A program made the position numbers and the translations under genes. The notes beneath the pieces are model-generated. The model was not told where the DNA came from. It made no database searches and worked only from the letters and a program-made list of their open reading frames with translations. This document shows, in pieces, positions 1 to 64,000 of a stretch of DNA of 64,000 bases (positions are counted from its first letter, which is position 1; each line of letters begins with the position of its first letter). Location: NCBI RefSeq assembly GCF_008365315.1, contig NZ_CP043506.1:2407001-2471000 (forward strand), written 5' to 3'. The stretch comes from Acetobacter vaccinii (lineage in GTDB: Bacteria > Pseudomonadota > Alphaproteobacteria > Acetobacterales > Acetobacteraceae).

Positions 1-132
1 CGGGCTTTGAGCGCACCATTCGCAGAAGGCGCGTCGATCCGCCTCGGTTACGCTGTCACCATGCAGGCGATGATACCATTCATTGGCCTGATCAAAGAGA
101 TCACCTGAAAAGTGGTCATTATTATTCCGCAT
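1..132 (-). CDS. FecR-family anti-sigma regulator, N-terminal part only
   Basis: The 44 codons visible begin with an ATG at 132 and run off the left edge. The peptide starts MRNNNDHFSGDLFDQANEWY and continues with an R-RAFCEW segment. That is the N-terminal FecR/DUF4880 pattern (A-x-x-W-x-x-x-L-x-x-x-x, then a F-x-x-W segment) that binds the partner sigma factor. It lies 115 bases downstream of an ECF sigma gene on the same strand, the usual fecI-fecR order. The protein would be an inner-membrane protein relaying occupancy of a TonB receptor. Assignment rests on the motif and the neighbour; the rest of the gene is outside the window. Confidence 0.75.
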   Translation of the reverse strand, partial: MRNNNDHFSGDLFDQANEWYHRLHGDSVTEADRRAFCEWCAQSP

Positions 133-247
133 ATCTACCTGTCAGACCGGCAGCGCGGCCGGATACCGCCTGCTTTACCTGGGAAGCGCCATGAAACTCA
201 AGGGTGAGTGCTTACCCATAGCCTCAACTTACGTCATGAGGCTGGCC

Positions 248-751
248 TCATTCGCGCTCGCGAGCGTAGCGGCGGCAGGCCTTCATGCCATCTCGAAGGT
301 GATATTCGACTGCCTTGAGGTCCATACCCCGTTCGTCGGCGATCTGACGATAGCTCCGCCCATCCAGATGGAAGCGGACAAAAATCTCACGGGTGACAAG
401 GGGAAGAGCAGCGACCGCCTCGTTCAGGATTGCCTGACGGTCAGTTTCCGCCTGCTTCGTTTCGGCATTAGGTGTCGATGAAGGGTGATCGGGATCAAGC
501 TCACCGCCATCGCGTCCCCACTCGCGGAAGGTACGACGATTGTAGTCGATCGTGATGTTGGCCGCGGCCTTGAAGAGAAGATGTGCCGGTTTTTCAACGG
601 CTTCGGGGGCAGACAACCGGACGAGCCTGAGGAATGCATCCTGCACCACGTCGCCGACTTGTTCAGGATCGGTGCATCTCTTCCTAGCCAGCGCCTCCAG
701 CTTGCGACGCTCGTTTAGAAAGAGATCAGAGAGGGTTTTGCTCCAGGACAT
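248..751 (-). CDS. ECF RNA polymerase sigma factor (FecI type)
   Basis: This 167-residue protein has the two-domain ECF layout: sigma region 2 at about residues 10-75 (QVGDVVQDAFLRL) and region 4 at about 105-160 (LPLVTREIFVRFHLDG followed by SYRQIADERG helix-turn-helix). There is no extra domain, and the length is normal for FecI. It should direct transcription of a TonB-receptor operon when released by its FecR partner, which begins downstream at 132. The ATG at 751 has only a weak ribosome-binding site. Family assignment is firm; the target genes cannot be seen because the unit continues off the left edge. Confidence 0.88.
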   Translation of the reverse strand: MSWSKTLSDLFLNERRKLEALARKRCTDPEQVGDVVQDAFLRLVRLSAPEAVEKPAHLLFKAAANITIDYNRRTFREWGRDGGELDPDHPSSTPNAETKQAETDRQAILNEAVAALPLVTREIFVRFHLDGRSYRQIADERGMDLKAVEYHLRDGMKACRRYARERE

Positions 752-976
752 TCGATAACATAACTCACTCGGGCTGACGTAATGTCTTGACGGTCCCCTC
801 CACCGGAACGCGGTAGAGGGTCAAATTACGCAGTGTACGTTAGCTGAGTTAAGAACTAATCTCAATACGTGACGTCACCCAACTGGGTTTTCATGTGTTG
901 TGGGCGGTACCCTTTAACAGCTGCTTTTTGACGCCCGGTGGCCTGCTGCCGGTTTCGCGGACATGAAGATAAGATC

Positions 977-1231
977 GTGTTCAAGGTGATGGATGTGCTT
1001 ATGATGGCGATCTGGCAACGTGGAAAAGTGATGCCTTGCTTCACCATTCGGATCAGGGATCGCAATATACAAATAACAGTTCCAGCGGCTCCTGGCTGAC
1101 AATAGGATCGCCTGCAAAGTCTATCGCAGCCGAGATGAAGCCAAGCCGCCGTCCCGGACTATATAGAACGCTTCTACAATCCACGCAGACGGCTTTCAAA
1201 ATTGGGATGCACAAGCCCAATGGAGTTTGAG
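977..1231 (+). pseudogene. IS3-family transposase (OrfB) remnant
   Basis: Pieces of an IS3-type integrase-core transposase can be read in three frames. The first is VFKVMDVLMMAIWQRGKV. After a one-base loss comes LLHHSDQGSQYT, the hallmark around the second catalytic Asp. After an internal deletion and another frame change comes YIERFYNPRRRLSKLGC with SPMEFE, the family's C-terminus. No intact reading frame remains, so this is a dead relic. Its right end runs into the 3' end of the adjacent fused ABC ATPase gene on the opposite strand. Confidence 0.8.
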
Positions 1232-1238
1232 GTCAGTA

Positions 1239-2882
1239 CTATACTAACTTGACCTGCTGTCCATGAGCAGCAGGTCCCCAAACGTGGCGATGACCAGGTG
1301 CATCATTCAGAAGTGCTTTTGTATACGGATCAGAGGGACTCTCGAAAATTGCCTGAACCGAGCCTTGCTCCACGACCTGACCACGACGCAGCACGACGAC
1401 ATGGTCAGATATTTCCCGGACCATTTCAAGGTCATGAGAGATGCAGAGATAACTGACTCCAAGCTCGTTCTGTAATTGCGCCAGAAGCGAAAGAATCTGT
1501 AATTGTACGGACGCATCAAGTGCCGAGACCGGCTCGTCCAGCACAACCAGTTCCGGTTTGATCGCCAATGCACGGGCGATAGCAACACGCTGGCGCTGGC
1601 CGCCGGAAAGCGCCGTAGGCTGGTTCGTGCGCACTCGTTCCGGGAGGCCGACATTATCAAGCAGTTCACGGACCCGCATCTGGCGTGTCACACGGTCGCC
1701 CAGAGAGAAGGCATACAACGGCTCGGCAATGATTTCCTCTATCGAAAGGCGCGGATCAAGAGAGGCATAAGGATTCTGATGGACAATCTGGACTCGCCGA
1801 CGAAACTGCTTCAGCGCCTTGCCGGTCAGTCCGAGTATTTCCTGACCGTCAAAACGTACACTGCCCGCCGTGGCGGTCTCGAGCCGCATGATGATGCGTG
1901 CGGTCGTGGACTTGCCGGAGCCGGACTCCCCTACAATGCTCGTTGTGCCATGACGGGGTACCTCAAAGGACACTTCGTCCACGGCCTTTCGTATTCCATC
2001 CTGCCTACCGCGGTTAAACTGCTTTGTCAGTCCTTCAACGACCAGGATGGGACTGGCCGCAGTGGTGGAGCAGCGCGTCCGAGCAGGCTGCTTCCTCGTT
2101 GTCGCGTTGATCAGTTGTGCGGTGTACGGATGACGGGGGGCAGTGAAGACAGTGCGGGTCGGCCCGGCTTCCACGATCCGCCCCGCGCGCATGACAATGA
2201 TCCTGTCCGCACGATCAGCGGCCATAGCCAGATCGTGAGTGATCAGAAGGACGGCTGTTCCTTTCCGTCGGATAAGCTGTTCCATATGATCGAGAAGACG
2301 CCGTTGCACAGTGACATCCAGGCCACTTGTAGGCTCATCGGCAATGAGTAGAGGAGGGGCGTTTGCCAAACCAATGGCGACGAGAACTCGTTGCCGCATG
2401 CCACCGGAGAGCTCATGCGGATAGCTGGCCGCCACATGTTGCTGGCCTAAACCGACATCTTCCAGCAATTCCGTCACCCGCTTTCTGGCTTCGTGCGCCG
2501 GTAAGCCGTGAACTTCCAGAGCTTCCGCTACTTGCGTTCCGATACGTTTGACAGGATCAAGAGAAAGGCTTGGGTCCTGGGGCACAAACCCCACCGTCCG
2601 GCCTCGCAAATGCCGCCATGTTCGTTCAGAAGCATGGGAAAGTTCCTCTCCATTGAGGACGATACGGCCAGTAAGCTGTGCACTAGCGACGGATAGGCCG
2701 ATAAGTGCGGAGGTAATGCTGGATTTACCCGAGCCTGATTCCCCTACGATCATCACGATCTCGCCTGGCCATACTTCAAACCCGACTTCGGAGATCGCAG
2801 CAACCGGAGTGCGACCAGAGGGTCGGTAAACAACAGTCAGGTCTTCCACACGCAACAATGGTTGCCCTTGCTTGCTCACCAT
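1239..2882 (-). CDS. Fused dipeptide-type ABC transporter ATPase (DppD-DppF fusion)
   Basis: This 547-residue protein carries two complete ABC nucleotide-binding domains in one chain. The first has Walker A GESGSGKSS at 47-55, signature LSGGM at 158-162 and Walker B LLIADEP at 178-184. The second has GESGSGKST at 318-326, LSGGQ at 425-429 and LVVLDEP at 445-451. Each ends with the HPYT/DPYT oligopeptide-transporter motif. It powers import through the two permeases encoded just upstream, with which it overlaps by one base (2882). It is the last gene of the block. The final ten or so residues (after HVWGP) are read from sequence that looks like the end of an IS3 relic, so the C-terminus may be altered. 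Confidence 0.9.
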   Translation of the reverse strand: MVSKQGQPLLRVEDLTVVYRPSGRTPVAAISEVGFEVWPGEIVMIVGESGSGKSSITSALIGLSVASAQLTGRIVLNGEELSHASERTWRHLRGRTVGFVPQDPSLSLDPVKRIGTQVAEALEVHGLPAHEARKRVTELLEDVGLGQQHVAASYPHELSGGMRQRVLVAIGLANAPPLLIADEPTSGLDVTVQRRLLDHMEQLIRRKGTAVLLITHDLAMAADRADRIIVMRAGRIVEAGPTRTVFTAPRHPYTAQLINATTRKQPARTRCSTTAASPILVVEGLTKQFNRGRQDGIRKAVDEVSFEVPRHGTTSIVGESGSGKSTTARIIMRLETATAGSVRFDGQEILGLTGKALKQFRRRVQIVHQNPYASLDPRLSIEEIIAEPLYAFSLGDRVTRQMRVRELLDNVGLPERVRTNQPTALSGGQRQRVAIARALAIKPELVVLDEPVSALDASVQLQILSLLAQLQNELGVSYLCISHDLEMVREISDHVVVLRRGQVVEQGSVQAIFESPSDPYTKALLNDAPGHRHVWGPAAHGQQVKLV

Positions 2883-3787
2883 TACTCGCTCTCAATCCGT
2901 TCGCTTCGGTCCTGAACAAATCGGGCAAGCTGATTGGCTGCCAGCACGACAAGTACGACAACGAGGCCGGGCAGCGTCGTGCACCACCATGCGACAGATA
3001 TATAATTCCGCCCTTCCGCGATCAGTAGTCCCCATTCAGGTTGTGGTGGTGGCGCACCAAATCCAAGGAAGCTGAGAGAGGAAACCGCAAGCACAGCAGA
3101 GCCGAATTCAAGAGCGACCAGCGCCAGTACGGGACCAGCCGCATGTGGCAGCACATGGGTGATGAGCGTACCGATAGGGCTCCTTCCACATGCGATGGCG
3201 GCCTCAACGAAGGCTGCCCCCCGCCAACGCATCGCTTCACCTCGGGCCATGCGGGCAAAAGCAGCGACTGCCGAAAACCCAACTGCGACAGCAATTTCGG
3301 TAATACCAAAGCCCAGAACAGTAACAATTGCCATTGACAGAAGAAGGGACGGAACAGCCATCAGCACATCAATGGCACGCATGATTGCGGCATCGGCTCG
3401 TCCGCCGAGAAAGCCTGAAAGAAAACCAATTGGCATACCGCCAAAAAGGGCAACGATTACCGCCAAGCCTGTTGCAAGCAAAGAGTTGGAGGCACCATAG
3501 ATGACGCGCGAGAAGAGATCGCGCCCAAGGTGGTCGGTGCCAAACCAATGCGCGCGCGACGGTGCTTCGAGAGCATGCAAAGATGAGCTGTGCAGGGGAT
3601 TAACTGAGGTGAAGAGTGTCGGGGCGACGCTCCAACCAAGGATGCCTAGCAGGAAAATGCAGCTTGCGATTGTCAGAACAGCCCCTCGACGCCGAAGAAA
3701 ATTCTGTATTGCGGCAGAGACCGAATAGGAACTGGAGTTATTATCCATATGTCCAGAATCGACTGTGTACAGAAGTGGGTTGCCCAT
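2882..3787 (-). CDS. ABC transporter permease, DppC/OppC type
   Basis: This is a 301-residue inner-membrane protein. It has a first transmembrane helix at about 33-55 and the OppC-typical segment HWFGTDHLGRDLFSRVIYG after it. Several helices follow, along with the EAA-like loop that docks on the ATPase (EAAIACGRSPIGTLITHVLPHA). It would form the translocation pore with the DppB-type partner encoded 3 bases upstream. Start 3787 is chosen for the tight gene spacing and a purine-rich site (gaggag) ahead of it. The family (peptide/nickel/opine importers) is certain. The substrate is not, although the neighbourhood suggests a sulfur compound. Confidence 0.9.
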   Translation of the reverse strand: MGNPLLYTVDSGHMDNNSSSYSVSAAIQNFLRRRGAVLTIASCIFLLGILGWSVAPTLFTSVNPLHSSSLHALEAPSRAHWFGTDHLGRDLFSRVIYGASNSLLATGLAVIVALFGGMPIGFLSGFLGGRADAAIMRAIDVLMAVPSLLLSMAIVTVLGFGITEIAVAVGFSAVAAFARMARGEAMRWRGAAFVEAAIACGRSPIGTLITHVLPHAAGPVLALVALEFGSAVLAVSSLSFLGFGAPPPQPEWGLLIAEGRNYISVAWWCTTLPGLVVVLVVLAANQLARFVQDRSERIESE

Positions 3788-3790
3788 CTC

Positions 3791-4786
3791 CTATCTCCTC
3801 TTTCCGGAAAGCGTGATGCGCGGATCAAGCAACGGATAGAGCAGGTCCACGATGAGGTTAACGACAACAAAAGATGCTGCAACCACGAGCACAACACCCT
3901 GTACCATTGGAATATCCTTGGCTGACACGGCCCCCTGAGCGAGGCGGCCGATGCCGTCGCGGGAAAAGACGGTTTCTGTCACGACGGAGCCAGCAAGAAG
4001 ACCGCCCACTATGAGACCTGCCATGGTCAGAAGCGGAATGGCGGCATTGGGCAAGGTATGGACCAGCATCAGGTGCGTTCGGCTTACGCCCTTCGCCCGG
4101 ATCGCCTCAGTGAAGGGCTGAGACCATACCAAAGCCAGAGAGCGGCTCATCACCTGAGCGATACGTGCGGAAGTCGGGATCGCCAAAGTCGCCACTGGCA
4201 TCACGAGAGAACGCCACCCGTCGTTACCCATCGCCGGAAAGATGGTGAAATGAAAAGAGAGGACCTGCAGGAAAAGAAGCCCAATCCAGAATGTCGGAAG
4301 TGCTGCACCAAGAGAGGGCAGGGCCAGCAATAGGGTGCGCAGCCATGGTGCCTGGACCAGACAACCAAGCACGGCCAATCCGACACCCATTATCAACGCC
4401 ACCACAAGGGCACAGAATGCGAGGTTGGCCGTAGGTGGAATGGCGTTTGCTAGGGCGCTTGCTACAGTCTGTCCAGACTGAATGGATCTACCAAAGTCCA
4501 GATGAAGAACGCGCCATAGTGCAATAAAGTACTGCTCGGTGATTGGCTTGTCGAGATTGTATTCAGCCTTCAGCTTGGCAAGTTCTGCACCGTCAACAAG
4601 ACTCTGTCCATCCTGATTCACCATGATGCTGACAGGGTCGCCGGGAAGAACATACAAAATGGCAAACGAGAGTGTGAACGCCGCCCATAATACCAGAGCA
4701 GACTGGCCCACACGGGCTGCGACATAAAGCAAAACGTCACGTCGAAGCAGATGACGGATCGATAGGCCAGAGGAAGGGCGTGACAT
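3791..4786 (-). CDS. ABC transporter permease, DppB/OppB type
   Basis: This is the first of two paired permeases. It has an N-terminal transmembrane helix followed by the family motif FAILYVLPGDPV, a periplasmic stretch ending KPITEQYFIALWRVLHLDFGRS, five further helices, and the EAA loop EAIRAKGVSRTHLMLVHTLPNA. The ATG at 4786 (MSRPSSGLS) is preferred to upstream starts because it lies 4 bases after the stop of the binding-protein gene and gives the normal length of about 331 residues. The gene sits in one transcription unit with the binding protein, the second permease and the fused ATPase. Confidence 0.9.
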   Translation of the reverse strand: MSRPSSGLSIRHLLRRDVLLYVAARVGQSALVLWAAFTLSFAILYVLPGDPVSIMVNQDGQSLVDGAELAKLKAEYNLDKPITEQYFIALWRVLHLDFGRSIQSGQTVASALANAIPPTANLAFCALVVALIMGVGLAVLGCLVQAPWLRTLLLALPSLGAALPTFWIGLLFLQVLSFHFTIFPAMGNDGWRSLVMPVATLAIPTSARIAQVMSRSLALVWSQPFTEAIRAKGVSRTHLMLVHTLPNAAIPLLTMAGLIVGGLLAGSVVTETVFSRDGIGRLAQGAVSAKDIPMVQGVVLVVAASFVVVNLIVDLLYPLLDPRITLSGKRR

Positions 4787-4790
4787 CGGA

Positions 4791-6386
4791 TTAGCGCCCG
4801 ATCCAGGTATCAAAGAACTGCAGGCGGGAAGATGCCTCATGATGCAGTCCGTGCACGGTTTTGGCGGTTGCAACCACAGTCGTTACTTCAACGAGAGGAA
4901 TGATATGGCCTTCCTCAATCAATAGTGTCACGGCTTGGGAAATCAGATTTCTGCGCCGCTCGACATCCAGTTCGGCGCTTGATGCGTCGAGCAGGGCATC
5001 AACAGGCTCGGCCTTGCGGTTGTTGACATTGTGCGCGTCAACGGCAAAAACCGCACGCAGGATATCCGGATCTGAGCGTGTCAGGTTATAAAACTGAACC
5101 TGATATTTTCCTGTGTTTTGCAATGCTGATGTTTGGCTTATGGTCGTCTGGTTCAGAACCAGATCAATCCCAACCGCTCGCAATTGTTCCTGCAAAAGCT
5201 CAAGATACGGAGCCGACTGCCAATATGAGAGATGGATGACAAGACGCTGTCCGTCCCTTTCTCTGATGCCGTCCGATCCGGGTCTCCATCCGGCGTCGTC
5301 CAGGATTTTTTTGCTGCCAGCTAGGTCAAAACCGAGTTCAGAGGCGTGGTCTGTGTAGAACGGCGTCGTTCCAGCGAGCGCGGATGAGGCTGATGACTGA
5401 TAATGCGAAATGACGTTTTTGATTTCCTGCCGGTTAACCGCTTTGTTGAGTGCAAGGCGTACTTCCTTATGCCCCAGCACAGGATCAGTCTCATTGGGAA
5501 ATAGACTAAAGACCAGACCGGGATTCGGACGGGCGATTACCGGCAGGGCCTGTGCTGTGAAAAGCCGTTCATCCTGTGCAAGGACACCGGTATCCACATC
5601 GATCTGGCCCGATAGAAGACTTCCTGTGCGGACCCCGGATTCCGGCACGATACGATAGTCAATTCCTGACAGATACGCCTTTCCCTGATGACCTGCCAGA
5701 GAGGAGGGCCAAGCGTAATCCTCCCGGCGCGTAAGGACGACCCGCTGGTTATGTACGAAGCTCGTCACTGTGAAAGGGCCGGAGCCCACGAGCTGCCCCT
5801 GGCATCTCGCCCCTGCGTCACGCGCCAGCGTTCCAGGAGACAGAAGCCCGAGGCTCATTGTCGAGCTTGCCTGCAAGAATTGTACGTTAGGTTTGCTGAA
5901 TGTCAGGACGACCGTATCACGGTCAGGAGTCTGTATTTCCTTCAGTCCGGCAAGATACCCTGAGCCAAGCGATGCTCGCGCGCCAAGTTTGAGTATCCCT
6001 TCGAAATTCGTCTTGACCGCGGCTGCGTCGACGGGCGTGCCGTCGCTGAAGGTAACGCCGGGACGGAGATAAAAGGTGAACACGCGACTGTCCTGGCTGA
6101 CCGTCCACCGTGATGCAAGCCAAGGAACGATCTCGCCCGTGTCTGGTCTCTGGTCAGTCAGGGAGTCTGTGATTTGGCGTCCGATATTGAGCGAATCATT
6201 ATTTCCCGCCTGCTGTGGGTCGAGGCAGAGCGGATCGCTACTCTGGGCAACTCTCAACACGCCGCCGTCTTTCGGTGTGAGTTGGACGGAGTCCGCTAAA
6301 CAAGCGCTGCCGGGGATAACCCCTACGACAAGTCCCATAACGACCGTAAGCTTGCCGAGATATCTGACAATCTCGTCACCCAGCAT
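4791..6386 (-). CDS. Periplasmic binding protein of the peptide/nickel ABC family (SBP family 5)
   Basis: This large solute-binding protein captures the substrate for the DppBC-type permease. It has a signal peptide (a hydrophobic stretch around TVVMGLVVGVIPGSACLA) and then the family opening GGVLRVAQSSDPLCLDPQQ. The diagnostic run FTFYLRPGVTFSDGTPVDA and a later LGHKEVRLALNKAVNRQEI also match SBP family 5. The start at 6386 (MLGDEIVRY) is chosen for its AGAAAGG site and signal peptide. A start at 6488 would overlap the upstream monooxygenase gene by 4 bases and is possible, but gives a long, unusual leader. The linked monooxygenase suggests import of an organosulfur or other oxidisable compound. 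Confidence 0.88.
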   Translation of the reverse strand: MLGDEIVRYLGKLTVVMGLVVGVIPGSACLADSVQLTPKDGGVLRVAQSSDPLCLDPQQAGNNDSLNIGRQITDSLTDQRPDTGEIVPWLASRWTVSQDSRVFTFYLRPGVTFSDGTPVDAAAVKTNFEGILKLGARASLGSGYLAGLKEIQTPDRDTVVLTFSKPNVQFLQASSTMSLGLLSPGTLARDAGARCQGQLVGSGPFTVTSFVHNQRVVLTRREDYAWPSSLAGHQGKAYLSGIDYRIVPESGVRTGSLLSGQIDVDTGVLAQDERLFTAQALPVIARPNPGLVFSLFPNETDPVLGHKEVRLALNKAVNRQEIKNVISHYQSSASSALAGTTPFYTDHASELGFDLAGSKKILDDAGWRPGSDGIRERDGQRLVIHLSYWQSAPYLELLQEQLRAVGIDLVLNQTTISQTSALQNTGKYQVQFYNLTRSDPDILRAVFAVDAHNVNNRKAEPVDALLDASSAELDVERRRNLISQAVTLLIEEGHIIPLVEVTTVVATAKTVHGLHHEASSRLQFFDTWIGR

Positions 6387-6484
6387 CGGTTTGACCTTTC
6401 TCAACCTGACGGAGCAAAACAATGATCGGTATCCCGACAATGACAGGGCCTCCTGCGTTCCTGTCGCATCAGCACGTAATAAGG

Positions 6485-7807
6485 TCATTGTCTTTCCGGC
6501 CGTTCCAGGTACAGATTTTCGCGCAATGTCCTGCCTGCATATTCGGTTTTAAACAAACCGCGACGCTGTAACTCGGGAACAACCAAACGGACAAAATCGT
6601 CGATCGCCTCGAATGTCTGGTTCGTCATGATGTTAAAGCCGTCGGCAGCGCCAGCTTTAACCCATTCTTCGAAATCATCAGCAATATCGGTGGGCGAGCC
6701 TACAAGAACCCGATGTCCTCCAGCAGACAGAAGACGTAGCAGTTGGCGCACAGTAGGGCGCTCGCGTTTTATGAGGTCCGCGACCAACTTCTGCCTGCTC
6801 TTGTGACGGTTTGTATCGGGCAGAACCGCAGGAAGAGGAGCCAAATCATCCAAAGAGTATTGTGAAAAATCCACTCCCAAACCAACAAACTCTGAAATAC
6901 TCTTCAAAGCGATGGTATTGTCCGTCAGAGCGTGGAGCTGGTCGAACTTCGCCTCTGCCTCTGTGCGTGTCTCGGCGACCGTCACAGAGACGCCAGGCAT
7001 GATCAGCAAATGATCCGGATTGCGACCGAACTCCCGCTCTGCTTTCTGCCTGATCTCCGTGCGGAAAGCCCTGCCTTCCTCAATGGTTGTGGCCGCCGTG
7101 AAGATCAACTCCCCAATGCGCGCTGCCAGCTTTCGTCCAGCCTCGGATGAGCCTGCCTGTGCAATGACCGGCCATCCCTGAACGGGACGGGGCGCATTGA
7201 GCGGCCCCTTGACCTGAAAATGCTTTCCTCGGTGGTTGAGAAGTTTTACACGCGCGGCGTCAAACCACCGTCCGGACTCCTTGTCCTTAATTGCGGCGTC
7301 GTCGTCCCAACTGTTAAACAGCCCCAATACAACATCAACAAACTCTTCCGCGCGTTCATATCGTGTGGCGTGAAGAACATGATCACTGCGATTGTAGTTC
7401 TCACCTCCTTCAAGGGATGTCACGACATTCCATCCCGCACGTCCTTCACTCAGACGATCCAAGGATTCAAGACGACGCGCGAGGGTGAACGGCTCGTTAT
7501 AGGTTGTATTTGCGGTGCCAACCAAGCCAATCTGGTCTGTGACCACGGAGAGACCTGCCAGAAGAGTCAACGTGTCCCAGCGGGTGGCGGCAGTATTTTT
7601 CTCGATTAAGTCAGGCTCGAAAAGTCCCGAAGAAATCGTATCATTCATGAAGAGAACATCGAACTTTCCATCCTGAAGCCTTGATGCCAACTTGCAGTAA
7701 TATGCGAATGTACCGAGTTCTTCTGTGTCGATGTGTTCATGACGCCAGATTCCTCCGTGTGGCCCGCTGCCATTCAGAAAAGCCCCGAGCTTTATAAAGG
7801 ATGACAT
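6485..7807 (-). CDS. FMN-dependent monooxygenase, NtaA/SnaA/DszA family
   Basis: This 440-residue enzyme belongs to the bacterial luciferase-like (LLM) superfamily. It has the family's N-terminal GGIWRHEHID stretch and the core pattern NEPFTLARRLESLDRLSEGR followed by AGWNVVTS. The substrate-site segment VKGPLNAPRPVQGWPVIAQAG is also present. Relatives use FMNH2 and O2 to cleave nitrilotriacetate, dibenzothiophene sulfone or similar compounds. No reductase gene adjoins it. It lies just ahead of the Dpp-like transporter genes and 131 bases after an SsuA-like binding-protein gene, so it probably acts on what that system imports. The exact substrate cannot be told from sequence. Confidence 0.9.
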   Translation of the reverse strand: MSSFIKLGAFLNGSGPHGGIWRHEHIDTEELGTFAYYCKLASRLQDGKFDVLFMNDTISSGLFEPDLIEKNTAATRWDTLTLLAGLSVVTDQIGLVGTANTTYNEPFTLARRLESLDRLSEGRAGWNVVTSLEGGENYNRSDHVLHATRYERAEEFVDVVLGLFNSWDDDAAIKDKESGRWFDAARVKLLNHRGKHFQVKGPLNAPRPVQGWPVIAQAGSSEAGRKLAARIGELIFTAATTIEEGRAFRTEIRQKAEREFGRNPDHLLIMPGVSVTVAETRTEAEAKFDQLHALTDNTIALKSISEFVGLGVDFSQYSLDDLAPLPAVLPDTNRHKSRQKLVADLIKRERPTVRQLLRLLSAGGHRVLVGSPTDIADDFEEWVKAGAADGFNIMTNQTFEAIDDFVRLVVPELQRRGLFKTEYAGRTLRENLYLERPERQ

Positions 7808-7938
7808 GCAGCCTTTCCCTCTCTAGTAGATTTCTGTTCAGCGTCCCTAGGGCTCCGGCCACGTGACGGTACGCTCTCTACAGAATGTGAAAAAATATTT
7901 TCGATCTCTGCTGTTCGTAGCGGCAATACTTGTCTCTG

Positions 7939-8913
7939 CTACTGAAGCAGTCGGGAAAATCTCAAATCCCACAACGATTCTGCATCAATGCGATTGGGGA
8001 GGCTTCCCTCAGAAAAAAACAGATCCGCAGCCTTCTGCTGTTCCCGGATCATGTCCTGAGTCACTGGCACTAGTTTCACGGCATGCTGCCGACCAGCAGA
8101 AAGTCGTCTAAAAATACGTTCAGGCACCGCTGTCTCCGCTGCCATAATCCTGGACCAGGCTTCCGGGTTAGCTGCGACCCAATCCCAAGTGGCACGCTCC
8201 CTCACAAGATAGTCCTCGATCAGACCGCTTTTGATCCGATCATCCATAGCGCCGACGCGGGCAGAAATCGCGAAAAACGATAATCCCCCCGATGAGATGT
8301 CGCTGGTCAGCCATCTGGCAGCGCTTTCCTCCATCAGCAACTCGGCGACATAATCGTCGGAAATCAGAGCGTCGAGATATCCCCCAACAAAGGCCGCCCG
8401 GCCAGCCGCCGCAGAGAGGGGCACGGGTTGGATATCATCAGGCGTCATCCCGTTGTCGGTCAGTATCTTCAGAAGATAATAATGATGATTGGTAGCCGGA
8501 ACATAGCCGATTTTCTTGTTACGTAGGTCTTTCACAGACGCGGCGGTCGACTTTTCAGGAACAAGCAGCCCAGCATACGAGACCCCTCCTTGTATCGCTG
8601 CGATCAAACGAAACGGACTGGCATTCTGTCCGGCGAAAAGTGCTGGTATTTGGCTCATAAACGCATAGTCCAGCGCCTTGGCCCTATAAGCGTTTAGAAC
8701 CATCTTGCCTCCTTCCACATTGACATAACTGACCGGATAGGAAGGGGACTTCATTTCTGCAGCATTAAAAAAATCGGAGACCTGTCCCTTATAATGCCAG
8801 ACAGCAAGCCCTTCTGGGGTGGCTGCAACTCCAGTCGTGGCCCGAAAAGCCGCGGCTTGCGCAACAAGACCAAAAACGGCAACCCGGCGCGGGATCAGGT
8901 GCCGTCGATTCAT
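7939..8913 (-). CDS. Sulfonate/nitrate-type ABC substrate-binding protein
   Basis: This periplasmic binding protein is of the SsuA/NMT1 type, about 324 residues. It has an N-terminal Arg-rich signal peptide (MNRRHLIPRRVAVFGLVA) and then a two-lobed fold with typical phrases: NVEGGKMVLNAYRAKALDYAF, and later SVKDLRNKKIGYVPATNHHYYLLKIL. Start 8913 overlaps the stop of the aldolase-like gene as ATGA, indicating coupled translation. No matching SsuC/SsuB genes are adjacent; the next genes encode a monooxygenase and a Dpp-type importer. It may feed the SsuBC pair at 33555-35164. The family is clear and the ligand is unknown. Confidence 0.85.
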   Translation of the reverse strand: MNRRHLIPRRVAVFGLVAQAAAFRATTGVAATPEGLAVWHYKGQVSDFFNAAEMKSPSYPVSYVNVEGGKMVLNAYRAKALDYAFMSQIPALFAGQNASPFRLIAAIQGGVSYAGLLVPEKSTAASVKDLRNKKIGYVPATNHHYYLLKILTDNGMTPDDIQPVPLSAAAGRAAFVGGYLDALISDDYVAELLMEESAARWLTSDISSGGLSFFAISARVGAMDDRIKSGLIEDYLVRERATWDWVAANPEAWSRIMAAETAVPERIFRRLSAGRQHAVKLVPVTQDMIREQQKAADLFFSEGSLPNRIDAESLWDLRFSRLLQ

Positions 8914-9722
8914 TCGGTGACATCCCGGTTGTCGTCGGAGATACGATCCCACAATGACAAGAAGGAATAGTGAGCAAAAACATCCTGCCGCGCACGTTGC
9001 TCCGCACTCACGGCTGGTGGGGGCGGCGGGGGTGGCACATCAGCCGCCTGCGCAACGAGTTGGGAACGCGCTGCATCCTCGAATGTCAGAAACCGCCACG
9101 CAGCGACCTCTACGGTAGTACCCACAGTCCACACCCCGTGGTTGAACCAGATCAGGGTATTCTTATTGCCCAGTGCTCCCGCAACAATCTGTCCCTGTTC
9201 GCCGGGCTTGGGCAATGAAGGAATTCGTTCTGCAAACAGTGCTGGATCAAACAGGGCCTGATCCTGATGGAAGAAAGACGCCTCGGCGGTGATCGGCAAG
9301 AGCGGGCGACGGAAAGCAGACCAGGTCCTGCCGAAAAACGCATGTGCATGCGCTATCCCAACCACATCGGGGCGCGCCTTTTGTATCTCATCATGGTAAG
9401 GAACTCCTGATTGGTTGATCAGCTTTGGTCCCTCCACGACCGTCCCGTCTCCCGAAACAAGTGAAAGGTCAGACGCTTTGATCTTACTAAACGGAATCCC
9501 CAAAGGATTCATCCAGAAAAGATCAGGACTAATTGGATCTCTGGCGGAAAAATGCCCTGCGAGTCCATGCTCAAAACCCAGATAGCCAAACACCCGAAGT
9601 GCAATAGCCAGACGCTCCTTCCGGTGTTTCTGCTCCTCTTCTAGGGGACGAGGATCAGGGATACGGAGATCGCTTCCAGCAAGAAAAAGCTCATGATTAA
9701 AAGAAGAAACGTGCTCTGACAT
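8910..9722 (-). CDS. Class II aldolase/adducin-family protein
   Basis: This 270-residue cytoplasmic protein has the class II aldolase/adducin fold. Metal-binding histidines are visible at 125 and 127 (AHAHAFFG) and 195 (NHGVWTVG). The catalytic Glu of fuculose-phosphate aldolases, expected just before the YH at 109-110, is replaced (QSGVPYH). It is therefore of the adducin-like type, and true aldolase chemistry is not assured. It heads a minus-strand unit with an SsuA-like binding protein and an FMN monooxygenase. A second copy with the same features occurs at 51780-52574, again next to a monooxygenase. Confidence 0.85.
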   Translation of the reverse strand: MSEHVSSFNHELFLAGSDLRIPDPRPLEEEQKHRKERLAIALRVFGYLGFEHGLAGHFSARDPISPDLFWMNPLGIPFSKIKASDLSLVSGDGTVVEGPKLINQSGVPYHDEIQKARPDVVGIAHAHAFFGRTWSAFRRPLLPITAEASFFHQDQALFDPALFAERIPSLPKPGEQGQIVAGALGNKNTLIWFNHGVWTVGTTVEVAAWRFLTFEDAARSQLVAQAADVPPPPPPPAVSAEQRARQDVFAHYSFLSLWDRISDDNRDVTE

Positions 9723-10291
9723 GATAAATTACATTCCCTCCAGCGTAGTTCTAAGCATTTAAAGGGCTTAATATGAACTCGCCTATCAAATAAGGCTTAT
9801 GTCAGGTATAAAAAAAACAAATTTCCTACTGCACAAGACTGTTGTAAATTTTTTCGCCAGAATCGATGGTCTTTATAAAAATAAAGAATGTATTATTCAC
9901 GACATTGATATTGTTTATTGGATGTGATGACTGAAGATTGCATAAAACTCTTGCCTAGACCTTATGGTGAGCATGAAACGGGGGCAGGATGAGTGTTTTA
10001 CAGGTAATCAGGAAAGTACCGATCAGCGAGCGATGGGTGGACGCAGTTGGTAGATCCCACTACAGCCCTCTATCGCTTGATGGTCAGATCTCGCCTGAAC
10101 AAGAGCAATTACGTTGCACCATAATTGTTTCCTGTTGCCGATAATTTCAAAAATACCATTACTATATAGTCATTTTGCGCGAACAAAATCGCGGCATGGC
10201 CGAGGTTAGCCTCCATGCCAGCGACGTTCAGAAATGGACGATGACTATAGAAATACGACACGATATTTATCTGCAAAAGGTCAATAATACT
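9723..10291. other. Divergent intergenic region between aldolase-like gene and TonB receptor
   Basis: This AT-rich 569-base stretch must hold the promoters of the two divergent units. A 51-codon frame beginning with an ATG at 9989 (MSVLQVIRKVPISERW) ends at 10144. It has no recognisable family and no convincing ribosome-binding site, so it is not called as a gene. No terminator or riboswitch fold was recognised. Confidence 0.4.
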
Positions 10292-12658
10292 ATGTCAATC
10301 GCAGTGCGATCGTCTTTCGCTCTTGTTCTCGTATGCTCTTCTATCACTGTAAAGGATGCTCTGGCCCAGAGAAAAACGGTCAGTAGTGAAGAGCAGGTTA
10401 TTGTGACCGGGACACGTTCCAGCAATCAGAAGGCACGCAATAGCCTTAGTCCAATTTCGATCATTAACGCCAGGCAGCTGGAGGAAACAGGGCAGTCTGA
10501 CCTGAGAGATGCGATCGCTCAGCTCAGCCCTTCCGTTTCCCTTCCTCCTTTTGGTTGGGGCGGCACCGGTTCAATTCTTTCCATTAGCATGAGAGGGTTG
10601 AGCTCTAACCACGTTCTTGTGCTTGTTAACGGAAAACGGCGGCATCAAACAGCATGGATCAATACGACTGCGGCTGGAGGCAGAGGTCCAGATCCTGTCG
10701 ATCTCGACCTTATTCCAATGAGTGCGGTAGATCATATTGAAATACTGCAGGACGGAGCAGCGGCGCAATATGGCTCCGATGCTATTGCTGGTGTCGTCAA
10801 CATTATCCTGAAGAAAACACCGAACAAGTTATCCCTTCAGGCGCTGAATGGCGGATATTATCTTGGAGACGGTTTTACGACGAGCGAGTCCGCCAATTTT
10901 GGCGGTATGATTGGTAAACGGGGTTTTTATAATGTCAGTCTAGAATTCAAGCATAATGACCGTACAGCGAGAGCGGGTGAAGATAACAGGGCAGGTGTCC
11001 CGCCGGAGATGCAGAACGATATTCGACAGGAAATGGGTATTCAACCGGTTACGCGCGAGTCGGCCAGTATCAATGCAGGCTATGACATTAATGATAATGT
11101 TTCAGTCTATGCTTTTGGTACATATGGGCATGTTAACAGCCAGCAGGCTTATAACTACCGTCTTCCAGCCTATTACGCGCCGAACGGCTTTATTCCATAC
11201 GTGACAACCACGCAGAATGACTACTCATTTACAGCCGGCTTTAAAGGAAAAGTCTTTTCCAAATGGGACTGGGATATCGGTACTACCTATGGCGGCAATA
11301 TAAATGACATGGGTGGGTATAATATGTTCAATACGGCGCTTCTGGCCGCGACCGGCTCCAATCCTTCACATTTTTTTCTAGGATCTCAGTCGGATACCCA
11401 ATGGACCACGAATGCTGATATCCGACGTGCATTCGACACGGGGATTTTTGCTGCCCCCCTCAATCTGGCTTTTGGCGCGGAATACCGCTACGAAACCTAT
11501 GAGCTTGGTGCCGGAGATGCTGCCGCACGCTATCAGGCCGGGCTGTCAGGGGGTGCCGCCATACAGACAACAGATGCAAGCAATCATGGTAGAGATGTAA
11601 CCGCAGGTTATATAGATGTGGGCACAACGCTTCTACCAAAGTGGAAAATAGATCTTGCTGGCCGTTTCGAGCATTATACTGATGCAGGTGATACGGAAAC
11701 GGGCAAGGTCGCTACCCGGTATGATCTCAACAAGTTCATTTCGTTTCGTGGAACAGTCAGCAACGGCTTCCGTGCTCCTACACTTCAGGAAGAGTATTTT
11801 CAGGCGCAGAGTTCGTCCCCGACAGGAAATAGCGGGCAGGTTTCAGTCAACTCCGCTGCGGCACGATTTCTTGGGGCCAGAGCGCTCACCCCAGAACGGT
11901 CAACGAATTTTTCTGCGGGTTTTCAGCTTAACCCGATACCGCGACTGCATATCGACATTGACGCCTATCAGATTACATTACGGAACAGGATCGTAAGTGG
12001 CGGCACCTATAGTGGCGCGGAAGCTATTGAGGCCTTGGAGCTCAATGGCTGGTCACCCGGCGCTGCCATAACGCCAAATGCTGTCCATACGACATTTTTT
12101 ACAAACGGTGCGAATACCCGGACGCGCGGCCTAGATGCAACTGCGCGCTATGACATTAATCTGCGCCAGAATGGAGACCTGAAAATAGATGTGGGATTGA
12201 ATTTAAATAAAACTGTGATTTTATCAGAAAAAAATGATCTCCATGGAAATCCTCTATTAAACGCGCAGCAGCGCGCATTTTTGACGTCCTATACACCTAA
12301 GAGCAAACTGATCTTTGGTGGTCGCTGGACCGTTGGAAATTTCGATCTTTCCGTTCATGAAATCCGCTACGGGCAGACAACATCACAGCTCACTTACTAT
12401 AGTGGCCCTAATGCGTATTCAACGTCAGTGTTTCAGAAGTTCACACAAACGCCGAGATGGCAGACGGATATCGAACTTGGCTATAAAGTAAACAATCAGT
12501 TGCATGTCGCCCTTGGCGCCAACAATCTGTTCAATTCATACCTGAAAAAACTTCCTGTAGCGAACAGATATATTGGGTCGAACCGCTATGATGCAAATGT
12601 TGCGCAGATGAGCTGGAGCGGCGGCTTCTATTACCTCCGTTTAAATTATACTCTATGA
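10292..12658 (+). CDS. TonB-dependent outer-membrane receptor
   Basis: This is a TonB-gated outer-membrane beta-barrel transporter of about 788 residues. It has a signal peptide ending at a DALAQ-type cleavage site. The TonB-box-like EEQVIVTGTRS comes next, then a plug domain with ISMRGLSSNHVLVLVNGKR and IEILQDGAAAQYGSDAIAGVVN. The barrel contains the late motifs SNGFRAPTLQEEYF and LGANNLFNS and ends in an aromatic-rich strand. Start 10292 is preferred over the longer upstream frame because it begins the signal peptide. The neighbouring binding proteins and monooxygenases suggest an organosulfur or related ligand, but the receptor alone does not show this. Confidence 0.9.
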   Translation: MSIAVRSSFALVLVCSSITVKDALAQRKTVSSEEQVIVTGTRSSNQKARNSLSPISIINARQLEETGQSDLRDAIAQLSPSVSLPPFGWGGTGSILSISMRGLSSNHVLVLVNGKRRHQTAWINTTAAGGRGPDPVDLDLIPMSAVDHIEILQDGAAAQYGSDAIAGVVNIILKKTPNKLSLQALNGGYYLGDGFTTSESANFGGMIGKRGFYNVSLEFKHNDRTARAGEDNRAGVPPEMQNDIRQEMGIQPVTRESASINAGYDINDNVSVYAFGTYGHVNSQQAYNYRLPAYYAPNGFIPYVTTTQNDYSFTAGFKGKVFSKWDWDIGTTYGGNINDMGGYNMFNTALLAATGSNPSHFFLGSQSDTQWTTNADIRRAFDTGIFAAPLNLAFGAEYRYETYELGAGDAAARYQAGLSGGAAIQTTDASNHGRDVTAGYIDVGTTLLPKWKIDLAGRFEHYTDAGDTETGKVATRYDLNKFISFRGTVSNGFRAPTLQEEYFQAQSSSPTGNSGQVSVNSAAARFLGARALTPERSTNFSAGFQLNPIPRLHIDIDAYQITLRNRIVSGGTYSGAEAIEALELNGWSPGAAITPNAVHTTFFTNGANTRTRGLDATARYDINLRQNGDLKIDVGLNLNKTVILSEKNDLHGNPLLNAQQRAFLTSYTPKSKLIFGGRWTVGNFDLSVHEIRYGQTTSQLTYYSGPNAYSTSVFQKFTQTPRWQTDIELGYKVNNQLHVALGANNLFNSYLKKLPVANRYIGSNRYDANVAQMSWSGGFYYLRLNYTL

Positions 12659-12950
12659 TGAAGGTCGCTGCGAACAAATTGGAGACATTGAAAAATCATT
12701 GATTGAATTCGCAGTGCTCTGATTTTCGCTTTGTATATTAAATATATTATAGGCAAAACACTTCTATTTTTCATGTTTCTGCGTTGATTATTTCCAGAAA
12801 TAGGACGCGGTCTATAATTATAGACACTATTAGCCCGCCCGATCCTCATGAGGGTCGGGGGAGTTCCTACAGTTGAGACAAGCAGTCCTGTCAGTGATTT
12901 CTGATCAACTTTCTTCGAAGCTCTTCCGTTTGTATCACTCATCACCTTGC

Positions 12951-14358
12951 TTAACACTACAGTTGCATTTTGTGTCGTGAGTGAAAGCGCATAGCGTTGG
13001 CCTGATGTGTTCGTCGAAAGACGGACCATCTGAGGATATGGGCGACGGGTAGGCGGCGTTGTGCAAGCTTTACAACGATGCGCCTGATTTCCTGTATGGA
13101 CCATCGGATAAGGATGATCGTGTTCTGCGTTGTGTTTTTTTCGGTTTCAGTGAGTTTGCCTGATACCGCACACTTGCCATGACGGCATAGGCAAGCATGA
13201 CCAAAGAGACATGCCGATGCCAACCATGCCAGGAACGGGTTTCGTTATGATCGAGACCGAATTCGTTTTTGGCTGCTTCGAAACATTCTTCGATCCTCCA
13301 GCGCGTTCCTTCAACGTTCACGAGTTCCTGTATGGTCATCCCTTTCGGACACCAAGTCGTAAAATAGGCGAGGTCTCCATCGACGATGGTCCGACGGATC
13401 AACAGGCCACGTGTCCATGATCCGGCAATAGGGCAGTCAAATTCTTCAGCATCCAGATCGGCAAGCGCAAGATATGCCCAGTCATACAGTCGCTCACCCT
13501 TTGTGCCGTGCCCCGCAGACAGGCGGTGCCAGTCATTCTCTGACAGAGCCGCAGCAATATCTCTTGCTTCTCCTGCAATCAGCGGGTCTGTTGCCCATGA
13601 CCCGAACCAGTGATTGCCTTTGACGCCAAGGACATATCCTATTCCTGCCCGACGAAGTGTGCGTTCCATATCGCCGACGCCATACACGCTGTCTGCTGCG
13701 ACCCAGCGGAAGGGCACGCCTGCGCTCGATCATCATCGAGGCCAACGCCGGTTTGGTTGCAAACACCACGTCATCGGGAACGTGGGTCTGCTGGAGGCGC
13801 TCACGGTTCGATGTCCAGTCTTGCGGGAGATACAGGGCGCGGTCAATAAAGGCATGGCCACGCGCTGAGACATAGGTGGCAAATACCCCAATCTGGCAGT
13901 TCGTGATCTTGCCGGCAGATCCCGTATACTGCCGCCCGACACCGCATGACGCCTGACCTTTCTTCAGAAAACCGGTCTCATCAATCACCAGTACACCATC
14001 TTCAGTGCCCAGATGCTCGATCACATATTCCCTCACGACATCACGAAGAGCATCGGCATCCCAGCGCCCGCGCCCCAAAAGTGCCTGCTGCCGCCAGGGA
14101 CCGGGATCTCCTGCGGCTTCTGCCCGCATCCAACCTGTCTTGCGTGGATCATTGCCAATTAAAACATCAAGGAAAGAACACGCTGAATCCGCGACACGCT
14201 TTTGCGTAAACAGTGGAGCAATCCGCTCCTTGGCTGATCGAAGCGAACGCACCCATAATTCCAGCGTCTCTTCAACAGACGCACCACCAGTCATCATATC
14301 CTGAATCATGGTTATTCATAGAGTCAGAACTCAACACAATATGCAACTGTAGTGTTAA
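12951..14358 (-). mobile_element. IS701-family insertion sequence, about 1.4 kb
   Basis: The ends are inverted copies: CACTACAGTTGCAT at 12955-12968 matches perfectly the reverse complement of 14341-14354, with further imperfect pairing inward. Both ends are flanked by TTAA (12951-12954 and 14355-14358), which fits a 4-base target duplication. The single transposase gene fills the element on the minus strand. Size, end structure and protein fit the IS701 family, and the Acetobacter element IS1452 is a plausible close relative (from memory). Because the transposase is frameshifted, this copy cannot move on its own. Confidence 0.85.
12957..14309 (-). pseudogene. IS701-family transposase, frameshifted
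   Basis: The transposase reads from an ATG at 14309 (MIQDMMTGGASVEETLELW) through VLVIDETGFLKKG, which holds the first catalytic Asp. Near 13720-13735 the frame changes, apparently by loss of two bases. It continues as PFRWVAADSVYGVGDMER (second Asp) and WRIEECFEAAKNEFGLDHNE (catalytic Glu region). A second frame change near 13130-13150 leads into LIRWSIQEIRRIVVKLAQRR, the normal family C-terminus, with the stop inside the left terminal repeat. All parts of the DDE enzyme are present but in three frames, so no functional protein is expected without recoding. Confidence 0.88.
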
Positions 14359-14545
14359 CTGACAACACGCTCTAAGTTAAAGTTTAGGGCCGTTCAGAGT
14401 GAGTTCTGTCAAATTTTTATACTTTACGGTGCGCGGCCCTTTAGGCTGCATCAGCACATTCGGTCATATATCGCCTCATTGGTGTTGTAACTCGTCCTAT
14501 GCTTGGTGTTTGGATGGTTGCGAGATCGTTCATCCTGTGCAAGAA

Positions 14546-14564
14546 AATGCGAACGAGTCTTATT
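14546..14564 (+). promoter_or_regulatory. Fur-box-like site before the sigma factor gene
   Basis: The sequence AATGCGAACGAGTCTTATT lies 45 bases ahead of the sigma-factor start. Its left half AATGCGA is identical to that of the perfect palindrome in front of the siderophore receptor (16395-16413), and the right half matches in 5 of 7 bases. An iron-responsive repressor is the likely binder; this is inferred from the pattern and the gene context. Confidence 0.5.
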
Positions 14565-14609
14565 TACCGTTTGCCATGAGAAGGCAACACGCCCCAGGAG
14601 GTCTCCTTT

Positions 14610-15116
14610 TTGAAGGGGAAACGTACATCGCTTCAGCTTTACGAGGCTCATCGAGAGCGTTTGCTGAACTACGCGAATCGTTTGTCGGGAGACCGTACTC
14701 TGGCGGAAGACATAGTTCAGGATGTATGGCTTCTTTTTGCCCGTCAGCCCGTCGAGCACATTAGCGCGCCCCTGCAGTATCTTCGTACTATTGTTCGTAA
14801 TCTGTTCATAACCCGTCTTCGCCGCACTGCTGACGAAGAGACAAAGGATGTGGATTTCGACACAGTTGTTGAAGGAATAGCAGATCATGCTGCCTCCCCG
14901 GAGCAGGCGGTCAGTGCACGCGAGACTCTCGCCCGAGTGCTCGCTGTGGTTGACGCAATGCCGCTGCGCCAGGCTGAAGCCTTCAAACTCTATTATTTCG
15001 AAGGGCTGAAGCTGCGCGAGATTGCGGCCCGTCTCGATCTGTCCATCCCGATGGTGCATCGGCTGATCGCCGATGGCATGACGATTTGCGATCGGATTTA
15101 TGAGGAAGGACTCTGA
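14610..15116 (+). CDS. ECF sigma factor of a siderophore system (FecI type)
   Basis: This is a 168-residue FecI-like sigma factor. Region 2 is at about 9-75 (LAEDIVQDVWLLFARQP, then PLQYLRTIVRNLFITRLRR). Region 4 is at about 108-160 (MPLRQAEAFKLYYFEGLKLR followed by the EIAARLDLSIPMVHRLI helix-turn-helix). It begins with a TTG at 14610 served by a strong AGGAGG site 8 bases upstream. The next two genes encode FecR and a FecA-like receptor with a signalling domain, so it very likely drives transcription of that receptor when the siderophore is bound. A Fur-box-like site lies upstream. Confidence 0.92.
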   Translation: MKGKRTSLQLYEAHRERLLNYANRLSGDRTLAEDIVQDVWLLFARQPVEHISAPLQYLRTIVRNLFITRLRRTADEETKDVDFDTVVEGIADHAASPEQAVSARETLARVLAVVDAMPLRQAEAFKLYYFEGLKLREIAARLDLSIPMVHRLIADGMTICDRIYEEGL

Positions 15117-15250
15117 TCCGTCGTGTTGCCCCTGGAATTGATGAAAAAAGACCTACGTTCATACGTCTTAGAAAATAGGGGCAAGGGATCGCAGGCGCGT
15201 GGGCGGATATTTCCATTTGTCATCCTCTGGCTCTGGAGATCGTGCGCGTG

Positions 15251-16207
15251 ATGACTGAACAGCGAACACCCCAGCAGGCAGCCGCGGATTGGTATCTTTT
15301 TCTTCGGGAAGATCCTGATGACGAGGATATAAAAGCCAGGTTCGAGCAATGGTTGAGCGAAGATGATGCTCATGCTGCGGCTTGGGCGCGTATGAATGTA
15401 ACGACCTCAAAGATTATCTCCGCTGCCACGCTGCATCAGTCTGTTTACGCTGCCCAACGGCGTCATGAACCGACAAGGAGACGTCACGTTTGGCATTTCA
15501 GGCGTTTCTTCTTTCCGATTGCCGCTGCTGCTACCGCATGTGCTGTTGCCATACTGAACGGGCCGGATTTACTCCTACAGTTACGGGCGGACTACATCAC
15601 GCCTGTTGCCGATATCCGTGACCTCCGCCTTTCCGATGGCAGTGCTGTGACGCTGGCCCCGCATTCGGCTATTGCCGTCGATATGACGTCCACCGTGCGA
15701 AGTGTCCGGCTCCTGAGGGGGGAGGCGTTGTTTGACGTTCGTCATGATGCGGCACGTCCCTTCCGTGTGTTGGCGGCCGATGTCGAGGCCACTGATATCG
15801 GCACAGTGTTTGATGTGCGGATGGAGGAGGGGGCTACTACGGTCGCCGTACGTCAGGGCGCGGTCCATGTTCGTGAACGTGGAAAGGCGGATCGTGATCT
15901 TCAGGCTGGCGAGTGGATCCGTGTTTCCGACGACGTCGTTACAGGAAGCATGCCATCTGAAATGATAGGGGCCTGGCGCGACAGAACATTGATTGCGGAC
16001 AACCAGACAATCAAGCAGATGATAACATTCCTTCGCCCGTGGACCAAAGCACGGATTGTGCTGACCAGCCAAGCTTTGGGTGAGAAGCGGGTAACCGGGA
16101 CCTATGACCTCCATAAGCCTGAGGCATCTCTTCGCCTGATCGTCGGTTCTTATGGTGGAACAGTCAAATCGATAACACCGTGGTTTGATTTCGTGAGTGG
16201 GCGCTGA
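15251..16207 (+). CDS. FecR-family anti-sigma/sigma regulator
   Basis: This inner-membrane transducer has an N-terminal cytoplasmic DUF4880 segment (AAADWYLFLREDPDD, then FEQWLSEDDAHAAAWARM) and one transmembrane helix (FFFPIAAAATACAVAILNG). The periplasmic FecR domain follows, with DLRLSDGSAVTLAPHSAIAV, RLLRGEALFDVRHDAARPF and DIGTVFDVRMEEGATTVAVR. It sits between its sigma factor and the STN-domain receptor. ATG 15251 is used; in-frame GTG codons at 15242 and 15248 are alternatives. It is of normal family length (about 318 residues). Confidence 0.9.
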   Translation: MTEQRTPQQAAADWYLFLREDPDDEDIKARFEQWLSEDDAHAAAWARMNVTTSKIISAATLHQSVYAAQRRHEPTRRRHVWHFRRFFFPIAAAATACAVAILNGPDLLLQLRADYITPVADIRDLRLSDGSAVTLAPHSAIAVDMTSTVRSVRLLRGEALFDVRHDAARPFRVLAADVEATDIGTVFDVRMEEGATTVAVRQGAVHVRERGKADRDLQAGEWIRVSDDVVTGSMPSEMIGAWRDRTLIADNQTIKQMITFLRPWTKARIVLTSQALGEKRVTGTYDLHKPEASLRLIVGSYGGTVKSITPWFDFVSGR

Positions 16208-16394
16208 TTTATTCTGTCCAAGTTGTTGCACACTTCTGAAGGCATAAAAGTGAGTGTGCCGGATAGTCTACACCCGTGTGAATAAAAAACTTTTTTCAAT
16301 GAGACAAACAGGCACGCTTCTGCTTCGTTAAAAAAATTATTCTTTTTTGGTTAAAAATTCATCCGTAGGCGCATCTCTAGAATTAAGAGCTTGG

Positions 16395-16413
16395 AATGCG
16401 AATAAATCGCATT
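16395..16413 (+). promoter_or_regulatory. Fur-box-like 19-base palindrome
   Basis: AATGCGA and TCGCATT are perfect inverted repeats separated by ATAAA. The site is 26 bases before the ATG of the siderophore receptor, where it would block transcription or its start. Length and symmetry are those of a Fur operator, and a related site precedes the sigma factor gene. The identity of the binding protein is inferred. Confidence 0.6.
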
Positions 16414-16439
16414 TTGGCGAACGGTGTGACTGAAAACGA

Positions 16440-18962
16440 ATGAAGAAAAGAGCCGCGCGAATGGACCTGAATGTCTGCCCTGGAAAGGCACTTGCCCCGA
16501 AATCCGACAAAAATTTTCTCATTACCTCGATCGTGCTTCTGGCAGCCACGACTATGCTGACGTCACTCACTAGCGGGACAGCGGTTGCTCAAACTGTCAT
16601 GACCTCACCAAAAGTGGCGCCTGTGCAAGAGCATGGTTCTATCAACTTCAACATTCCCGCAGGCTCTCTTTCCAGCGTGCTCACGGCTTTCAGTATTCAG
16701 GCACACACGCCCCTGGGTTCGCAGGCGCCGATGCTGGCTGGTAAATCCTCTTCCGGTTTGCAGGGAAGGTTTACATCGTCCGATGCGCTCTCGCGTCTAC
16801 TGCAAGGTAGTGGGCTGACGTACCGGGTCACGACCGATCATGCTTTCCAGATAATTCCAGTTTCTAATACTATCATGCTTGGACCGGTGCGGGTGGGGGG
16901 CATACTTCGGAGTTCAGTGCCTCCCACCGCGATGATCGGAAATCTGCCGCCGACGCTTCCTGGTGGCGAGATTGCACGCGGTGGACAACTTGGAATGCTC
17001 GGCAATAAAGACGTCATGGATACGCCGTTCAGTACGACGAGTTATACGGCAGAGTTTATTCAGAACCGTCAGATACGTAACATCCGGGATGCGTTGAAGG
17101 ACGATCCTTCGATCCGTGGAACATGGGCGACAGGTTCTGCTGGAAATGAACAGGTCATGATACGGGGGTTCAGTATCCCGACGAGCGGCATTTCCTTTGG
17201 TGGTCTTTACGGAATGCTTTCCACCTCATCCGTGTTGACGGAACTTGCAGAGCGCGTCGAAGTTTTGCGAGGCCCAGGTGCTTTGATGAATGGCATGTCA
17301 CCAGACGGTAATATAGGCGGAACTATCAATATTGTTCCCAAGCGTGCTCATGACAAAGCCTTAACCCGAGTAGAAGCGGATTATACATCGAACCTGCAAT
17401 TTGGCGGTCAGGCCGATGTCGGGAGACGTTTTGGAAAAGAGAAGCAGCTTGGGGTTCGTCTGAATGGAATGATACGTTCGGGCCCGACGGCCATTGCCCG
17501 AAGTGATCTGAAAACAGCTCTCGTTGGTGCAGGTGTTGATTTGCGGCTACGGCATGTTCGCCTATCAACCGATTTTGGATACCAATATCGCGAAATCGAC
17601 GGTGTTCTGCCCTATCTTGCTTTGGGGGCGGGAGTGCCTGTGCCAGATGCGGCAAAAGTTCCTCAAAATCTGGGGGCGAGCTGGGGCTATAACAGGACGG
17701 AGGATATATTCGGAGTTTTCCGGGCTGAAGTGGATATTTTTCGTAATGTGACGGCCTATGGAAGTGTAGGCGTTCACGATTCAACATTTGAGGGGATATA
17801 CCCGGCAAGCGTAACGCTGACAAATCAAAACGGCACAGCATCAACCTCCAAACCTCTGGCTATCGCTGATCATGATCGTAACATTACAGCTGACGTCGGG
17901 GTGAGGGGGAAGGTTGAGACCGGTCCGGTCACGCAGAATATTGTTGTCTCAGCCAATCGTTACAATCTGGTTCGGGATGAAGCGTGGGGATTTAGTGCTT
18001 CAGGGTATCCTGTTAACATATATAAAAGGTCTTATATCCCTCGTTCGGATATTTCTGTCCCTGGAAACCTTCCTCTCTATTCATCGTCGACTTTATCCAG
18101 TCTGGCTTTCGCAGACACGATTTCAGCCCTGGATAAACGAATTCAGGTTACGGCTGGCCTGCGTGTACAACGGGTACAATCTGCAAATTTCAGTGCGACA
18201 ACGGGTCTTAAGACAAGCAGCTATGACAAAACTGCTCTGAGCCCGGCAGTCATGGCGGTATTCAAGCCGTTAAAAAACGTCTCGATATACGGGAACTGGA
18301 TACAGGGGCTTCAGCAGGGGAGTGTTGTCGGGACGACATACGCCAATGCTGGTGAAATATTTGCGCCTTATAAATCGACGCAATACGAACTTGGTGTAAA
18401 AGCTGATTTCAAGAAAATCATTCTAACATTCGATGTTTTCCAGATATCACAGCCCAGTACGGTCTATGATGTCGTGACCAACATTATGTCGTTGAATGGC
18501 GAGCAGAGAAATCGCGGACTGGAGCTCAATATCGCAGGTGAGATTGTTCACGGGCTCCATGCAACGGGTGGCCTCATGCTGATCGATCCGGTTCTGAAGA
18601 AGACACAAGGCGGCCTTTACAATGGACAACGAGCCCCCAATGTGTCGCCCATTAATTTCAATATGGGCCTGGATTATTCTATTCCTTTTGTGAAGGGACT
18701 GTCGGTTAATACCGATATTATCTATACCAGTTCACAATACATAGAAAATCCCTCTCCCCGCAGAAGTGTGCCCGGTTGGGTCAGGCTGGATATGGGGGCG
18801 CGTTACGTGATGCCTAATCCGGCCACTGATGCAGGAAAGATCACTCTGTTCCTGAACGTTGATAACGTTACCAACGCGCGCTACTGGAATGCCGGAGGCT
18901 ATAACAATCTTACGCTGGGGGCACCGCGTACATTCCGTTTCGCGGTTGCGGCAGACTTCTGA
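16440..18962 (+). CDS. TonB-dependent siderophore receptor with signalling (STN) domain, FecA/FpvA type
   Basis: This is an 840-residue outer-membrane receptor. A signal sequence (about 27-51, ending SGTAVAQ) is followed by the periplasmic STN signalling domain at about 62-130 (INFNIPAGSLSSVLTAFSIQ ... GLTYRVTTDHAFQIIPV). A plug with MDTPFSTTSYTAEFIQNRQI and RVEVLRGPGALMNGM comes next, and then a beta barrel ending in the aromatic FRFAVAADF. The STN domain touches FecR, so the protein both imports a ferric siderophore and induces its own operon through the linked FecI/FecR pair. The plug and barrel are of the TonB-siderophore type. The siderophore itself cannot be named. Confidence 0.92.
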   Translation: MKKRAARMDLNVCPGKALAPKSDKNFLITSIVLLAATTMLTSLTSGTAVAQTVMTSPKVAPVQEHGSINFNIPAGSLSSVLTAFSIQAHTPLGSQAPMLAGKSSSGLQGRFTSSDALSRLLQGSGLTYRVTTDHAFQIIPVSNTIMLGPVRVGGILRSSVPPTAMIGNLPPTLPGGEIARGGQLGMLGNKDVMDTPFSTTSYTAEFIQNRQIRNIRDALKDDPSIRGTWATGSAGNEQVMIRGFSIPTSGISFGGLYGMLSTSSVLTELAERVEVLRGPGALMNGMSPDGNIGGTINIVPKRAHDKALTRVEADYTSNLQFGGQADVGRRFGKEKQLGVRLNGMIRSGPTAIARSDLKTALVGAGVDLRLRHVRLSTDFGYQYREIDGVLPYLALGAGVPVPDAAKVPQNLGASWGYNRTEDIFGVFRAEVDIFRNVTAYGSVGVHDSTFEGIYPASVTLTNQNGTASTSKPLAIADHDRNITADVGVRGKVETGPVTQNIVVSANRYNLVRDEAWGFSASGYPVNIYKRSYIPRSDISVPGNLPLYSSSTLSSLAFADTISALDKRIQVTAGLRVQRVQSANFSATTGLKTSSYDKTALSPAVMAVFKPLKNVSIYGNWIQGLQQGSVVGTTYANAGEIFAPYKSTQYELGVKADFKKIILTFDVFQISQPSTVYDVVTNIMSLNGEQRNRGLELNIAGEIVHGLHATGGLMLIDPVLKKTQGGLYNGQRAPNVSPINFNMGLDYSIPFVKGLSVNTDIIYTSSQYIENPSPRRSVPGWVRLDMGARYVMPNPATDAGKITLFLNVDNVTNARYWNAGGYNNLTLGAPRTFRFAVAADF

Positions 18963-19408
18963 TATGCGATCTTCTATCAGGATTGCACTGAGTGTTGCTA
19001 TCGCCCAGATAGCGACTTCACCAGTGCAAAACTCTGACTGATCCCTGCATCTGATAGGGCGTCGGTCTACGACTTGTCTTCTTCCCACCCCTTACAACCG
19101 CGCTCAGAAAGCTCAGCTCCTTCGGCTCACCTCATGGCGAAGATCGCTGCCTTCTGTGCTGGGCCATGATCAGGCTGGGGGCCACAGTCTTGGGACGATG
19201 CGGCAATGGCACGGGCAATCACCGCATCATCCAGACTGCCCGCGTTCGAGCCAGCGCCATATCTCTATAGCGCCGAGCTTGTGGCCTGACCTTGATCAAA
19301 TATCTCGCGATATCCGCCTGATGATAAAACATGATGATGCAATCGGCGGAGATGCGGCGGCTACTTTATGACTATGGCAAAAGACATGCCTGGCGGGTGT
19401 GGGATTGA
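18963..19408. other. Intergenic region without a supported gene
   Basis: This 446-base stretch separates the siderophore receptor from a convergent SDR gene. Short frames are open (for example 19156-19371, MLGHDQAGGHSLGTM), but none resembles a known family or has a ribosome-binding site. Its base composition looks like decayed coding sequence, possibly an old mobile-element scar, but no parent could be recognised. Confidence 0.35.
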
Positions 19409-20140
19409 TCAGGCCAGCAATCCGCCATCGACTGCAATAGTCGTCCCTGTAATGTAGCTGGCCTGAGGACTGGCCAGAAAGCCAACCGTGCGGGCAATAT
19501 CTTCAACACGACCATAGGTGCCTGTGGCAACAAACCCGGCAAGTGTGGCTGCCCCTTCGGTGTTGGCCGGGTTCATTTCCGTATCAATCGGCCCAGGTTC
19601 AACAACATTGATGGTGATGCCCTTGGGGCCAAGGTCCCGAGCAACCCCTTGGGCAAATCCCCGCAGGCCTGCCTTGGTGGCGGTATAAAGAGACAGGCCG
19701 GGGAAAGGGGCACGCCCGGCAAACGCAGACCCCATGAGAATGATGCGTCCGCCTTTTTGCATGTGCTGCACCGCTTCATGGGTTTCGACCATGACTGCGC
19801 GGATATTGAGGTTGAGAGTGTATTCAATGTCCTCAACACTGACTGCCTCGATATTTTTATGCGGATAGGTACCCGCATTGCAGACCAGAACATCCAGTCG
19901 GCCGAAATGTGCAACGGTTTTGGCAATAACCACACGATTGCCGTCAAGGGTGGCGCCATCAGCCTGAATGGTCAGGGCTTGTCGGCCAATTTTGCGAATT
20001 TTGGCGGCCAGCTCCTCGGCCCGTGCTGCACTGCGGGCGTAAGAAATAGCAATATCAAAACCCTGTGCTGCAAGATGTTCGGCTACGGCCGCGCCAATGC
20101 CACGGCTGCCACCTGTTATAAGGGCGACACGTTCTGTCAT
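19409..20140 (-). CDS. SDR-family NAD(P)-dependent oxidoreductase (FabG-like)
   Basis: This is a classical 243-residue short-chain dehydrogenase. It has the cofactor motif TGGSRGIG at 9-16, NAG at 88-90, and catalytic Ser138, Tyr152 and Lys156 (LYTATKAG). The C-terminal phrase ITGTTIAVDGG is typical of 3-oxoacyl-ACP-reductase-like enzymes. It reduces a carbonyl or oxidises an alcohol; the substrate is not evident. An AraC regulator is divergently transcribed from the shared 230-base upstream region, the usual sign that the regulator controls this gene. Confidence 0.92.
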   Translation of the reverse strand: MTERVALITGGSRGIGAAVAEHLAAQGFDIAISYARSAARAEELAAKIRKIGRQALTIQADGATLDGNRVVIAKTVAHFGRLDVLVCNAGTYPHKNIEAVSVEDIEYTLNLNIRAVMVETHEAVQHMQKGGRIILMGSAFAGRAPFPGLSLYTATKAGLRGFAQGVARDLGPKGITINVVEPGPIDTEMNPANTEGAATLAGFVATGTYGRVEDIARTVGFLASPQASYITGTTIAVDGGLLA

Positions 20141-20370
20141 GTTGTTTTATCCTTTCCCGTTAGCTTTCTAAGGCTATATGGACTGCATAATTTTTTATTG
20201 GTGCCTGTGGCGGCAGTATGCGCCATTATAAACAGGCCTTTGTGCCGGATGGCTAAAGTTCCTTGTTTTGCATGGATTTTGTGGACTATTTTATGGGTGA
20301 TCAGGTAGAATAATTTTCCATAAAAATTGTCTTATTTTCTATAATTGGAGTTAAACGGAACAGCTTGCAC

Positions 20371-21300
20371 ATGCATGGCCATAATATCCTGGCAGAACTC
20401 CAGACGGCCCTTGAGGCTTTGTGTCCGGCCAAAAGCCACAGGACGGATATTGATTTTCTCACTTTGTATAAGACAACCCGGAAGACTGATCCGGTGCTGT
20501 TTGTGTACGAGCCACGGATTTATATTGTCATACAGGGGCAGAAAGAAATTTCCGTTCGGGACAAGCGTTACGTGTACAATGAGACACAGTATCTTGTTTC
20601 AACCATTGATATTCCTGTATCGGGCATGATTACCGAGGCTTCGCCCCAAAGACCCTATTTAGCCATGTGTCTTTCTTTTGCTCCCATGGAAATTTTCGAA
20701 GTTATTTCTGCCATGGGTGGTCCGCCAGAACCTTTACTCTCGCCATATTTTGGTATGGGATTGAGCGAACTTACACCAGACCTGCTTGATGCGTTATGGC
20801 GATTGCTCAACTGTCTGCCTGAGCCATCTGCCCGTCGGTTTCTTGCACCTCGTATCAAGCAGGAAATCATTTACCGCATGTTGCACGGCGCACAAGGCAG
20901 TACATTATGCGAAATTGCCAATTACCGGAGTGATCTGTCGGGGGTAAATCGGGCTATCCTGTATTTGCGGCAGCATTTCAGGGAAAATTTCGAAATATCC
21001 CTGCTGCCTGGACTGACGGGCATGAGCCAGTCAAAATTCTACCAGTGCTTTCAGGATGCAACACATTTAACGCCGGTACAGTATCGGATGCGCCTGCGTG
21101 TGCAGGAGGCCCGGCGGCTTATGCTGCATGAAGGCAAGCGCGTGGCCGAGGCAGGTTTTGACGTTGGGTATGATAGCCCATCGCAGTTCAACCGCGAATA
21201 TCGCAAGCTCTTTGGCCTGCCGCCTCATGCGGACATCAAGCGGATACGATCGATTGGCATGGATCAGTACTGTGCGGATAATGAGGAGGTCTGGCTTTAA
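20371..21300 (+). CDS. AraC-family transcriptional regulator
   Basis: This protein of about 309 residues has an N-terminal AraC-type ligand/cupin region (VLFVYEPRIYIVIQGQKEIS, typical of the YqhC/AraC_N group). The C-terminal double helix-turn-helix is at about 210-300 (LLPGLTGMSQSKFYQCFQ, then LHEGKRVAEAGFDVGYDSPS). Family members usually activate a neighbouring aldehyde/alcohol dehydrogenase gene, and here the divergent SDR gene is the likely target. The start is taken as ATG 20371; a TTG at 20365 is also possible. The effector is unknown. Confidence 0.9.
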   Translation: MHGHNILAELQTALEALCPAKSHRTDIDFLTLYKTTRKTDPVLFVYEPRIYIVIQGQKEISVRDKRYVYNETQYLVSTIDIPVSGMITEASPQRPYLAMCLSFAPMEIFEVISAMGGPPEPLLSPYFGMGLSELTPDLLDALWRLLNCLPEPSARRFLAPRIKQEIIYRMLHGAQGSTLCEIANYRSDLSGVNRAILYLRQHFRENFEISLLPGLTGMSQSKFYQCFQDATHLTPVQYRMRLRVQEARRLMLHEGKRVAEAGFDVGYDSPSQFNREYRKLFGLPPHADIKRIRSIGMDQYCADNEEVWL

Positions 21301-21620
21301 CGGCTTAATACCCCGCGGCAGATGGAGGGATCGGAAAGCTCTCCATTGCGGTTGAGCTACGGCTGCCAGTCATTGATGTCGTTGCAAGTCGACAAAGCAG
21401 AATAAGGTTTTTCTGATTTCTTAGAGCGAGGAGCGCCATTATCCCGGTGCCTCATGTGTCTTGTAGATAAAATATGGAAACCATAAATTTCCATCGTTGT
21501 TGTTTCTTGCCTGATCTTCAGGCGGTAATGAAGGTCTTAGCGGAACAGAGACCGTTGTTCATTTCGAACGCTACGGCGCTGTTTTCCAGATGCGTTCATT
21601 ACCGACCGGAGAGTCAATCC
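21301..21620. other. Promoter region ahead of the YceI unit
   Basis: This 320-base gap holds no supported gene. An upstream in-frame extension of the YceI gene (from 21474) is open but lacks coding character and would put the signal peptide 49 residues into the protein. It is therefore read as leader. The promoter of the three-gene YceI/b561 unit must lie here. Confidence 0.4.
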
Positions 21621-22238
21621 ATGAAGTACAATCTGCTTTCGTTTCCTGCTGCTGCCCTTGTTGTCGGACTGCTTGCAGGCAATCCGGCCTCTGCCCAGGT
21701 TGTAACCAATGCTGCTCAGGCTCAGTCTGGCACGTATGCTGTTGAACCGGGCCACACACAGGTTGGTTTTTCTGTGCTACATTTTGGTTTCACAAACTAT
21801 CTCGGCGTGTTCTCCAATGTTTCCGGAACACTAAAGCTTGATACAAAAAATCCTGCGTCATCAAGGCTTTCCGTGAGCATTCCGGTGGCCTCCGTGCAGA
21901 CGACGAGTGCCAAGCTTGACGATGAGCTCAAGGGTGATCAGTGGTTTGATGCCGCGAAGTTCCCGAATGCGACATTTGAATCAACATCCGTCCGTGTCAC
22001 CGGTCGGAACGATGCCATCGTGACCGGCAACCTGACGTTACACGGGGTCACCAAGCCTGAAACTCTGAAAGTGCATTTTATCGGGGCAGGGGTAAATGCG
22101 CTGGACAAGAAATATACCACAGGGTTTGAAGCCACAGGGACCATCAAACGCAGCGACTTCGGCGTGAAGATGTATGTGCCCTACGTGTCTGACGATGTGA
22201 CTCTGCGCATTTCTGGCGCTTTCGAGCGGCAGGACTGA
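21621..22238 (+). CDS. YceI-family periplasmic protein
   Basis: This protein of about 205 residues has a clear signal peptide (MKYNLLSFPAAALVVGLLAG ... ASAQ) followed by the YceI lipocalin-like barrel: YAVEPGHTQVGFSVLHFGFT, FDAAKFPNATFES and NLTLHGVTKPETLKV. YceI proteins bind polyisoprenoids such as ubiquinone or related lipids in the periplasm. ATG 21621 is chosen because it starts the signal peptide and has a GGAGAG site. It forms a unit with cytochrome b561 and a second YceI gene, suggesting a periplasm-facing quinone or redox function. The precise role is unknown. Confidence 0.9.
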   Translation: MKYNLLSFPAAALVVGLLAGNPASAQVVTNAAQAQSGTYAVEPGHTQVGFSVLHFGFTNYLGVFSNVSGTLKLDTKNPASSRLSVSIPVASVQTTSAKLDDELKGDQWFDAAKFPNATFESTSVRVTGRNDAIVTGNLTLHGVTKPETLKVHFIGAGVNALDKKYTTGFEATGTIKRSDFGVKMYVPYVSDDVTLRISGAFERQD

Positions 22239-22243
22239 CGCTC

Positions 22244-22864
22244 ATGCCTTCGCCCGCGCGCGTAGCGAGCGGGACCACGCGGTATTCTACAGTGGCGATC
22301 ATCCTTCACTGGATGATCGCTCTGGGAATACTGACCCTGATCGCGATGGGGTTGGTCATGGACCATCTCCACCTCGATACAATGCGCGTGTTCCAGCTCT
22401 ACCAGTTGCATAAATCCATCGGCATTACTGTGATGGGGCTGATTGCTCTGCGTATTGGTTGGCGTCTGACGCATAGCGCTCCCGCTCTCCCTGTAGATAT
22501 GCCCGCGTTGGAGAAAAAGGGCGCACATCTTGCCCATCTTGCTCTCTATGGTCTGCAGATTGTCCTGCCCCTGAGTGGCTGGGCGATGGTATCAGTCTCG
22601 GTGCTGGGTATTCCGACCGTTCTGTTTGGAACACTGCCGTGGCCCGATCTGCCAGTGCTTTCGACCTTGTCCAACAAGGAGCCGGTCGAAGCCACTCTGA
22701 AGGTAGTACACCACTGGGCATCGTGGATGTTGCTTGCCCTGATTGGGCTCCATATTGCCGCCGCTCTTAGGCATCAGTTTGTGCTTCGTGATCATGTTCT
22801 TCGTCAGATGCTGCCGTTTCCAGGGGCATCCTCCACACCAAGCGAGAAGAGAGACAACTCATGA
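22244..22864 (+). CDS. Cytochrome b561 family protein
   Basis: This 206-residue inner-membrane protein has four predicted helices. Candidate haem-ligating histidines lie in IILHWMIALGIL, LYQLHKSIGITVMGLIALRI, VVHHWASWMLLALIGLH and ALRHQFV. It is a bacterial cytochrome b561 expected to pass electrons between quinol and a periplasmic partner. It starts 5 bases after one YceI gene and overlaps the next YceI gene by the ATGA junction at 22861-22864, so the three are translated together. Confidence 0.92.
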   Translation: MPSPARVASGTTRYSTVAIILHWMIALGILTLIAMGLVMDHLHLDTMRVFQLYQLHKSIGITVMGLIALRIGWRLTHSAPALPVDMPALEKKGAHLAHLALYGLQIVLPLSGWAMVSVSVLGIPTVLFGTLPWPDLPVLSTLSNKEPVEATLKVVHHWASWMLLALIGLHIAAALRHQFVLRDHVLRQMLPFPGASSTPSEKRDNS

Positions 22865-23427
22865 CGGTTTTAAACCGATTTTTGCCAGTCGCCACGGTAG
22901 CTGGTTTATTGCTCTCAACGCCGACCTTTGCGGCCGACTGGACGTTGGCATCGGGTAACGGCACGCTGGGTTTCTCCGGTACCCAGACTGGCAAGGCGTT
23001 TGAAGGGCATTTTGGGAAGTATAACGGTACGATTTCGTTTGACCCAGCCCATCCGGAGGCCGGACATGCGAAGATCATCATCGATATGGCAAGTGCTACA
23101 ACAGGTGACAGCCAGCGCGATGGTGCCCTCCCGGGCCACGACTGGTTTGATGTCAAAGCATTCCCAGAGGCTGTTTTTGAGGTGAAGAGCTTCAAAGCTA
23201 AGGGCGGCAATGCCTATGATGCCGATGGCACCTTGACCATCAAGGGGATGAGCCAACCCGTTAGTCTGCCACTGACCATCGACATTTCAGGTTCTACTTT
23301 ACAAGCCAAAGGCCATCTTCAGCTTGTTCGCTCGGCTTTTAATGTTGGTGTCGGTCCCTGGGCCACGGGTCAATGGGTTGCCCTTGAAGTGGGCGTGGAC
23401 GTCAACGTCACGGCACACAGCGACTGA
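22861..23427 (+). CDS. YceI-family periplasmic protein (second copy)
   Basis: This 188-residue YceI protein has a signal peptide ending TPTFAA. The barrel motifs are DWTLASGNGTLGFSGTQTGK, DWFDVKAFPEAVFEVKSF, GTLTIKGMSQPVSLPLTIDI and RSAFNVGVGPWATGQWV. It differs clearly from the first copy in its opening strands, suggesting a different ligand rather than a recent duplication. Its start overlaps the b561 stop as ATGA. It is the last gene of the unit and is followed by a terminator hairpin. Confidence 0.9.
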   Translation: MTVLNRFLPVATVAGLLLSTPTFAADWTLASGNGTLGFSGTQTGKAFEGHFGKYNGTISFDPAHPEAGHAKIIIDMASATTGDSQRDGALPGHDWFDVKAFPEAVFEVKSFKAKGGNAYDADGTLTIKGMSQPVSLPLTIDISGSTLQAKGHLQLVRSAFNVGVGPWATGQWVALEVGVDVNVTAHSD

Positions 23428-23453
23428 AGGGGTCAGATGTCTTTTGTGTTCCT

Positions 23454-23485
23454 ATCTGGAGGGTTCTGCAAACCTCCAGATTTTG
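23454..23485 (+). terminator. Rho-independent terminator after the YceI/b561 unit
   Basis: ATCTGGAGG and CCTCCAGAT form a 9-base-pair stem with a short loop, followed by TTTT. It lies 27 bases after the last YceI stop. A closely similar hairpin occurs at 63935-63964. Confidence 0.75.
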
Positions 23486-23596
23486 AATTATAGGCTGTGG
23501 TTCCCTTTATAAAGGCTGGCATTCAAAGCAAAATCATAGGTAATAAGTCGGTTGAGATGACTGCGTAATCTGACAAGGCTGGCTAAGGATCGTTTT

Positions 23597-24985
23597 TTGG
23601 AACAGGCTCTGAAACTCCATTTATCCGGGCATCTGCATGAGGCTGCGAAAGCCTATCAGGTGGCACTTCAGAAAGCTCCAGAGAACGCTGATTTGCTCAG
23701 TAATTACGGTGGCTTGCTTTGCAGTCTTGGCGCTTATGATGAGGCGCGCCGATTGCTTGTGCAGGCTGTGACGGTTGATCCAGCTTGTGTGACTGGCTGG
23801 TGCAATCTCGGGAACTGCCTTCAGCGGCTTCAGCAGTATGGTGATGCAATTGCCGCTTACCGGAATGGTTTGCAGATTATGCCGACCCATGCGTTGGCAC
23901 TCAGTAATCTTGGCCTAGCACTTGATTGTTGTGGTGAACACGCTCTTGCCAAAAATTTTCACCAGACAGCGATCAGCCTTGATCCAGACAATGTGCAATC
24001 TCGTATGAATCATGCGCGGTCTCTGCTGTCAGCAGGTGATTACCAGAATGGGTTTAGGGAATACGAGTGGCGCTGGGTACCGCCCGGCACTCGAAATGAC
24101 CTTCAGGCTCGTGAGCAATGGAAAGGGGAAGTCGTCCCGGATGCGACCTTACTGATCCATGCTGATGGTCACTTTGGTGACATGCTCCAGTTTGTGCGTT
24201 TTGTGCCTGAAGCGGAAAAACGGTGTGGCCGGGTGATTGTGCGTGTTCAGAAGGAGCTCCTGTCCCTGCTGCAACGGTCGTTTCCTGCTACTTGCTTCAT
24301 TTCAGAAGATGATCTGATTCCAGAGTATGATGTGCAATGCCCGGTTATGAGTTTACCTTTTGCGCTCGGTACCACTCTGGACACACTCCCTTTTGCGAAT
24401 GGATATCTGCGAGCTGACCCTGACAAAGTTGCAGTCTGGCGTGACAGAATAGACAAGGATATTGCTCTAGGGCCGGTATCCAACCGAATACCGCTGCGGG
24501 TCGGGTTGGTATGGACGGGCAGCCCCCACAGGGATGTCCCTGGTGCGTCTTTGATCGATCAGCGTCGCTCAACAGATCTTGCGAGTTTTGCTCCGTTGGT
24601 GGCAGCAGTCCCCGATGCCATGTTCTACAGTTTGCAAATTGGAGAGCGGGCAGAGCAGGCCAAGACGCCCCCGCATGGCATGAGAATAATTGATCATACG
24701 GCTATGTTGCGGGATTTTGATGATACGGCAGCCTTTGTCAATGTGCTGGATCTTGTCATTGCCGTAGATACATCTACTGCCCATGTGGCCGCAGGGCTGG
24801 GAAAGCCAATCTGGATGCTGTCTCGGTTTGATCAGTGCTGGCGATGGCTTTCTCGCCGCATTGATACTCCATGGTACGACACACTGCGTATATATCAACA
24901 AGCCAAACCTTTGGATTGGGGAGGCCCAATCGAGAGGGTGTGCGTCGATCTGCAAAAATTCAATGCCAGTTTTGATAGGGAATGA
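23597..24985 (+). CDS. TPR-repeat protein with GT9-like glycosyltransferase domain
   Basis: This 462-residue protein starts at a TTG at 23597, with AAGGA upstream. The first 150 residues are tetratricopeptide repeats (ALKLHLSGHLHEAAKAYQVA, LSNYGGLLCSLGAYDEARRL, CNLGNCLQRLQQYGDAIAAY, ALSNLGLALDCCGEHALAKN). The C-terminal half resembles heptosyltransferase/GT9-type folds, ending in LDLVIAVDTSTAHVAAGLGK, the nucleotide-sugar site, and WRWLSRRIDTPWYDTLRIYQ. Such TPR-glycosyltransferases modify surface or flagellar structures; the acceptor here is unknown. It stands alone, without other sugar genes. Confidence 0.82.
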   Translation: MEQALKLHLSGHLHEAAKAYQVALQKAPENADLLSNYGGLLCSLGAYDEARRLLVQAVTVDPACVTGWCNLGNCLQRLQQYGDAIAAYRNGLQIMPTHALALSNLGLALDCCGEHALAKNFHQTAISLDPDNVQSRMNHARSLLSAGDYQNGFREYEWRWVPPGTRNDLQAREQWKGEVVPDATLLIHADGHFGDMLQFVRFVPEAEKRCGRVIVRVQKELLSLLQRSFPATCFISEDDLIPEYDVQCPVMSLPFALGTTLDTLPFANGYLRADPDKVAVWRDRIDKDIALGPVSNRIPLRVGLVWTGSPHRDVPGASLIDQRRSTDLASFAPLVAAVPDAMFYSLQIGERAEQAKTPPHGMRIIDHTAMLRDFDDTAAFVNVLDLVIAVDTSTAHVAAGLGKPIWMLSRFDQCWRWLSRRIDTPWYDTLRIYQQAKPLDWGGPIERVCVDLQKFNASFDRE

Positions 24986-25021
24986 GACATCTCGTTACTC
25001 GCCTAGGCTCAGGACTTAGAG

Positions 25022-25418
25022 CTAGAACATGTCAGTTGCAGATAGACAGAAGGCGGAGAAAAAGAGAGTGGGACATGCTGTCGTAGCATGTAGCGGACGT
25101 CTCCAGCCCTTGAGGCTGCCGGACATAATCTTGATACAATGATAGTGCCGCCTGTCGTAATTGGCAGGACGAGCGAGGGATTTCCGTCCCGTGATACAAG
25201 GCCTGACGGGACCAGTCGGCGTTGTAACTTCGATCCACCAGCAGCCATTGAACTTCCTGTTGGCTGTCGAGAAGAGCTGCGACCCTTGTGTAATCACTGA
25301 CCTGACTGGCAGTCAGCCAATATAAGTCACTTATCTCCAGCCTCCTTGTAGAGCCTGAAGCTGATTGCAGAGCTGATGAATTGATGTTGATAGGGCAGGG
25401 ACTTATGTCTGCAATCAT
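25022..25418 (-). pseudogene. IS5-family transposase remnant
   Basis: The C-terminal half of an IS5-type transposase is recognisable in shifted frames. LTASQVSDYTRVAALLDS and WLLVDRSYNADWSRQALYHG stand for the region around the second catalytic Asp. After a frame change come CITGRKSLARPANYDRRHYH, IMSGSLKGWRR and PTLFFSAFCLSATDMF, the family's usual ending. The catalytic Glu region is eroded and no start or N-terminal half was found. It is a dead relic between the glycosyltransferase and alkB. Confidence 0.8.
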
Positions 25419-25526
25419 CAGTTGCTTGTTTTCTGCTTCAGAAAAGCGATTATTAAGCCGCTATGCATTACGGCGTGTGTAACGGTAGATCCGACGTTTA
25501 ACACATACTCAGATTGATTTTTCATA

Positions 25527-26168
25527 ATGCTCCATGATCTGTTTGAGGAAGAGCGACGCCACGTAACGCTTGGCCCAGGGGCAACCCTTCTGGGAGGTTT
25601 TGTTAGAGATATTGCGGATGACTTGATACACCATATTCACGAGCTATCGGCACGTACGCCATTTCGTCATATGGAAACACCTGGTGGGAAACGCATGTCA
25701 GTGGCTATGCTGAGTTGTGGCCATCTGGGATGGATTACTGACCGCACTGGATATCGTTATACGGATTTTGATCCTCTGACAGGCAAGGCGTGGCCTGCGT
25801 TTCCGTTGTTGTTCCTTGATCTGGCACAGCGTGCTGCTCAGGAGGCTGGGTTTCGAAATTTTGTACCGGATGCTTGCCTGATTAATCGATATCAGCCTGG
25901 CGCACGGATGTCCCTGCATCAGGATATGGATGAGCGGGATCTGACAGCACCTATTGTCTCTGTCTCTCTTGGGCTTCCTGCTATTTTTTTGTGGGGCGGA
26001 TTGCACCGCACTGTTCGCCCCAAGAGGCATCAGGTCTTGCATGGCGATGTTGTGGTTTGGGGAGGGGCATCGCGTATGATTTTTCACGGTGTGGACGTTC
26101 TGAAAAATGGTCAACATCCTGCGACCGGAGATATCCGCTTTAACTTGACGTTTCGGAAAGTAAACTGA
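25527..26168 (+). CDS. alkB: DNA/RNA alkylation repair dioxygenase AlkB
   Basis: This 213-residue Fe(II)/2-oxoglutarate dioxygenase removes methyl groups from 1-methyladenine and 3-methylcytosine by oxidation. The iron ligands His131, Asp133 (LHQDMDE) and His187 (FHGVD) and the 2-oxoglutarate-binding Arg204 and Arg210 (GDIRFNLTFRK) all fall at the same residue numbers as in the E. coli enzyme. The NRY motif at 120-122 is also conserved, and length is normal. It is a single gene with its own upstream region. Nothing suggests an adaptive-response (Ada) operon beside it. Confidence 0.95.
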   Translation: MLHDLFEEERRHVTLGPGATLLGGFVRDIADDLIHHIHELSARTPFRHMETPGGKRMSVAMLSCGHLGWITDRTGYRYTDFDPLTGKAWPAFPLLFLDLAQRAAQEAGFRNFVPDACLINRYQPGARMSLHQDMDERDLTAPIVSVSLGLPAIFLWGGLHRTVRPKRHQVLHGDVVVWGGASRMIFHGVDVLKNGQHPATGDIRFNLTFRKVN

Positions 26169-26818
26169 CGGATCATCTACGCTGTTGTCGATGGTTGCAT
26201 TATGATCTTGCTACGCAGGATTGTCACGAGAGTGACCGGAGCGTTTTAGTGCATGGCATTGGAATATTATGTGAAAACCTTACTCTAAATGCCTTTTAGG
26301 CCGGACCACCATCGATGGATGGTGTGTTCTGCAGCGGGAAATTTTCCGGGCTTTGAGTCCTTACGTTGGTTTAAGTATGTGGGCACAGTCTACTCATGGG
26401 CAAACATATGAGTAGATATACAAGCACTAACGGTTATTCATGTATAAAATTTCCATAACAAAATCGTAATTTTCTTACTTGTGGGCTATTGGGCATGGTT
26501 GTGGAGCGCAAAAACTGACCTGCTCAGTCAATGGGCCGGTGCCGATTTTTTTTCATGTTGGTATAAAAATGAAATATAGAATTTTATATTTTTCATTTAG
26601 GAATAAGTATTTTTTTTAAGTCAATTTTTTATAGCGCGAGAAAAAATCATTTTTTGCTAATTTTCTGGAATAGAAATTCATATTTTTTATAATTATCAAA
26701 ATATAATATAAAATATAGGTATTACTTTAAAAATACACATCATAAAATTTCTGTTAGTGTTGATATTGCAACAAATACGCTCTCTGGCGCGTGGTACATG
26801 CAATGCGGAGAATAAAAA
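26169..26818. other. Long AT-rich intergenic region
   Basis: This 650-base stretch between alkB and the amino-acid permease is strongly AT-rich in its second half, with long A and T runs. No gene, RNA family or terminal repeat was recognised. It probably holds the permease promoter; the AT-rich part may bind nucleoid proteins (inference). Confidence 0.4.
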
Positions 26819-28312
26819 TTGAGCTTTTTTAAGGAACCAGTGCAGAAACACCCGGTCCATAAGAGTTCCGAAGGATATCATTTGGCGTTGGACAAACGAC
26901 AAATTCAAATGATTTCAATAGGCGGTGCGATCGGTACCGGGCTTTTCTTGGGGGCAGGGAGCAGATTACAGGCTGTTGGACCAGGTCTGGCTTTAGTTTA
27001 CCTAGTTTGTGGCGTATTTGCATTTCTTATGCTGCGGGCTTTGGGCGAACTGGTTATGTACCGCCCAACCAGTGGTAGTTTTGTGTCCTATGCACAGGAA
27101 TTTCTAGGCCCTCGTGCTTCTTATGTTGCGGGGTCTCTGTCATTTTTTAGTTGGGCTATGACAGGTATCGTCGATATTACTGCCGTTGCACTGTATATGC
27201 ATTATTGGGGCATATTCGTTTCGGTTCCACAATGGGTTATGGCTTTGATGGCGCTGGTGGTCGTGACTGCCATGAATCTTGTGGGGGTTAAATGGTTTGG
27301 CGAGATGGAGTTTTGGTTCTCGTTGATCAAGGTGGCCGCTCTAGTCATATTTTTTGCGGTTGGGTCGATCATTTTAGGGATGCATTCTCCTGTCGCTGGG
27401 GCCACTCCTGGGTTTTCTTTAATTACTGAGCATGGCGGTATTTTCCCACATGGCATTATGCCTGCATTGGTCTTGATGCAGGGTGTGGTGTTTGCCTATT
27501 TTGGTATAGAGATGATTGGTACAGCCGCAGGGGAATGTCAGAACCCACGCGAAGTTGTGCCCGCAGCCATTAATAACGTTATCTGGCGTATTGCTATTTT
27601 TTACGTTGGTACTGTCACATTATTAGTTCTGTTATTGCCATGGTCTTCATATCAAGCTGGTGTTAGCCCGTTTGTGACATTTTTCTCCCGTCTGGGTGTG
27701 CCAGGCATGGGGGGCATCATGAACCTTGTGGTGCTGACGGCAGCACTGTCTAGTCTGAACTCCGGTCTGTATTCCACGGGTAGAGTTTTACGCACTATGG
27801 CCCTGGATGGAGCAGCCCCGCGTTATCTTTCCCGTATGAACAGACAGTCCGTTCCTTCTGCCGCTATTCTTACAACTGTTGCTATCTATCTGATTGGGGT
27901 AGGGTTGAACTACCTTCTGCCATCCCAGATTTTTGAAATCATGCTTAACATGGCTTCTCTGGGTGTTATCAGTACATGGTGCTTTATCTTGGTATGCCAG
28001 ATGAAGCTACGGCAGGCCATTGATGCAGGGCGGATTGCACCGACCAGTTTTGCTATGCCTGGCGCACCCTATACAACATGGGCAACATTGGTCTTTTTCA
28101 TCGGTATTCTGGTGCTTATGGCGTTTGATTATCCGACGGGTACTTATTCCATCGCTGCTGTTCCTATTCTGGCATTGTTGCTGGTGATCGGTTGGAAGAT
28201 GATGGGGGGGCGTCCTATCCCAGTGGAGCCCCAGACGCAGTTTTCAGCCATTTTGACAGATGCCCTTCCTCCCCGTTCAGAAACGGATTCAGATCGGGAG
28301 GATGCGCAATGA
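26819..28312 (+). CDS. Amino-acid permease (APC superfamily, AAT family)
   Basis: This 497-residue inner-membrane transporter has about 12 helices. It shows the family signature near the N-terminus, LDKRQIQMISIGGAIGTGLF, then YLVCGVFAFLMLRALGELVM and PTSGSFVSYAQEFLGPRASY. Later segments such as YFGIEMIGTAAGECQNPREV place it with GABA/aromatic/basic amino-acid proton symporters. Translation starts at a TTG at 26819 with GGAG 8 bases upstream. Its end overlaps the next gene by ATGA. The substrate is not clear from sequence. Confidence 0.9.
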   Translation: MSFFKEPVQKHPVHKSSEGYHLALDKRQIQMISIGGAIGTGLFLGAGSRLQAVGPGLALVYLVCGVFAFLMLRALGELVMYRPTSGSFVSYAQEFLGPRASYVAGSLSFFSWAMTGIVDITAVALYMHYWGIFVSVPQWVMALMALVVVTAMNLVGVKWFGEMEFWFSLIKVAALVIFFAVGSIILGMHSPVAGATPGFSLITEHGGIFPHGIMPALVLMQGVVFAYFGIEMIGTAAGECQNPREVVPAAINNVIWRIAIFYVGTVTLLVLLLPWSSYQAGVSPFVTFFSRLGVPGMGGIMNLVVLTAALSSLNSGLYSTGRVLRTMALDGAAPRYLSRMNRQSVPSAAILTTVAIYLIGVGLNYLLPSQIFEIMLNMASLGVISTWCFILVCQMKLRQAIDAGRIAPTSFAMPGAPYTTWATLVFFIGILVLMAFDYPTGTYSIAAVPILALLLVIGWKMMGGRPIPVEPQTQFSAILTDALPPRSETDSDREDAQ

Positions 28313-29301
28313 GCGGGAAAGCATCTATGGCTGGCAGTGCAAAGGTGCTGTGTCTGTCAGCATTCATTACAGCATGTGGAAGTCTTGCAGGGCAGGTGCA
28401 CCAGGCCAAGGCCGAGCAATGGTACACTGGCTCTCTTGTCTCTCCCTCAGGGCCACTCTCAAAAAAGGGTATGTTCTTGCTGGAGCCGTATATGTATTAC
28501 GCGGTGCCATCAGGGATGATCGGCCCGCATAATGATGCGGTTCCTATGAGTTCCCCTCGCCAGCAGTCTGTAACGAACCTGACAATCTACCGATATGCCA
28601 TTACAGACACGTTGAGCATCCAGACTGTGCCGACCATTAGCTACCGCTGGAAACATGGTGAGGGTACCAGTAGCGGATTAAAACTGGGGGACGTGCCAGT
28701 TGATCTGATGTGGCGCTACCTGACGGCTGATCCCGCTCGTTACATCCCAACTTTGAACCTGATTACGGGCGTTTCCTTTCCCACAGGGGATTATTCCAGC
28801 CTGGGACGTGCGGAAGATGGTGTGGGGAGTGGCGTTTATACCTATCGCGTGGCTCTGACTGAACAATCGACTTACACTCTTCCCAATAATCATGAGTTGC
28901 GTCTGCGTGTCTGGGCAACATTCCGGCGGGCACTTAACACGGCACACCTGCATGATGTCAGTAGCTATGGTACTACACAGGGGTTTCAGGGGCGGGCTCA
29001 ACCTGGAATGTATGGCGGGGCAGGTTTTTCCCTTGAATATGGGCTGAATCAGCGCTGGGTATTAGCATTGGATGTCGCGCGGGACTGGTCCAACGGCACC
29101 AAGCTACAAGGTCGATACATCAATACAGGGCAGACCATATCCCAAATTGGTGCACCCTCGGGTGATTGGCAGATTGCCCCTGCAGTCGAATATAACTGGA
29201 GCCCCCGCTACGGTATTATTGCCGGTGTCTCTGTTTATTATGCAGGCCATAATACAGAGCGGGTTATATCGCCCCAGTTTGCATTTAACGCCCTTTACTG
29301 A
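28309..29301 (+). CDS. Predicted outer-membrane beta-barrel protein of unknown function
   Basis: This protein of about 330 residues has a signal peptide (VLCLSAFITACGSLAGQVHQ ... AKA) and then many short amphipathic strands rich in Tyr and Trp. Examples are KKGMFLLEPYMYYAVPSG, DTLSIQTVPTISYRWKHGEG and LDVARDWSNG. The composition resembles the COG4313-type outer-membrane transporter-like proteins. ATG 28309 overlaps the permease stop as ATGA, so it is co-translated with the amino-acid permease and may be the matching outer-membrane channel (inference). Its 3' end overlaps the convergent exporter gene by 7 bases. Confidence 0.6.
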   Translation: MSGKASMAGSAKVLCLSAFITACGSLAGQVHQAKAEQWYTGSLVSPSGPLSKKGMFLLEPYMYYAVPSGMIGPHNDAVPMSSPRQQSVTNLTIYRYAITDTLSIQTVPTISYRWKHGEGTSSGLKLGDVPVDLMWRYLTADPARYIPTLNLITGVSFPTGDYSSLGRAEDGVGSGVYTYRVALTEQSTYTLPNNHELRLRVWATFRRALNTAHLHDVSSYGTTQGFQGRAQPGMYGGAGFSLEYGLNQRWVLALDVARDWSNGTKLQGRYINTGQTISQIGAPSGDWQIAPAVEYNWSPRYGIIAGVSVYYAGHNTERVISPQFAFNALY

Positions 29302-30398
29302 GAGGTTTCTCTTTCCTTTCTGTGGGCCGCCGGGGGTGTTACCATCTCCGGCGCTTCTCTCTCGATGCTTTGTGCAGCACTTTCCTCGCTCAGGGCAAAG
29401 CCTGTCAGTCCGCCTATGACAGCTGCCAGACCAGCATAGTCAGCAAGTCCCAATGACAGATGTCCTGTTAGCAAGCTTTCACCTAATAGAGTAAAAACAA
29501 CTTCTCCAGCCTGAGTGGCATCAACTGCTGCAATCAGATAGGGGTTTGAAGATGTATTGCGTGCATGAATGAACAAAGGCGTGGCAAGGCAGCCTGCAAC
29601 CAGGGCGATAATGCCTGTTGCAGTAATCTGCGATACTTCAGGTGCCGGAGGCTGAACAAGAAGGGTCAGACCAAGGAGAAAAGGCAAGGCTCCCAGTGTC
29701 ATGAGTAACACAGCAGCAAGTGGGTCCTGTAAAGGCTGGTAGATGGAGGCTGTATTGTGCCGCAGGCGGTTGAGTAACTGGTTGCCCACGGGGTAGCTGA
29801 AGGCTGCAATGCTGAGTGGGATTACACCAGCCAGTACCTGCGCCAGCGGCACGCCACTCATCAACTGACCAAGATTGAGACCAATGATGCCAATGAAGAT
29901 TAACCCTAGAAAAACAAGACCACGAAGTGGGACTGTGTCTCCAAAAGCTCGCAGCACAAGAGGTGTGGCGATAATAGTGCCCTGCCATGTTGCGGCAACA
30001 ATCCATCCCGGAGCATGATTGGCGGCAAAGCAGCAGCATGCATAAAATACACCATAACCAATACTGCCAGCGCCGAGCCAGAACCATATCCGGTGGAGAA
30101 ACAGCCGACCTAACTTACCCAGGTATGATGGACCTTTGGTAAGTAATAGCCAGAATGTCAGCAATATGGCTGTTTCAATGTAGCGTAAGGAGGCACTCCA
30201 TACCCATGGTCCACCTTGCAAACTTATGGCGCGGTTGAGTACAAATGTGGTGGAAAACAGCGCAGAAGCAACCAGCCCCTGGCCTATCAAGCGTGGCGCC
30301 TGTGTGGTCCCGCCCATAGTGGCATCTGCTGCTCTTGTAACAGGCTGTATTGTGTGAGAGGGAGAAACCGTATGACCGGTAGTTGGGAGATCTGGCAT
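29295..30398 (-). CDS. EamA/DMT-superfamily membrane exporter
   Basis: This 367-residue protein has about ten transmembrane helices in two EamA-like halves. It has the segment ISLQGGPWVWSASLRYIETA and later CCFAANHAPGWIVAATWQGT, the pattern of the multidrug-resistance-efflux branch of this superfamily. An N-terminal extension of about 30 polar residues may mean the true start is Met28. An Lrp/AsnC regulator is encoded divergently, which in this arrangement often controls an amino-acid exporter. Amino-acid or metabolite export is therefore a reasonable guess. Confidence 0.82.
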   Translation of the reverse strand: MPDLPTTGHTVSPSHTIQPVTRAADATMGGTTQAPRLIGQGLVASALFSTTFVLNRAISLQGGPWVWSASLRYIETAILLTFWLLLTKGPSYLGKLGRLFLHRIWFWLGAGSIGYGVFYACCCFAANHAPGWIVAATWQGTIIATPLVLRAFGDTVPLRGLVFLGLIFIGIIGLNLGQLMSGVPLAQVLAGVIPLSIAAFSYPVGNQLLNRLRHNTASIYQPLQDPLAAVLLMTLGALPFLLGLTLLVQPPAPEVSQITATGIIALVAGCLATPLFIHARNTSSNPYLIAAVDATQAGEVVFTLLGESLLTGHLSLGLADYAGLAAVIGGLTGFALSEESAAQSIEREAPEMVTPPAAHRKERETSQ

Positions 30399-30564
30399 AG
30401 TGATATGGATGACTTCTATAATGGAAAGTAGGTAGGTATAATATACCGATACCGAATTGAAATGTGTTTCCGTTTTTTATTGATATTACATTATAATCGT
30501 CGGAAAATTTGAAAAAACTCGGAATATCATTTCGGATTAATGCGAAAAACAGGAAGATTTAATC

Positions 30565-31029
30565 GTGGTGGGTGTGTTGGACAGAACTGACCGGAAGATT
30601 CTCCGCCTTTTGCAGAGCAACGGGCGTATTTCCAATGCGGATCTGGCTGAGGAGGTCAATATCAGCCCGGCCACGTGCCATCGTCGCCTCCAACGTCTGT
30701 TTGATGAAGGTTATGTCAAAAACGTACGTGGTATGATCGATGCGGAAAAAGTCGATCTAGGCACTCTTGTGCTGGTGGGTGTGGTGCTTGATCGTTCAAC
30801 ACCAGATAGTTTTGCTGAGTTTGAAGCCGCAGTCAGTCGGATTTCTTCCATCCTTGACTGTTATCTGGTGGCGGGAGACTTCGATTATTTTCTCAAGATC
30901 AGGGTGCGGGATATCGCAGATTTTAACCGCTTACATGCTGGCAAACTCATTACGCTGCCATCTGTCCGGCAGACACGCACCTTCTTCACCTTGAAAACTG
31001 TGGCTGATACACGCGCCTTCGATTTCTAG
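30565..31029 (+). CDS. Lrp/AsnC-family transcriptional regulator
   Basis: This is a 154-residue regulator. The N-terminal helix-turn-helix is at about 5-60 (LDRTDRKILRLLQSNGRISN, ADLAEEVNISPATCHRRLQR). The C-terminal RAM ligand-binding domain contains ILDCYLVAGDFDYFLKIRVR, the typical G-x-x-D-Y motif. Translation begins with GTG at 30565 behind an AGGAAG site. It is divergent from the EamA exporter and likely controls it in response to an amino acid. A hairpin terminator follows the gene. Confidence 0.92.
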   Translation: MVGVLDRTDRKILRLLQSNGRISNADLAEEVNISPATCHRRLQRLFDEGYVKNVRGMIDAEKVDLGTLVLVGVVLDRSTPDSFAEFEAAVSRISSILDCYLVAGDFDYFLKIRVRDIADFNRLHAGKLITLPSVRQTRTFFTLKTVADTRAFDF

Positions 31030-31107
31030 GGAAGGGGGCTTATGTACCAGCCTGTTCCTCATGGAAGCAATATGTCACGGCCATACAGTGAATATTTGAG
31101 AGAAAAG

Positions 31108-31134
31108 TAGCCTCTTTTACTCTAAAAGAGGCTA
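31108..31134. terminator. Hairpin terminator between convergent genes
   Basis: TAGCCTCTTTTA pairs perfectly with TAAAAGAGGCTA over 12 bases with a 3-base loop. T residues follow on the plus strand and A-rich sequence precedes, so it can serve both the Lrp gene and the convergent flavoprotein gene ending at 31243. Confidence 0.75.
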
Positions 31135-31242
31135 TTTCCTGTTATCGTAGACGGGAAAAATCTATGATTGCGGCAGTGATATGATCGATGCCCGTACATG
31201 TTCAAGCTGCCGCTTTGCGCCATGCAAAAATATGGGATGAAC

Positions 31243-32418
31243 TTAAGTAGCCGATTTCTCATGAGATGCGGCAAAGGCGGATCTCCCAGCACTTTCCAGA
31301 ACAGCATCCGCTTGTGGCGTATGAATGCGACCGCATAGAACATTACGATAATGTCGCTCCAGAGGGTTGTTCTGGCTAAGGCCGGGGTTGCCCGTGACTT
31401 CTACTGCACGGGTTACAGCAGCTATGGCATTCTCTGTCACCAACCTTTTGACCTGCCCGGCTTCAGCAAGGGTGATCGTCTGATTTTCAGCCTTGCTGAG
31501 AGCCAACTCCAGTAATGCTTCATTGGTTAACAAGAGGCCGTCAATTTCCCCAAGAACCGTTTGAAAACGCGGCAATGTGGACAGGGAGCGTCCTAGAGCC
31601 GTGGGTACACGCTGTTGCAGGAAGTCGGTCAGCCAGTCCCGTGCAGAATGAGCGATTGCGTTATAGAGCGCTGGAATGACGATTGTATGCCATGTTGCCA
31701 AAAGCGGTGTTTCTGGGTTTTTTCCATTTTCATGGAAATTGATCAGATAACGCTCAGGAATTTCGACATTCTCAAAAATAATTGTATCGCTGCCTGTTGC
31801 GCGCATACCAAGGTGGTGCCAGCTTTTTTCGATCCGCACTCCAGGTAAGGACAGAGGGACAAGGATCTGTCCAATACGGGGTGTGTCTTCTTCTGTCGCG
31901 CCCCAGACGACCCCCCAATGTAAAGCAGATGACCCGGTCGAGAAGATTTTGCGACCGGATAAAAAATAACGGTCTCCTTTACGACGTATACGGGTGGCCG
32001 GTATTCCTCCTCGTGCAGGGGTGCCTAGCTCGGGTTCCACCCGCAGAGCATTGAGCAGGGCTCCGGACGTAACGATTGAATCAAGCACCTCATTGCGTAC
32101 GTCGTCGGGCCATGTCTCTGACAGCAGAATGGCAATTGTCTGCAAATACTGCATGGCGAGTATCAGGGCGGTAGAAGGGTCACCTTTTGCCACTTGCGAA
32201 ATGATGGTGGTGATCTGACGAAGAGTAATGCTCTGGCCACCCTGATCCGGGGGTAATGTCAGGCTGAGATAGCCAGCCTTGTGGAGGTCAGCAAGATTGT
32301 CGAAGTTGATTTCACCCAAGCGATCTGATTCCGCAGCCCTGGATGCAAAACGGTTTATCAAGTCTTCAGGAAAATCAAGACTGACAGTAGATTTTTCTGC
32401 CATGAGAGCACCATCCAT
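31243..32418 (-). CDS. Acyl-CoA-dehydrogenase-fold flavoprotein, SfnB/DszC-like
   Basis: This protein of about 391 residues has the acyl-CoA dehydrogenase fold. It has an N-terminal helical domain (NLADLHKAGYLSLTLPPDQG), a middle beta domain (GDRYFLSGRKIFSTGSSALH, and WHHLGMRATGSDTIIFENV) and a C-terminal helical domain ending LERHYRNVLCGRIHTPQADA. The RHYRN-type ending, instead of the usual acyl-CoA site, is like the DszC/SfnB group, whose members use reduced flavin and O2 on sulfur compounds. ATG 32418 has an AAGGA site. It lies 24 bases after an SsuA-like binding-protein gene. A sulfur-compound monooxygenase is likely; a true dehydrogenase is not excluded. Confidence 0.78.
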   Translation of the reverse strand: MDGALMAEKSTVSLDFPEDLINRFASRAAESDRLGEINFDNLADLHKAGYLSLTLPPDQGGQSITLRQITTIISQVAKGDPSTALILAMQYLQTIAILLSETWPDDVRNEVLDSIVTSGALLNALRVEPELGTPARGGIPATRIRRKGDRYFLSGRKIFSTGSSALHWGVVWGATEEDTPRIGQILVPLSLPGVRIEKSWHHLGMRATGSDTIIFENVEIPERYLINFHENGKNPETPLLATWHTIVIPALYNAIAHSARDWLTDFLQQRVPTALGRSLSTLPRFQTVLGEIDGLLLTNEALLELALSKAENQTITLAEAGQVKRLVTENAIAAVTRAVEVTGNPGLSQNNPLERHYRNVLCGRIHTPQADAVLESAGRSAFAASHEKSAT

Positions 32419-32442
32419 AGTCACAATATCCTTATTATGGCT

Positions 32443-33414
32443 TCAGTGTGTCAAGTTTTGCTCGAATGCATCACTCAAATCACCCGTACGGGCGATGAAA
32501 CCTGCAGATCGGTAAGCCTCCACAACCCCGTCCTCTGCCCGGATAACATCCGGGGTGACAGGGGCGGGAACAGCAATCAGTTTTTGTGCAACAGCTATTG
32601 CCACATCATCAGGCAGCCCCGTCTGCCGGGCGAGAATATGGGCATAAGCGACTTGGTGCTTTGTGCCCCAATCATAAGCTGCTGTGATGCGACGATAGAA
32701 ATCAGCCAGGAGTCGTTTTTTTTGAGCAAGAGCCTCGGTATTGGCAACAAAAAAACTGTTGTTTGGCATCAGCCCTGCAGCATCGGCTATGGCATGTCCG
32801 TGACCGGAGATAACAGCAAGGGAAACATAAGGCTCCCACGTTGACCATGCATCAACACGCTTTGTATCCAAAGCTGCCTTTGCCTGAGCAGGTAAGAGGA
32901 AAACAATATGAGGAGCCGGCGCAGGAATTGCCCCTGTCGCCAGAAGACGTAATAATAGAAGGTGCCCGATAGAGCCGCGCCCTGTGGCAATACGTTTGCC
33001 AGAAAGCTGGTCCGGTGCTGAAATGGGGGAACCTTCTGGCACCACTATGGCTGTCGCTTGGCCTGCTCCACGTGGTGGAATAACCCATGCTGCCTTGATG
33101 TGCAGGCCAGCCCCCCAGGCAAATAAAAATGGGCCATCACCGGCAATCCCGGTGTCCACTGCCCCAGCACCAAGAGCCTGAAGAAGGGGGGCTGCCGCTT
33201 CAAATTCTACCCAGCGAATATGATAGGGTAAGTTCTGATCTGTGCCTGCCGCTTCCATCAAGGCTTTTTGCTGGCCTTTCTGGTCTGCCACAATCAACTC
33301 ATCTTCGGCGTGTGCAGGCAGGCACAGCATGGCCGAAAGCAGCAAGGTCGATAACAGGGGGCAGGCCTGCATCAGGCCTCTGGCAGTTCGAGTATGTGGC
33401 AAAAACGGTTTCAT
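32443..33414 (-). CDS. Aliphatic-sulfonate-type ABC binding protein (SsuA-like)
   Basis: This 323-residue periplasmic protein has a signal peptide (LLSTLLLSAMLCLPAHAEDE). The two-lobed SsuA/NrtA fold shows in LGAGAVDTGIAGDGPFLFAW, APDQLSGKRIATGRGSIGHL and VDAWSTWEPYVSL. It is divergent from the SsuC/SsuB genes across a 140-base promoter region and should deliver its ligand to them. It is followed closely by the SfnB/DszC-like flavoprotein gene, suggesting one transcription unit for uptake and oxidation. The start could alternatively be the Met at residue 15. Confidence 0.88.
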   Translation of the reverse strand: MKPFLPHTRTARGLMQACPLLSTLLLSAMLCLPAHAEDELIVADQKGQQKALMEAAGTDQNLPYHIRWVEFEAAAPLLQALGAGAVDTGIAGDGPFLFAWGAGLHIKAAWVIPPRGAGQATAIVVPEGSPISAPDQLSGKRIATGRGSIGHLLLLRLLATGAIPAPAPHIVFLLPAQAKAALDTKRVDAWSTWEPYVSLAVISGHGHAIADAAGLMPNNSFFVANTEALAQKKRLLADFYRRITAAYDWGTKHQVAYAHILARQTGLPDDVAIAVAQKLIAVPAPVTPDVIRAEDGVVEAYRSAGFIARTGDLSDAFEQNLTH

Positions 33415-33490
33415 CGCTCCTAACCCACCATTTCAATCCAGCATTTTCAATCAAAACACAAAAATACGTGCGATGAATATATTTCACACA

Positions 33491-33510
33491 CCATATCCAC
33501 GTAAATATGG
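33491..33510. promoter_or_regulatory. Inverted repeat in the divergent ssu-type promoter
   Basis: CCATAT and ATATGG flank an 8-base spacer, in the middle of the region between the SsuA-like and SsuC genes. Its position suits an operator controlling both directions. The regulator is unknown; a related perfect palindrome CCATATTATGG occurs at 46268-46278. Confidence 0.4.
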
Positions 33511-33554
33511 AAGAATGATGGTCTGAAAATATACAGTTGTGGAGTCACAAGGGA

Positions 33555-34433
33555 ATGTCCAGCACAATCCTGCACGATACGCACCAGCCTGTTTCCGACT
33601 TTAAGCGGCCCGTGGTTATCCGCTTTTCCCACTATGTAATGAGTAAAGCTGGGGGGATTCGTCTGCTGCATACTCTTGCTCGTTATCTCTCTCCTCTTGT
33701 GCTTATTCTTGTCTGGCAGATAGCCTGCTCTACAGGTTTGCTTTCCACACGCTTGGTCGCATCTCCAGCACAGATTTTGGCGACAGGCTGGAGCCTTGTG
33801 CAGGATCACACGCTGCTGACCAATCTGGGAGTATCGTTACTCAGAGCGGCTACAGGTCTTTCTCTGGCACTTCTGACGGGAACAGGTCTGGCGCTGATAT
33901 CAGGGCTGTCCAAGGTGGGAGAGAACATTGTGGATGCTCCTCTCCAAATTTTTCGGACGCTGCCTGTTCTCGCTCTCGTGCCATTATTCATTTTGTGGTT
34001 CGGCATTGGCGAAACACCCAAGATCCTTTTGGTTGCGCTAGGCTCTACGTTCCCGATTTATCTCAACCTGCATAAAGGCATCCGTTCGATTGATCCCAAA
34101 CTGCTGGAGATGACGCGCACCCTGCGTCTGTCCCGCTTCCAGGTCATTCGGGATGTTATTCTGCCAGGGGCTTTGCCTGATCTGCTGGTTGGTATTCGCT
34201 TTGCTGTGGGAATTTCGTGGCTGATGCTGGTCGTCGCAGAGCAGGTGAATGCTGATAGTGGCATTGGGCATATGATGATGGATGCGCAGGACTTCTTGCG
34301 GACTGACATCATTTTTGTGGGTCTGGCGGTCTATGGAGTTTTAGGGCTGGCATCAGATCAATTTGTGCGTTTGCTCGAACGGCAGGCTCTGGTTTGGCGC
34401 CCCGTCCACCTTTCGGGAAGGAGCGTCCGGTGA
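33555..34433 (+). CDS. Sulfonate ABC transporter permease (SsuC-like)
   Basis: This protein of about 292 residues has six predicted helices. It has the SsuC/TauC-type opening LSPLVLILVWQIACSTGLLS followed by PAQILATGWSLV. The EAA loop that contacts the ATPase is near MTRTLRLSRFQVIRDVILPG. ATG 33555 is preferred (GGAG 10 bases upstream); a TTG at 33537 is an alternative. The stop codon TGA shares its last base with the ATG of the ATPase gene, so the two are tightly coupled. This is the only SsuC-type permease in the window. Confidence 0.92.
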   Translation: MSSTILHDTHQPVSDFKRPVVIRFSHYVMSKAGGIRLLHTLARYLSPLVLILVWQIACSTGLLSTRLVASPAQILATGWSLVQDHTLLTNLGVSLLRAATGLSLALLTGTGLALISGLSKVGENIVDAPLQIFRTLPVLALVPLFILWFGIGETPKILLVALGSTFPIYLNLHKGIRSIDPKLLEMTRTLRLSRFQVIRDVILPGALPDLLVGIRFAVGISWLMLVVAEQVNADSGIGHMMMDAQDFLRTDIIFVGLAVYGVLGLASDQFVRLLERQALVWRPVHLSGRSVR

Positions 34434-35164
34434 TGAATAGCCTTGCTCCAATCTCTCCGTTGCCGTCCTTGTCTCCTCCAGTTGTTGACGTCCAGGGCTT
34501 GAGCCGCCGTTTTGGTAGTGGCCCACGAGTGCTGGATCATCTGAACCTGAGCATTGCTCCGGGGGAGTTTGTGGCTTTGCTCGGGCATAGTGGTTCAGGC
34601 AAATCCACATTGCTCCGCACACTTGCCGGATTGGACCCGGTCACGGAGGGCAAGGTTTCACGACCAGAGGAAATAGCTGTCGTTTTTCAGGAAAGTCGTT
34701 TGCTGCCATGGAAAAAAGTGTGGCGGAATATCACACTTGGCCTTGAGAACGCGACCCGAGAGAAGACATTGCCGGTCCTTGAAGAAGTTGGTTTAGGACA
34801 CCGTGTGGACGCATGGCCCCTTACTCTCTCAGGGGGGGAAGCGCAACGGGCAGCTCTGGCACGTGCGCTGATACGAGAGCCACAATTCCTGATGCTGGAT
34901 GAACCCTTTGCGGCGTTGGATGCACTGACCCGTCTACGGATGCAGGAACTGGTTTTTGCCTTATGGCAACGCCACAAGGCAGCAGTTCTTCTGGTCACAC
35001 ATGATGTGGACGAAGCATTGTTGCTAGCTGACCGGGCTGTGGTGCTCGATGCCGGTCGCATCAAGGCAGAGCTACAGATCTCACTGCCCAGACCTCGCCG
35101 CCATGCCGATCCAGAGTTTGAAAAACTACGCTCGACGCTTTTGAAGTATTTAGGGGTCTGCTAG
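34433..35164 (+). CDS. Sulfonate ABC transporter ATPase (SsuB-like)
   Basis: This 243-residue nucleotide-binding protein has Walker A GHSGSGKST at 51-59 and a Q-loop in AVVFQESRLLPWKKVWRNI. The signature LSGGEAQRAALARAL, Walker B FLMLDEPFAALD and H-loop LLVTHDVDEAL are also present. The LLPWK segment is characteristic of the sulfonate/taurine/nitrate ATPases. Its start overlaps the permease stop by one base. It powers uptake for SsuA-like proteins, of which the window encodes several. Confidence 0.93.
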   Translation: MNSLAPISPLPSLSPPVVDVQGLSRRFGSGPRVLDHLNLSIAPGEFVALLGHSGSGKSTLLRTLAGLDPVTEGKVSRPEEIAVVFQESRLLPWKKVWRNITLGLENATREKTLPVLEEVGLGHRVDAWPLTLSGGEAQRAALARALIREPQFLMLDEPFAALDALTRLRMQELVFALWQRHKAAVLLVTHDVDEALLLADRAVVLDAGRIKAELQISLPRPRRHADPEFEKLRSTLLKYLGVC

Positions 35165-35742
35165 GCTCAGGTCCTCTTCCATGCCGGTGACTGCTGCGGT
35201 TAAGCAGTTAGGTTTTTTGAGGCGATTGAGGTGGACTGCTCAAATCAAGAAGGCCCGTGGCAGCATTCTGCGAAGGTTGATTGCGCTCAAAGAGTCACGC
35301 ACCATGTGTGATAGCGCGGTCTGCGCTGTTCTATTGATATGGTTGCGGATACACATAAGCAGGCCATAAAAAAGATTGGGGCCCAGTGAGTAACATGGGC
35401 AGGTACTCTCTTCGCTAAATTGCGACAGCCTTATCCTTAAAGAGCGCTGAGTTCTATAAAATGCGCTTTCAGTATAGATGTTTTTTCATTGGAGCTATAT
35501 GTTCTCATGAATGAGAGATAGAGAGACACGATACTGTTGAGCGGTACGGCGTATCCTCATGCCGAGACATCACCGTAAAAATTGCATCGTATTATAACTA
35601 CGACCCGTTAGTATTCTGAATGTGGTGTAAAGCAGGCATATCGTCGCTGTGGCAGGCAGGAACAAACGAGTTCAGCACCGAGAAAGTACTGCCTCACGTG
35701 CATTCAAGTGAGGCAGTACGGGAACTTATAATAATTTAGAAA
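35165..35742. other. Intergenic region with a terminator-like hairpin
   Basis: This 578-base gap lies between the convergent SsuB and monooxygenase genes. A perfect 12-base-pair hairpin (GTACTGCCTCAC with GTGAGGCAGTAC, 35686-35719) lies just beyond the monooxygenase stop and probably ends that transcript. A 62-codon frame at 35181-35369 lacks any family signal. The rest shows nothing recognisable. Confidence 0.5.
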
Positions 35743-37074
35743 TCAGCCTGTTTGAGCCTGAGTAACCGCATAACGATTCGTAGGGAAGGGGAGGCCAAGA
35801 TTTTCACGGAAAGTGCTGTATTCGTAATCGGTTTTAAACAACCCACGTTCTTGGAGAATAGGCACGACATGGTCAACAAACAGGGCCAGTTGCCCCGGGA
35901 GCGGCTCAAACAGAACAAAGCCATCAGCTCCGCCTGTTTCAAACCAGTTTTGTAGTGCATCCGCAACCTGGGTTGGCGTACCAACAAAGTCACCACGTGG
36001 CGTGGCGAGTTCAAGAGCAATCTGTCGGATACTCAGATTGCCTTCCCGGACACGTTTGAGGATGCGCAGTGAGGAGCTTTGGTTGCTTTCATTGCCAATG
36101 TGCTCAACTTCAGGAAAAGCCCCATCAAGGTCATATTGCCGGAAATCATGGTCGTTGAAGGAGCGGGACAGAAAACCAAGCCCTGTGTCCAGGGAGGTCA
36201 GGGCCGCCAGTTCCTGATAGCGTGCTTCGGCGTCCTCTTCAGTCAGCCCTATGATAGGGGCAGCACCGGGCAGAATGAGAGGGGCATTGTTTTCTCGACC
36301 AAGTTTGCGTGCACGCTCCTTGAGGTCTGCATAATAGATGCGGGCTTCTTCCAGGTCGGCCGGGCCGCAGAAAACAGCTTCTGCATGGCGGGCAGCAAAG
36401 TCACGGCCTGTATCGGATGCGCCAGCCTGAAAGATAACTGGCTGCCCCTGTGGCGAGCGGTCAATGTTCAGAGGACCACGGACCTGAAAATAAGGGCCTG
36501 TGTGGTCTAGTCTGTGCAACTTGTTTGGATTGACAAAAACGCCGTTGGTTTTGTCGCCAACTAGGGCATCATCTTCCCAACTGTCCCACAATCCCTGTAC
36601 GGTTGTCAGGTGTTCAGCTGCAATGGAATAACGTTCGCTATGGGCAGGGTGGGCTTTTCGGCTAAAATTTGCTGCCGTGTCACTCAGCCAGGACGTGACG
36701 ACGTTCCAACCGGCGCGTCCATGGCTTATATGATCGAGAGAGGCAAACTGCCGGGCCACATTAAATGGCTCCGTGTAACTGACACTCAGAGTGCCAACAA
36801 GGCCGATATGATCGGTCACTGCGGCAAGCGCTGATAGAATTGTCAGAGGCTCAAACCGGTTAAGGTAATGCGGACTGGATTTTTCATTGATCGAAAGACT
36901 GTCCGCAACAAACAGGAAGTCAAACTTCCCTTTTTCAGCCAGTTCAGCCTGTTTGCGGTAGAGCGCGAAATTGGTGCTGGCTCGCACGTCCCGATCCGGG
37001 TGGCGCCAGTCATCCCAGGTGCGCCCGACACCGTGCAGGATGAACCCGAGCTTGATTTTGCGATGATCTGCCAT
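35743..37074 (-). CDS. FMN-dependent monooxygenase, NtaA/SnaA/DszA family (copy 2)
   Basis: This 443-residue LLM-superfamily enzyme opens IKLGFILHGVGRTWDDWRHP. The conserved EPFNVARQFASLDHISHGRA with GWNVVTSWLSDTAANF follows, then FQVRGPLNIDRSPQGQPVIF at the flavin/substrate site. It would use FMNH2 and O2 to oxygenate and cleave its substrate, most likely an organosulfur compound given the surrounding genes. It forms a unit with the next monooxygenase, 28 bases upstream. The two paralogues differ substantially, so different substrates are likely. Confidence 0.9.
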   Translation of the reverse strand: MADHRKIKLGFILHGVGRTWDDWRHPDRDVRASTNFALYRKQAELAEKGKFDFLFVADSLSINEKSSPHYLNRFEPLTILSALAAVTDHIGLVGTLSVSYTEPFNVARQFASLDHISHGRAGWNVVTSWLSDTAANFSRKAHPAHSERYSIAAEHLTTVQGLWDSWEDDALVGDKTNGVFVNPNKLHRLDHTGPYFQVRGPLNIDRSPQGQPVIFQAGASDTGRDFAARHAEAVFCGPADLEEARIYYADLKERARKLGRENNAPLILPGAAPIIGLTEEDAEARYQELAALTSLDTGLGFLSRSFNDHDFRQYDLDGAFPEVEHIGNESNQSSSLRILKRVREGNLSIRQIALELATPRGDFVGTPTQVADALQNWFETGGADGFVLFEPLPGQLALFVDHVVPILQERGLFKTDYEYSTFRENLGLPFPTNRYAVTQAQTG

Positions 37075-37102
37075 ATCAAAAATCCTTTTTTATAAAGAGT
37101 GT

Positions 37103-38446
37103 TCAGGCTGCATCCACATGCTGCGACGACACAGCCCATCGGTTGTCTGGAACTGCAAGGCCCAGATGCTCCCTCAGGGTGGAGCCTTCATATTCAGTTT
37201 TGAACAGGCCTCGGGCCTGAAGAATGGGAATGACGCGTTCGCGGAAGAGTGCGAAATCATGCGGATTTGTAACGCGGATATTAAAGCCGTCTGCCGCGTG
37301 ACCGAGGAACCAGCGCTCGATCTCGCGTGCAACCGTTTCTGGTGATCCTACAAAATTCAGGCGCCAACCGCCGTAACGCTCTGCGGCCTGCCGCAATGTC
37401 AGGTTGTCAGCGCGGACCCCACGCAGAATGCGCTCAGCATGTCCTTTGTAACTGTTGAGTGTCAGGCCACTAACATCAGGAAATGCCTCATCAAGGGGGT
37501 ATTGCTTGAAGTCATGATAATTGAAGGCGCGCCCAAGAGCGACAAGCCTTTTTTCGATATCCTCCAGTCCTTCCCGTTCAACGGCAATACGCTGGGCTTC
37601 CTCATCTGTGTCGGCAATGATGGGGGCAATGCCGGGGAGGACCGTAATAGCCTCAGGGTCCCGGCCAAGAGCTTTGGCTCTGGCTTTCAGGTCAGCGTAA
37701 TATTCACGGGCAGAGTCAAAATCTTCTGTCGCAGCGAATGTGCCATCTGCAATTTCTGCTCCCAACTGTCGGCCTGCGTCACTGTCTCCAGCCTGGAAAA
37801 TAACCGGATAGCCTTGAGGGGAGCGGCTGAGCGCCAATGGCCCCGCAACGGACAGGAACTTCCCTTTGTGGTTCAGGGCATGTTGTTTCGCCTTGTTCAG
37901 GAAAACATCATTTTCCTTGTCATAGGGGAAAGCATCGTCTTCGTAGCTATCCCAAAGGCCTTTGACCACATCGACAAATTCTTTTGCACGCTGGTAGCGC
38001 AGGGCATGGTCAAGGTGTTTGTCCTGACCATAATTGCGCGATGCACCTTCCAGGCCAGTGGTGACCACATTCCAGCCAGCACGCCCTTTGCTGATGTGGT
38101 CGAGTGAGCCAAACAGCCTGGCAACATTATAGGGTTCCCAATAAGTGGTCGTAAGCGTGCCTACGAGGCCAATACGGGATGTGGACACTGCAAGTGCCGA
38201 CAGGAGTGTGAGGGGTTCAAGCCGGTTAAGAAAGTGGGGGGCGGTGTCCGGGGTAATGAAAGGACTATCCACAATGAAGACAAGATCAAACTTGGCGTCT
38301 TCTGCTAGTCGGGCATTGTGGATGTACCAGTCGATATCGATACTGGCATTTGGCGGCAGTTCCGGGTCACGCCATTGGCTGAAATCCGTTCCGACACCAG
38401 CAAGAATGGCACCAAGCTTGAGAGTGCCTTGTCTGACCTGGCTCAT
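37103..38446 (-). CDS. FMN-dependent monooxygenase, NtaA/SnaA/DszA family (copy 3)
   Basis: This 447-residue paralogue shows LKLGAILAGVGTDFSQWRDP at the N-terminus. It has the family core EPYNVARLFGSLDHISKGRA with GWNVVTTGLEGASRNYG, and FLSVAGPLALSRSPQGYPVI. It is the first gene of a two-gene minus-strand unit and is divergent from a third such gene at 38649. The 202-base region between them must carry both promoters. Function is assigned to family only. The enzyme would need a separate flavin reductase, which is not encoded nearby. Confidence 0.9.
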   Translation of the reverse strand: MSQVRQGTLKLGAILAGVGTDFSQWRDPELPPNASIDIDWYIHNARLAEDAKFDLVFIVDSPFITPDTAPHFLNRLEPLTLLSALAVSTSRIGLVGTLTTTYWEPYNVARLFGSLDHISKGRAGWNVVTTGLEGASRNYGQDKHLDHALRYQRAKEFVDVVKGLWDSYEDDAFPYDKENDVFLNKAKQHALNHKGKFLSVAGPLALSRSPQGYPVIFQAGDSDAGRQLGAEIADGTFAATEDFDSAREYYADLKARAKALGRDPEAITVLPGIAPIIADTDEEAQRIAVEREGLEDIEKRLVALGRAFNYHDFKQYPLDEAFPDVSGLTLNSYKGHAERILRGVRADNLTLRQAAERYGGWRLNFVGSPETVAREIERWFLGHAADGFNIRVTNPHDFALFRERVIPILQARGLFKTEYEGSTLREHLGLAVPDNRWAVSSQHVDAA

Positions 38447-38648
38447 GAAAATCTCCCTGAACGATAGGCATGTTACATTGGCGGGGCAAACTCTTTCTTG
38501 CTAACGAGAAATTTTAAATCTTTGGATGCGCTGCCTAAAACAGTCCCGATCAATTATGATGTATTGATTCAATAAAAAGAAAAACTTGTTAGAGAAAATT
38601 GATTTCCCACGAATAAAGTGATGCTGTCGCATTTCTTCATGAGGTATC

Positions 38649-39947
38649 GTGGTGCATCTGGCTCTGTTTCTGACTCTTTCCGGCTTGCACTTAGGGGGCT
38701 GGCGTCATGCTGACGCGTCCGAGGCTGACCACATGGATATCAGAGCTTATGTGGCCCTTGCTCACAAGGCAGAGCGCGCCGCACTGGATATGGTTTTTAT
38801 TGCTGATAAACTGGCCATTGATGGCAATTATGGTGGGTCCATTGCGGCCACAGTAACCAGTCGCGCTGTGGGTTCACCAGAGCCATTGACATTGCTGTCT
38901 GCATTGTCGGTCCTAACAGACAGGATCGGTCTGGCGGCAACAGTTTCCACAACATATACAGAGCCGTATCACGTTGCGCGTATGCTCGGCTCAATCAACC
39001 ACTATAGCCGCGGACGGGTGGCATGGAATGCCGTAACCTCTGTGAGCGATAGTGAGGCACAGAATTTTGGGCGCAAGCGCCATCTCGAACATGCTGAACG
39101 ATATGATCGTGCTGGGGAATTTATAGAGGTTGTCAATGCGCTTTGGCGCAGTTGGCAACCAGGTGCTGTCGTGCGGGACCGGGAAAGCGGTGTTTATGCG
39201 CAGGCAGAGCATGTGCGGCCGATCCATTATGAAGGGCAGCACCTTCGGGTAGCAGGGCCATTAAATCTACCACCCTATGATGACTTGGGTCCTGTGCTCA
39301 TTCAGGCTGGTGTGTCTGAGTATTTTTCTCATGTTGCTTCACGCCATGCTGAGGTCATTTTCCCTGTTCTGCCGAACATATCTCGGGCTGGTCAGTTTAT
39401 CTCAGAGTTTCGGGGAAAGGTGGCCCAGGCAGGGCGTGATCCTCATCGTGTTCGTATCCTTCCCGGTTGTGTTCCAATCGTTGCCGAAACCACAGCACAA
39501 GCAGAAGCCCTTCAGGAGGAGTTGGATGCCCTTATCCATCCTCTTGCAGGTCTGACTTTTATGTCGGGAAGCATGAACCATGATCTCGCTCTGTATCCAC
39601 AGGATGAACTGATCCCTGATCTGGATACTGAAATTCGCGGTAGCCGTGGGCGTTTTGTGCCTTTGGTTGCAGATGCCAGAGCGCGGGGCATGACGTTGGA
39701 GCAGACGGCGCTGTCCTATGCACGGAATTTGTCGTTTCCGACTTTTGTAGGATCACCGACGGCTGTTGCTGACCAGATGATATCGTGGACTGAGGACGCT
39801 GGAATAGACGGCTTTACCATTATTCCTCCCTATTGTCCGGCATCCGATGACCTGTTTTTTTCGTCTGTGGTGCCAGAACTACAGCGGCGAGGTGTTTTCA
39901 GGCGCGATTATGAGGGGAACACTCTTCGCGATCATCTGAAGCTTTAA
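38649..39947 (+). CDS. FMN-dependent monooxygenase, NtaA/SnaA/DszA family (copy 4)
   Basis: This LLM-superfamily enzyme of about 432 residues opens VHLALFLTLSGLHLGGWRHA. It has EPYHVARMLGSINHYSRGRV followed by AWNAVTSVSDSEAQNFGRKR, and LRVAGPLNLPPYDDLGPVLI. It departs from the other copies at several core positions (VAWNAVTS instead of AGWNVVTS). The start is a GTG, 38649 or 38652, behind a GAGG site. The TonB receptor gene begins 81 bases downstream, so the enzyme and the receptor may share a transcript. Confidence 0.88.
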   Translation: MVHLALFLTLSGLHLGGWRHADASEADHMDIRAYVALAHKAERAALDMVFIADKLAIDGNYGGSIAATVTSRAVGSPEPLTLLSALSVLTDRIGLAATVSTTYTEPYHVARMLGSINHYSRGRVAWNAVTSVSDSEAQNFGRKRHLEHAERYDRAGEFIEVVNALWRSWQPGAVVRDRESGVYAQAEHVRPIHYEGQHLRVAGPLNLPPYDDLGPVLIQAGVSEYFSHVASRHAEVIFPVLPNISRAGQFISEFRGKVAQAGRDPHRVRILPGCVPIVAETTAQAEALQEELDALIHPLAGLTFMSGSMNHDLALYPQDELIPDLDTEIRGSRGRFVPLVADARARGMTLEQTALSYARNLSFPTFVGSPTAVADQMISWTEDAGIDGFTIIPPYCPASDDLFFSSVVPELQRRGVFRRDYEGNTLRDHLKL

Positions 39948-39994
39948 AGTCACCTTTCCGTATACGTATTTCCGGGTTTTTTCTGTAATTATTG

Positions 39995-40009
39995 CCGGTG
40001 CAGCACCGG
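39995..40009. promoter_or_regulatory. Perfect palindrome between monooxygenase and TonB receptor genes
   Basis: CCGGTGCAGCACCGG is a perfect 15-base palindrome lying 20 bases before the receptor ATG. It could be an RNA hairpin affecting receptor translation or a protein-binding site. No T-run follows, so a terminator is unlikely. Confidence 0.35.
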
Positions 40010-40028
40010 ATGTTGTTGGACACAAAAC

Positions 40029-42233
40029 ATGCTGTGGAAAGATCAACTTCTCTCTCGTTCTTTTGGGCTTTTTGCTTTTGCCGGTTTGGTAACGTGCGTT
40101 CCTGAAGGGTCGCTGATTGCGGCCTCTGCTGATCATTTGCCAAAGATCAAAAAGGAAAATCGCAAAAGCGTGGCAAAAACTGACCTGAAAGCAAAGGAGG
40201 CGGCGACTGTCAGCCGGTCTGCGGAGAATGTGGTTGTTCATTCTGGTGGAGTAGGGCGGGCTCTGAACGCAGCAGTCAATGATGGGGCTCTTGGCCGTCG
40301 CTCAGTTTTTGATACTCCGTTTTCAGTAGTCTCTGTCGGGGCCGCAGCGATCCAGGCTCGTCAGGCGACTGATATTAATGCTGTTTTTGCCCAGGATTCC
40401 TCAGTAACGATTGCTAATAGTGGGAGTGGGGCTGCCTCTGGGGCGAGTTTTAAAATTCGAGGCCTCGCGGTTGATTCCTTGAATGGCTACAAAGTTGATG
40501 GTCTGGCTATCCCATACTGGTCCATTGACCTGCCCGTGGAGAATTTTGAAAGCATCCAGATGATTAAAGGGGCTTCGGCCTTTATGTATGGTTTTGGGGC
40601 CCCGGGTGGTGTTGTCAATTTTGAAATTAAAAAACCGCATGATCTTTCAACACTGTCATTGGAGGCCGGTTATCGATCCGATGCCGTTTTCCGGCAGATG
40701 ATTGATGCCGGGGGCACTCTTATTGATAGGGAAAGGCTGCGCTATCGTTTTTCCTTCTCCAACGAGATTGGCAATCTGTTCAACGGCGGCACGATGCGCA
40801 GGGACGGTGTGACACTGGCGTTTGACGGTAAAATTACCAGTTCCCTGAAATGGGATGCCAGCATGTTTTTCATGAAAACTTTGCAGGAAAACATGATCAA
40901 CACGCTGTCCATTGCTTCTACGGTTACGTCCTTGCCGTCGGTCAGTGGTCGTACCCAGCTTGGTGCAAGAGGAAGCTGGAAAACGAATGACATGAAAGTA
41001 GTGACGGCAGGGTTAACGTGGGAGATAAACCAGAACTGGCATTCTCGCTTATCCTATCGTTATTCTGTTCTGGATGAAGATTTCCCTGGTACAATCATGA
41101 CCATGACGAATAATCAGGGGGATTATCATGATAATGCTTTTTTCATTCAAAGGCAGTGGTGGTACAACCAGATCCAGGAAGTAACGGAAGGGCACGTGGA
41201 CACAGGTCCTTTCCGGCATGATATTGTTGCAGGTGTTTCCTGGGAACATCAGCTGTATGATACAGATGCAAATGCGACGACCAATACTGTTATTTCAACA
41301 GGGAATATTTTTAATGATATTCCAAGTCTATCGGGGCATACACCGGCAGATTTCTATCATCCGCGCTTATACCATTATATTGACTACCAGCAGATTGCCC
41401 CATTTTTAAGTGACACGGTCACATGGCACAACTGGTCATTGCTCGCCGGATTTCGGTACACATGGTATAGTGAAAACGATTTTTCCCCAACGGGTGCAAG
41501 AACTGCGAGCCATAGAAACACTCCTATTACGCCGGTTTTCGCCCTGACCTACAAGGTTGATCCGGGTTTGAATGTTTATTTTAGTTACGTTCAGGCCATG
41601 CAAAGTGGTGGGCAGGCAGGGAGCAGTAATGTCAATCGGAATGAAGTTTTTGCCCCAATGGAAAGCAGTAACTATGAGCTAGGTATAAAAATTGCTCGGA
41701 AAAAATGGTCTCTAACAGGTGCTCTGTTTCGGCTTGATAGTGGCACGGGTTATACCAATGCCCAGAATTATTACATGCAGGATGGTTTGGCCCGTTATCA
41801 GGGTGTCGAAATCAATGGCGCGTTTGCAGTTACACCTCGTCTGACTGTATCAGGGGGTATTACCTATCTTTCGGCCCGTTACCAAAAAGCTGCATCAGCT
41901 ATTATTGGCAACCATGTTGAAGGGACAGCCCCTTTACAGGCATCTGCGCAACTCCATTACCGTGTGCCACGGGTGGAAGGACTCAGCCTAGATGCGTACT
42001 TCCGCTATGTGGATTCAATGTATGATGGGGCTGCCAATACACTTTCGCTCCCATCGTATCGGGTGTGGGATATCGGAGCCAATTATGCCCTGCCTGTTGG
42101 TAAACATCATTTAACCTTCAGGGGGATGATCCGTAATCTGGGCGGACAGCGCTATTGGACCACTTACGGCAATATGGCTGCTCTGCCTGGAGACCCTCGA
42201 ACAGTCTCACTCAGCGCACGGATCGATTTCTGA
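40029..42233 (+). CDS. TonB-dependent receptor in the organosulfur island
   Basis: This 734-residue outer-membrane receptor has a signal peptide and a plug domain with FDTPFSVVSVGAAAIQARQA, ASFKIRGLAVDSLNGYKVDG and IQMIKGASAFMYGFGAPGGV. A long barrel follows, ending VSLSARIDF. The plug is of the TonB-siderophore receptor type, but no iron genes adjoin it. Instead it lies directly before a flavoprotein, a ferredoxin and a sulfonate-type binding protein (15-base gap to the first). Uptake of an organosulfur compound is therefore inferred. No STN signalling domain is present. Confidence 0.9.
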   Translation: MLWKDQLLSRSFGLFAFAGLVTCVPEGSLIAASADHLPKIKKENRKSVAKTDLKAKEAATVSRSAENVVVHSGGVGRALNAAVNDGALGRRSVFDTPFSVVSVGAAAIQARQATDINAVFAQDSSVTIANSGSGAASGASFKIRGLAVDSLNGYKVDGLAIPYWSIDLPVENFESIQMIKGASAFMYGFGAPGGVVNFEIKKPHDLSTLSLEAGYRSDAVFRQMIDAGGTLIDRERLRYRFSFSNEIGNLFNGGTMRRDGVTLAFDGKITSSLKWDASMFFMKTLQENMINTLSIASTVTSLPSVSGRTQLGARGSWKTNDMKVVTAGLTWEINQNWHSRLSYRYSVLDEDFPGTIMTMTNNQGDYHDNAFFIQRQWWYNQIQEVTEGHVDTGPFRHDIVAGVSWEHQLYDTDANATTNTVISTGNIFNDIPSLSGHTPADFYHPRLYHYIDYQQIAPFLSDTVTWHNWSLLAGFRYTWYSENDFSPTGARTASHRNTPITPVFALTYKVDPGLNVYFSYVQAMQSGGQAGSSNVNRNEVFAPMESSNYELGIKIARKKWSLTGALFRLDSGTGYTNAQNYYMQDGLARYQGVEINGAFAVTPRLTVSGGITYLSARYQKAASAIIGNHVEGTAPLQASAQLHYRVPRVEGLSLDAYFRYVDSMYDGAANTLSLPSYRVWDIGANYALPVGKHHLTFRGMIRNLGGQRYWTTYGNMAALPGDPRTVSLSARIDF

Positions 42234-42254
42234 ACGTTTTGAGGGGGAGTGGTT

Positions 42255-43838
42255 ATGAGTGAAATCCAGGCGGATGTTTTGGTTGTTGGTGGAGGAATGG
42301 CGGCTGGTTGGGCGGCGATTTCGGCTGCCAAGGCCGGTGCCTCTGTTGTTATTGTCGATAAAGGCTACATGGGCACCAGTGGCGTAACAGCACCAGCGGG
42401 GCCTAATCACTGGTGGGTGCCTCCTGAACCAGAACTGCGAAAGTCTGCCGTTGCCCGTCGGCTGGAAACAGCGTTTGGTCTGGCAGACCCTGCATGGATG
42501 GAACGGGTTATTGATGTTACATGGCGCTCAATTCCAGAAATGGCGCCGTGGTACCCGTTCTCTGGCAATGGCAAGGGGGGCACATTTCAGTCAGGTTTGC
42601 GGGGGCCAGAATATCTGCGCGCACTGCGGCGTTACGCCACCAGTCTGGGTGTTAGAATATTGGACCATCACCCCGTGTTAGAGCTTTTGGCACGGCAGGA
42701 CGGTTCTGTTGGTGGGGCTGCGGGGCACGATAGACTGGCAGATAAAGCATGGCGTGCCCGTGCGGGTGCTGTCATCTTGGCAACTGGAGGGTGTGCTTTT
42801 CGGTCAGGACTGCTGGGAAGTTATAATAACACGGGTGATGGCTACCTTATGGGGGTCGAGGCTGGTGCTGAACTTTCGGGAATGGAGTTTAGTATCTCCT
42901 ATTCCATTTCACCGGCATGGCTAAGCACACGAACGTTGCCGTATACAGGGGCGCGATATTTTGATGCAGACGGACAGCCTCTGGCAATTCCGGGTTGGGA
43001 TAAGCCGCGTGACTATCTTTGCAGATTAGCAGATGCGTTTCGATATGGGCCTGTCTATGCTGACCTGCATGAAGCCCCGGCTGAACTGGCTACCGTCCTT
43101 CGGGAAATTCAGCCTGCGACACTGGCGGCGTTTGAACGGCGTGGTGTTGATCTTTTTCGGGATCGGTTTGAAGTCAAGCTCTTCGGTGAAGGCACAATTC
43201 GTGGGGTTGGTGGGCTCCGCATTGTTGATACGTCCTGCGCGACATCTGTAAGGGGATTATTTGCGGTGGGAGATGCCGCAACGCGCGAACATGTGGCTGG
43301 TGCTACGAGTGGCGGGGGCGCGCAAAATGCAGCCTGGGCACTCTCCTCTGGCGTGCTGGCGGGGGCTGGAGCCGCTTCTGCCGCCCAAAAACAGAAGGGG
43401 CGAATTGAGCAGACTGAAAAGTTGAAGCCTTTGGGGGGCGCAGGGCTGCGCCCAACGGGGACGGTGCAGAAAATTGACAGGAATGCTGCTGTACACACGG
43501 CGCAGCAAGAAGTTCTGGATCTCGATAAAGCGCTCTGGAGAAATGAGGTTAAACTGAAAAAATCTACATCTGTATTGGATAACACGTGGACCGATATCCG
43601 GCGTGGCTTGCATGCTGACGGTCTGGATGCGGTCGCTGCGCGCGAGGTGGCAGCTATGGTCGCGACAGCGCGTTGGTGCACATCCGCCGCCCTTGCCCGG
43701 AAAGAAAGCCGTGGCATGCATGTCAGAGAAGATTACCCTGTCATGAGCCCTGAATATCAGCATTCTATAGTCACAACGGGTTTGGATCAGATCACGACAC
43801 GGCTGGACACATACCATAATGCCCAGGAGGTCTTATGA
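42255..43838 (+). CDS. FAD-dependent oxidoreductase of the fumarate reductase/APS reductase alpha family
   Basis: This flavoprotein of about 527 residues opens with the FAD-binding motif ADVLVVGGGMAAGWAAISAA. It has a conserved mid-region (GAVILATGGCAFRSGL, GDGYLMGVEAGAEL) and ends the flavin domain with RGLFAVGDAATREH followed by AGATSGGGAQNAAWALSSG. A helical C-terminal domain follows. The partner downstream is a two-cluster ferredoxin, the same subunit pairing as in adenylylsulfate reductase (AprAB). No sulfate-reduction genes accompany it, so it probably works on an organosulfur or sulfite-related substrate (inference). ATG 42255 has a GAGGGGGA site. Confidence 0.82.
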   Translation: MSEIQADVLVVGGGMAAGWAAISAAKAGASVVIVDKGYMGTSGVTAPAGPNHWWVPPEPELRKSAVARRLETAFGLADPAWMERVIDVTWRSIPEMAPWYPFSGNGKGGTFQSGLRGPEYLRALRRYATSLGVRILDHHPVLELLARQDGSVGGAAGHDRLADKAWRARAGAVILATGGCAFRSGLLGSYNNTGDGYLMGVEAGAELSGMEFSISYSISPAWLSTRTLPYTGARYFDADGQPLAIPGWDKPRDYLCRLADAFRYGPVYADLHEAPAELATVLREIQPATLAAFERRGVDLFRDRFEVKLFGEGTIRGVGGLRIVDTSCATSVRGLFAVGDAATREHVAGATSGGGAQNAAWALSSGVLAGAGAASAAQKQKGRIEQTEKLKPLGGAGLRPTGTVQKIDRNAAVHTAQQEVLDLDKALWRNEVKLKKSTSVLDNTWTDIRRGLHADGLDAVAAREVAAMVATARWCTSAALARKESRGMHVREDYPVMSPEYQHSIVTTGLDQITTRLDTYHNAQEVL

Positions 43839-44212
43839 TTGCAGAAATTCTTTTGGAGCGCTGCAATGGATGTAATAGCTGCGTTGTTGCGTGCCCCGAT
43901 CATGTGTTCGACAGGGGGCCGGAGGGGGCTCCGCCAGTTATTGCCCGTCTGGAGCAGTGTCAGACGTGTTTTCTGTGCGAACTCTACTGCCCAGAGGACG
44001 CCCTTTATGTTGCTGTAGGTCTTCCACGAGCACAATTGAAAGAGGACCCTCTGGGGCATATTCGTCGAGATTATGGGTGGGACGGGGCAGAGGATGACCC
44101 ATTGAAGAACTTCTGGAAGCTAGGACCTCTGTTGCGAGAGGGTGTCCAGACATCATCCGCCCGTTATGCCCGACAAGAACTGGAAACCCCCACCGCCACC
44201 AGCAAGGACTGA
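43835..44212 (+). CDS. Ferredoxin-type protein with two [4Fe-4S] clusters (AprB-like)
   Basis: This 125-residue protein contains two CxxCxxCxxxCP motifs, with cysteines at 10, 13, 16, 20 and 42, 45, 48, 52, each binding a [4Fe-4S] cluster. A C-terminal tail of about 65 residues (GHIRRDYGWDG ... LLREGVQTSS) may wrap around a partner, as the AprB tail does. The start overlaps the flavoprotein stop as ATGA, so it is very likely the electron-transfer subunit of that enzyme. It is cytoplasmic, with no signal peptide. Confidence 0.9.
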   Translation: MIAEILLERCNGCNSCVVACPDHVFDRGPEGAPPVIARLEQCQTCFLCELYCPEDALYVAVGLPRAQLKEDPLGHIRRDYGWDGAEDDPLKNFWKLGPLLREGVQTSSARYARQELETPTATSKD

Positions 44213-44253
44213 GATATTTCGTATCAGTCTGCTGAAGTAAGGTACATGTTGAT

Positions 44254-45231
44254 ATGAAAGCTGTCCTTTCCCGGCGGACTATGCTGGGCACAACTTTATT
44301 CTCATTGCTGCCGTTGCAGGCATTGGCGGCTCCGCAATCGCAGGAGGTTGTCGATGGGAAAGGAAGTTCCACGTTATTGATAGGGGACCAGCGTGGGGGT
44401 GTTCGCTCCTTGCTTAGAGCCTCTGGGCAGCTTGCCAACCTGCCGTATCGGATTCAGTGGGCATCTTTTCCTGTTGGGGCACCTCTGGTGTCGGCTATTG
44501 CGTCCGGCGCGCTTGACTTTGGCTATGTGGGAGACGCAACAGCCACCTTTGCTTTTGCATCAGGCAGTCCGATTAAAGCCATTACGGTATGGACAGTGGA
44601 TGGGCAGTCTAACGCGTTGCTGGTGCCCCAAAGCAGTAAGGCCCAGACAATGCGTGACCTGATCGGGCGACGTGTTGCCTTTGTAAAAGGTTCACCGGGC
44701 CACCTTCTGATTCTCGCGGCCTTGCAGCGGGAAGGGCTGACGGCAAAACAGATTGTCGGGGTGCCATTATCGGCGGCGAATGCAAGGACTGCACTTGCCA
44801 GTGGCTCAATCGACGCATGGGCCATTTGGGACCCTTACGCAGCAATGGCGGAGCTGGAAGACCATGCCCGGATCATGCTGACAGCGCATGGTCTTGTAGA
44901 TGAAGTTGAATGTGGTGTGGCGAGCGAGAAGGCCATTGCCACTAAACGGGCTGAATTGACCGATTTTATGTCCCGCGTTGGAAAGGCTCTTGTATGGGGG
45001 GTAAACCATCTGGATGAGCGGTCACGCGCGTTTGCTCAGGACACCGGCACACCATTGGATGTTGCACGGCGTACAGCATCGCGCATGCTTATGACACCTC
45101 TGCCTTCTGTCACAGATAAAGCCATTGCTATCCACCAGCATGTGGGGGACCTGTATCAGGAGGCAGGGGTTATTCCGACCAGAATTGATGTGGCCCGTTT
45201 TTACGACAGGTCCTTTGTGATCGCAGGGTGA
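44254..45231 (+). CDS. Sulfonate-type ABC binding protein with Tat-like signal
   Basis: This 325-residue SsuA/NrtA-type periplasmic protein begins MKAVLSRRTMLGTTLFSLLP, a twin-arginine-like signal ending ALAA. The core phrases are VSAIASGALDFGYVGDATAT, MRDLIGRRVAFVKGSPGHLL and SIDAWAIWDPYAAM. It is the last gene of the receptor-flavoprotein-ferredoxin unit (42-base gap). No permease or ATPase is next to it, so it may use the SsuBC pair at 33555-35164. A fellow binding-protein gene converges on it, 16 bases away. Confidence 0.88.
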   Translation: MKAVLSRRTMLGTTLFSLLPLQALAAPQSQEVVDGKGSSTLLIGDQRGGVRSLLRASGQLANLPYRIQWASFPVGAPLVSAIASGALDFGYVGDATATFAFASGSPIKAITVWTVDGQSNALLVPQSSKAQTMRDLIGRRVAFVKGSPGHLLILAALQREGLTAKQIVGVPLSAANARTALASGSIDAWAIWDPYAAMAELEDHARIMLTAHGLVDEVECGVASEKAIATKRAELTDFMSRVGKALVWGVNHLDERSRAFAQDTGTPLDVARRTASRMLMTPLPSVTDKAIAIHQHVGDLYQEAGVIPTRIDVARFYDRSFVIAG

Positions 45232-45247
45232 TGTAAACTGTCTTTCC

Positions 45248-46240
45248 TCAACCTGTCAGGAGTGGAAACAGCGCGTCGGAAAAGACTTGGTTCAGGTTGA
45301 GGTCAGGAGCAATCAGGTGTTGCTGAATAAAAACGTCAGCCACGGAATGTGCGCTCTTGATATCATCTGCCGTCCAGGGACGGGCTTTGTAAGGGCGGTT
45401 TTGTGCATTCAGATCCCGTAGAACAATGTCTTCCGGCACCTGAATGACGGGGGAGATGGTTTTTGCCCACAGTGCTTTGTTCTGTGACAGACGGCCATAA
45501 GCTTTGCCAAGGCGTTGGATGTAATCTGCGGCAGCTGCCCGAAAAGCCGGGTCAGGGAGCTTTGTGGGATTGACGCCCGTAAAATAGTGCCCGGACAAAA
45601 TATTTTCTGCACTTTCAAGAACACGAGCAGAACCATCAGCTTCCAGCAGCGGGATCACATACCCATAGGTCGCCCATGCATCCAGGCTGCCTGATTTTAA
45701 GGCTGTCAGACCCTGGCTCATGCCCAAAGGCACAGGTGTTATGTCCGCAAGTGTCAGCCCCGCGTTCTGCAACATCCGGATAAGGAAATAATGGGCCGTC
45801 GTGGACCGGATATAGCCAACTTTCTTGCCACGCAGGTCGGCAAAGGAATGGGCTGTTGAATGGGACGGGACAACGACAGCCTGATTGGTAGTGGGGCCGT
45901 CCATCGTGGCAACAACTTTGACATTTGCTTTGGACGCGGCGATGAAGACAAGCGGGATCTCGCTCCAACCGCCAAGGTCAACAGCGTTTGCGTTAATAGC
46001 CTGTGCAATCAGATTGCCGGAATTGAACTCGCTGAATTCTACTTTGTAGGGGAAATCCGCAAGCCCGGCAGCGGGGATCAGAGAGGAATCCATTCCTCTA
46101 AAGCTGGCGACCCGCAATGTTACGGATGACAGGTCCGCAGCGCTGGCAGCGCGAATATTGCCAAGCCCAGCAGCGCCAAAAAGAGCAAGGGAACCCAAGC
46201 TAAAATGCCGACGGGATAGGTGTTTGTCTGAAAAAGTCAT
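45248..46240 (-). CDS. Sulfonate-type ABC binding protein with Tat signal
   Basis: This 330-residue SsuA/NMT1-type protein has a clear twin-arginine signal (LSRRHFSLGSLALFGAAGLG ... AASAA). The core contains FNSGNLIAQAINANAVDLGG, SFADLRGKKVGYIRSTTAHY and SGSLDAWATYGYVIPLL. It resembles the binding protein at 7939-8913 (shared VGYIRS/GYVPAT-type segment and His-Tyr pair), suggesting a related ligand. It is divergent from the TonB receptor at 46494. It has no adjacent permease. Confidence 0.88.
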   Translation of the reverse strand: MTFSDKHLSRRHFSLGSLALFGAAGLGNIRAASAADLSSVTLRVASFRGMDSSLIPAAGLADFPYKVEFSEFNSGNLIAQAINANAVDLGGWSEIPLVFIAASKANVKVVATMDGPTTNQAVVVPSHSTAHSFADLRGKKVGYIRSTTAHYFLIRMLQNAGLTLADITPVPLGMSQGLTALKSGSLDAWATYGYVIPLLEADGSARVLESAENILSGHYFTGVNPTKLPDPAFRAAAADYIQRLGKAYGRLSQNKALWAKTISPVIQVPEDIVLRDLNAQNRPYKARPWTADDIKSAHSVADVFIQQHLIAPDLNLNQVFSDALFPLLTG

Positions 46241-46493
46241 GTGTTTCTCATTCTGCTTTGTCGCGGCCCATATTATGGTAACTCTGTCACTGTCTGTGAT
46301 TTTTCAAATATAAAAAATACTGTTTAATGAGATGATAATATCTGTACAGTGTTTATGAAAACGGAAGTGAGCATCAATTCTGTCTTTGATATTAGTTAAT
46401 AGACGGTGTGAGCCTAATTCGGAGATACCGGAAGAGTAGGACCCCGCTTGTTCTTCATCGTCTTTTACTCTTGCTGTTGAGACAGAAATAACA

Positions 46494-48881
46494 ATGTATG
46501 TAAGGCAGGATGCGCTTCACTTGGAACGTCTAGGAAACAGGCGTTTCCGTTTCTCTTTTCTGTTTCAGACGACGTTCTGCGCCACGCTTCTGCTCACGTC
46601 TGCGCAGGAATTGCTGGCTGCGGAAACACATCCATCGTCTCCCTCTGCTGTCAGGGTACAGCATGGCAGAACTGCGGCAAAACAGCCGAGACACTCAGCA
46701 AAAAATTCAGCTCCCCTGCATGCAGCGCAAGGAGAGATGATCAGCGTATCAGGGAAGAATAAAACGGCACGGCAGGAAGCCGTGCTCCAGAAAACAGCGG
46801 TGGCGGCAACACTATTATCTGCCGCTCGGTTGGAACGTCTTGGTGTGCATAGTACCAAGCAACTTGCTGGTCTGACACCTAATCTTTACATACCCAATAA
46901 TATGCCGGGCTATTCGGTAACAAATTATTTTATTCGCGGGATTGGTGAAATTGATCCCCAGGGTGAGCCTTCTGTTGGGACCTATATCGACGGCGTCTAT
47001 CTGCCTCGGAATATGGGAAATATGCAGGAGTTGCTTGATGTCGAGAACATTCAGATTGACCGTGGCCCCGTAACGTCCATTGGGCATCAGTCCGAAGGTG
47101 GGGCAGTTCATATTAATACTCTTGTACCAACCAATAAACGCCGCGTTGTCGCCCAAACTGGGTATGGCACATATAACGAGTGGCAGATTGGTGTAGCAGC
47201 CAGCGGTGCTATTTTGCATGATAAGGTTTATGGCAGTATTGCCTTTGACCATCATGAACGCGGTGGCATCGACCACAATTATACGGTCGGCAAAGACGTC
47301 AATAATATTGATTATACCCAGGCACGCGGAAAACTACGTTTTACCCCGAATGAAGACTGGGACATCACGCTGGCCTTTGATGGCACGGTAGATGGGAGTA
47401 CCAATAGGGGGGCAGGCAACCTGCTCAACGCAAACAGATTTGCGAACTACAACCCAGCATTTCCCAAGAACAATTACGTTGAGGCCGGGTTTACCGGTAA
47501 TGTCCGTTATACACTTTCGCCACGTCTGACGTTGTACTCAATCACGGGTATCCGTGGTTATGATGACAAAGGCATGTACGATAACTTTGGTGATCTCTAC
47601 TCCAGGTCATCCCAGCAGTTGGCGTATAAAGACCGGATGTATTCTGAGGAGTTGCGTCTGCATGGAGCTTATGGAAAGCTTGATTTCAACGTAGGTGCCT
47701 ATTTCTTATATGAGGACTGGTTTACCAATCGGAATGCCAACAATCCGTATGGTACGATGACAAACGACCCGTCGCAGATACGCTACATGCCGGTCAATGC
47801 GGTTATTGACCAGTTGAACCGGAACTGGGCTGTCTATGGGGAGGCCCATTATCATATCACGCCCACGCTGACGTTTACGGCAGGTCTGCGCTTCAATTGG
47901 GAAAATCATTCAAACTCGGAAACCCTGCGCTATCTTGCCGGTGGTAATCATATCACTACGGTTGCCAACCAGCTTTCAACGCTTCTGTCATCAGACCCGG
48001 TGGGCGGGGTGGCCTGGCGGGCATCGGCACAGGATAGCTGGATACAACTGCTGCCCAAGGGGTCTTTGACGTGGCAGGCGCTTCCAAACCTGATGACATA
48101 TGTCTCCATCTCGCAGGGGGGGAAATCCGCAGGGTATGATTTCCGGGCGCAGTCTCCCTCTGCTACCGGCAGCCTTCAGGCGACTATCCCTTTCCGGCCT
48201 GAAATTGTCACGACATATGAGGTCGGGGTTAAATCCGACCCTCTGCCAGGCCGGGTGCACTTTAATGGGGCGCTGTTCTGGAACCAGTTTGATGATATCC
48301 AGTTGACCACAATGGACCCCTCAACGGGTCTAAGTCGCCGGTTTAATGCGGGGAAGGGGCATTCTGCCGGGGCGGAGGTAGAGACCTCTGTAAAAATTAC
48401 CCGCGATTTGAACCTGCACTACACAGCATCTTATCTTTATTCAGTTCTGGATAGTTTCAAGGGGCGGAGCAGCCATATTATTCTGGCTGACGGGAGTTCT
48501 TACAATACTACTCCTTACGCCGGGGCGCCGCTGCCATGGGCACCGCGTTTCCAAACGGCGGCATCCTTGACCTACCATATTCCGGTCAAACTGCCTGGAA
48601 CCTTCCATATCGGTGCAGATGTATCTTTCCAGACCGGGATGCATACGACCTCCCTTGCTAATACGCAGGATCGCATACCTCCCCAGACATACGTTAATGC
48701 CATGGTGAGTTGGTCCAGCCCAGACACGCGCTGGCAGATCCAGGCGCAGGCACGCAACATGCTTGATCATCGCTATCTACAAGGCACGTCCTTTGCACAG
48801 GGTAATGGGGTGCCTGTCTATTATACGGGCTATTACTCTGATCCGCGCACAATTTACGTCACGGCCCGCTTTACACTCTAA
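46494..48881 (+). CDS. TonB-dependent receptor (sphingomonad-like type)
   Basis: This 795-residue outer-membrane receptor has a signal peptide, then an unusual linker of about 65 residues rich in Ala, Gln and His, and then a TonB-box-like segment MISVSGKNKTARQEAVLQKT. The plug shows YFIRGIGEIDPQGEPSVGTY followed by IDGVYLPRN, a pattern typical of the large receptors sphingomonads use for aromatics and other organics rather than iron. The barrel ends DPRTIYVTARFTL. It is divergent from a sulfonate-type binding protein. Organosulfur or aromatic-sulfonate uptake is an inference. Confidence 0.88.
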   Translation: MYVRQDALHLERLGNRRFRFSFLFQTTFCATLLLTSAQELLAAETHPSSPSAVRVQHGRTAAKQPRHSAKNSAPLHAAQGEMISVSGKNKTARQEAVLQKTAVAATLLSAARLERLGVHSTKQLAGLTPNLYIPNNMPGYSVTNYFIRGIGEIDPQGEPSVGTYIDGVYLPRNMGNMQELLDVENIQIDRGPVTSIGHQSEGGAVHINTLVPTNKRRVVAQTGYGTYNEWQIGVAASGAILHDKVYGSIAFDHHERGGIDHNYTVGKDVNNIDYTQARGKLRFTPNEDWDITLAFDGTVDGSTNRGAGNLLNANRFANYNPAFPKNNYVEAGFTGNVRYTLSPRLTLYSITGIRGYDDKGMYDNFGDLYSRSSQQLAYKDRMYSEELRLHGAYGKLDFNVGAYFLYEDWFTNRNANNPYGTMTNDPSQIRYMPVNAVIDQLNRNWAVYGEAHYHITPTLTFTAGLRFNWENHSNSETLRYLAGGNHITTVANQLSTLLSSDPVGGVAWRASAQDSWIQLLPKGSLTWQALPNLMTYVSISQGGKSAGYDFRAQSPSATGSLQATIPFRPEIVTTYEVGVKSDPLPGRVHFNGALFWNQFDDIQLTTMDPSTGLSRRFNAGKGHSAGAEVETSVKITRDLNLHYTASYLYSVLDSFKGRSSHIILADGSSYNTTPYAGAPLPWAPRFQTAASLTYHIPVKLPGTFHIGADVSFQTGMHTTSLANTQDRIPPQTYVNAMVSWSSPDTRWQIQAQARNMLDHRYLQGTSFAQGNGVPVYYTGYYSDPRTIYVTARFTL

Positions 48882-49088
48882 AGAACAGAGGACGGATGTG
48901 AGGTATAAAGGGGGGATGGATAACCATTCCCCTTTTTCTTTGGCGTTATATCATTTCTGATATGCGGGAAAGTGATGGGTGCTTAATGCAAGTCAGGCTT
49001 GCATGGACAGGCATGTCAGAGCGCCAGTGGCCGCCCTACATAGAGCTTGTTACTTACAAAGGCCGTCCATCGTGGCGGGAGGTTTACA

Positions 49089-49418
49089 ATGTCCTACATC
49101 TCTAACCGTTCTCTGAAAATGAAGTTTGCTGGTATCATGAGTGCCGCTGTCGTAGCAGTTGCTCTGTGCGGGTCTGTTGCCTCTGCAGCGCCGGCCGATG
49201 GTCCGATGGCAATCTGGGCTGCTGATCACCGGAGTGAGGTCAAGGTTACGCCTCAGCAGGTCAAGATTGTTCACGCTGACACTGAAGCCGATGCTCGTTC
49301 AGACGCTCAATCTCTGCTTGTTACCGATGCTCCCGCACGTGATGATGCCCGCTCTTTGCAGCGTGAGTCAGGCCTCCAGTCGGAGCATATCTGGCTTGGC
49401 CTGCATCACGCAGGGTAA
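49089..49418 (+). CDS. Small secreted protein of unknown function
   Basis: This 109-residue protein starts at an ATG at 49089 with a strong GGAGG site. A signal peptide (MKFAGIMSAAVVAVALCGSV ... ASAA) should leave a mature acidic, hydrophilic protein of about 76 residues. The mature part has no cysteine and a loosely repeated DARSDAQSL / DDARSLQ segment. No family was recognised. It stands alone between a TonB receptor and a convergent rhodanese gene, and a strong terminator follows. Confidence 0.65.
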   Translation: MSYISNRSLKMKFAGIMSAAVVAVALCGSVASAAPADGPMAIWAADHRSEVKVTPQQVKIVHADTEADARSDAQSLLVTDAPARDDARSLQRESGLQSEHIWLGLHHAG

Positions 49419-49485
49419 AATGCAGAGTTTGGTAAGGATAAGAGCTTGGAGGGTTTAAAAACCCTCAGTTCTGCTATCTGCCATT

Positions 49486-49520
49486 AAAAAGGGGCGGTGT
49501 TTCAAACACCGCCCCTTTTT
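49486..49520. terminator. Strong bidirectional terminator
   Basis: GGGGCGGTGTTT and AAACACCGCCCC pair perfectly and are flanked by A5 on one side and T5 on the other. The structure therefore works in both directions for the convergent small-protein and rhodanese genes. A second short hairpin (GAGGGTTT with AAACCCTC) lies just before it near 49450. Confidence 0.9.
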
Positions 49521-49538
49521 AATGGATATGAGAACAGA

Positions 49539-51152
49539 TTATTCGAGAATGAAAAACCCGTGGGTGCCGTCACGTTCCAATTGTGCGACAAGCCCGTATT
49601 CCCAGTCTAGATAGGCTTGCATGGCTGCTTTGGCATTGTCGGTTCCCTCATAGGGACGTTTGTAAACATCTATGGGGTCAGACAGACTGTTGTCTTTTGA
49701 AAGGCCTGCCTCAGTAGGGTGTCCTGCGGCTTTCCAGGCGTTGGTGCCGCCTTCCAGAATACGAACAGTAATACCAGCATCACGCAAGCGCGCTGCTGCG
49801 ATATGTGCAGAAACACCATCGGGAGATGTTAGCACAATATCCTGAGCTTTACGCACCAGATCATGCGTTGCAATATCTGATGGAATTACAAAAACAGAAC
49901 GCGGGATATGTGCTTTGCGAAAAATTGGGCTGGTTGCAAGGTCAAGTAGCAAGGGGGTTCGCGGACCAGAGAGTGCTGATGCCAATTCATCACTGGTGAT
50001 TGTGCCGACGGAGGGTAAAGGTCGTGGTAACAGAGGGGACTCTGCGCCAGCTGCGTGTGGCAGATCAGACCAGTCATCAAGCACATAAACGTCCTGCCAC
50101 CCTAATTGCCTTAGCCAATGGCCAGTCATGCGGGCGCGGACACCGTCTGTATCCGTAAGAACGATAATACCGTGCCGTACTCCCACCCATTCATCGGTTG
50201 CCTGAACAAGCTGGCCACCAGGGGCTGAGCGAAAACCAGCAAGATGGTCTGCTTCATATTCCTCAGGACTGCGAACATCCAGCCGGTAGAGGGTGCGATC
50301 CTGTTCTTTTTCCAGGTCATGCAATTGTTGTGGGGGAATCTGTCGCACGCCAGTACGGTCGGCCAGTTCCTGTGCGTTGCGGCGTGCCTGTTCATGAGTG
50401 TCTGAGCTGGGCGTGTCGGCCCTGCGTGAGGCACCATGTTCCAGTGTAAACCCGGCCAATGTCCAGCCAATCGTACCATTCCGCAAGGCAAAGACCGGAT
50501 TGGGGATACCTGCATTGACTAGAGACTGCGTGCCAATAATCGACCGTGTGCGCCCTGCACAATTGACGATGACTGTTGTCTTGGGCGACGGCGCAATATC
50601 ACGGACCCGTAGTGCCAACTCTCCTCCAGGAACAGAGCGTCCACCGGGGATCGACATTACGTTATATTCAATGAAACGCCTTGCATCGAGAATGACCAGG
50701 TCATCCCCTCGGGTAATGCGAGCGTGGACATCCTCAGCCGGAAGAGACGGTGTATGTCGTATATGCTCGACCAGTTCACCAAAGGCTTTGGAGGGTACGT
50801 TCACATCAATGAACAGCTCCCCACCAGAGGCACTCCAATTTTCCAACCCGCCTGCAAGGACTGAAACATCGGTATAACCCAGATGCAAGAGTAGGGTTGC
50901 GGCCGGGTGGGCGCGTCCTTCTCCATTGTCATAGACAACAATGGGGGCAGTCAGGCGGGGGATCAGCCCGGTGATACGCTCTTCTATACGGCCAAGAGGG
51001 AGATTGACCGCAAAAAGCGGGTGCCCTGCTGCGTAGGGTGCTTCTTCCCGCACATCAAGCAGCGCAACCTCCTGCTTGTTGCGTAGGCGCTCCCGAACGG
51101 CTTCGGGAGTGGTTTCGGCAAGGGGCGTATCAATGGAGGAAAGCGCGTTCAT
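49539..51152 (-). CDS. Rhodanese-like sulfurtransferase with four rhodanese domains
   Basis: This 537-residue protein has four rhodanese folds, at about 10-112, 125-235, 265-365 and 385-478. Only the second carries an active-site cysteine, Cys198 in the loop NCAGRTRS. The matching loops of domains 1, 3 and 4 (DNGEGRA, DTDGVRA, SPDGVSA) have none. A DWEYG segment near the C-terminus follows the last domain. ATG 51152 overlaps the stop of the thiol-dioxygenase gene as ATGA. It probably moves persulfide or sulfane sulfur, or processes the dioxygenase product; the inactive domains may be structural or bind ligand. Confidence 0.9.
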   Translation of the reverse strand: MNALSSIDTPLAETTPEAVRERLRNKQEVALLDVREEAPYAAGHPLFAVNLPLGRIEERITGLIPRLTAPIVVYDNGEGRAHPAATLLLHLGYTDVSVLAGGLENWSASGGELFIDVNVPSKAFGELVEHIRHTPSLPAEDVHARITRGDDLVILDARRFIEYNVMSIPGGRSVPGGELALRVRDIAPSPKTTVIVNCAGRTRSIIGTQSLVNAGIPNPVFALRNGTIGWTLAGFTLEHGASRRADTPSSDTHEQARRNAQELADRTGVRQIPPQQLHDLEKEQDRTLYRLDVRSPEEYEADHLAGFRSAPGGQLVQATDEWVGVRHGIIVLTDTDGVRARMTGHWLRQLGWQDVYVLDDWSDLPHAAGAESPLLPRPLPSVGTITSDELASALSGPRTPLLLDLATSPIFRKAHIPRSVFVIPSDIATHDLVRKAQDIVLTSPDGVSAHIAAARLRDAGITVRILEGGTNAWKAAGHPTEAGLSKDNSLSDPIDVYKRPYEGTDNAKAAMQAYLDWEYGLVAQLERDGTHGFFILE

Positions 51153-51748
51153 GCCGCCTGCCTTTCGCGGGAGCGATCCCATAGGTTGGGTGTTTCTTCG
51201 CTGGAATAACCCGAGATGAAAGTTTTTTCAGCGCCGGTATCCGGGTCGTAGGTGGCACGAGATACGCCGCCAATATTGGCACCGTAAACATGAATGGAAA
51301 TGGATGTCTGGTCGTTAAGGGCATTGGCGACCAGATGGTAGTCGTTGATCCCAGGAGTGAGAGCTGCGACCTCGCCGGGTTCCAGAAACGTGGTTTCCGT
51401 AGCATGAAAATGGCCGTCAGCGTCACGCGTAAACTGTGTCTCGCTTTCACGTCCACGCAACATGCCAATCAGGCCCCAGACGCGGTGGTCATGCAAGGGT
51501 GTTTGCTGTCCCGGCCCCCAGACAAAGCTGACAACAGAAAAGCGTTCAAGAGGGTCGCAATGGAGTAGATATTGGCTGTAACGCTCAGGGGATGGACGGG
51601 CAAACTCTTCGGGGAGCCAGTCATCACGGGAGACCAGTTTTTTAAGCAAGGATGCTCCATCACTCTGCAGTGTCTGCGGAGGGAGGTCAGAATCATGTAT
51701 TTTCGTGAATTCCACAATGAAGTCACGGAGCGGGGAAATTGTGGTCAT
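51149..51748 (-). CDS. Cupin thiol dioxygenase, Gln type (3-mercaptopropionate dioxygenase-like)
   Basis: This 199-residue non-haem iron cupin is of the cysteine dioxygenase family. Iron ligands His86, His88 (PLHDHRVWG) and His138 and the outer triad Ser151, His153, Tyr155 (SISIHVYG) are all present. The residue matching the carboxylate-binding Arg60 of mammalian cysteine dioxygenase is Gln59 (RYSQYLL), and the cysteine of the Cys-Tyr crosslink is replaced by a small hydrophobic residue. These are marks of the bacterial Gln-type enzymes that oxidise 3-mercaptopropionate or similar thiols to sulfinates. Operon partners (rhodanese, SsuD-like monooxygenase) fit a sulfur-scavenging role. Confidence 0.85.
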   Translation of the reverse strand: MTTISPLRDFIVEFTKIHDSDLPPQTLQSDGASLLKKLVSRDDWLPEEFARPSPERYSQYLLHCDPLERFSVVSFVWGPGQQTPLHDHRVWGLIGMLRGRESETQFTRDADGHFHATETTFLEPGEVAALTPGINDYHLVANALNDQTSISIHVYGANIGGVSRATYDPDTGAEKTFISGYSSEETPNLWDRSRERQAA

Positions 51749-51779
51749 AATGCAGCTCGTGTGTTTGTGTGCGAAAAGC

Positions 51780-52574
51780 TCAATCCAGAAGGTCAGGTTC
51801 CTGTGCTACAATCCAATCCCACAAGGGCTGGAAAGAAAAATATCCACCTAGATCCGTGCCCACCTGGGCTGCAGTCTTGCGGGCGATATCGGGTGCGATC
51901 GGTTTGACCGGGCCAGCAGCCTGCGCCAGCAATTGTGCATGGGCAGCGTTATCCATGGTGATGAACCACCATGCTGCGGCTTCCACAGAGTCACCAACAG
52001 TCAGGAGGCCATGATTTTGCAAGATAATGGCCTTGTGACTGCCAAGCGTTTTGGCCAGCCGCTCTCCTTCACTATCGTCCAAAACCACGCCGGAAAAAGG
52101 ATCAAAGACAGAGTGAGATTCGTAAAAAGCGCAGGAATCCTGCGTGAGAGGCAAAAGCGGCGTGCCAAGCGCCGAAAAGGCCTTGCCATAAGTGGAATGT
52201 GTGTGTGCCGCCGCAATAACATCGGGGCGCGCCTTGTGCAGGGCTGAGTGGATTGTAAAGCCAGCGGTATTGATCGGTCGGTTTCCGATCAGGATGTTGC
52301 CGTCATGATCGACCAGTTGGAGGTCTGATGTGCGAATTTGTGAGAAATGTACCCCAAGAGGGTTGATCCAGTATTGTTCAGGAAACTCGGGATCTCGCGC
52401 GGTGACATGCCCCGCCAGACCCTGGTCAAAACCGTAGCGACCAAACAGGCGGAAGGTGGCTGCCAGACGCTGCTTGCGATGCAGCCGCTCTTCTTCATGA
52501 GATGCAGCAGGTTGACGGGGCTCAAGGCGGAAAGAGCGCGCCTTGGGTGCAGTGACTGGGGAGAGGGCGTTCAT
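51780..52574 (-). CDS. Class II aldolase/adducin-family protein (second copy)
   Basis: This protein of about 264 residues has metal-site histidines at 124, 126 (AHTHSTYG) and 188 (QNHGLLTVG). As in the copy at 8910-9722, the catalytic Glu of sugar-phosphate aldolases is missing (NTAGFTIHSAL). The proteins share long stretches such as GLAGHVTARDP/GLAGHFSARDP and INPLGVHFSQI/MNPLGIPFSKI. ATG 52574 is used (AAGGA upstream); 52598 and 52637 are alternatives. It stands between the dehydrogenase and dioxygenase genes of the operon. A lyase or isomerase role on a hydroxy- or keto-acid is possible. Confidence 0.85.
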   Translation of the reverse strand: MNALSPVTAPKARSFRLEPRQPAASHEEERLHRKQRLAATFRLFGRYGFDQGLAGHVTARDPEFPEQYWINPLGVHFSQIRTSDLQLVDHDGNILIGNRPINTAGFTIHSALHKARPDVIAAAHTHSTYGKAFSALGTPLLPLTQDSCAFYESHSVFDPFSGVVLDDSEGERLAKTLGSHKAIILQNHGLLTVGDSVEAAAWWFITMDNAAHAQLLAQAAGPVKPIAPDIARKTAAQVGTDLGGYFSFQPLWDWIVAQEPDLLD

Positions 52575-52614
52575 AGGCGGTGTCCTTGTGTCTGGCATGA
52601 GCCGTAATGGGGGG

Positions 52615-53601
52615 TTAGTAGCCGCGGGCAGGATCAATGGTGTCGATCAGGGGTTTTCCCCCGAGAAAATGGGTCAGGTTGGTGCGGATACGCTGAACGA
52701 GATTGTCTCGTACGGATGGGCCAACCCAACTGATGTGTGGTGTCAGGTGAATGCGAGGGTGGGTATAGAACGGATGCCCCGCAGGGAGGGGTTCAGGTGT
52801 CGTAACATCCAGCGTGGCAAAGGCTGGGCGGCCATTATCAAGCGCCTTCAGCAGGGCATGCTGGTCCACAAGCCCCCCACGTGCGATGTTAATCAGGTGC
52901 AAACCGGGGCGAGCATGCTTCAGAACATCCGCGTTAACGATCTGTTGTGTCTCGCGCGTGAGTGGCATGGCCAGTACGAGATGGTCAGAGGTCTTGAACA
53001 GTTCAGCGAGGGATGACACGGGCTGAATGTTGTTTTCTTCCTCCTCCCATGCTCCTCGGCGGAATGCGCGAATGTTCATGCCAAAGGCGCGTGCCCGCGT
53101 GGCGATAGCGCGGCCGATAGCTCCGTACCCTGCCAGCCCGAGGGTGCGGCCTTGCAGGGTTCCGGTCGAAGGGTTCTGGCGGAAAGGGGCTACAATAGCC
53201 TCCCATTCCTGCGGAGAGCCCGGATGGAGCGCATCAATCTGCCGTTCATGGTTCAGCAGTGCCGCAATAACGTATTCAGCAATCGGGGTTGCGGCATCGC
53301 CCCGGCCACAGGTTACAAGCCGTCCCTCGGTGAGCCATGATGGAAAGCTGTCAATGCCAGCCGAGGCAATTTGCACCCACCGTGGCCCATCCTGCCATTC
53401 TGGTGGTGGAGAGGACGGAGCTTCAGCCCAGGCGCGGGAAGGGGCGGTAAACAGAATATCCGCCCCGTTGATGTGCCATGGCGCTGTTGTGTTGCGATCA
53501 CCTGAGATGACATGTACCTGCTGCGTGTAGTCAGCTAATAGATGGGCGACGGGGCCACCGATCTGGTCAAGCAGCAGGGGGCGGGTAGGGGAGATGCTCA
53601 T
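52615..53601 (-). CDS. D-2-hydroxyacid dehydrogenase
   Basis: This 328-residue NAD(P)-dependent dehydrogenase has the cofactor motif GLAGYGAIGRAI at 155-166. Catalytic Arg241 (NIARGGLVDQ), Glu270 and His289 (LTPHIS) are present. It interconverts a 2-oxoacid and a D-2-hydroxyacid. In this operon the acid is probably a product of organosulfur breakdown, such as a three-carbon keto- or hydroxy-acid (inference). It begins 8 bases downstream of the SsuD-like gene's stop, so they are co-transcribed. Confidence 0.9.
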   Translation of the reverse strand: MSISPTRPLLLDQIGGPVAHLLADYTQQVHVISGDRNTTAPWHINGADILFTAPSRAWAEAPSSPPPEWQDGPRWVQIASAGIDSFPSWLTEGRLVTCGRGDAATPIAEYVIAALLNHERQIDALHPGSPQEWEAIVAPFRQNPSTGTLQGRTLGLAGYGAIGRAIATRARAFGMNIRAFRRGAWEEEENNIQPVSSLAELFKTSDHLVLAMPLTRETQQIVNADVLKHARPGLHLINIARGGLVDQHALLKALDNGRPAFATLDVTTPEPLPAGHPFYTHPRIHLTPHISWVGPSVRDNLVQRIRTNLTHFLGGKPLIDTIDPARGY

Positions 53602-53609
53602 GGCCAGTC

Positions 53610-54701
53610 CTAGGCGGCCTGCGCTGTATGACGGGCATCTTCAGCGGCCACCAACTGACGGACGAGAGGGATCAGATCCCGCCCATAGGTATAGGCATCT
53701 ACCAAGGGGTCAAAGCCACGGATCAGGAAGGTGGAAATACCCAGACGGTAATAGTCGAGCAGTGCTTCGGCCACCTGCTCAGGCGTGCCTACCAGAGAGG
53801 TGGAGTTGCCTTTGGCTCCAGTCAGGGCCGCAATGCCGGTCCAGAGCCGTTTATCAAGGCGACTTCCCTGTGAGGCTGCGGCAAGAAGGCGGCGGGAGCC
53901 TTCGTTGGGAATATCGGAAGACTTGGTAAAGCCTGTTTTTTCCTGAAGTGAACGTGCCGTTGCAAGAATGTGATCTGCACGGGCCCAGGCGGCCTCTTCC
54001 GTGTCGGCCAGTATCGGGCGTAGCGAGAGTGAAAAGCGGGGTGAGCGACCGTGCTTTGCGGCACTAGCACGGACGTGTGCGACGGTCTCGGCGACCTGCT
54101 CATAGGTTTCCCCCCATAGAGCATAAACATCAGCGTGTTTGCCAGCAACGTCGATCGCTTCGGATGAAGAGCCACCAAAATACACAGGTATGCCGCTATC
54201 CCGATAAGGACGTACTAGTGAATTCGCCCCGTGCACATCATAGAACTGCCCCTTGTAGTCAAAGGGAGCCGTCTCGCGCCATTCCTGTCGGATAATATCG
54301 AGATATTCACTGGTGCGGGCATATCGCTCTGCCTTGGTCGTGTGGTCGCCATCAGCCTGAAGCTCTAAATCACTACCGCCAGTGATGATATGAACGGCGA
54401 CACGCCCTTTTGTAATATTATCGAGCGTTGCAAACTGTCGAGCGGCAATGGTTGGTGCATTAAAGCCTGGTCGATGAGCGATTAATAACCCGAGGTCCGG
54501 TGCCACGGCAGCCGCATGCTGTGCGACCAGAATACTCTCTGGAGAGTTGGAGTGGAAAGCCACAAGAGCACGATCAAAGCCACCATTTTCGTGAATTTTT
54601 GCGGCAGTTTCAATGTGCTTTGGATCGACGATCGGCCCCTGGGGGGGGATGATTTCGGATTGATTGTGGCTGCCGATATAGCCGATGAATTCAACAGGCA
54701 T
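53610..54701 (-). CDS. FMN-dependent alkanesulfonate monooxygenase-like enzyme (SsuD type)
   Basis: This protein of about 363 residues of the SsuD branch of the LLM superfamily opens VEFIGYIGSHNQSEIIPPQG. It has the conserved APTIAARQFATLDNITKGRV with AVHIITGG, and GIPVYFGGSSSEAIDVAGKH at the flavin-phosphate site. SsuD enzymes use FMNH2 and O2 to release sulfite from sulfonates, leaving an aldehyde. No SsuE reductase gene is linked. It is the first gene of a five-gene operon and is divergent from a LysR regulator. ATG 54701 (MPVEFIG) is preferred over 54728. Confidence 0.9.
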   Translation of the reverse strand: MPVEFIGYIGSHNQSEIIPPQGPIVDPKHIETAAKIHENGGFDRALVAFHSNSPESILVAQHAAAVAPDLGLLIAHRPGFNAPTIAARQFATLDNITKGRVAVHIITGGSDLELQADGDHTTKAERYARTSEYLDIIRQEWRETAPFDYKGQFYDVHGANSLVRPYRDSGIPVYFGGSSSEAIDVAGKHADVYALWGETYEQVAETVAHVRASAAKHGRSPRFSLSLRPILADTEEAAWARADHILATARSLQEKTGFTKSSDIPNEGSRRLLAAASQGSRLDKRLWTGIAALTGAKGNSTSLVGTPEQVAEALLDYYRLGISTFLIRGFDPLVDAYTYGRDLIPLVRQLVAAEDARHTAQAA

Positions 54702-54728
54702 GACGGGCTCCCCTATAACACTAAACAA

Positions 54729-54750
54729 TTCAGTTTATTCTGAAATAAAC
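54729..54750. promoter_or_regulatory. Overlapping inverted repeats, candidate LysR operator
   Basis: Two palindromes overlap: TTCAG with CTGAA around TTTATT (54729-54744), and GTTTATT with AATAAAC around CTGA (54733-54750). They lie about 30 bases ahead of the SsuD-like gene start and about 100 bases before the divergent LysR gene. That is the usual location and AT-rich symmetry of LysR-type binding sites. Confidence 0.5.
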
Positions 54751-54848
54751 GCTTGAAAATAGATTAAAAGCAAGCAAGGAATGCTCAAGACGCACATCAT
54801 CCCCATTAATTTGAGTGCCCTGATTGGGTCTGAGACCAGAGGTTTTGC

Positions 54849-55751
54849 ATGTCACAATCCGATCATTCCGCCCCAGGGCTACTTCTGCCACAACGTATGG
54901 CGCGTAACGTACCGACCGAGTTGTTGCGGTCTTTTGTTGCCATTGTGGAAGCTGGTTCCATGTCGCAGGCGACTGAGACAATTTTTCTCACCCAGTCTGC
55001 ACTGAGCCTGCAGATGAAACGGTTAGAAGATGTGTTGCAGCAAAAGCTTTTCCGACGTGATGGACGGCGATTGATCCTGACCTCCACCGGCGAAGAGCTG
55101 GTGAATTATGCGCGGCAGCTCCTTGCTCTGAACGACCGAATTATGAGCACACTGGGGCAGGAATCCGAGCCTGAACCAATTAGCGTTGGTATGGTGCAGG
55201 ATTTTGCAGATACGCTGCTGCCTGATGTACTAGGGCAGTTTCGCCTTGCCCACCCTCGCTCCCGACTGGTGGTGTGTGTTGGTGGCTCTGCTGAATTGCT
55301 GGAGATGTTTGATCGTTCTCGTCTGGATATCGTACTCTGCCTTGGGCAACACGGAGATCGTGCGGGTGGAACGTGGGACATTGTGGGGCGCGACACCATG
55401 GCGTGGATCGGAGACCCAGGCCTTGCCGAACATTCTGAGTTACCCTTGGTCCTTTTGGAGCCGCCCTGCCGTTTCCGCGATGCCGCTCTTTGTGTTCTGA
55501 CACAGGCGCGGCGGGATTATCGACTGGTGATGGAAACACCTAATCTCCCTGCTATGCGGGCGGGTGTGCGTGGTGGTTTGGGCGTGAGTTGCCGGACGCG
55601 TCGCTTTGCTTTGGCGGAGGGGCTGCCGACCATTACAGGGGGGGCTCTCCCGATAGTTCCTGATATCGAGACTATTCTTGTCAGGCGCAATCATTTGTCG
55701 GATGCGGCGCATGATCTGGGTGATCTGTTGGCAACAGCAGCTGGTGCTTGA
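54849..55751 (+). CDS. LysR-family transcriptional regulator
   Basis: This 300-residue regulator has an N-terminal winged helix-turn-helix at about 20-78 (ELLRSFVAIVEAGSMSQATE, LTQSALSLQMKRLEDVLQQK, FRRDGRRLILTSTGEELVNY). A periplasmic-binding-like effector domain follows. It is divergent from the SsuD-rhodanese operon and most likely activates or represses it in response to a sulfur metabolite. It may also control the peroxiredoxin-like gene 97 bases downstream. It is shorter and different from CysB/Cbl, so the effector is open. Confidence 0.92.
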   Translation: MSQSDHSAPGLLLPQRMARNVPTELLRSFVAIVEAGSMSQATETIFLTQSALSLQMKRLEDVLQQKLFRRDGRRLILTSTGEELVNYARQLLALNDRIMSTLGQESEPEPISVGMVQDFADTLLPDVLGQFRLAHPRSRLVVCVGGSAELLEMFDRSRLDIVLCLGQHGDRAGGTWDIVGRDTMAWIGDPGLAEHSELPLVLLEPPCRFRDAALCVLTQARRDYRLVMETPNLPAMRAGVRGGLGVSCRTRRFALAEGLPTITGGALPIVPDIETILVRRNHLSDAAHDLGDLLATAAGA

Positions 55752-55847
55752 AGGCTACTCAAGGAACGGATGAAAAGAACTCTTTATGCGTCAGGGAAGG
55801 TTTTGCGGCAGGATCGGGCTCTTCTGATCTTCGCAGTGAGGTTTCTT

Positions 55848-56546
55848 ATGACGTCGTCCGCATCCCTTGGTCCTCTTCGTGCAAAATTCCGGGCTCTGGA
55901 AGAAGAGCGTGAGCGGACATGGTCGCCTGATGCCTTGGCTGTCAATGTTAATCAGCGTGCACTGCTGGTGCGGGAGCATGGGCAAATTCAAGGAGTAGTG
56001 CAGAAGGGAGACGTGCTGCCAGAGTTCACGTTGCCTACAGTTGATGGCGCTACAGTCTCTTTGATCGATCTGGTCGCAAAAGGTCCAGCTGTTCTAGTTT
56101 TTTTTAGGTTTGCTACGTGTCCTGCCTGCAATATTGCTTTGCCTTATTACCGGGATACGCTGTGGCCCAAGCTCAAGGCTGCCGGAATCTCACTCTTGGC
56201 CATTTCACCCCAGCCAGTCCCCGCGCTTTCAGAAATTGCCACTCGGCATACATTGCCATTCCCTGTTGCAAGTGATGTCGGCCTGGAGTTGTCGCGTGCA
56301 TTGGGGATTACCTATAAGTTTGATGAGGCCTCCTATCAGGCGGCTGTGTCCAAAGGTGGCAGAAGTATAGACCTGAATGGTCTTGATGACGTGTGGGAAC
56401 TGCCAAAGCCTGCGGTGCTGGTAGTAGGGCCTGAACGTGTCGTGCAGTTTGCTGATGTATCCCCAGACTGGATGGATCGTACTGAAAGTGACAAAGTGCT
56501 GAAAGCACTTGCGCTGGATGCAGGGGAAGCGTCGCACGCTGCGTGA
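55848..56546 (+). CDS. Peroxiredoxin-like protein (AhpC/TSA family)
   Basis: This thioredoxin-fold protein of about 232 residues has the redox motif FFRFATCPACNIALPYY, with Cys91 and Cys94 in a CxxC arrangement. The family segments are LPEFTLPTVDGATVSLIDLV and LLAISPQPVPALSEIATRHT. The CxxC spacing suggests an atypical or BCP/AhpC-like peroxidase rather than a 2-Cys typical one. ATG 55848 with GAGG 6 bases upstream gives a standard N-terminus; the longer frame from 55770 is not needed. It may protect against peroxide made by the flavin oxygenases (inference). Confidence 0.88.
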   Translation: MTSSASLGPLRAKFRALEEERERTWSPDALAVNVNQRALLVREHGQIQGVVQKGDVLPEFTLPTVDGATVSLIDLVAKGPAVLVFFRFATCPACNIALPYYRDTLWPKLKAAGISLLAISPQPVPALSEIATRHTLPFPVASDVGLELSRALGITYKFDEASYQAAVSKGGRSIDLNGLDDVWELPKPAVLVVGPERVVQFADVSPDWMDRTESDKVLKALALDAGEASHAA

Positions 56547-56856
56547 TTGGATTACCTTTGCGGGAGATGATCCTGCAAAGGTGGATGCTGAGTGCTATTG
56601 ATAAGTAGCCCTGATATGCAGTTCTGTGTGCATTTTCCGCCATGGGGCAGTCGCGTAAACAGCGGGGCAATTCGCGCGGACATAGAACTTCACTCAGTTG
56701 TCAGAATGATGGTCGGGATATGTCTTATCGTCATTTAATGCCAGCTAATTGGGAGCTATGGTAATAATCACCGTTCCTCATTTAGCGTTTTTTGCCCGAT
56801 CCGCGCTTCGTCCTGAAACCAGATTTCAATCTGTTTGCCGCTTGGTCTCTCTTAAC
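56547..56856. other. Intergenic region between convergent genes
   Basis: This 310-base gap lies between the peroxiredoxin-like gene and the Fur-like gene. No gene or RNA is recognisable. CCTTTGCGGGA with TCCTGCAAAGG around 56551-56581 could form a terminator stem for the peroxiredoxin gene. Confidence 0.4.
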
Positions 56857-57444
56857 TCACGCACATTTTTGCATTGACCGGTTTGCGCAGGAAACCTCCT
56901 GACAGCGTCCTGCTCGTGGGCATGACATCACGTTTTCGGCTGCAACCGTCATCGCCGCAGCTTTGAGGCTATACCCGCACTGTGAGGCGACAAGGCGCAG
57001 AAGGCTGGTCAGTTCGGGTTCATTACACAGGGTCTTCTGCCCTGTGTCGGCATCCACAAATGTCAGAAGCGGTTCTGGTTTGTCATTGTTGGTTTGTTCT
57101 ACGTTATAAGGGAGAACGTAATGAAAAATACGATCTTCCCCCACTGTGCGCTCGACAATACCGTGCGTAGCCAAGGAGTTGAGTGCTCGTTGAACCGAGG
57201 CAATGCCAGGCGTATGGTGTTGTCCCAACATCTGATCGAGTGTTCTTTGCAATGTTACTGCGGAGGGGGCCGGTTGAGAGCAGAGAAGGGCATGCAGCAC
57301 GAGGAGTCGCACACCAGAGGCGCTCAGGCCAGCAGACTTACACCGCTCTTTTAAGTGATTAAGCCGGGTAGAATTGACAGTAAATTCTGGGCGAATGGCG
57401 TCAGGCCCAGGGGGGGAGCGGCGGCGGTCAGAATAGAACTGCAT
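56857..57444 (-). CDS. Fur-superfamily regulator lacking the usual metal-site motifs
   Basis: This protein of about 195 residues has a Fur-like winged-helix domain (LKERCKSAGLSASGVRLLVL, TPGIASVQRALNSLATHGIV). The dimerisation part lacks the HHDH and CxxC motifs of Fur/Zur: the matching site reads RIFHYVLPYN, and the cysteines occur only near the C-terminus (CPRAGRCQEVSCANRSMQKC). The start ATG 57444 has AAGGA 7 bases upstream; a TTG at 57459 is an alternative. It may sense a different signal or bind metal through the Cys-rich tail. It stands opposite the second FecI/FecR unit. Confidence 0.7.
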   Translation of the reverse strand: MQFYSDRRRSPPGPDAIRPEFTVNSTRLNHLKERCKSAGLSASGVRLLVLHALLCSQPAPSAVTLQRTLDQMLGQHHTPGIASVQRALNSLATHGIVERTVGEDRIFHYVLPYNVEQTNNDKPEPLLTFVDADTGQKTLCNEPELTSLLRLVASQCGYSLKAAAMTVAAENVMSCPRAGRCQEVSCANRSMQKCA

Positions 57445-57861
57445 GATGTTTTCCTTCAATCTCGGAGCCGCTCAGCAGTGTAATGTTTGCTGCAACAGCA
57501 ATCAGGCCTGCAAGAGTCCCTTAATTTTAAGGGAATCGTTTGTGACGTGAACTGAAAATCAATAAAAATATCAAATTAGAGAATTAATTTTCTGTATCGC
57601 ATCGGTTTTCTATCTTTGATGTTTCACTATTATCATGTGGTAGGTAGTTGTTAGACGCTGCGTATGATGGGAAATTAACTGACTGTATGAAACGGACAGC
57701 AGGCATGCGAATTTGACCGATCGACATGGCACAATCATAGCTTGCAATTAAGAATGGCTTGCAATAAGCCTGGCTTTCGTTCGGGTGAGTCTCGATCGCG
57801 AGAGTAAGCATAATAATTCGAAACCTTCGGCAGTAACCCGATTGGCGGGAGGAACACGGCG
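57445..57861. other. Divergent intergenic region
   Basis: This 417-base AT-rich region lies between the Fur-like and second sigma-factor genes. It contains the palindrome TCTCGATCGCGAGA (57791-57804), 57 bases ahead of the sigma-factor start, and AGAGAATTAATTTTCT near 57576. Neither matches the Fur-box-like palindromes at the first FecI system. No small gene is supported. Confidence 0.4.
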
Positions 57862-58410
57862 GTGAGTGTGACGAGCGTGGAAGACAGACTCCTGGGTGAG
57901 TATATGGTCCATCGACCGCAATTACATGCGCTCGCGACACGCCTCATGGGTTGTCGCTGGAAAGGCGAGGAGATTGTGCAGGAAGCCTATCTCCGCATGA
58001 CCGCCGACACCGGGGCGCGGGATATTAAACGTCCTTTCCAGTTTTTGTGGAGTGTTGTCTATCGCCTCTCGATTGACGCAATGAGGCGGGAGACGCGAGA
58101 CCCTCTTTCTCTGAGGCGGTCTTTTGCAGCGCCGGAGTGTCATGACGAACTCCATGAAAGAGAAGAAAAGGCGCTGGCTGATATGGTCACGCCAGAACGT
58201 GATGTGGTTGCCCGTGAGCACATGGCGCGTATGTCAGTCGTGTTACAACGGCTTCCTGATCAAACCCGCCGAGCCTTTGAACTGGTTCAGATTCAAGGAT
58301 ATTCTCAAAAAGAAGTGGCGCAGATGCTAAATGTCTCAGCCCCTTACGTTAATAAAATTGTGAAAAATGCGTCTAGAATACTCGACGAGTGCCTTATCGA
58401 CTTTGACTGA
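57862..58410 (+). CDS. ECF sigma factor (FecI type), second system
   Basis: This 182-residue ECF sigma factor starts at a GTG at 57862 behind GGAGG. Region 2 is at about 15-80 (EEIVQEAYLRMTADTGARDI, PFQFLWSVVYRLSIDAMRRE). Region 4 is at about 125-178 (LPDQTRRAFELVQIQGYSQK, EVAQMLNVSAPYVNKIVKNA). A FecR gene follows 108 bases later but no TonB receptor does, so its target receptor must be elsewhere, perhaps one of the receptors in this window. Confidence 0.92.
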   Translation: MSVTSVEDRLLGEYMVHRPQLHALATRLMGCRWKGEEIVQEAYLRMTADTGARDIKRPFQFLWSVVYRLSIDAMRRETRDPLSLRRSFAAPECHDELHEREEKALADMVTPERDVVAREHMARMSVVLQRLPDQTRRAFELVQIQGYSQKEVAQMLNVSAPYVNKIVKNASRILDECLIDFD

Positions 58411-58518
58411 GTGCTTTTGCGGTTCTCTGGCGTGATTGATGGAAATTCGTCTATAAGAAGGAAGAGTGCAGTCGACTGAGCGGCTCACTGCGTTAATCGC
58501 TGTCTATTATGTGAGCCT

Positions 58519-59538
58519 ATGACTGAAACTCGTTCTCCCGATTTGCGTGAGCAGGCGATCTCGTGGCAGCTTTTGCTGAACGATAATCCCCATGACTCTG
58601 GTGTTCGACGTCAGTTGGAGGCGTGGTGTGCCGAATCTCCGCAGCATAGGCAGGCGTGGGAGCGAGCGGAGCGTGTTCGGGCATTTGCCAGATTGGCCAT
58701 TGAGGCGGAACAGGCTGCTCCCCTTTCGTCCAAGTCATTTGAGCAGAAGTCGCCACATACACGTTTCGCAGGAATTCTCAGAAAATATGTGAGTGTTGGT
58801 CTGGTGGGGGGGCTTGCGCTAGCCGGTGCTGCGGTCATGTTCTTTGTCCCGGAGCTGAATGACTGGTGGCTGGCAGATTATTCTACGGGAACAGCAGTTA
58901 ACCGTATGATTACTCTGGCTGATGGGTCTGAGCTTGTGCTTGGTGCAAAGAGTGCCATAGCACTCAGTCATGATCCCCTTGCACGTGGTGTGACTCTTTT
59001 ACATGGTGAGGCTTATTTTAAGGTCGTTCACGATGAGCGACATCCATTCGTCGTGAGAGCTGCATCCTTCACTATCAAAGACATTGGCACGGCTTTTGAT
59101 GTTCGGCGGGTTGGTGGGCACCTGACAGTTGCGGTGCGTGAAGGGCAGGTTGCCGTGAAGGAAAACGGCTCAGCTCAAAGCACAGCAACAGAACTGGGGG
59201 CGGGACAGCAACTGGATGTGGATACGCAAAACCCACAGGGTGCTAGTTTAACGCAGGTTTCTTCTGATACTATTGGGTCATGGCGAACTGGCATACTTTC
59301 AGTCGAGGGTATTCCGATGGGAGACCTTGTGAGTATCATCAAGCGCTATTACCCCGGGTATGTTATGGTTACTGGACCGATCGCTACCCATACCGAAGTT
59401 GGGGGCGTTTACGATCTGAACCATCCTCTGGATGCATTGAAGATGCTTGTGAGCGTACGTCATGGCAGTGTGAGCGAGTATGGTGGGCATATCGCAATGG
59501 TTAGGTTCTCTTCGGAAATGGGTAGGGACAGTCGTTAA
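58519..59538 (+). CDS. FecR-family regulator, second system
   Basis: This 339-residue protein has the DUF4880 N-terminus (REQAISWQLLLNDNPHDSGV, RRQLEAWCAESPQHRQAWER). One transmembrane helix follows (YVSVGLVGGLALAGAAVMFF), then the periplasmic FecR domain (ITLADGSELVLGAKSAIALS, LLHGEAYFKVVHDERHPFVV, IKDIGTAFDVRRVGGHLTVA). It is the anti-sigma/transducer for the upstream sigma factor. Unusually, the next gene encodes a nitronate monooxygenase instead of an STN-domain receptor, and an IS element follows, so the receptor may have been lost or lie elsewhere. Confidence 0.9.
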   Translation: MTETRSPDLREQAISWQLLLNDNPHDSGVRRQLEAWCAESPQHRQAWERAERVRAFARLAIEAEQAAPLSSKSFEQKSPHTRFAGILRKYVSVGLVGGLALAGAAVMFFVPELNDWWLADYSTGTAVNRMITLADGSELVLGAKSAIALSHDPLARGVTLLHGEAYFKVVHDERHPFVVRAASFTIKDIGTAFDVRRVGGHLTVAVREGQVAVKENGSAQSTATELGAGQQLDVDTQNPQGASLTQVSSDTIGSWRTGILSVEGIPMGDLVSIIKRYYPGYVMVTGPIATHTEVGGVYDLNHPLDALKMLVSVRHGSVSEYGGHIAMVRFSSEMGRDSR

Positions 59539-59649
59539 AGCCGTAGGTTTTTCTGTTACGCATAAGAGATGCCGTTTTGAAGATGTTGAGGATTGCGGTT
59601 TATCCTCTTTGATTTCTATCACTGTGGTGTTCAGTAATAGGAGGCCATA

Positions 59650-60753
59650 ATGGCTAAGGCGACGCCTGCCAGTCTGTTCGATCTTTCACTGCCTATTATA
59701 CAAGCGCCTATGGCGGGTGTTTCTACACCGGAGCTTGCGGCAGCAGTTTGCAATGCAGGCGGGCTTGGTTCTCTTGGTCTGGGGGCCTGTAATGCTGCCC
59801 AAGCCAGGTCAATGATTGAGCAAACACAGGGGCTTACAAATAAGCCATTCAACGTCAACGTCTTCTGTCATGCTTCTGGAAAACGCGATATCGGACGTGA
59901 CAAAGCGTGGCTGAAGTATCTCTCTCCGTTCTTCGTGGAGTTAGGGATTGCTACGCCAGAAGCTCTCAACGAAATTTATAAAAGTTTTCTTGAAGATGAA
60001 GGTTTATTTAAAACAATTTTGAGTCTTTCTCCTGCGTATATCAGCTTTCATTTTGGGTTACCTTCAGGAGAGCAATTGGAGGCCTTTCGTCAGGCAGGTA
60101 TTACAACCCTGGCGACAGCAACTAACCTGCAAGAGGCCGCATTAATTGAAGCAGCAGGCATAGACATTATTGTGGCGCAGGGCGTAGAGGCTGGGGGGCA
60201 TAGAGGTCTGTTTGACACAGAAGCTGTTGATGAGTGCCTGAGCACTGCTGTTCTCGTCAGGTTGTTAGTTTCTCAGACAAAGCTGCCCGTTGTCGCTGCC
60301 GGTGGAATCATGGATGGTTATGCTATAAGAGCAGCTCTTGACCTAGGGGCTGTTGCGGCACAATTGGGTACAGCCTTTATTCTGTGCCCGGAATCTGCAG
60401 CGCATGAATATTATCGTAAAGACCTTAAGAGTGAAAAAGCATTTAAGACACGTCTGACATCTGCTCTTTCTGGGCGTCTTGCACGGGGCATAGTTAATCG
60501 TTTTATTCTGGAAAGTGAACGTTCAGGAACGCCGGCTTCTGCCGACTATCCTTTTGCGTATGATGCTGCCAAACAATTGCATGCAGCGGCCATCAAACAA
60601 GGTAATTCAGAGTTTTCTGCCTATTGGGCAGGGCAAGGAGCACCATTAGCACGGGAGCTTCCAGCGGAACGGCTTATTCAAGTATTAGCTGAAGAAATGC
60701 GAAAGGACCTTGCAGCTCCAATAGCCATAACGTCGCAAAGTGATGTAATTTAA
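59650..60753 (+). CDS. Nitronate monooxygenase (2-nitropropane dioxygenase family)
   Basis: This 367-residue FMN enzyme has a TIM-barrel fold opening PIIQAPMAGVSTPELAAAVC with NAGGLGSLG. The catalytic and FMN motif VAQGVEAGGHRG has the active-site His at 184. VVAAGGIMDGYAIRAALDLG and GAVAAQLGTAFILCPES are also present. It detoxifies nitronates such as propionate 3-nitronate by oxidation. It has an AGGAGG site and lies 111 bases after FecR. Its presence beside organosulfur oxygenases may be coincidental. Confidence 0.92.
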   Translation: MAKATPASLFDLSLPIIQAPMAGVSTPELAAAVCNAGGLGSLGLGACNAAQARSMIEQTQGLTNKPFNVNVFCHASGKRDIGRDKAWLKYLSPFFVELGIATPEALNEIYKSFLEDEGLFKTILSLSPAYISFHFGLPSGEQLEAFRQAGITTLATATNLQEAALIEAAGIDIIVAQGVEAGGHRGLFDTEAVDECLSTAVLVRLLVSQTKLPVVAAGGIMDGYAIRAALDLGAVAAQLGTAFILCPESAAHEYYRKDLKSEKAFKTRLTSALSGRLARGIVNRFILESERSGTPASADYPFAYDAAKQLHAAAIKQGNSEFSAYWAGQGAPLARELPAERLIQVLAEEMRKDLAAPIAITSQSDVI

Positions 60754-60972
60754 ATTATAAGTAAGTTTATGATATAATTTTAAAATTCCAAATATACAAT
60801 TTTGGGAAACACGTTTTTTGTTCTTAGAAGGGCTTTTACAATTGTAGAAATGCATTTATTTTTTAATTTATGAAGTTGCATTCAATATTATTGCGATATT
60901 TTTTCTTGTTGTCAAAGTGTCTCAAATGCACGGTTAACTTTCTTTTCAAAGCGTCGTCTATCCCGCAGACGT

Positions 60973-62262
60973 GGAGGGTTCGAAAAACCCTCTGTTTTTG
61001 AAGCTTTCTATGTGATTCCCTTCCTTCGGTTCTGGTTGAGGGAATGGCGCTATGAAACAGCCTGGTTTTTTTGATGTTGAAGAGCGGCTTGCTCGATTGA
61101 GCGGGCTTGGTGATCAGCTCGAAGCGTTTTCCCGGACTGTGGATTTTGAAGTGTTCCGCCCTGATCTGGAGCAGGCTCTGGTCTATTCAGACGGCAGCAA
61201 AGGCGGGCGTCCCCCGTTTGATCCCGTGTTGATGTTCAAAATTCTGGTGATCCAGACGCTGAACAATTTGTCTGATGAGCGGACAGAGTATCTGATCAAC
61301 GATCGCCTGTCCTTCATGCGTTTCCTTGGCCTGGGGCTGTCGGACCGTGTGCCTGATGCCAAAACGGTCTGGCTGTTCCGTGAACGCCTGACCCAGGCGG
61401 GGGCCATTGAAAGACTGTTTGACCGATTTGACGCGACCCTGCGGAACGCGGGCTATCTGCCGATGTCGGGCCAGATCCTGGATGCAACACTGGTAGCCGC
61501 TCCAAAGCAGCGCAATACCAACACTGAGAAAGCCGACCTCCGGGCAGGGCGTATTCCTGAAGACTGGCAGGACAAGCCATCCAAATTGTCCCACAAGGAT
61601 CGCCATGCGCGCTGGACGCTGAAGTTCACAAAAGCAAAGCGGCAGGATGATGGGACGATCCCGTCAACGGATCTTGCCATTCCGTTCTTTGGCTACAAAT
61701 CGCATGTTTCCATCGATCGAAAATTCAGGCTGATCCGCAAATGGAAAACGACGGATGCCGCCGCCAGTGATGGCGCGCGATTGAGAGAGGGGCTGCTGGA
61801 TAAAACCAATACGGCCTCAACTGTGTGGGCCGACACGGCCTATCGCTCGAAAGCAAATGAGGACTTCATGGACAAAGAGGGTTTTGTCTCAAAGGTTCAC
61901 AGAAAAAAGCCGCATCTCAAGCCCATGCCCCGCCATATCCAGCGGTCCAATGCAGGGAAATCGGTGATCCGATCACGCGTCGAGCATGTCTTTGCGGATC
62001 AGAAATCACAGACAGGGTTGTTCGTCCGAACCGTCGGCATCACCCGAGCCACCACGAGGATCGGACTGGCCAATATCGTCTACAACATGCGCCGCTTCAT
62101 CTTCCTGGAACGGATTAGCACTACAGCATAGCAATCCAGAGCAGGAGGCCTTCTCTCTACTCAAAACGCAGAGCGAAAGCGACCCAAAGAACCGTTAATC
62201 AAATCGCCAAAAGCCCAAAATCAGAACCAAGACACATCAACCAACGGTTCTTCGATCCCTCC
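60973..62262 (+). mobile_element. IS5-family insertion sequence, about 1.3 kb
   Basis: The outer ends are imperfect inverted repeats: GGAGGGTTCGAAAAACC at 60973-60989, and on the other strand GGAGGGATCGAAGAACC at 62262-62246. One intact transposase gene lies inside. No matching target duplication flanks the ends (left ...gacgt, right atctc...). The right flank is the interior of a monooxygenase gene whose front half is absent on the left. The element therefore probably made a deletion or is a recombination product, not a simple insertion. Confidence 0.85.
61052..62131 (+). CDS. IS5-family transposase, intact
   Basis: This 359-residue DDE transposase begins MKQPGFFDVEERLARLSGLG. Catalytic residues are Asp144 (QILDATLVAA), Asp261 (VWADTAYRSK) and Glu311 (RSRVEHVFADQKSQ). 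The N-terminal DUF772-type segment is KGGRPPFDPVLMFKILVIQT. Length and motifs are those of the IS5 group, and there is no frameshift or stop, so the element may still be active. The start ATG lies 79 bases inside the left terminal repeat. Confidence 0.93.
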   Translation: MKQPGFFDVEERLARLSGLGDQLEAFSRTVDFEVFRPDLEQALVYSDGSKGGRPPFDPVLMFKILVIQTLNNLSDERTEYLINDRLSFMRFLGLGLSDRVPDAKTVWLFRERLTQAGAIERLFDRFDATLRNAGYLPMSGQILDATLVAAPKQRNTNTEKADLRAGRIPEDWQDKPSKLSHKDRHARWTLKFTKAKRQDDGTIPSTDLAIPFFGYKSHVSIDRKFRLIRKWKTTDAAASDGARLREGLLDKTNTASTVWADTAYRSKANEDFMDKEGFVSKVHRKKPHLKPMPRHIQRSNAGKSVIRSRVEHVFADQKSQTGLFVRTVGITRATTRIGLANIVYNMRRFIFLERISTTA

Positions 62263-62263
62263 A

Positions 62264-62800
62264 TCTCCCGAAGGCTTGGATTTCGTTTCACGTTATGCAG
62301 ATGTTTATGCAGTAACGACCGAACCCTTAGCCGAAACACGTGCCTTACTGGATCAGGTTAAGGCAGCGACCTTGGAGCAGGGACGTAAAGACATTGCTTT
62401 CTGGCGAGATTCCAACTTCATTCTTGCTGCGACTGATGAAGAGGCACAGCAGCGGGCTGAGCGTATAGCAGCTGATATTCGAACAACAACAGGCGGCGTC
62501 GCTGTCCAGACGCAAAGTGTCGGGCAGGCGCGGGCTCTTTCTGCTGTTGATCGGGCAGAATGGCATGACAGAGCGCTTTATACAGGGATCAACCGTGCTG
62601 GTGGCCGCGGGGGGATTCCCTTTGTGGGCTCTCCCAAGACAGCAGCGGACGCTGTGCTTGATTATTATGACCTAGGAATAGAAACCTTTTCCATCGGCGT
62701 TCCCCTTGTGTCTGAAGAGGATGACCGTCTTGCGACGGAGTTGCTGGAACATATCCGCAATGGCGTCAAAGACCGGGCATCAAAACACCACGCCGCGTAA
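62264..62800 (+). pseudogene. SsuD-like FMN monooxygenase, 5' half lost at the IS element
   Basis: The frame is open from the IS end and begins SPEGLDFVSRYADVYAVTTE, which aligns with the middle of SsuD-type enzymes (compare SSEAIDVAGKHADVYALWGE in the SsuD-like protein at 53610-54701). It runs to a normal C-terminus, including PFVGSPKTAADAVLDYYDLG followed by IETFSIGVP. About the first half, including the FMN core, is missing, and no start codon of the gene remains. The lost part is not present to the left of the IS. The desulfinase-like gene follows 45 bases later, so these were probably one operon. Confidence 0.88.
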
Positions 62801-62845
62801 TGGATGAGCATTACTCCCAAATTTCAGATACGAAAGCTTTAAGTC

Positions 62846-63913
62846 ATGACTTCTAAAAATTTATCTTCCCAAGCCCCTGCAAGTGCACGGGTTTTGAACT
62901 ACTCAATCTGCCCTGTATTTGTCGCCTCTCATGTTGCGGTTGAACTGGGCTGGCTTGAGGAGGAACTGGCATCTGTCGGTGCATCAGCACGTTATCTGGG
63001 ATCACTGACAAGAGATGAGCAGAATATCGCCCATCATCAGCATACTCTTCCGTTTCAAATCCGGGATGGCGGTAACATTCCTCCGACATGGTCTCATGCA
63101 AGAGGGGCAGAGAATGTTGTGATTGGTACGACCGGATTTAATTCCGGCGGACAGATTGTTGTTAGAGCGGATTCAGGAATATACACACTTGCAGACCTGG
63201 CCGGGCGCAAGGTTGCTCTTTCTCGCAGCAATGCTGATTATCGCGCTGACTGGTGGCGTGCCAATTCAGAGTTTGGTCTGCTCCTCCTCCTACGTTTGGG
63301 GGGGCTGACATTTGACGATGTGGAACTGATAGAAATCCCCGCGATTGAATCCACAGCCCATCTCCCACCGGTTAGCCGGCTGTCAGAACGTTGGCCACAG
63401 ACAGAACGGGAGAGTCTGGCCTTTAATCTGCCCGAGGTGGTAGCTTTGGGTGATGGTCGCGTTGATGCCATTTTCAGCAATCAAGGACGCTCCGAAATTC
63501 TTGAGAAAACCGGGCAGTTCAAGGTAATTGAAGATCTCCGGCGTTACCCGGATTGGACATTAAACGCACCTTCCGGTCCCTATCTGATTACTGCAAGCCG
63601 AACACTGCTTGACCAGAGCCCTGAAATTGCAATTGCCTTCTTAAAGGCTTCCATTCGGGCGGGGAGGTGGATCGCTGATAATCGTCGAGAAGCAGCGGTT
63701 ATTCTTAACCGCGTTACCTACCAGGCAACTGCCGAAGATGTTTTGAGGGATATAGCTGATATTGATTTTGTACCATCATTATCAGCACAAAATATTGCTA
63801 ACCTGACTTCTCTAAAAGATTTTCTATTTAAACATGAATATATCAAGAATGATTTTGAAATCAGTAGCTGGATTGATGGTCAATTCTTGAAGTCAGCATT
63901 GGACGACCTATAA
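62846..63913 (+). CDS. DszB-like sulfinate desulfinase candidate (binding-protein fold, no signal peptide)
   Basis: This 355-residue protein would be taken for an ABC binding protein by fold (IYTLADLAGRKVALSRSNAD, RVDAIFSNQGRSEIL), but it has no signal peptide. Its opening matches Rhodococcus DszB (2'-hydroxybiphenyl-2-sulfinate desulfinase, recalled from memory). LNYSICPV gives Cys22 for catalytic Cys27, and HHQHTLPFQIRDGGNIPP gives His63, Arg73 and Gly76 for His60, Arg70 and Gly73 with the same His-to-Arg spacing of ten. It likely releases sulfite from a sulfinate in the cytoplasm. It follows a truncated SsuD-like monooxygenase gene. A simple binding protein lacking its signal is the alternative. 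Confidence 0.75.
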   Translation: MTSKNLSSQAPASARVLNYSICPVFVASHVAVELGWLEEELASVGASARYLGSLTRDEQNIAHHQHTLPFQIRDGGNIPPTWSHARGAENVVIGTTGFNSGGQIVVRADSGIYTLADLAGRKVALSRSNADYRADWWRANSEFGLLLLLRLGGLTFDDVELIEIPAIESTAHLPPVSRLSERWPQTERESLAFNLPEVVALGDGRVDAIFSNQGRSEILEKTGQFKVIEDLRRYPDWTLNAPSGPYLITASRTLLDQSPEIAIAFLKASIRAGRWIADNRREAAVILNRVTYQATAEDVLRDIADIDFVPSLSAQNIANLTSLKDFLFKHEYIKNDFEISSWIDGQFLKSALDDL

Positions 63914-63934
63914 AGCGTTTGCTCTATATGCCAA

Positions 63935-63964
63935 AAATCTGGAGGGGGTAACTCCTCCAGATTT
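63935..63964 (+). terminator. Rho-independent terminator after the desulfinase-like gene
   Basis: AAATCTGGAGG and CCTCCAGATTT pair perfectly around a short loop, 22 bases after the stop codon, with a modest T-run. The stem repeats the core (ATCTGGAGG) of the terminator at 23454-23485. Confidence 0.78.
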
Positions 63965-64000
63965 CTTGCACTCATCACCCTGTTTCGCACCGAATGAGCA

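Follow-up and report, generated by a model that had tools for sequence, protein, structure and literature searches.

Introduction

DszB, the 2'-hydroxybiphenyl-2-sulfinate desulfinase of the 4S pathway, is known from the structures PDB 2de2, 2de3 and 2de4. In the part of PMC12168087 available to us, its active-site residues are numbered Cys27, His60, Arg70 and Gly73, and the enzyme is said to work slowly and to suffer from product inhibition. According to the accessible part of a computational study (PMC6100217), the reaction is an aromatic substitution in which the proton of Cys27 replaces the sulfinate. His60 lowers the barrier by drawing charge from the cysteine and Gly73 bonds the sulfinate; Arg70 raised the barrier in the same computations, and its role is therefore not settled. 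An older proposal, also mentioned there, is a nucleophilic attack of Cys27 on the sulfur.

Here we describe a DszB-like gene of Acetobacter vaccinii in a stretch of 64,000 nucleotides, which is called the window. A first-pass annotation had read the product as a cytoplasmic desulfinase with the fold of a periplasmic binding protein, which would point to a 4S-like route.

Results

The DszB-like protein is predicted to be cytoplasmic

The gene and the codons of the putative active site are the following.

62846 to 63913, forward strand: predicted cytoplasmic DszB-like protein of 355 amino acids, NMT1/THI5-like, with a periplasmic-binding-protein fold
62909 to 62911, forward strand: codon of Cys22, aligning with Cys27 of DszB
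63032 to 63034, forward strand: codon of His63, aligning with His60 of DszB
63062 to 63064, forward strand: codon of Arg73, aligning with Arg70 of DszB
63071 to 63073, forward strand: codon of Gly76, aligning with Gly73 of DszB

Upstream of the ATG at 62846, the stop codon TAA (62840 to 62842) is followed by GTC, with no start codon between. Since this in-frame stop lies two codons before the ATG, a longer N-terminus is impossible, and a signal peptide hidden in a longer start was ruled out. By sequence and by reading, no export signal is visible and the protein is predicted to be cytoplasmic, as had been claimed despite its fold. The relatives were also read to begin with short polar leaders ahead of the Cys motif. 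Among the sequences in which enough residues precede the motif for a value to be calculated, the 15 highest 12-residue hydropathies upstream of it were 0.79 to 1.6. The hydropathy of the first 45 residues did not separate five relatives (1.73 to 2.11) from the substrate-binding proteins (1.77 to 2.23), since the conserved stretch with the Cys has a hydrophobic character of its own.

The genes of several relatives are part of SsuABC-like operons, which would favour a binding protein. However, in three of these loci (L005, L007 and L069) the DszB-like gene or genes stand with permease and ATPase genes and a separate substrate-binding protein gene, the product of which has a hydrophobic, signal-like stretch at its N-terminus. 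Since these operons have their own signal-bearing binding protein, the DszB-like protein is unlikely to be the receptor, and this is the strongest argument against such a role.

The profile searches gave a match to NMT1/THI5-like in Pfam (29.7 bits, cut-off 20.5) and to the SsuA_fam model TIGR01728 in NCBIfam (64.5 bits, well below the cut-off of 163.5). Both matches speak for a binding protein, as do the source names shown for the relatives, which call them substrate-binding or periplasmic components of ABC or nitrate transporters. However, the annotated DszB P0122 from the dsz operon of plasmid pMyong1 scored level with the window protein (65.4 bits) in the SsuA_fam model, which makes the missed cut-off a weak test when taken alone. 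A desulfinase model was reported for neither protein in the NCBIfam runs. Since the two score alike, the library names cannot tell a desulfinase from a binding protein, and this explains the usual annotation as a transporter component, which the first-pass annotation had noted.

The protein belongs to a clade outside DszB

By sequence, profile and fold comparison, the closest solved relative of the window protein is DszB, ahead of SsuA. Its predicted fold is PBP/NMT1-like with DszB as the nearest solved structure. In the tree, the DszB-like proteins, DszB included, split from the binding-protein-type controls with an SH-aLRT of 99. The clade of the query comprises 29 rows (SH-aLRT 99) and leaves DszB outside; DszB forms a long branch (2.55), the exact place of which is unsure. 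The window protein is 28% identical to P0122. A plain SsuA-type binding protein was ruled out on the signal, tree, profile and operon evidence. In the open-access full-text literature, judged on titles and the start of abstracts, no paper describing the clade was found.

The active-site residues are conserved

The window protein carries Cys22, His63, Arg73, Gly75-Gly76 and Pro79, and the RxGGxIPP motif of the first-pass annotation is present as R-D-G-G-N-I-P-P. In an alignment of 121 family sequences, made of the query and the best 120 of 182 matches, Cys22 was kept in 119 of 119 non-gap rows (2 of the 121 were gapped), and His63, Arg73, Gly75, Gly76 and Pro79 were each kept in all 121. These relatives had been gathered by common 5-letter words, a method that favours conserved stretches. 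The same letters are found in P0122 and in the genome's own paralog, and they are absent from four binding proteins of the window that have signal-like N-termini. In the tree set, the 48 DszB-like rows keep the Cys in 47, the His in 43, the Arg in 48, Gly75 in 45, Gly76 in 48 and Pro79 in 44 cases, and all six positions are kept throughout the query's own clade (29/29). Further DszB-like proteins from named records had all six as well (6/6). The full set was found in none of the 14 binding-protein-type controls, which argues against a binding protein.

Exceptions in the tree set were a Sphingobium copy with Asp for His and a Burkholderia copy where Ser and Ile replace Cys and His. The latter (Burkholderia cenocepacia NZ_CP091013.1, L019, about 7224 to 8309) looks catalytically dead or repurposed; two nearby copies retain Cys and His. 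Three relatives from the same genus, which fall in another subclade (L025, L026 and L027), carry Glu at the His position and Ala at that of Gly75. In L025 (8185 to 12866), the one of the three on which Pfam and NCBIfam were run, the DszB-like gene is flanked by an amidohydrolase gene on one side and by MFS and DszC-like genes on the other. The Glu variants and the amidohydrolase neighbour suggest that the DszB superfamily may also do other chemistry.

The spacing between the Cys and the His is 41 residues in the window protein versus 33 in DszB, and residues such as Gly102, Arg138 and Trp237, near-invariant in the query's clade, are absent from the annotated DszB. Together, the longer segment and the clade-specific residues point to a substrate that differs from that of DszB.

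An IS5 element and a monooxygenase remnant precede the gene

Two features lie upstream of the DszB-like gene.

60971 to 62263, forward strand: IS5-family element of 1,293 bp, with its transposase at 61052 to 62131, truncating the monooxygenase gene
62264 to 62800, forward strand: 3' remnant of a luciferase-like (SsuD-like) flavin monooxygenase gene

The remnant starts directly behind the IS5 element and ends 45 bp upstream of the DszB-like gene. It has an open reading frame of 174 amino acids, or 222 codons from stop to stop, and an intact relative of 372 amino acids, P0123, is 99% identical over 80% of the 222-residue query. When P0123 was searched against the genome, its residues 193 to 372 were found at the remnant with 98% identity, and only relatives of at most 39% were found elsewhere. 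Since the first 192 residues had no genome match beyond a 39% relative, the 5' half of the monooxygenase gene has been lost from this assembly. A search with a relative of 37% identity found it neither upstream of the IS5 element nor in the flanks of its two other copies in the genome. These copies are identical to the element in front of the gene, so the insertion is recent; on inspection of the flanks no target-site duplication was evident. The plasmid matches of the element were all in acetic acid bacteria (58/58 records: Acetobacter 30, Gluconobacter 14, Komagataeibacter 11, Kozakia 2, Neokomagataea 1), which supports the acetic acid bacterium that the first-pass annotation had guessed as the host. 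A promoter scan, which is weak evidence, listed no forward promoter-like site from 60863 to 64000 or between the IS5 element and the gene. In this strain, the DszB-like gene may have been separated from its promoter and its partner.

The gene could accordingly be intact but silenced here, a relic that once worked together with its monooxygenase and had its promoter and partner removed by the IS5 element. This reading concerns the present strain and is compatible with a desulfinase. The identical IS5 copies, the missing first 192 monooxygenase residues and the promoter scan all favour it. However, the reading frame is intact with all clade-invariant catalytic residues, 16 other luciferase-domain places in the genome could feed the enzyme, and IS elements can supply outward promoters. 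We regard silencing as possible but rather unlikely, and the gene may still be expressed.

The closest plasmid match of P0123 was a protein of Rhizobium sp. ACO-34A (49.9%), the gene of which overlaps a DszB-like gene by 4 nt. The DszB-like protein encoded there is only 28% identical to the window protein. With the remnant in the window, such a pairing of a monooxygenase and a DszB-like gene therefore occurs at least twice.

The surrounding window and the host genome

The gene had been placed next to monooxygenases by the first-pass annotation. One does adjoin, but it is truncated, and the nearest intact luciferase-like gene (53610 to 54728) is about 8 kb away. Downstream, an Hsp70-like open reading frame was recognised by reading on the opposite strand. 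No permease or ATPase genes were recognised from 57862 to 63913 or over the following 13 kb; some 12 kb downstream of the gene, at the limit of what was read, there is a MetQ-like binding protein frame, likewise assigned by reading.

Between 6485 and 54728, the window contains five intact luciferase-like monooxygenase genes and the four binding protein genes of the NMT1 type whose products begin with a signal-like stretch. The same region encodes two TonB receptors and a permease/ATPase pair, along with two class II aldolases, a rhodanese-type protein and an SfnB/DszC-like protein. In its gene content, it is a large organosulfur-scavenging island.

A DszC-like gene with the acyl-CoA-dehydrogenase fold is located at 31243 to 32424. 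Its product scored 116 bits for SfnB, 104 for 3-sulfinopropanoyl-CoA desulfinase and 63 for DszC, all under the cut-offs. The window protein as the DszB orthologue of a 4S pathway was rejected: it lies in a clade without DszB at 28% identity, the gene order is IS5, LLM remnant and gene instead of dszA-dszB-dszC, and the gene at 31243 to 32424 is too distant (30 kb) and scores better with SfnB than with DszC.

The genome has a second DszB-like gene (L021, genome positions 2116376 to 2117380, 30% identity) near an LLM gene and, on the other strand, a class II aldolase gene. Such aldolase genes stand repeatedly close to LLM and paralog-type DszB-like genes (L018, L023, L080 and L021), and the window has them at 8910 to 9722 and 51780 to 52637. 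L080 (CAKLQF020000010.1) was deposited as 'Acinetobacter phage MD-2021a'; with its fimbrial and organosulfur genes, it has the look of bacterial chromosome.

Distribution and loci of the clade

Matches were found in 7 of 49 genomes of the genus at an E value of 1e-10 or better, the window genome included, and in 3 of 299 genomes of the family at 1e-15, where the search-centre genome is counted. At 1e-40 the only match among 398 genomes of the phylum was that of the window itself. Further genome samples at 1e-50 gave 2/392, 1/223 and 2/369, each including the search-centre genome.

Nine clade loci had a readable context (the window, L005, L006, L007, L017, L069, L070, L077 and L082), of which L077 and L082 were put in the clade by score (35 to 37% identity), outside the tree. 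Gene labels came from comparison with labelled window and locus proteins, and those carrying an argument were checked by Pfam. Because the contigs differ in length (9.6 kb for L082, 13 kb for L077), the absence of a gene carries little weight. A luciferase-like gene was present within about 10 kb in 4/9 loci (the window remnant, L005, L006 and L069) and an SsuABC-like set of binding protein, permease and ATPase surrounded the gene in 3/9 (L005, L007 and L069); L006, L070 and L077 have ABC genes of other types nearby. A rhodanese-type gene was found within 4 kb in four of the nine (L006, L017, L070 and L082), which would fit sulfite as the product. Genes of the 2-hydroxyacyl-CoA-dehydratase/activase type occur in two (L007 and L017).

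In L017 (5427 to 10855, a Rhizobium plasmid) and L007 (15212 to 17873, a Verrucomicrobiales contig) the clade genes lie with genes of the 2-hydroxyglutaryl-CoA-dehydratase type and of an acyl-CoA dehydratase activase/BadF-type ATPase. L005 (8314 to 15528, Opitutaceae contig JACSRI010000122.1) has six tandem DszB-like genes between permease and ATPase genes, and in L082 (1897 to 8359) the gene of the clade relative follows downstream of genes for a TPP enzyme, an aldehyde dehydrogenase and a rhodanese.

Discussion

We consider it probable that the window protein is a cytoplasmic DszB-type C-S desulfinase that converts a sulfinate to sulfite, belongs to a subfamily distinct from DszB and was formerly paired with a monooxygenase. 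By analogy, Cys22, His63, Arg73 and Gly76 would act on a sulfinate like their DszB counterparts. An organic sulfinate would bind in the cleft of the periplasmic-binding-protein fold, positioned with the help of Arg73 and Gly76. Cys22, tuned by His63, would then protonate the sulfur-bearing carbon, the C-S bond would break and the sulfite set free could enter assimilation. In the original gene pair, the luciferase-like flavin monooxygenase would have supplied the sulfinate, and the recent IS5 insertion in this strain went along with the loss of its 5' half. Because the subfamily is separate from DszB, the substrate is probably not 2'-hydroxybiphenyl-2-sulfinate; since the reaction computed for DszB requires an sp2 carbon, a sulfinate of the aryl or vinyl type would be more natural.

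Several observations weigh against parts of this scheme. To our knowledge, no activity is known for any member of the clade. The Glu/Ala variants of L025 to L027 with the amidohydrolase beside L025, and the longer Cys-to-His spacing, speak against a desulfinase, and the dehydratase/activase neighbours in L007 and L017 are left unexplained by a 4S-like scheme. A monooxygenase partner is seen at less than half of the clade loci and is broken in the window. A transfer of the mechanism is weakened by the aromatic nature of the computed DszB reaction and by the rival nucleophilic role of Cys27, both described in the accessible part of PMC6100217. Of the desulfinase with a 4S-like route proposed by the first-pass annotation, the desulfinase is the best supported reading. 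The route has partial support: a gene pair stands independently on the Rhizobium plasmid, but the window has no dszABC operon and the adjacent monooxygenase is a remnant.

The Glu/Ala variants make it possible that the protein is a cytoplasmic enzyme which has this fold but catalyses a different reaction, such as a decarboxylation or another C-X protonolysis, and has inherited its Cys/His/Arg pocket from the DszB superfamily; we hold this for improbable. It is very improbable that the protein is a binding protein after all, be it a cytoplasmic or membrane-attached component of an ABC importer or a sulfonate/sulfinate sensor, since the impossible signal extension, the SsuA_fam score, the operons with their own binding protein and the controls lacking the residue set outweigh the family matches, operon contexts and source names.

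Taking the desulfinase as the preferred reading, we tentatively suggest that the clade forms a branch of DszB-type C-S desulfinases without a name of its own, which occurs in Pseudomonadota and Verrucomicrobiota, in some cases as tandem arrays, and has been misfiled among transporter parts. It might provide a general step in organosulfur scavenging, releasing sulfite from diverse cytoplasmic sulfinates that flavin monooxygenases make or that enter through a dedicated ABC system. If the reaction is true, DszB-type sulfite release would be a sulfur-scavenging step wider than the fossil-fuel desulfurisation operon, and a group of proteins now listed under transporter components would have to be renamed. 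The clade would also offer new starting points for desulfinases, because DszB is slow and product-inhibited. The cluster-mates offer testable substrate classes.

Among the known systems, the aliphatic sulfonate binding proteins SsuA and TauA share the periplasmic-binding-protein fold and the weak SsuA_fam match with the window protein, which differs from them by having the catalytic set and no signal peptide, its gene being without a permease or ATPase partner. The desulfinase BdsA of the bdsABC benzothiophene operon of Gordonia terrae, as described in the available part of PMC3868597, resembles it, by description, in a desulfinase gene adjoining flavin monooxygenase genes; it differs in being a DszB analogue from an actinobacterium, where a single operon holds all three genes. 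The L080 gene of Acinetobacter, annotated as soxB and situated beside class II aldolase and LLM genes, has the same active-site letters and a sulfur-scavenging neighbourhood, but its product is 28% identical to the window protein and lies outside the tree set. The paralog in the genome itself has the same letters, but falls in a different subclade. DszB differs in its clade, in the sequence, in a Cys-to-His segment shorter by 8 residues and in its operon with dszA and dszC. It shares with the window protein the fold, the Cys/His/Arg/Gly set and, by reading, the lack of a signal peptide, and is its best match in both structure and sequence.
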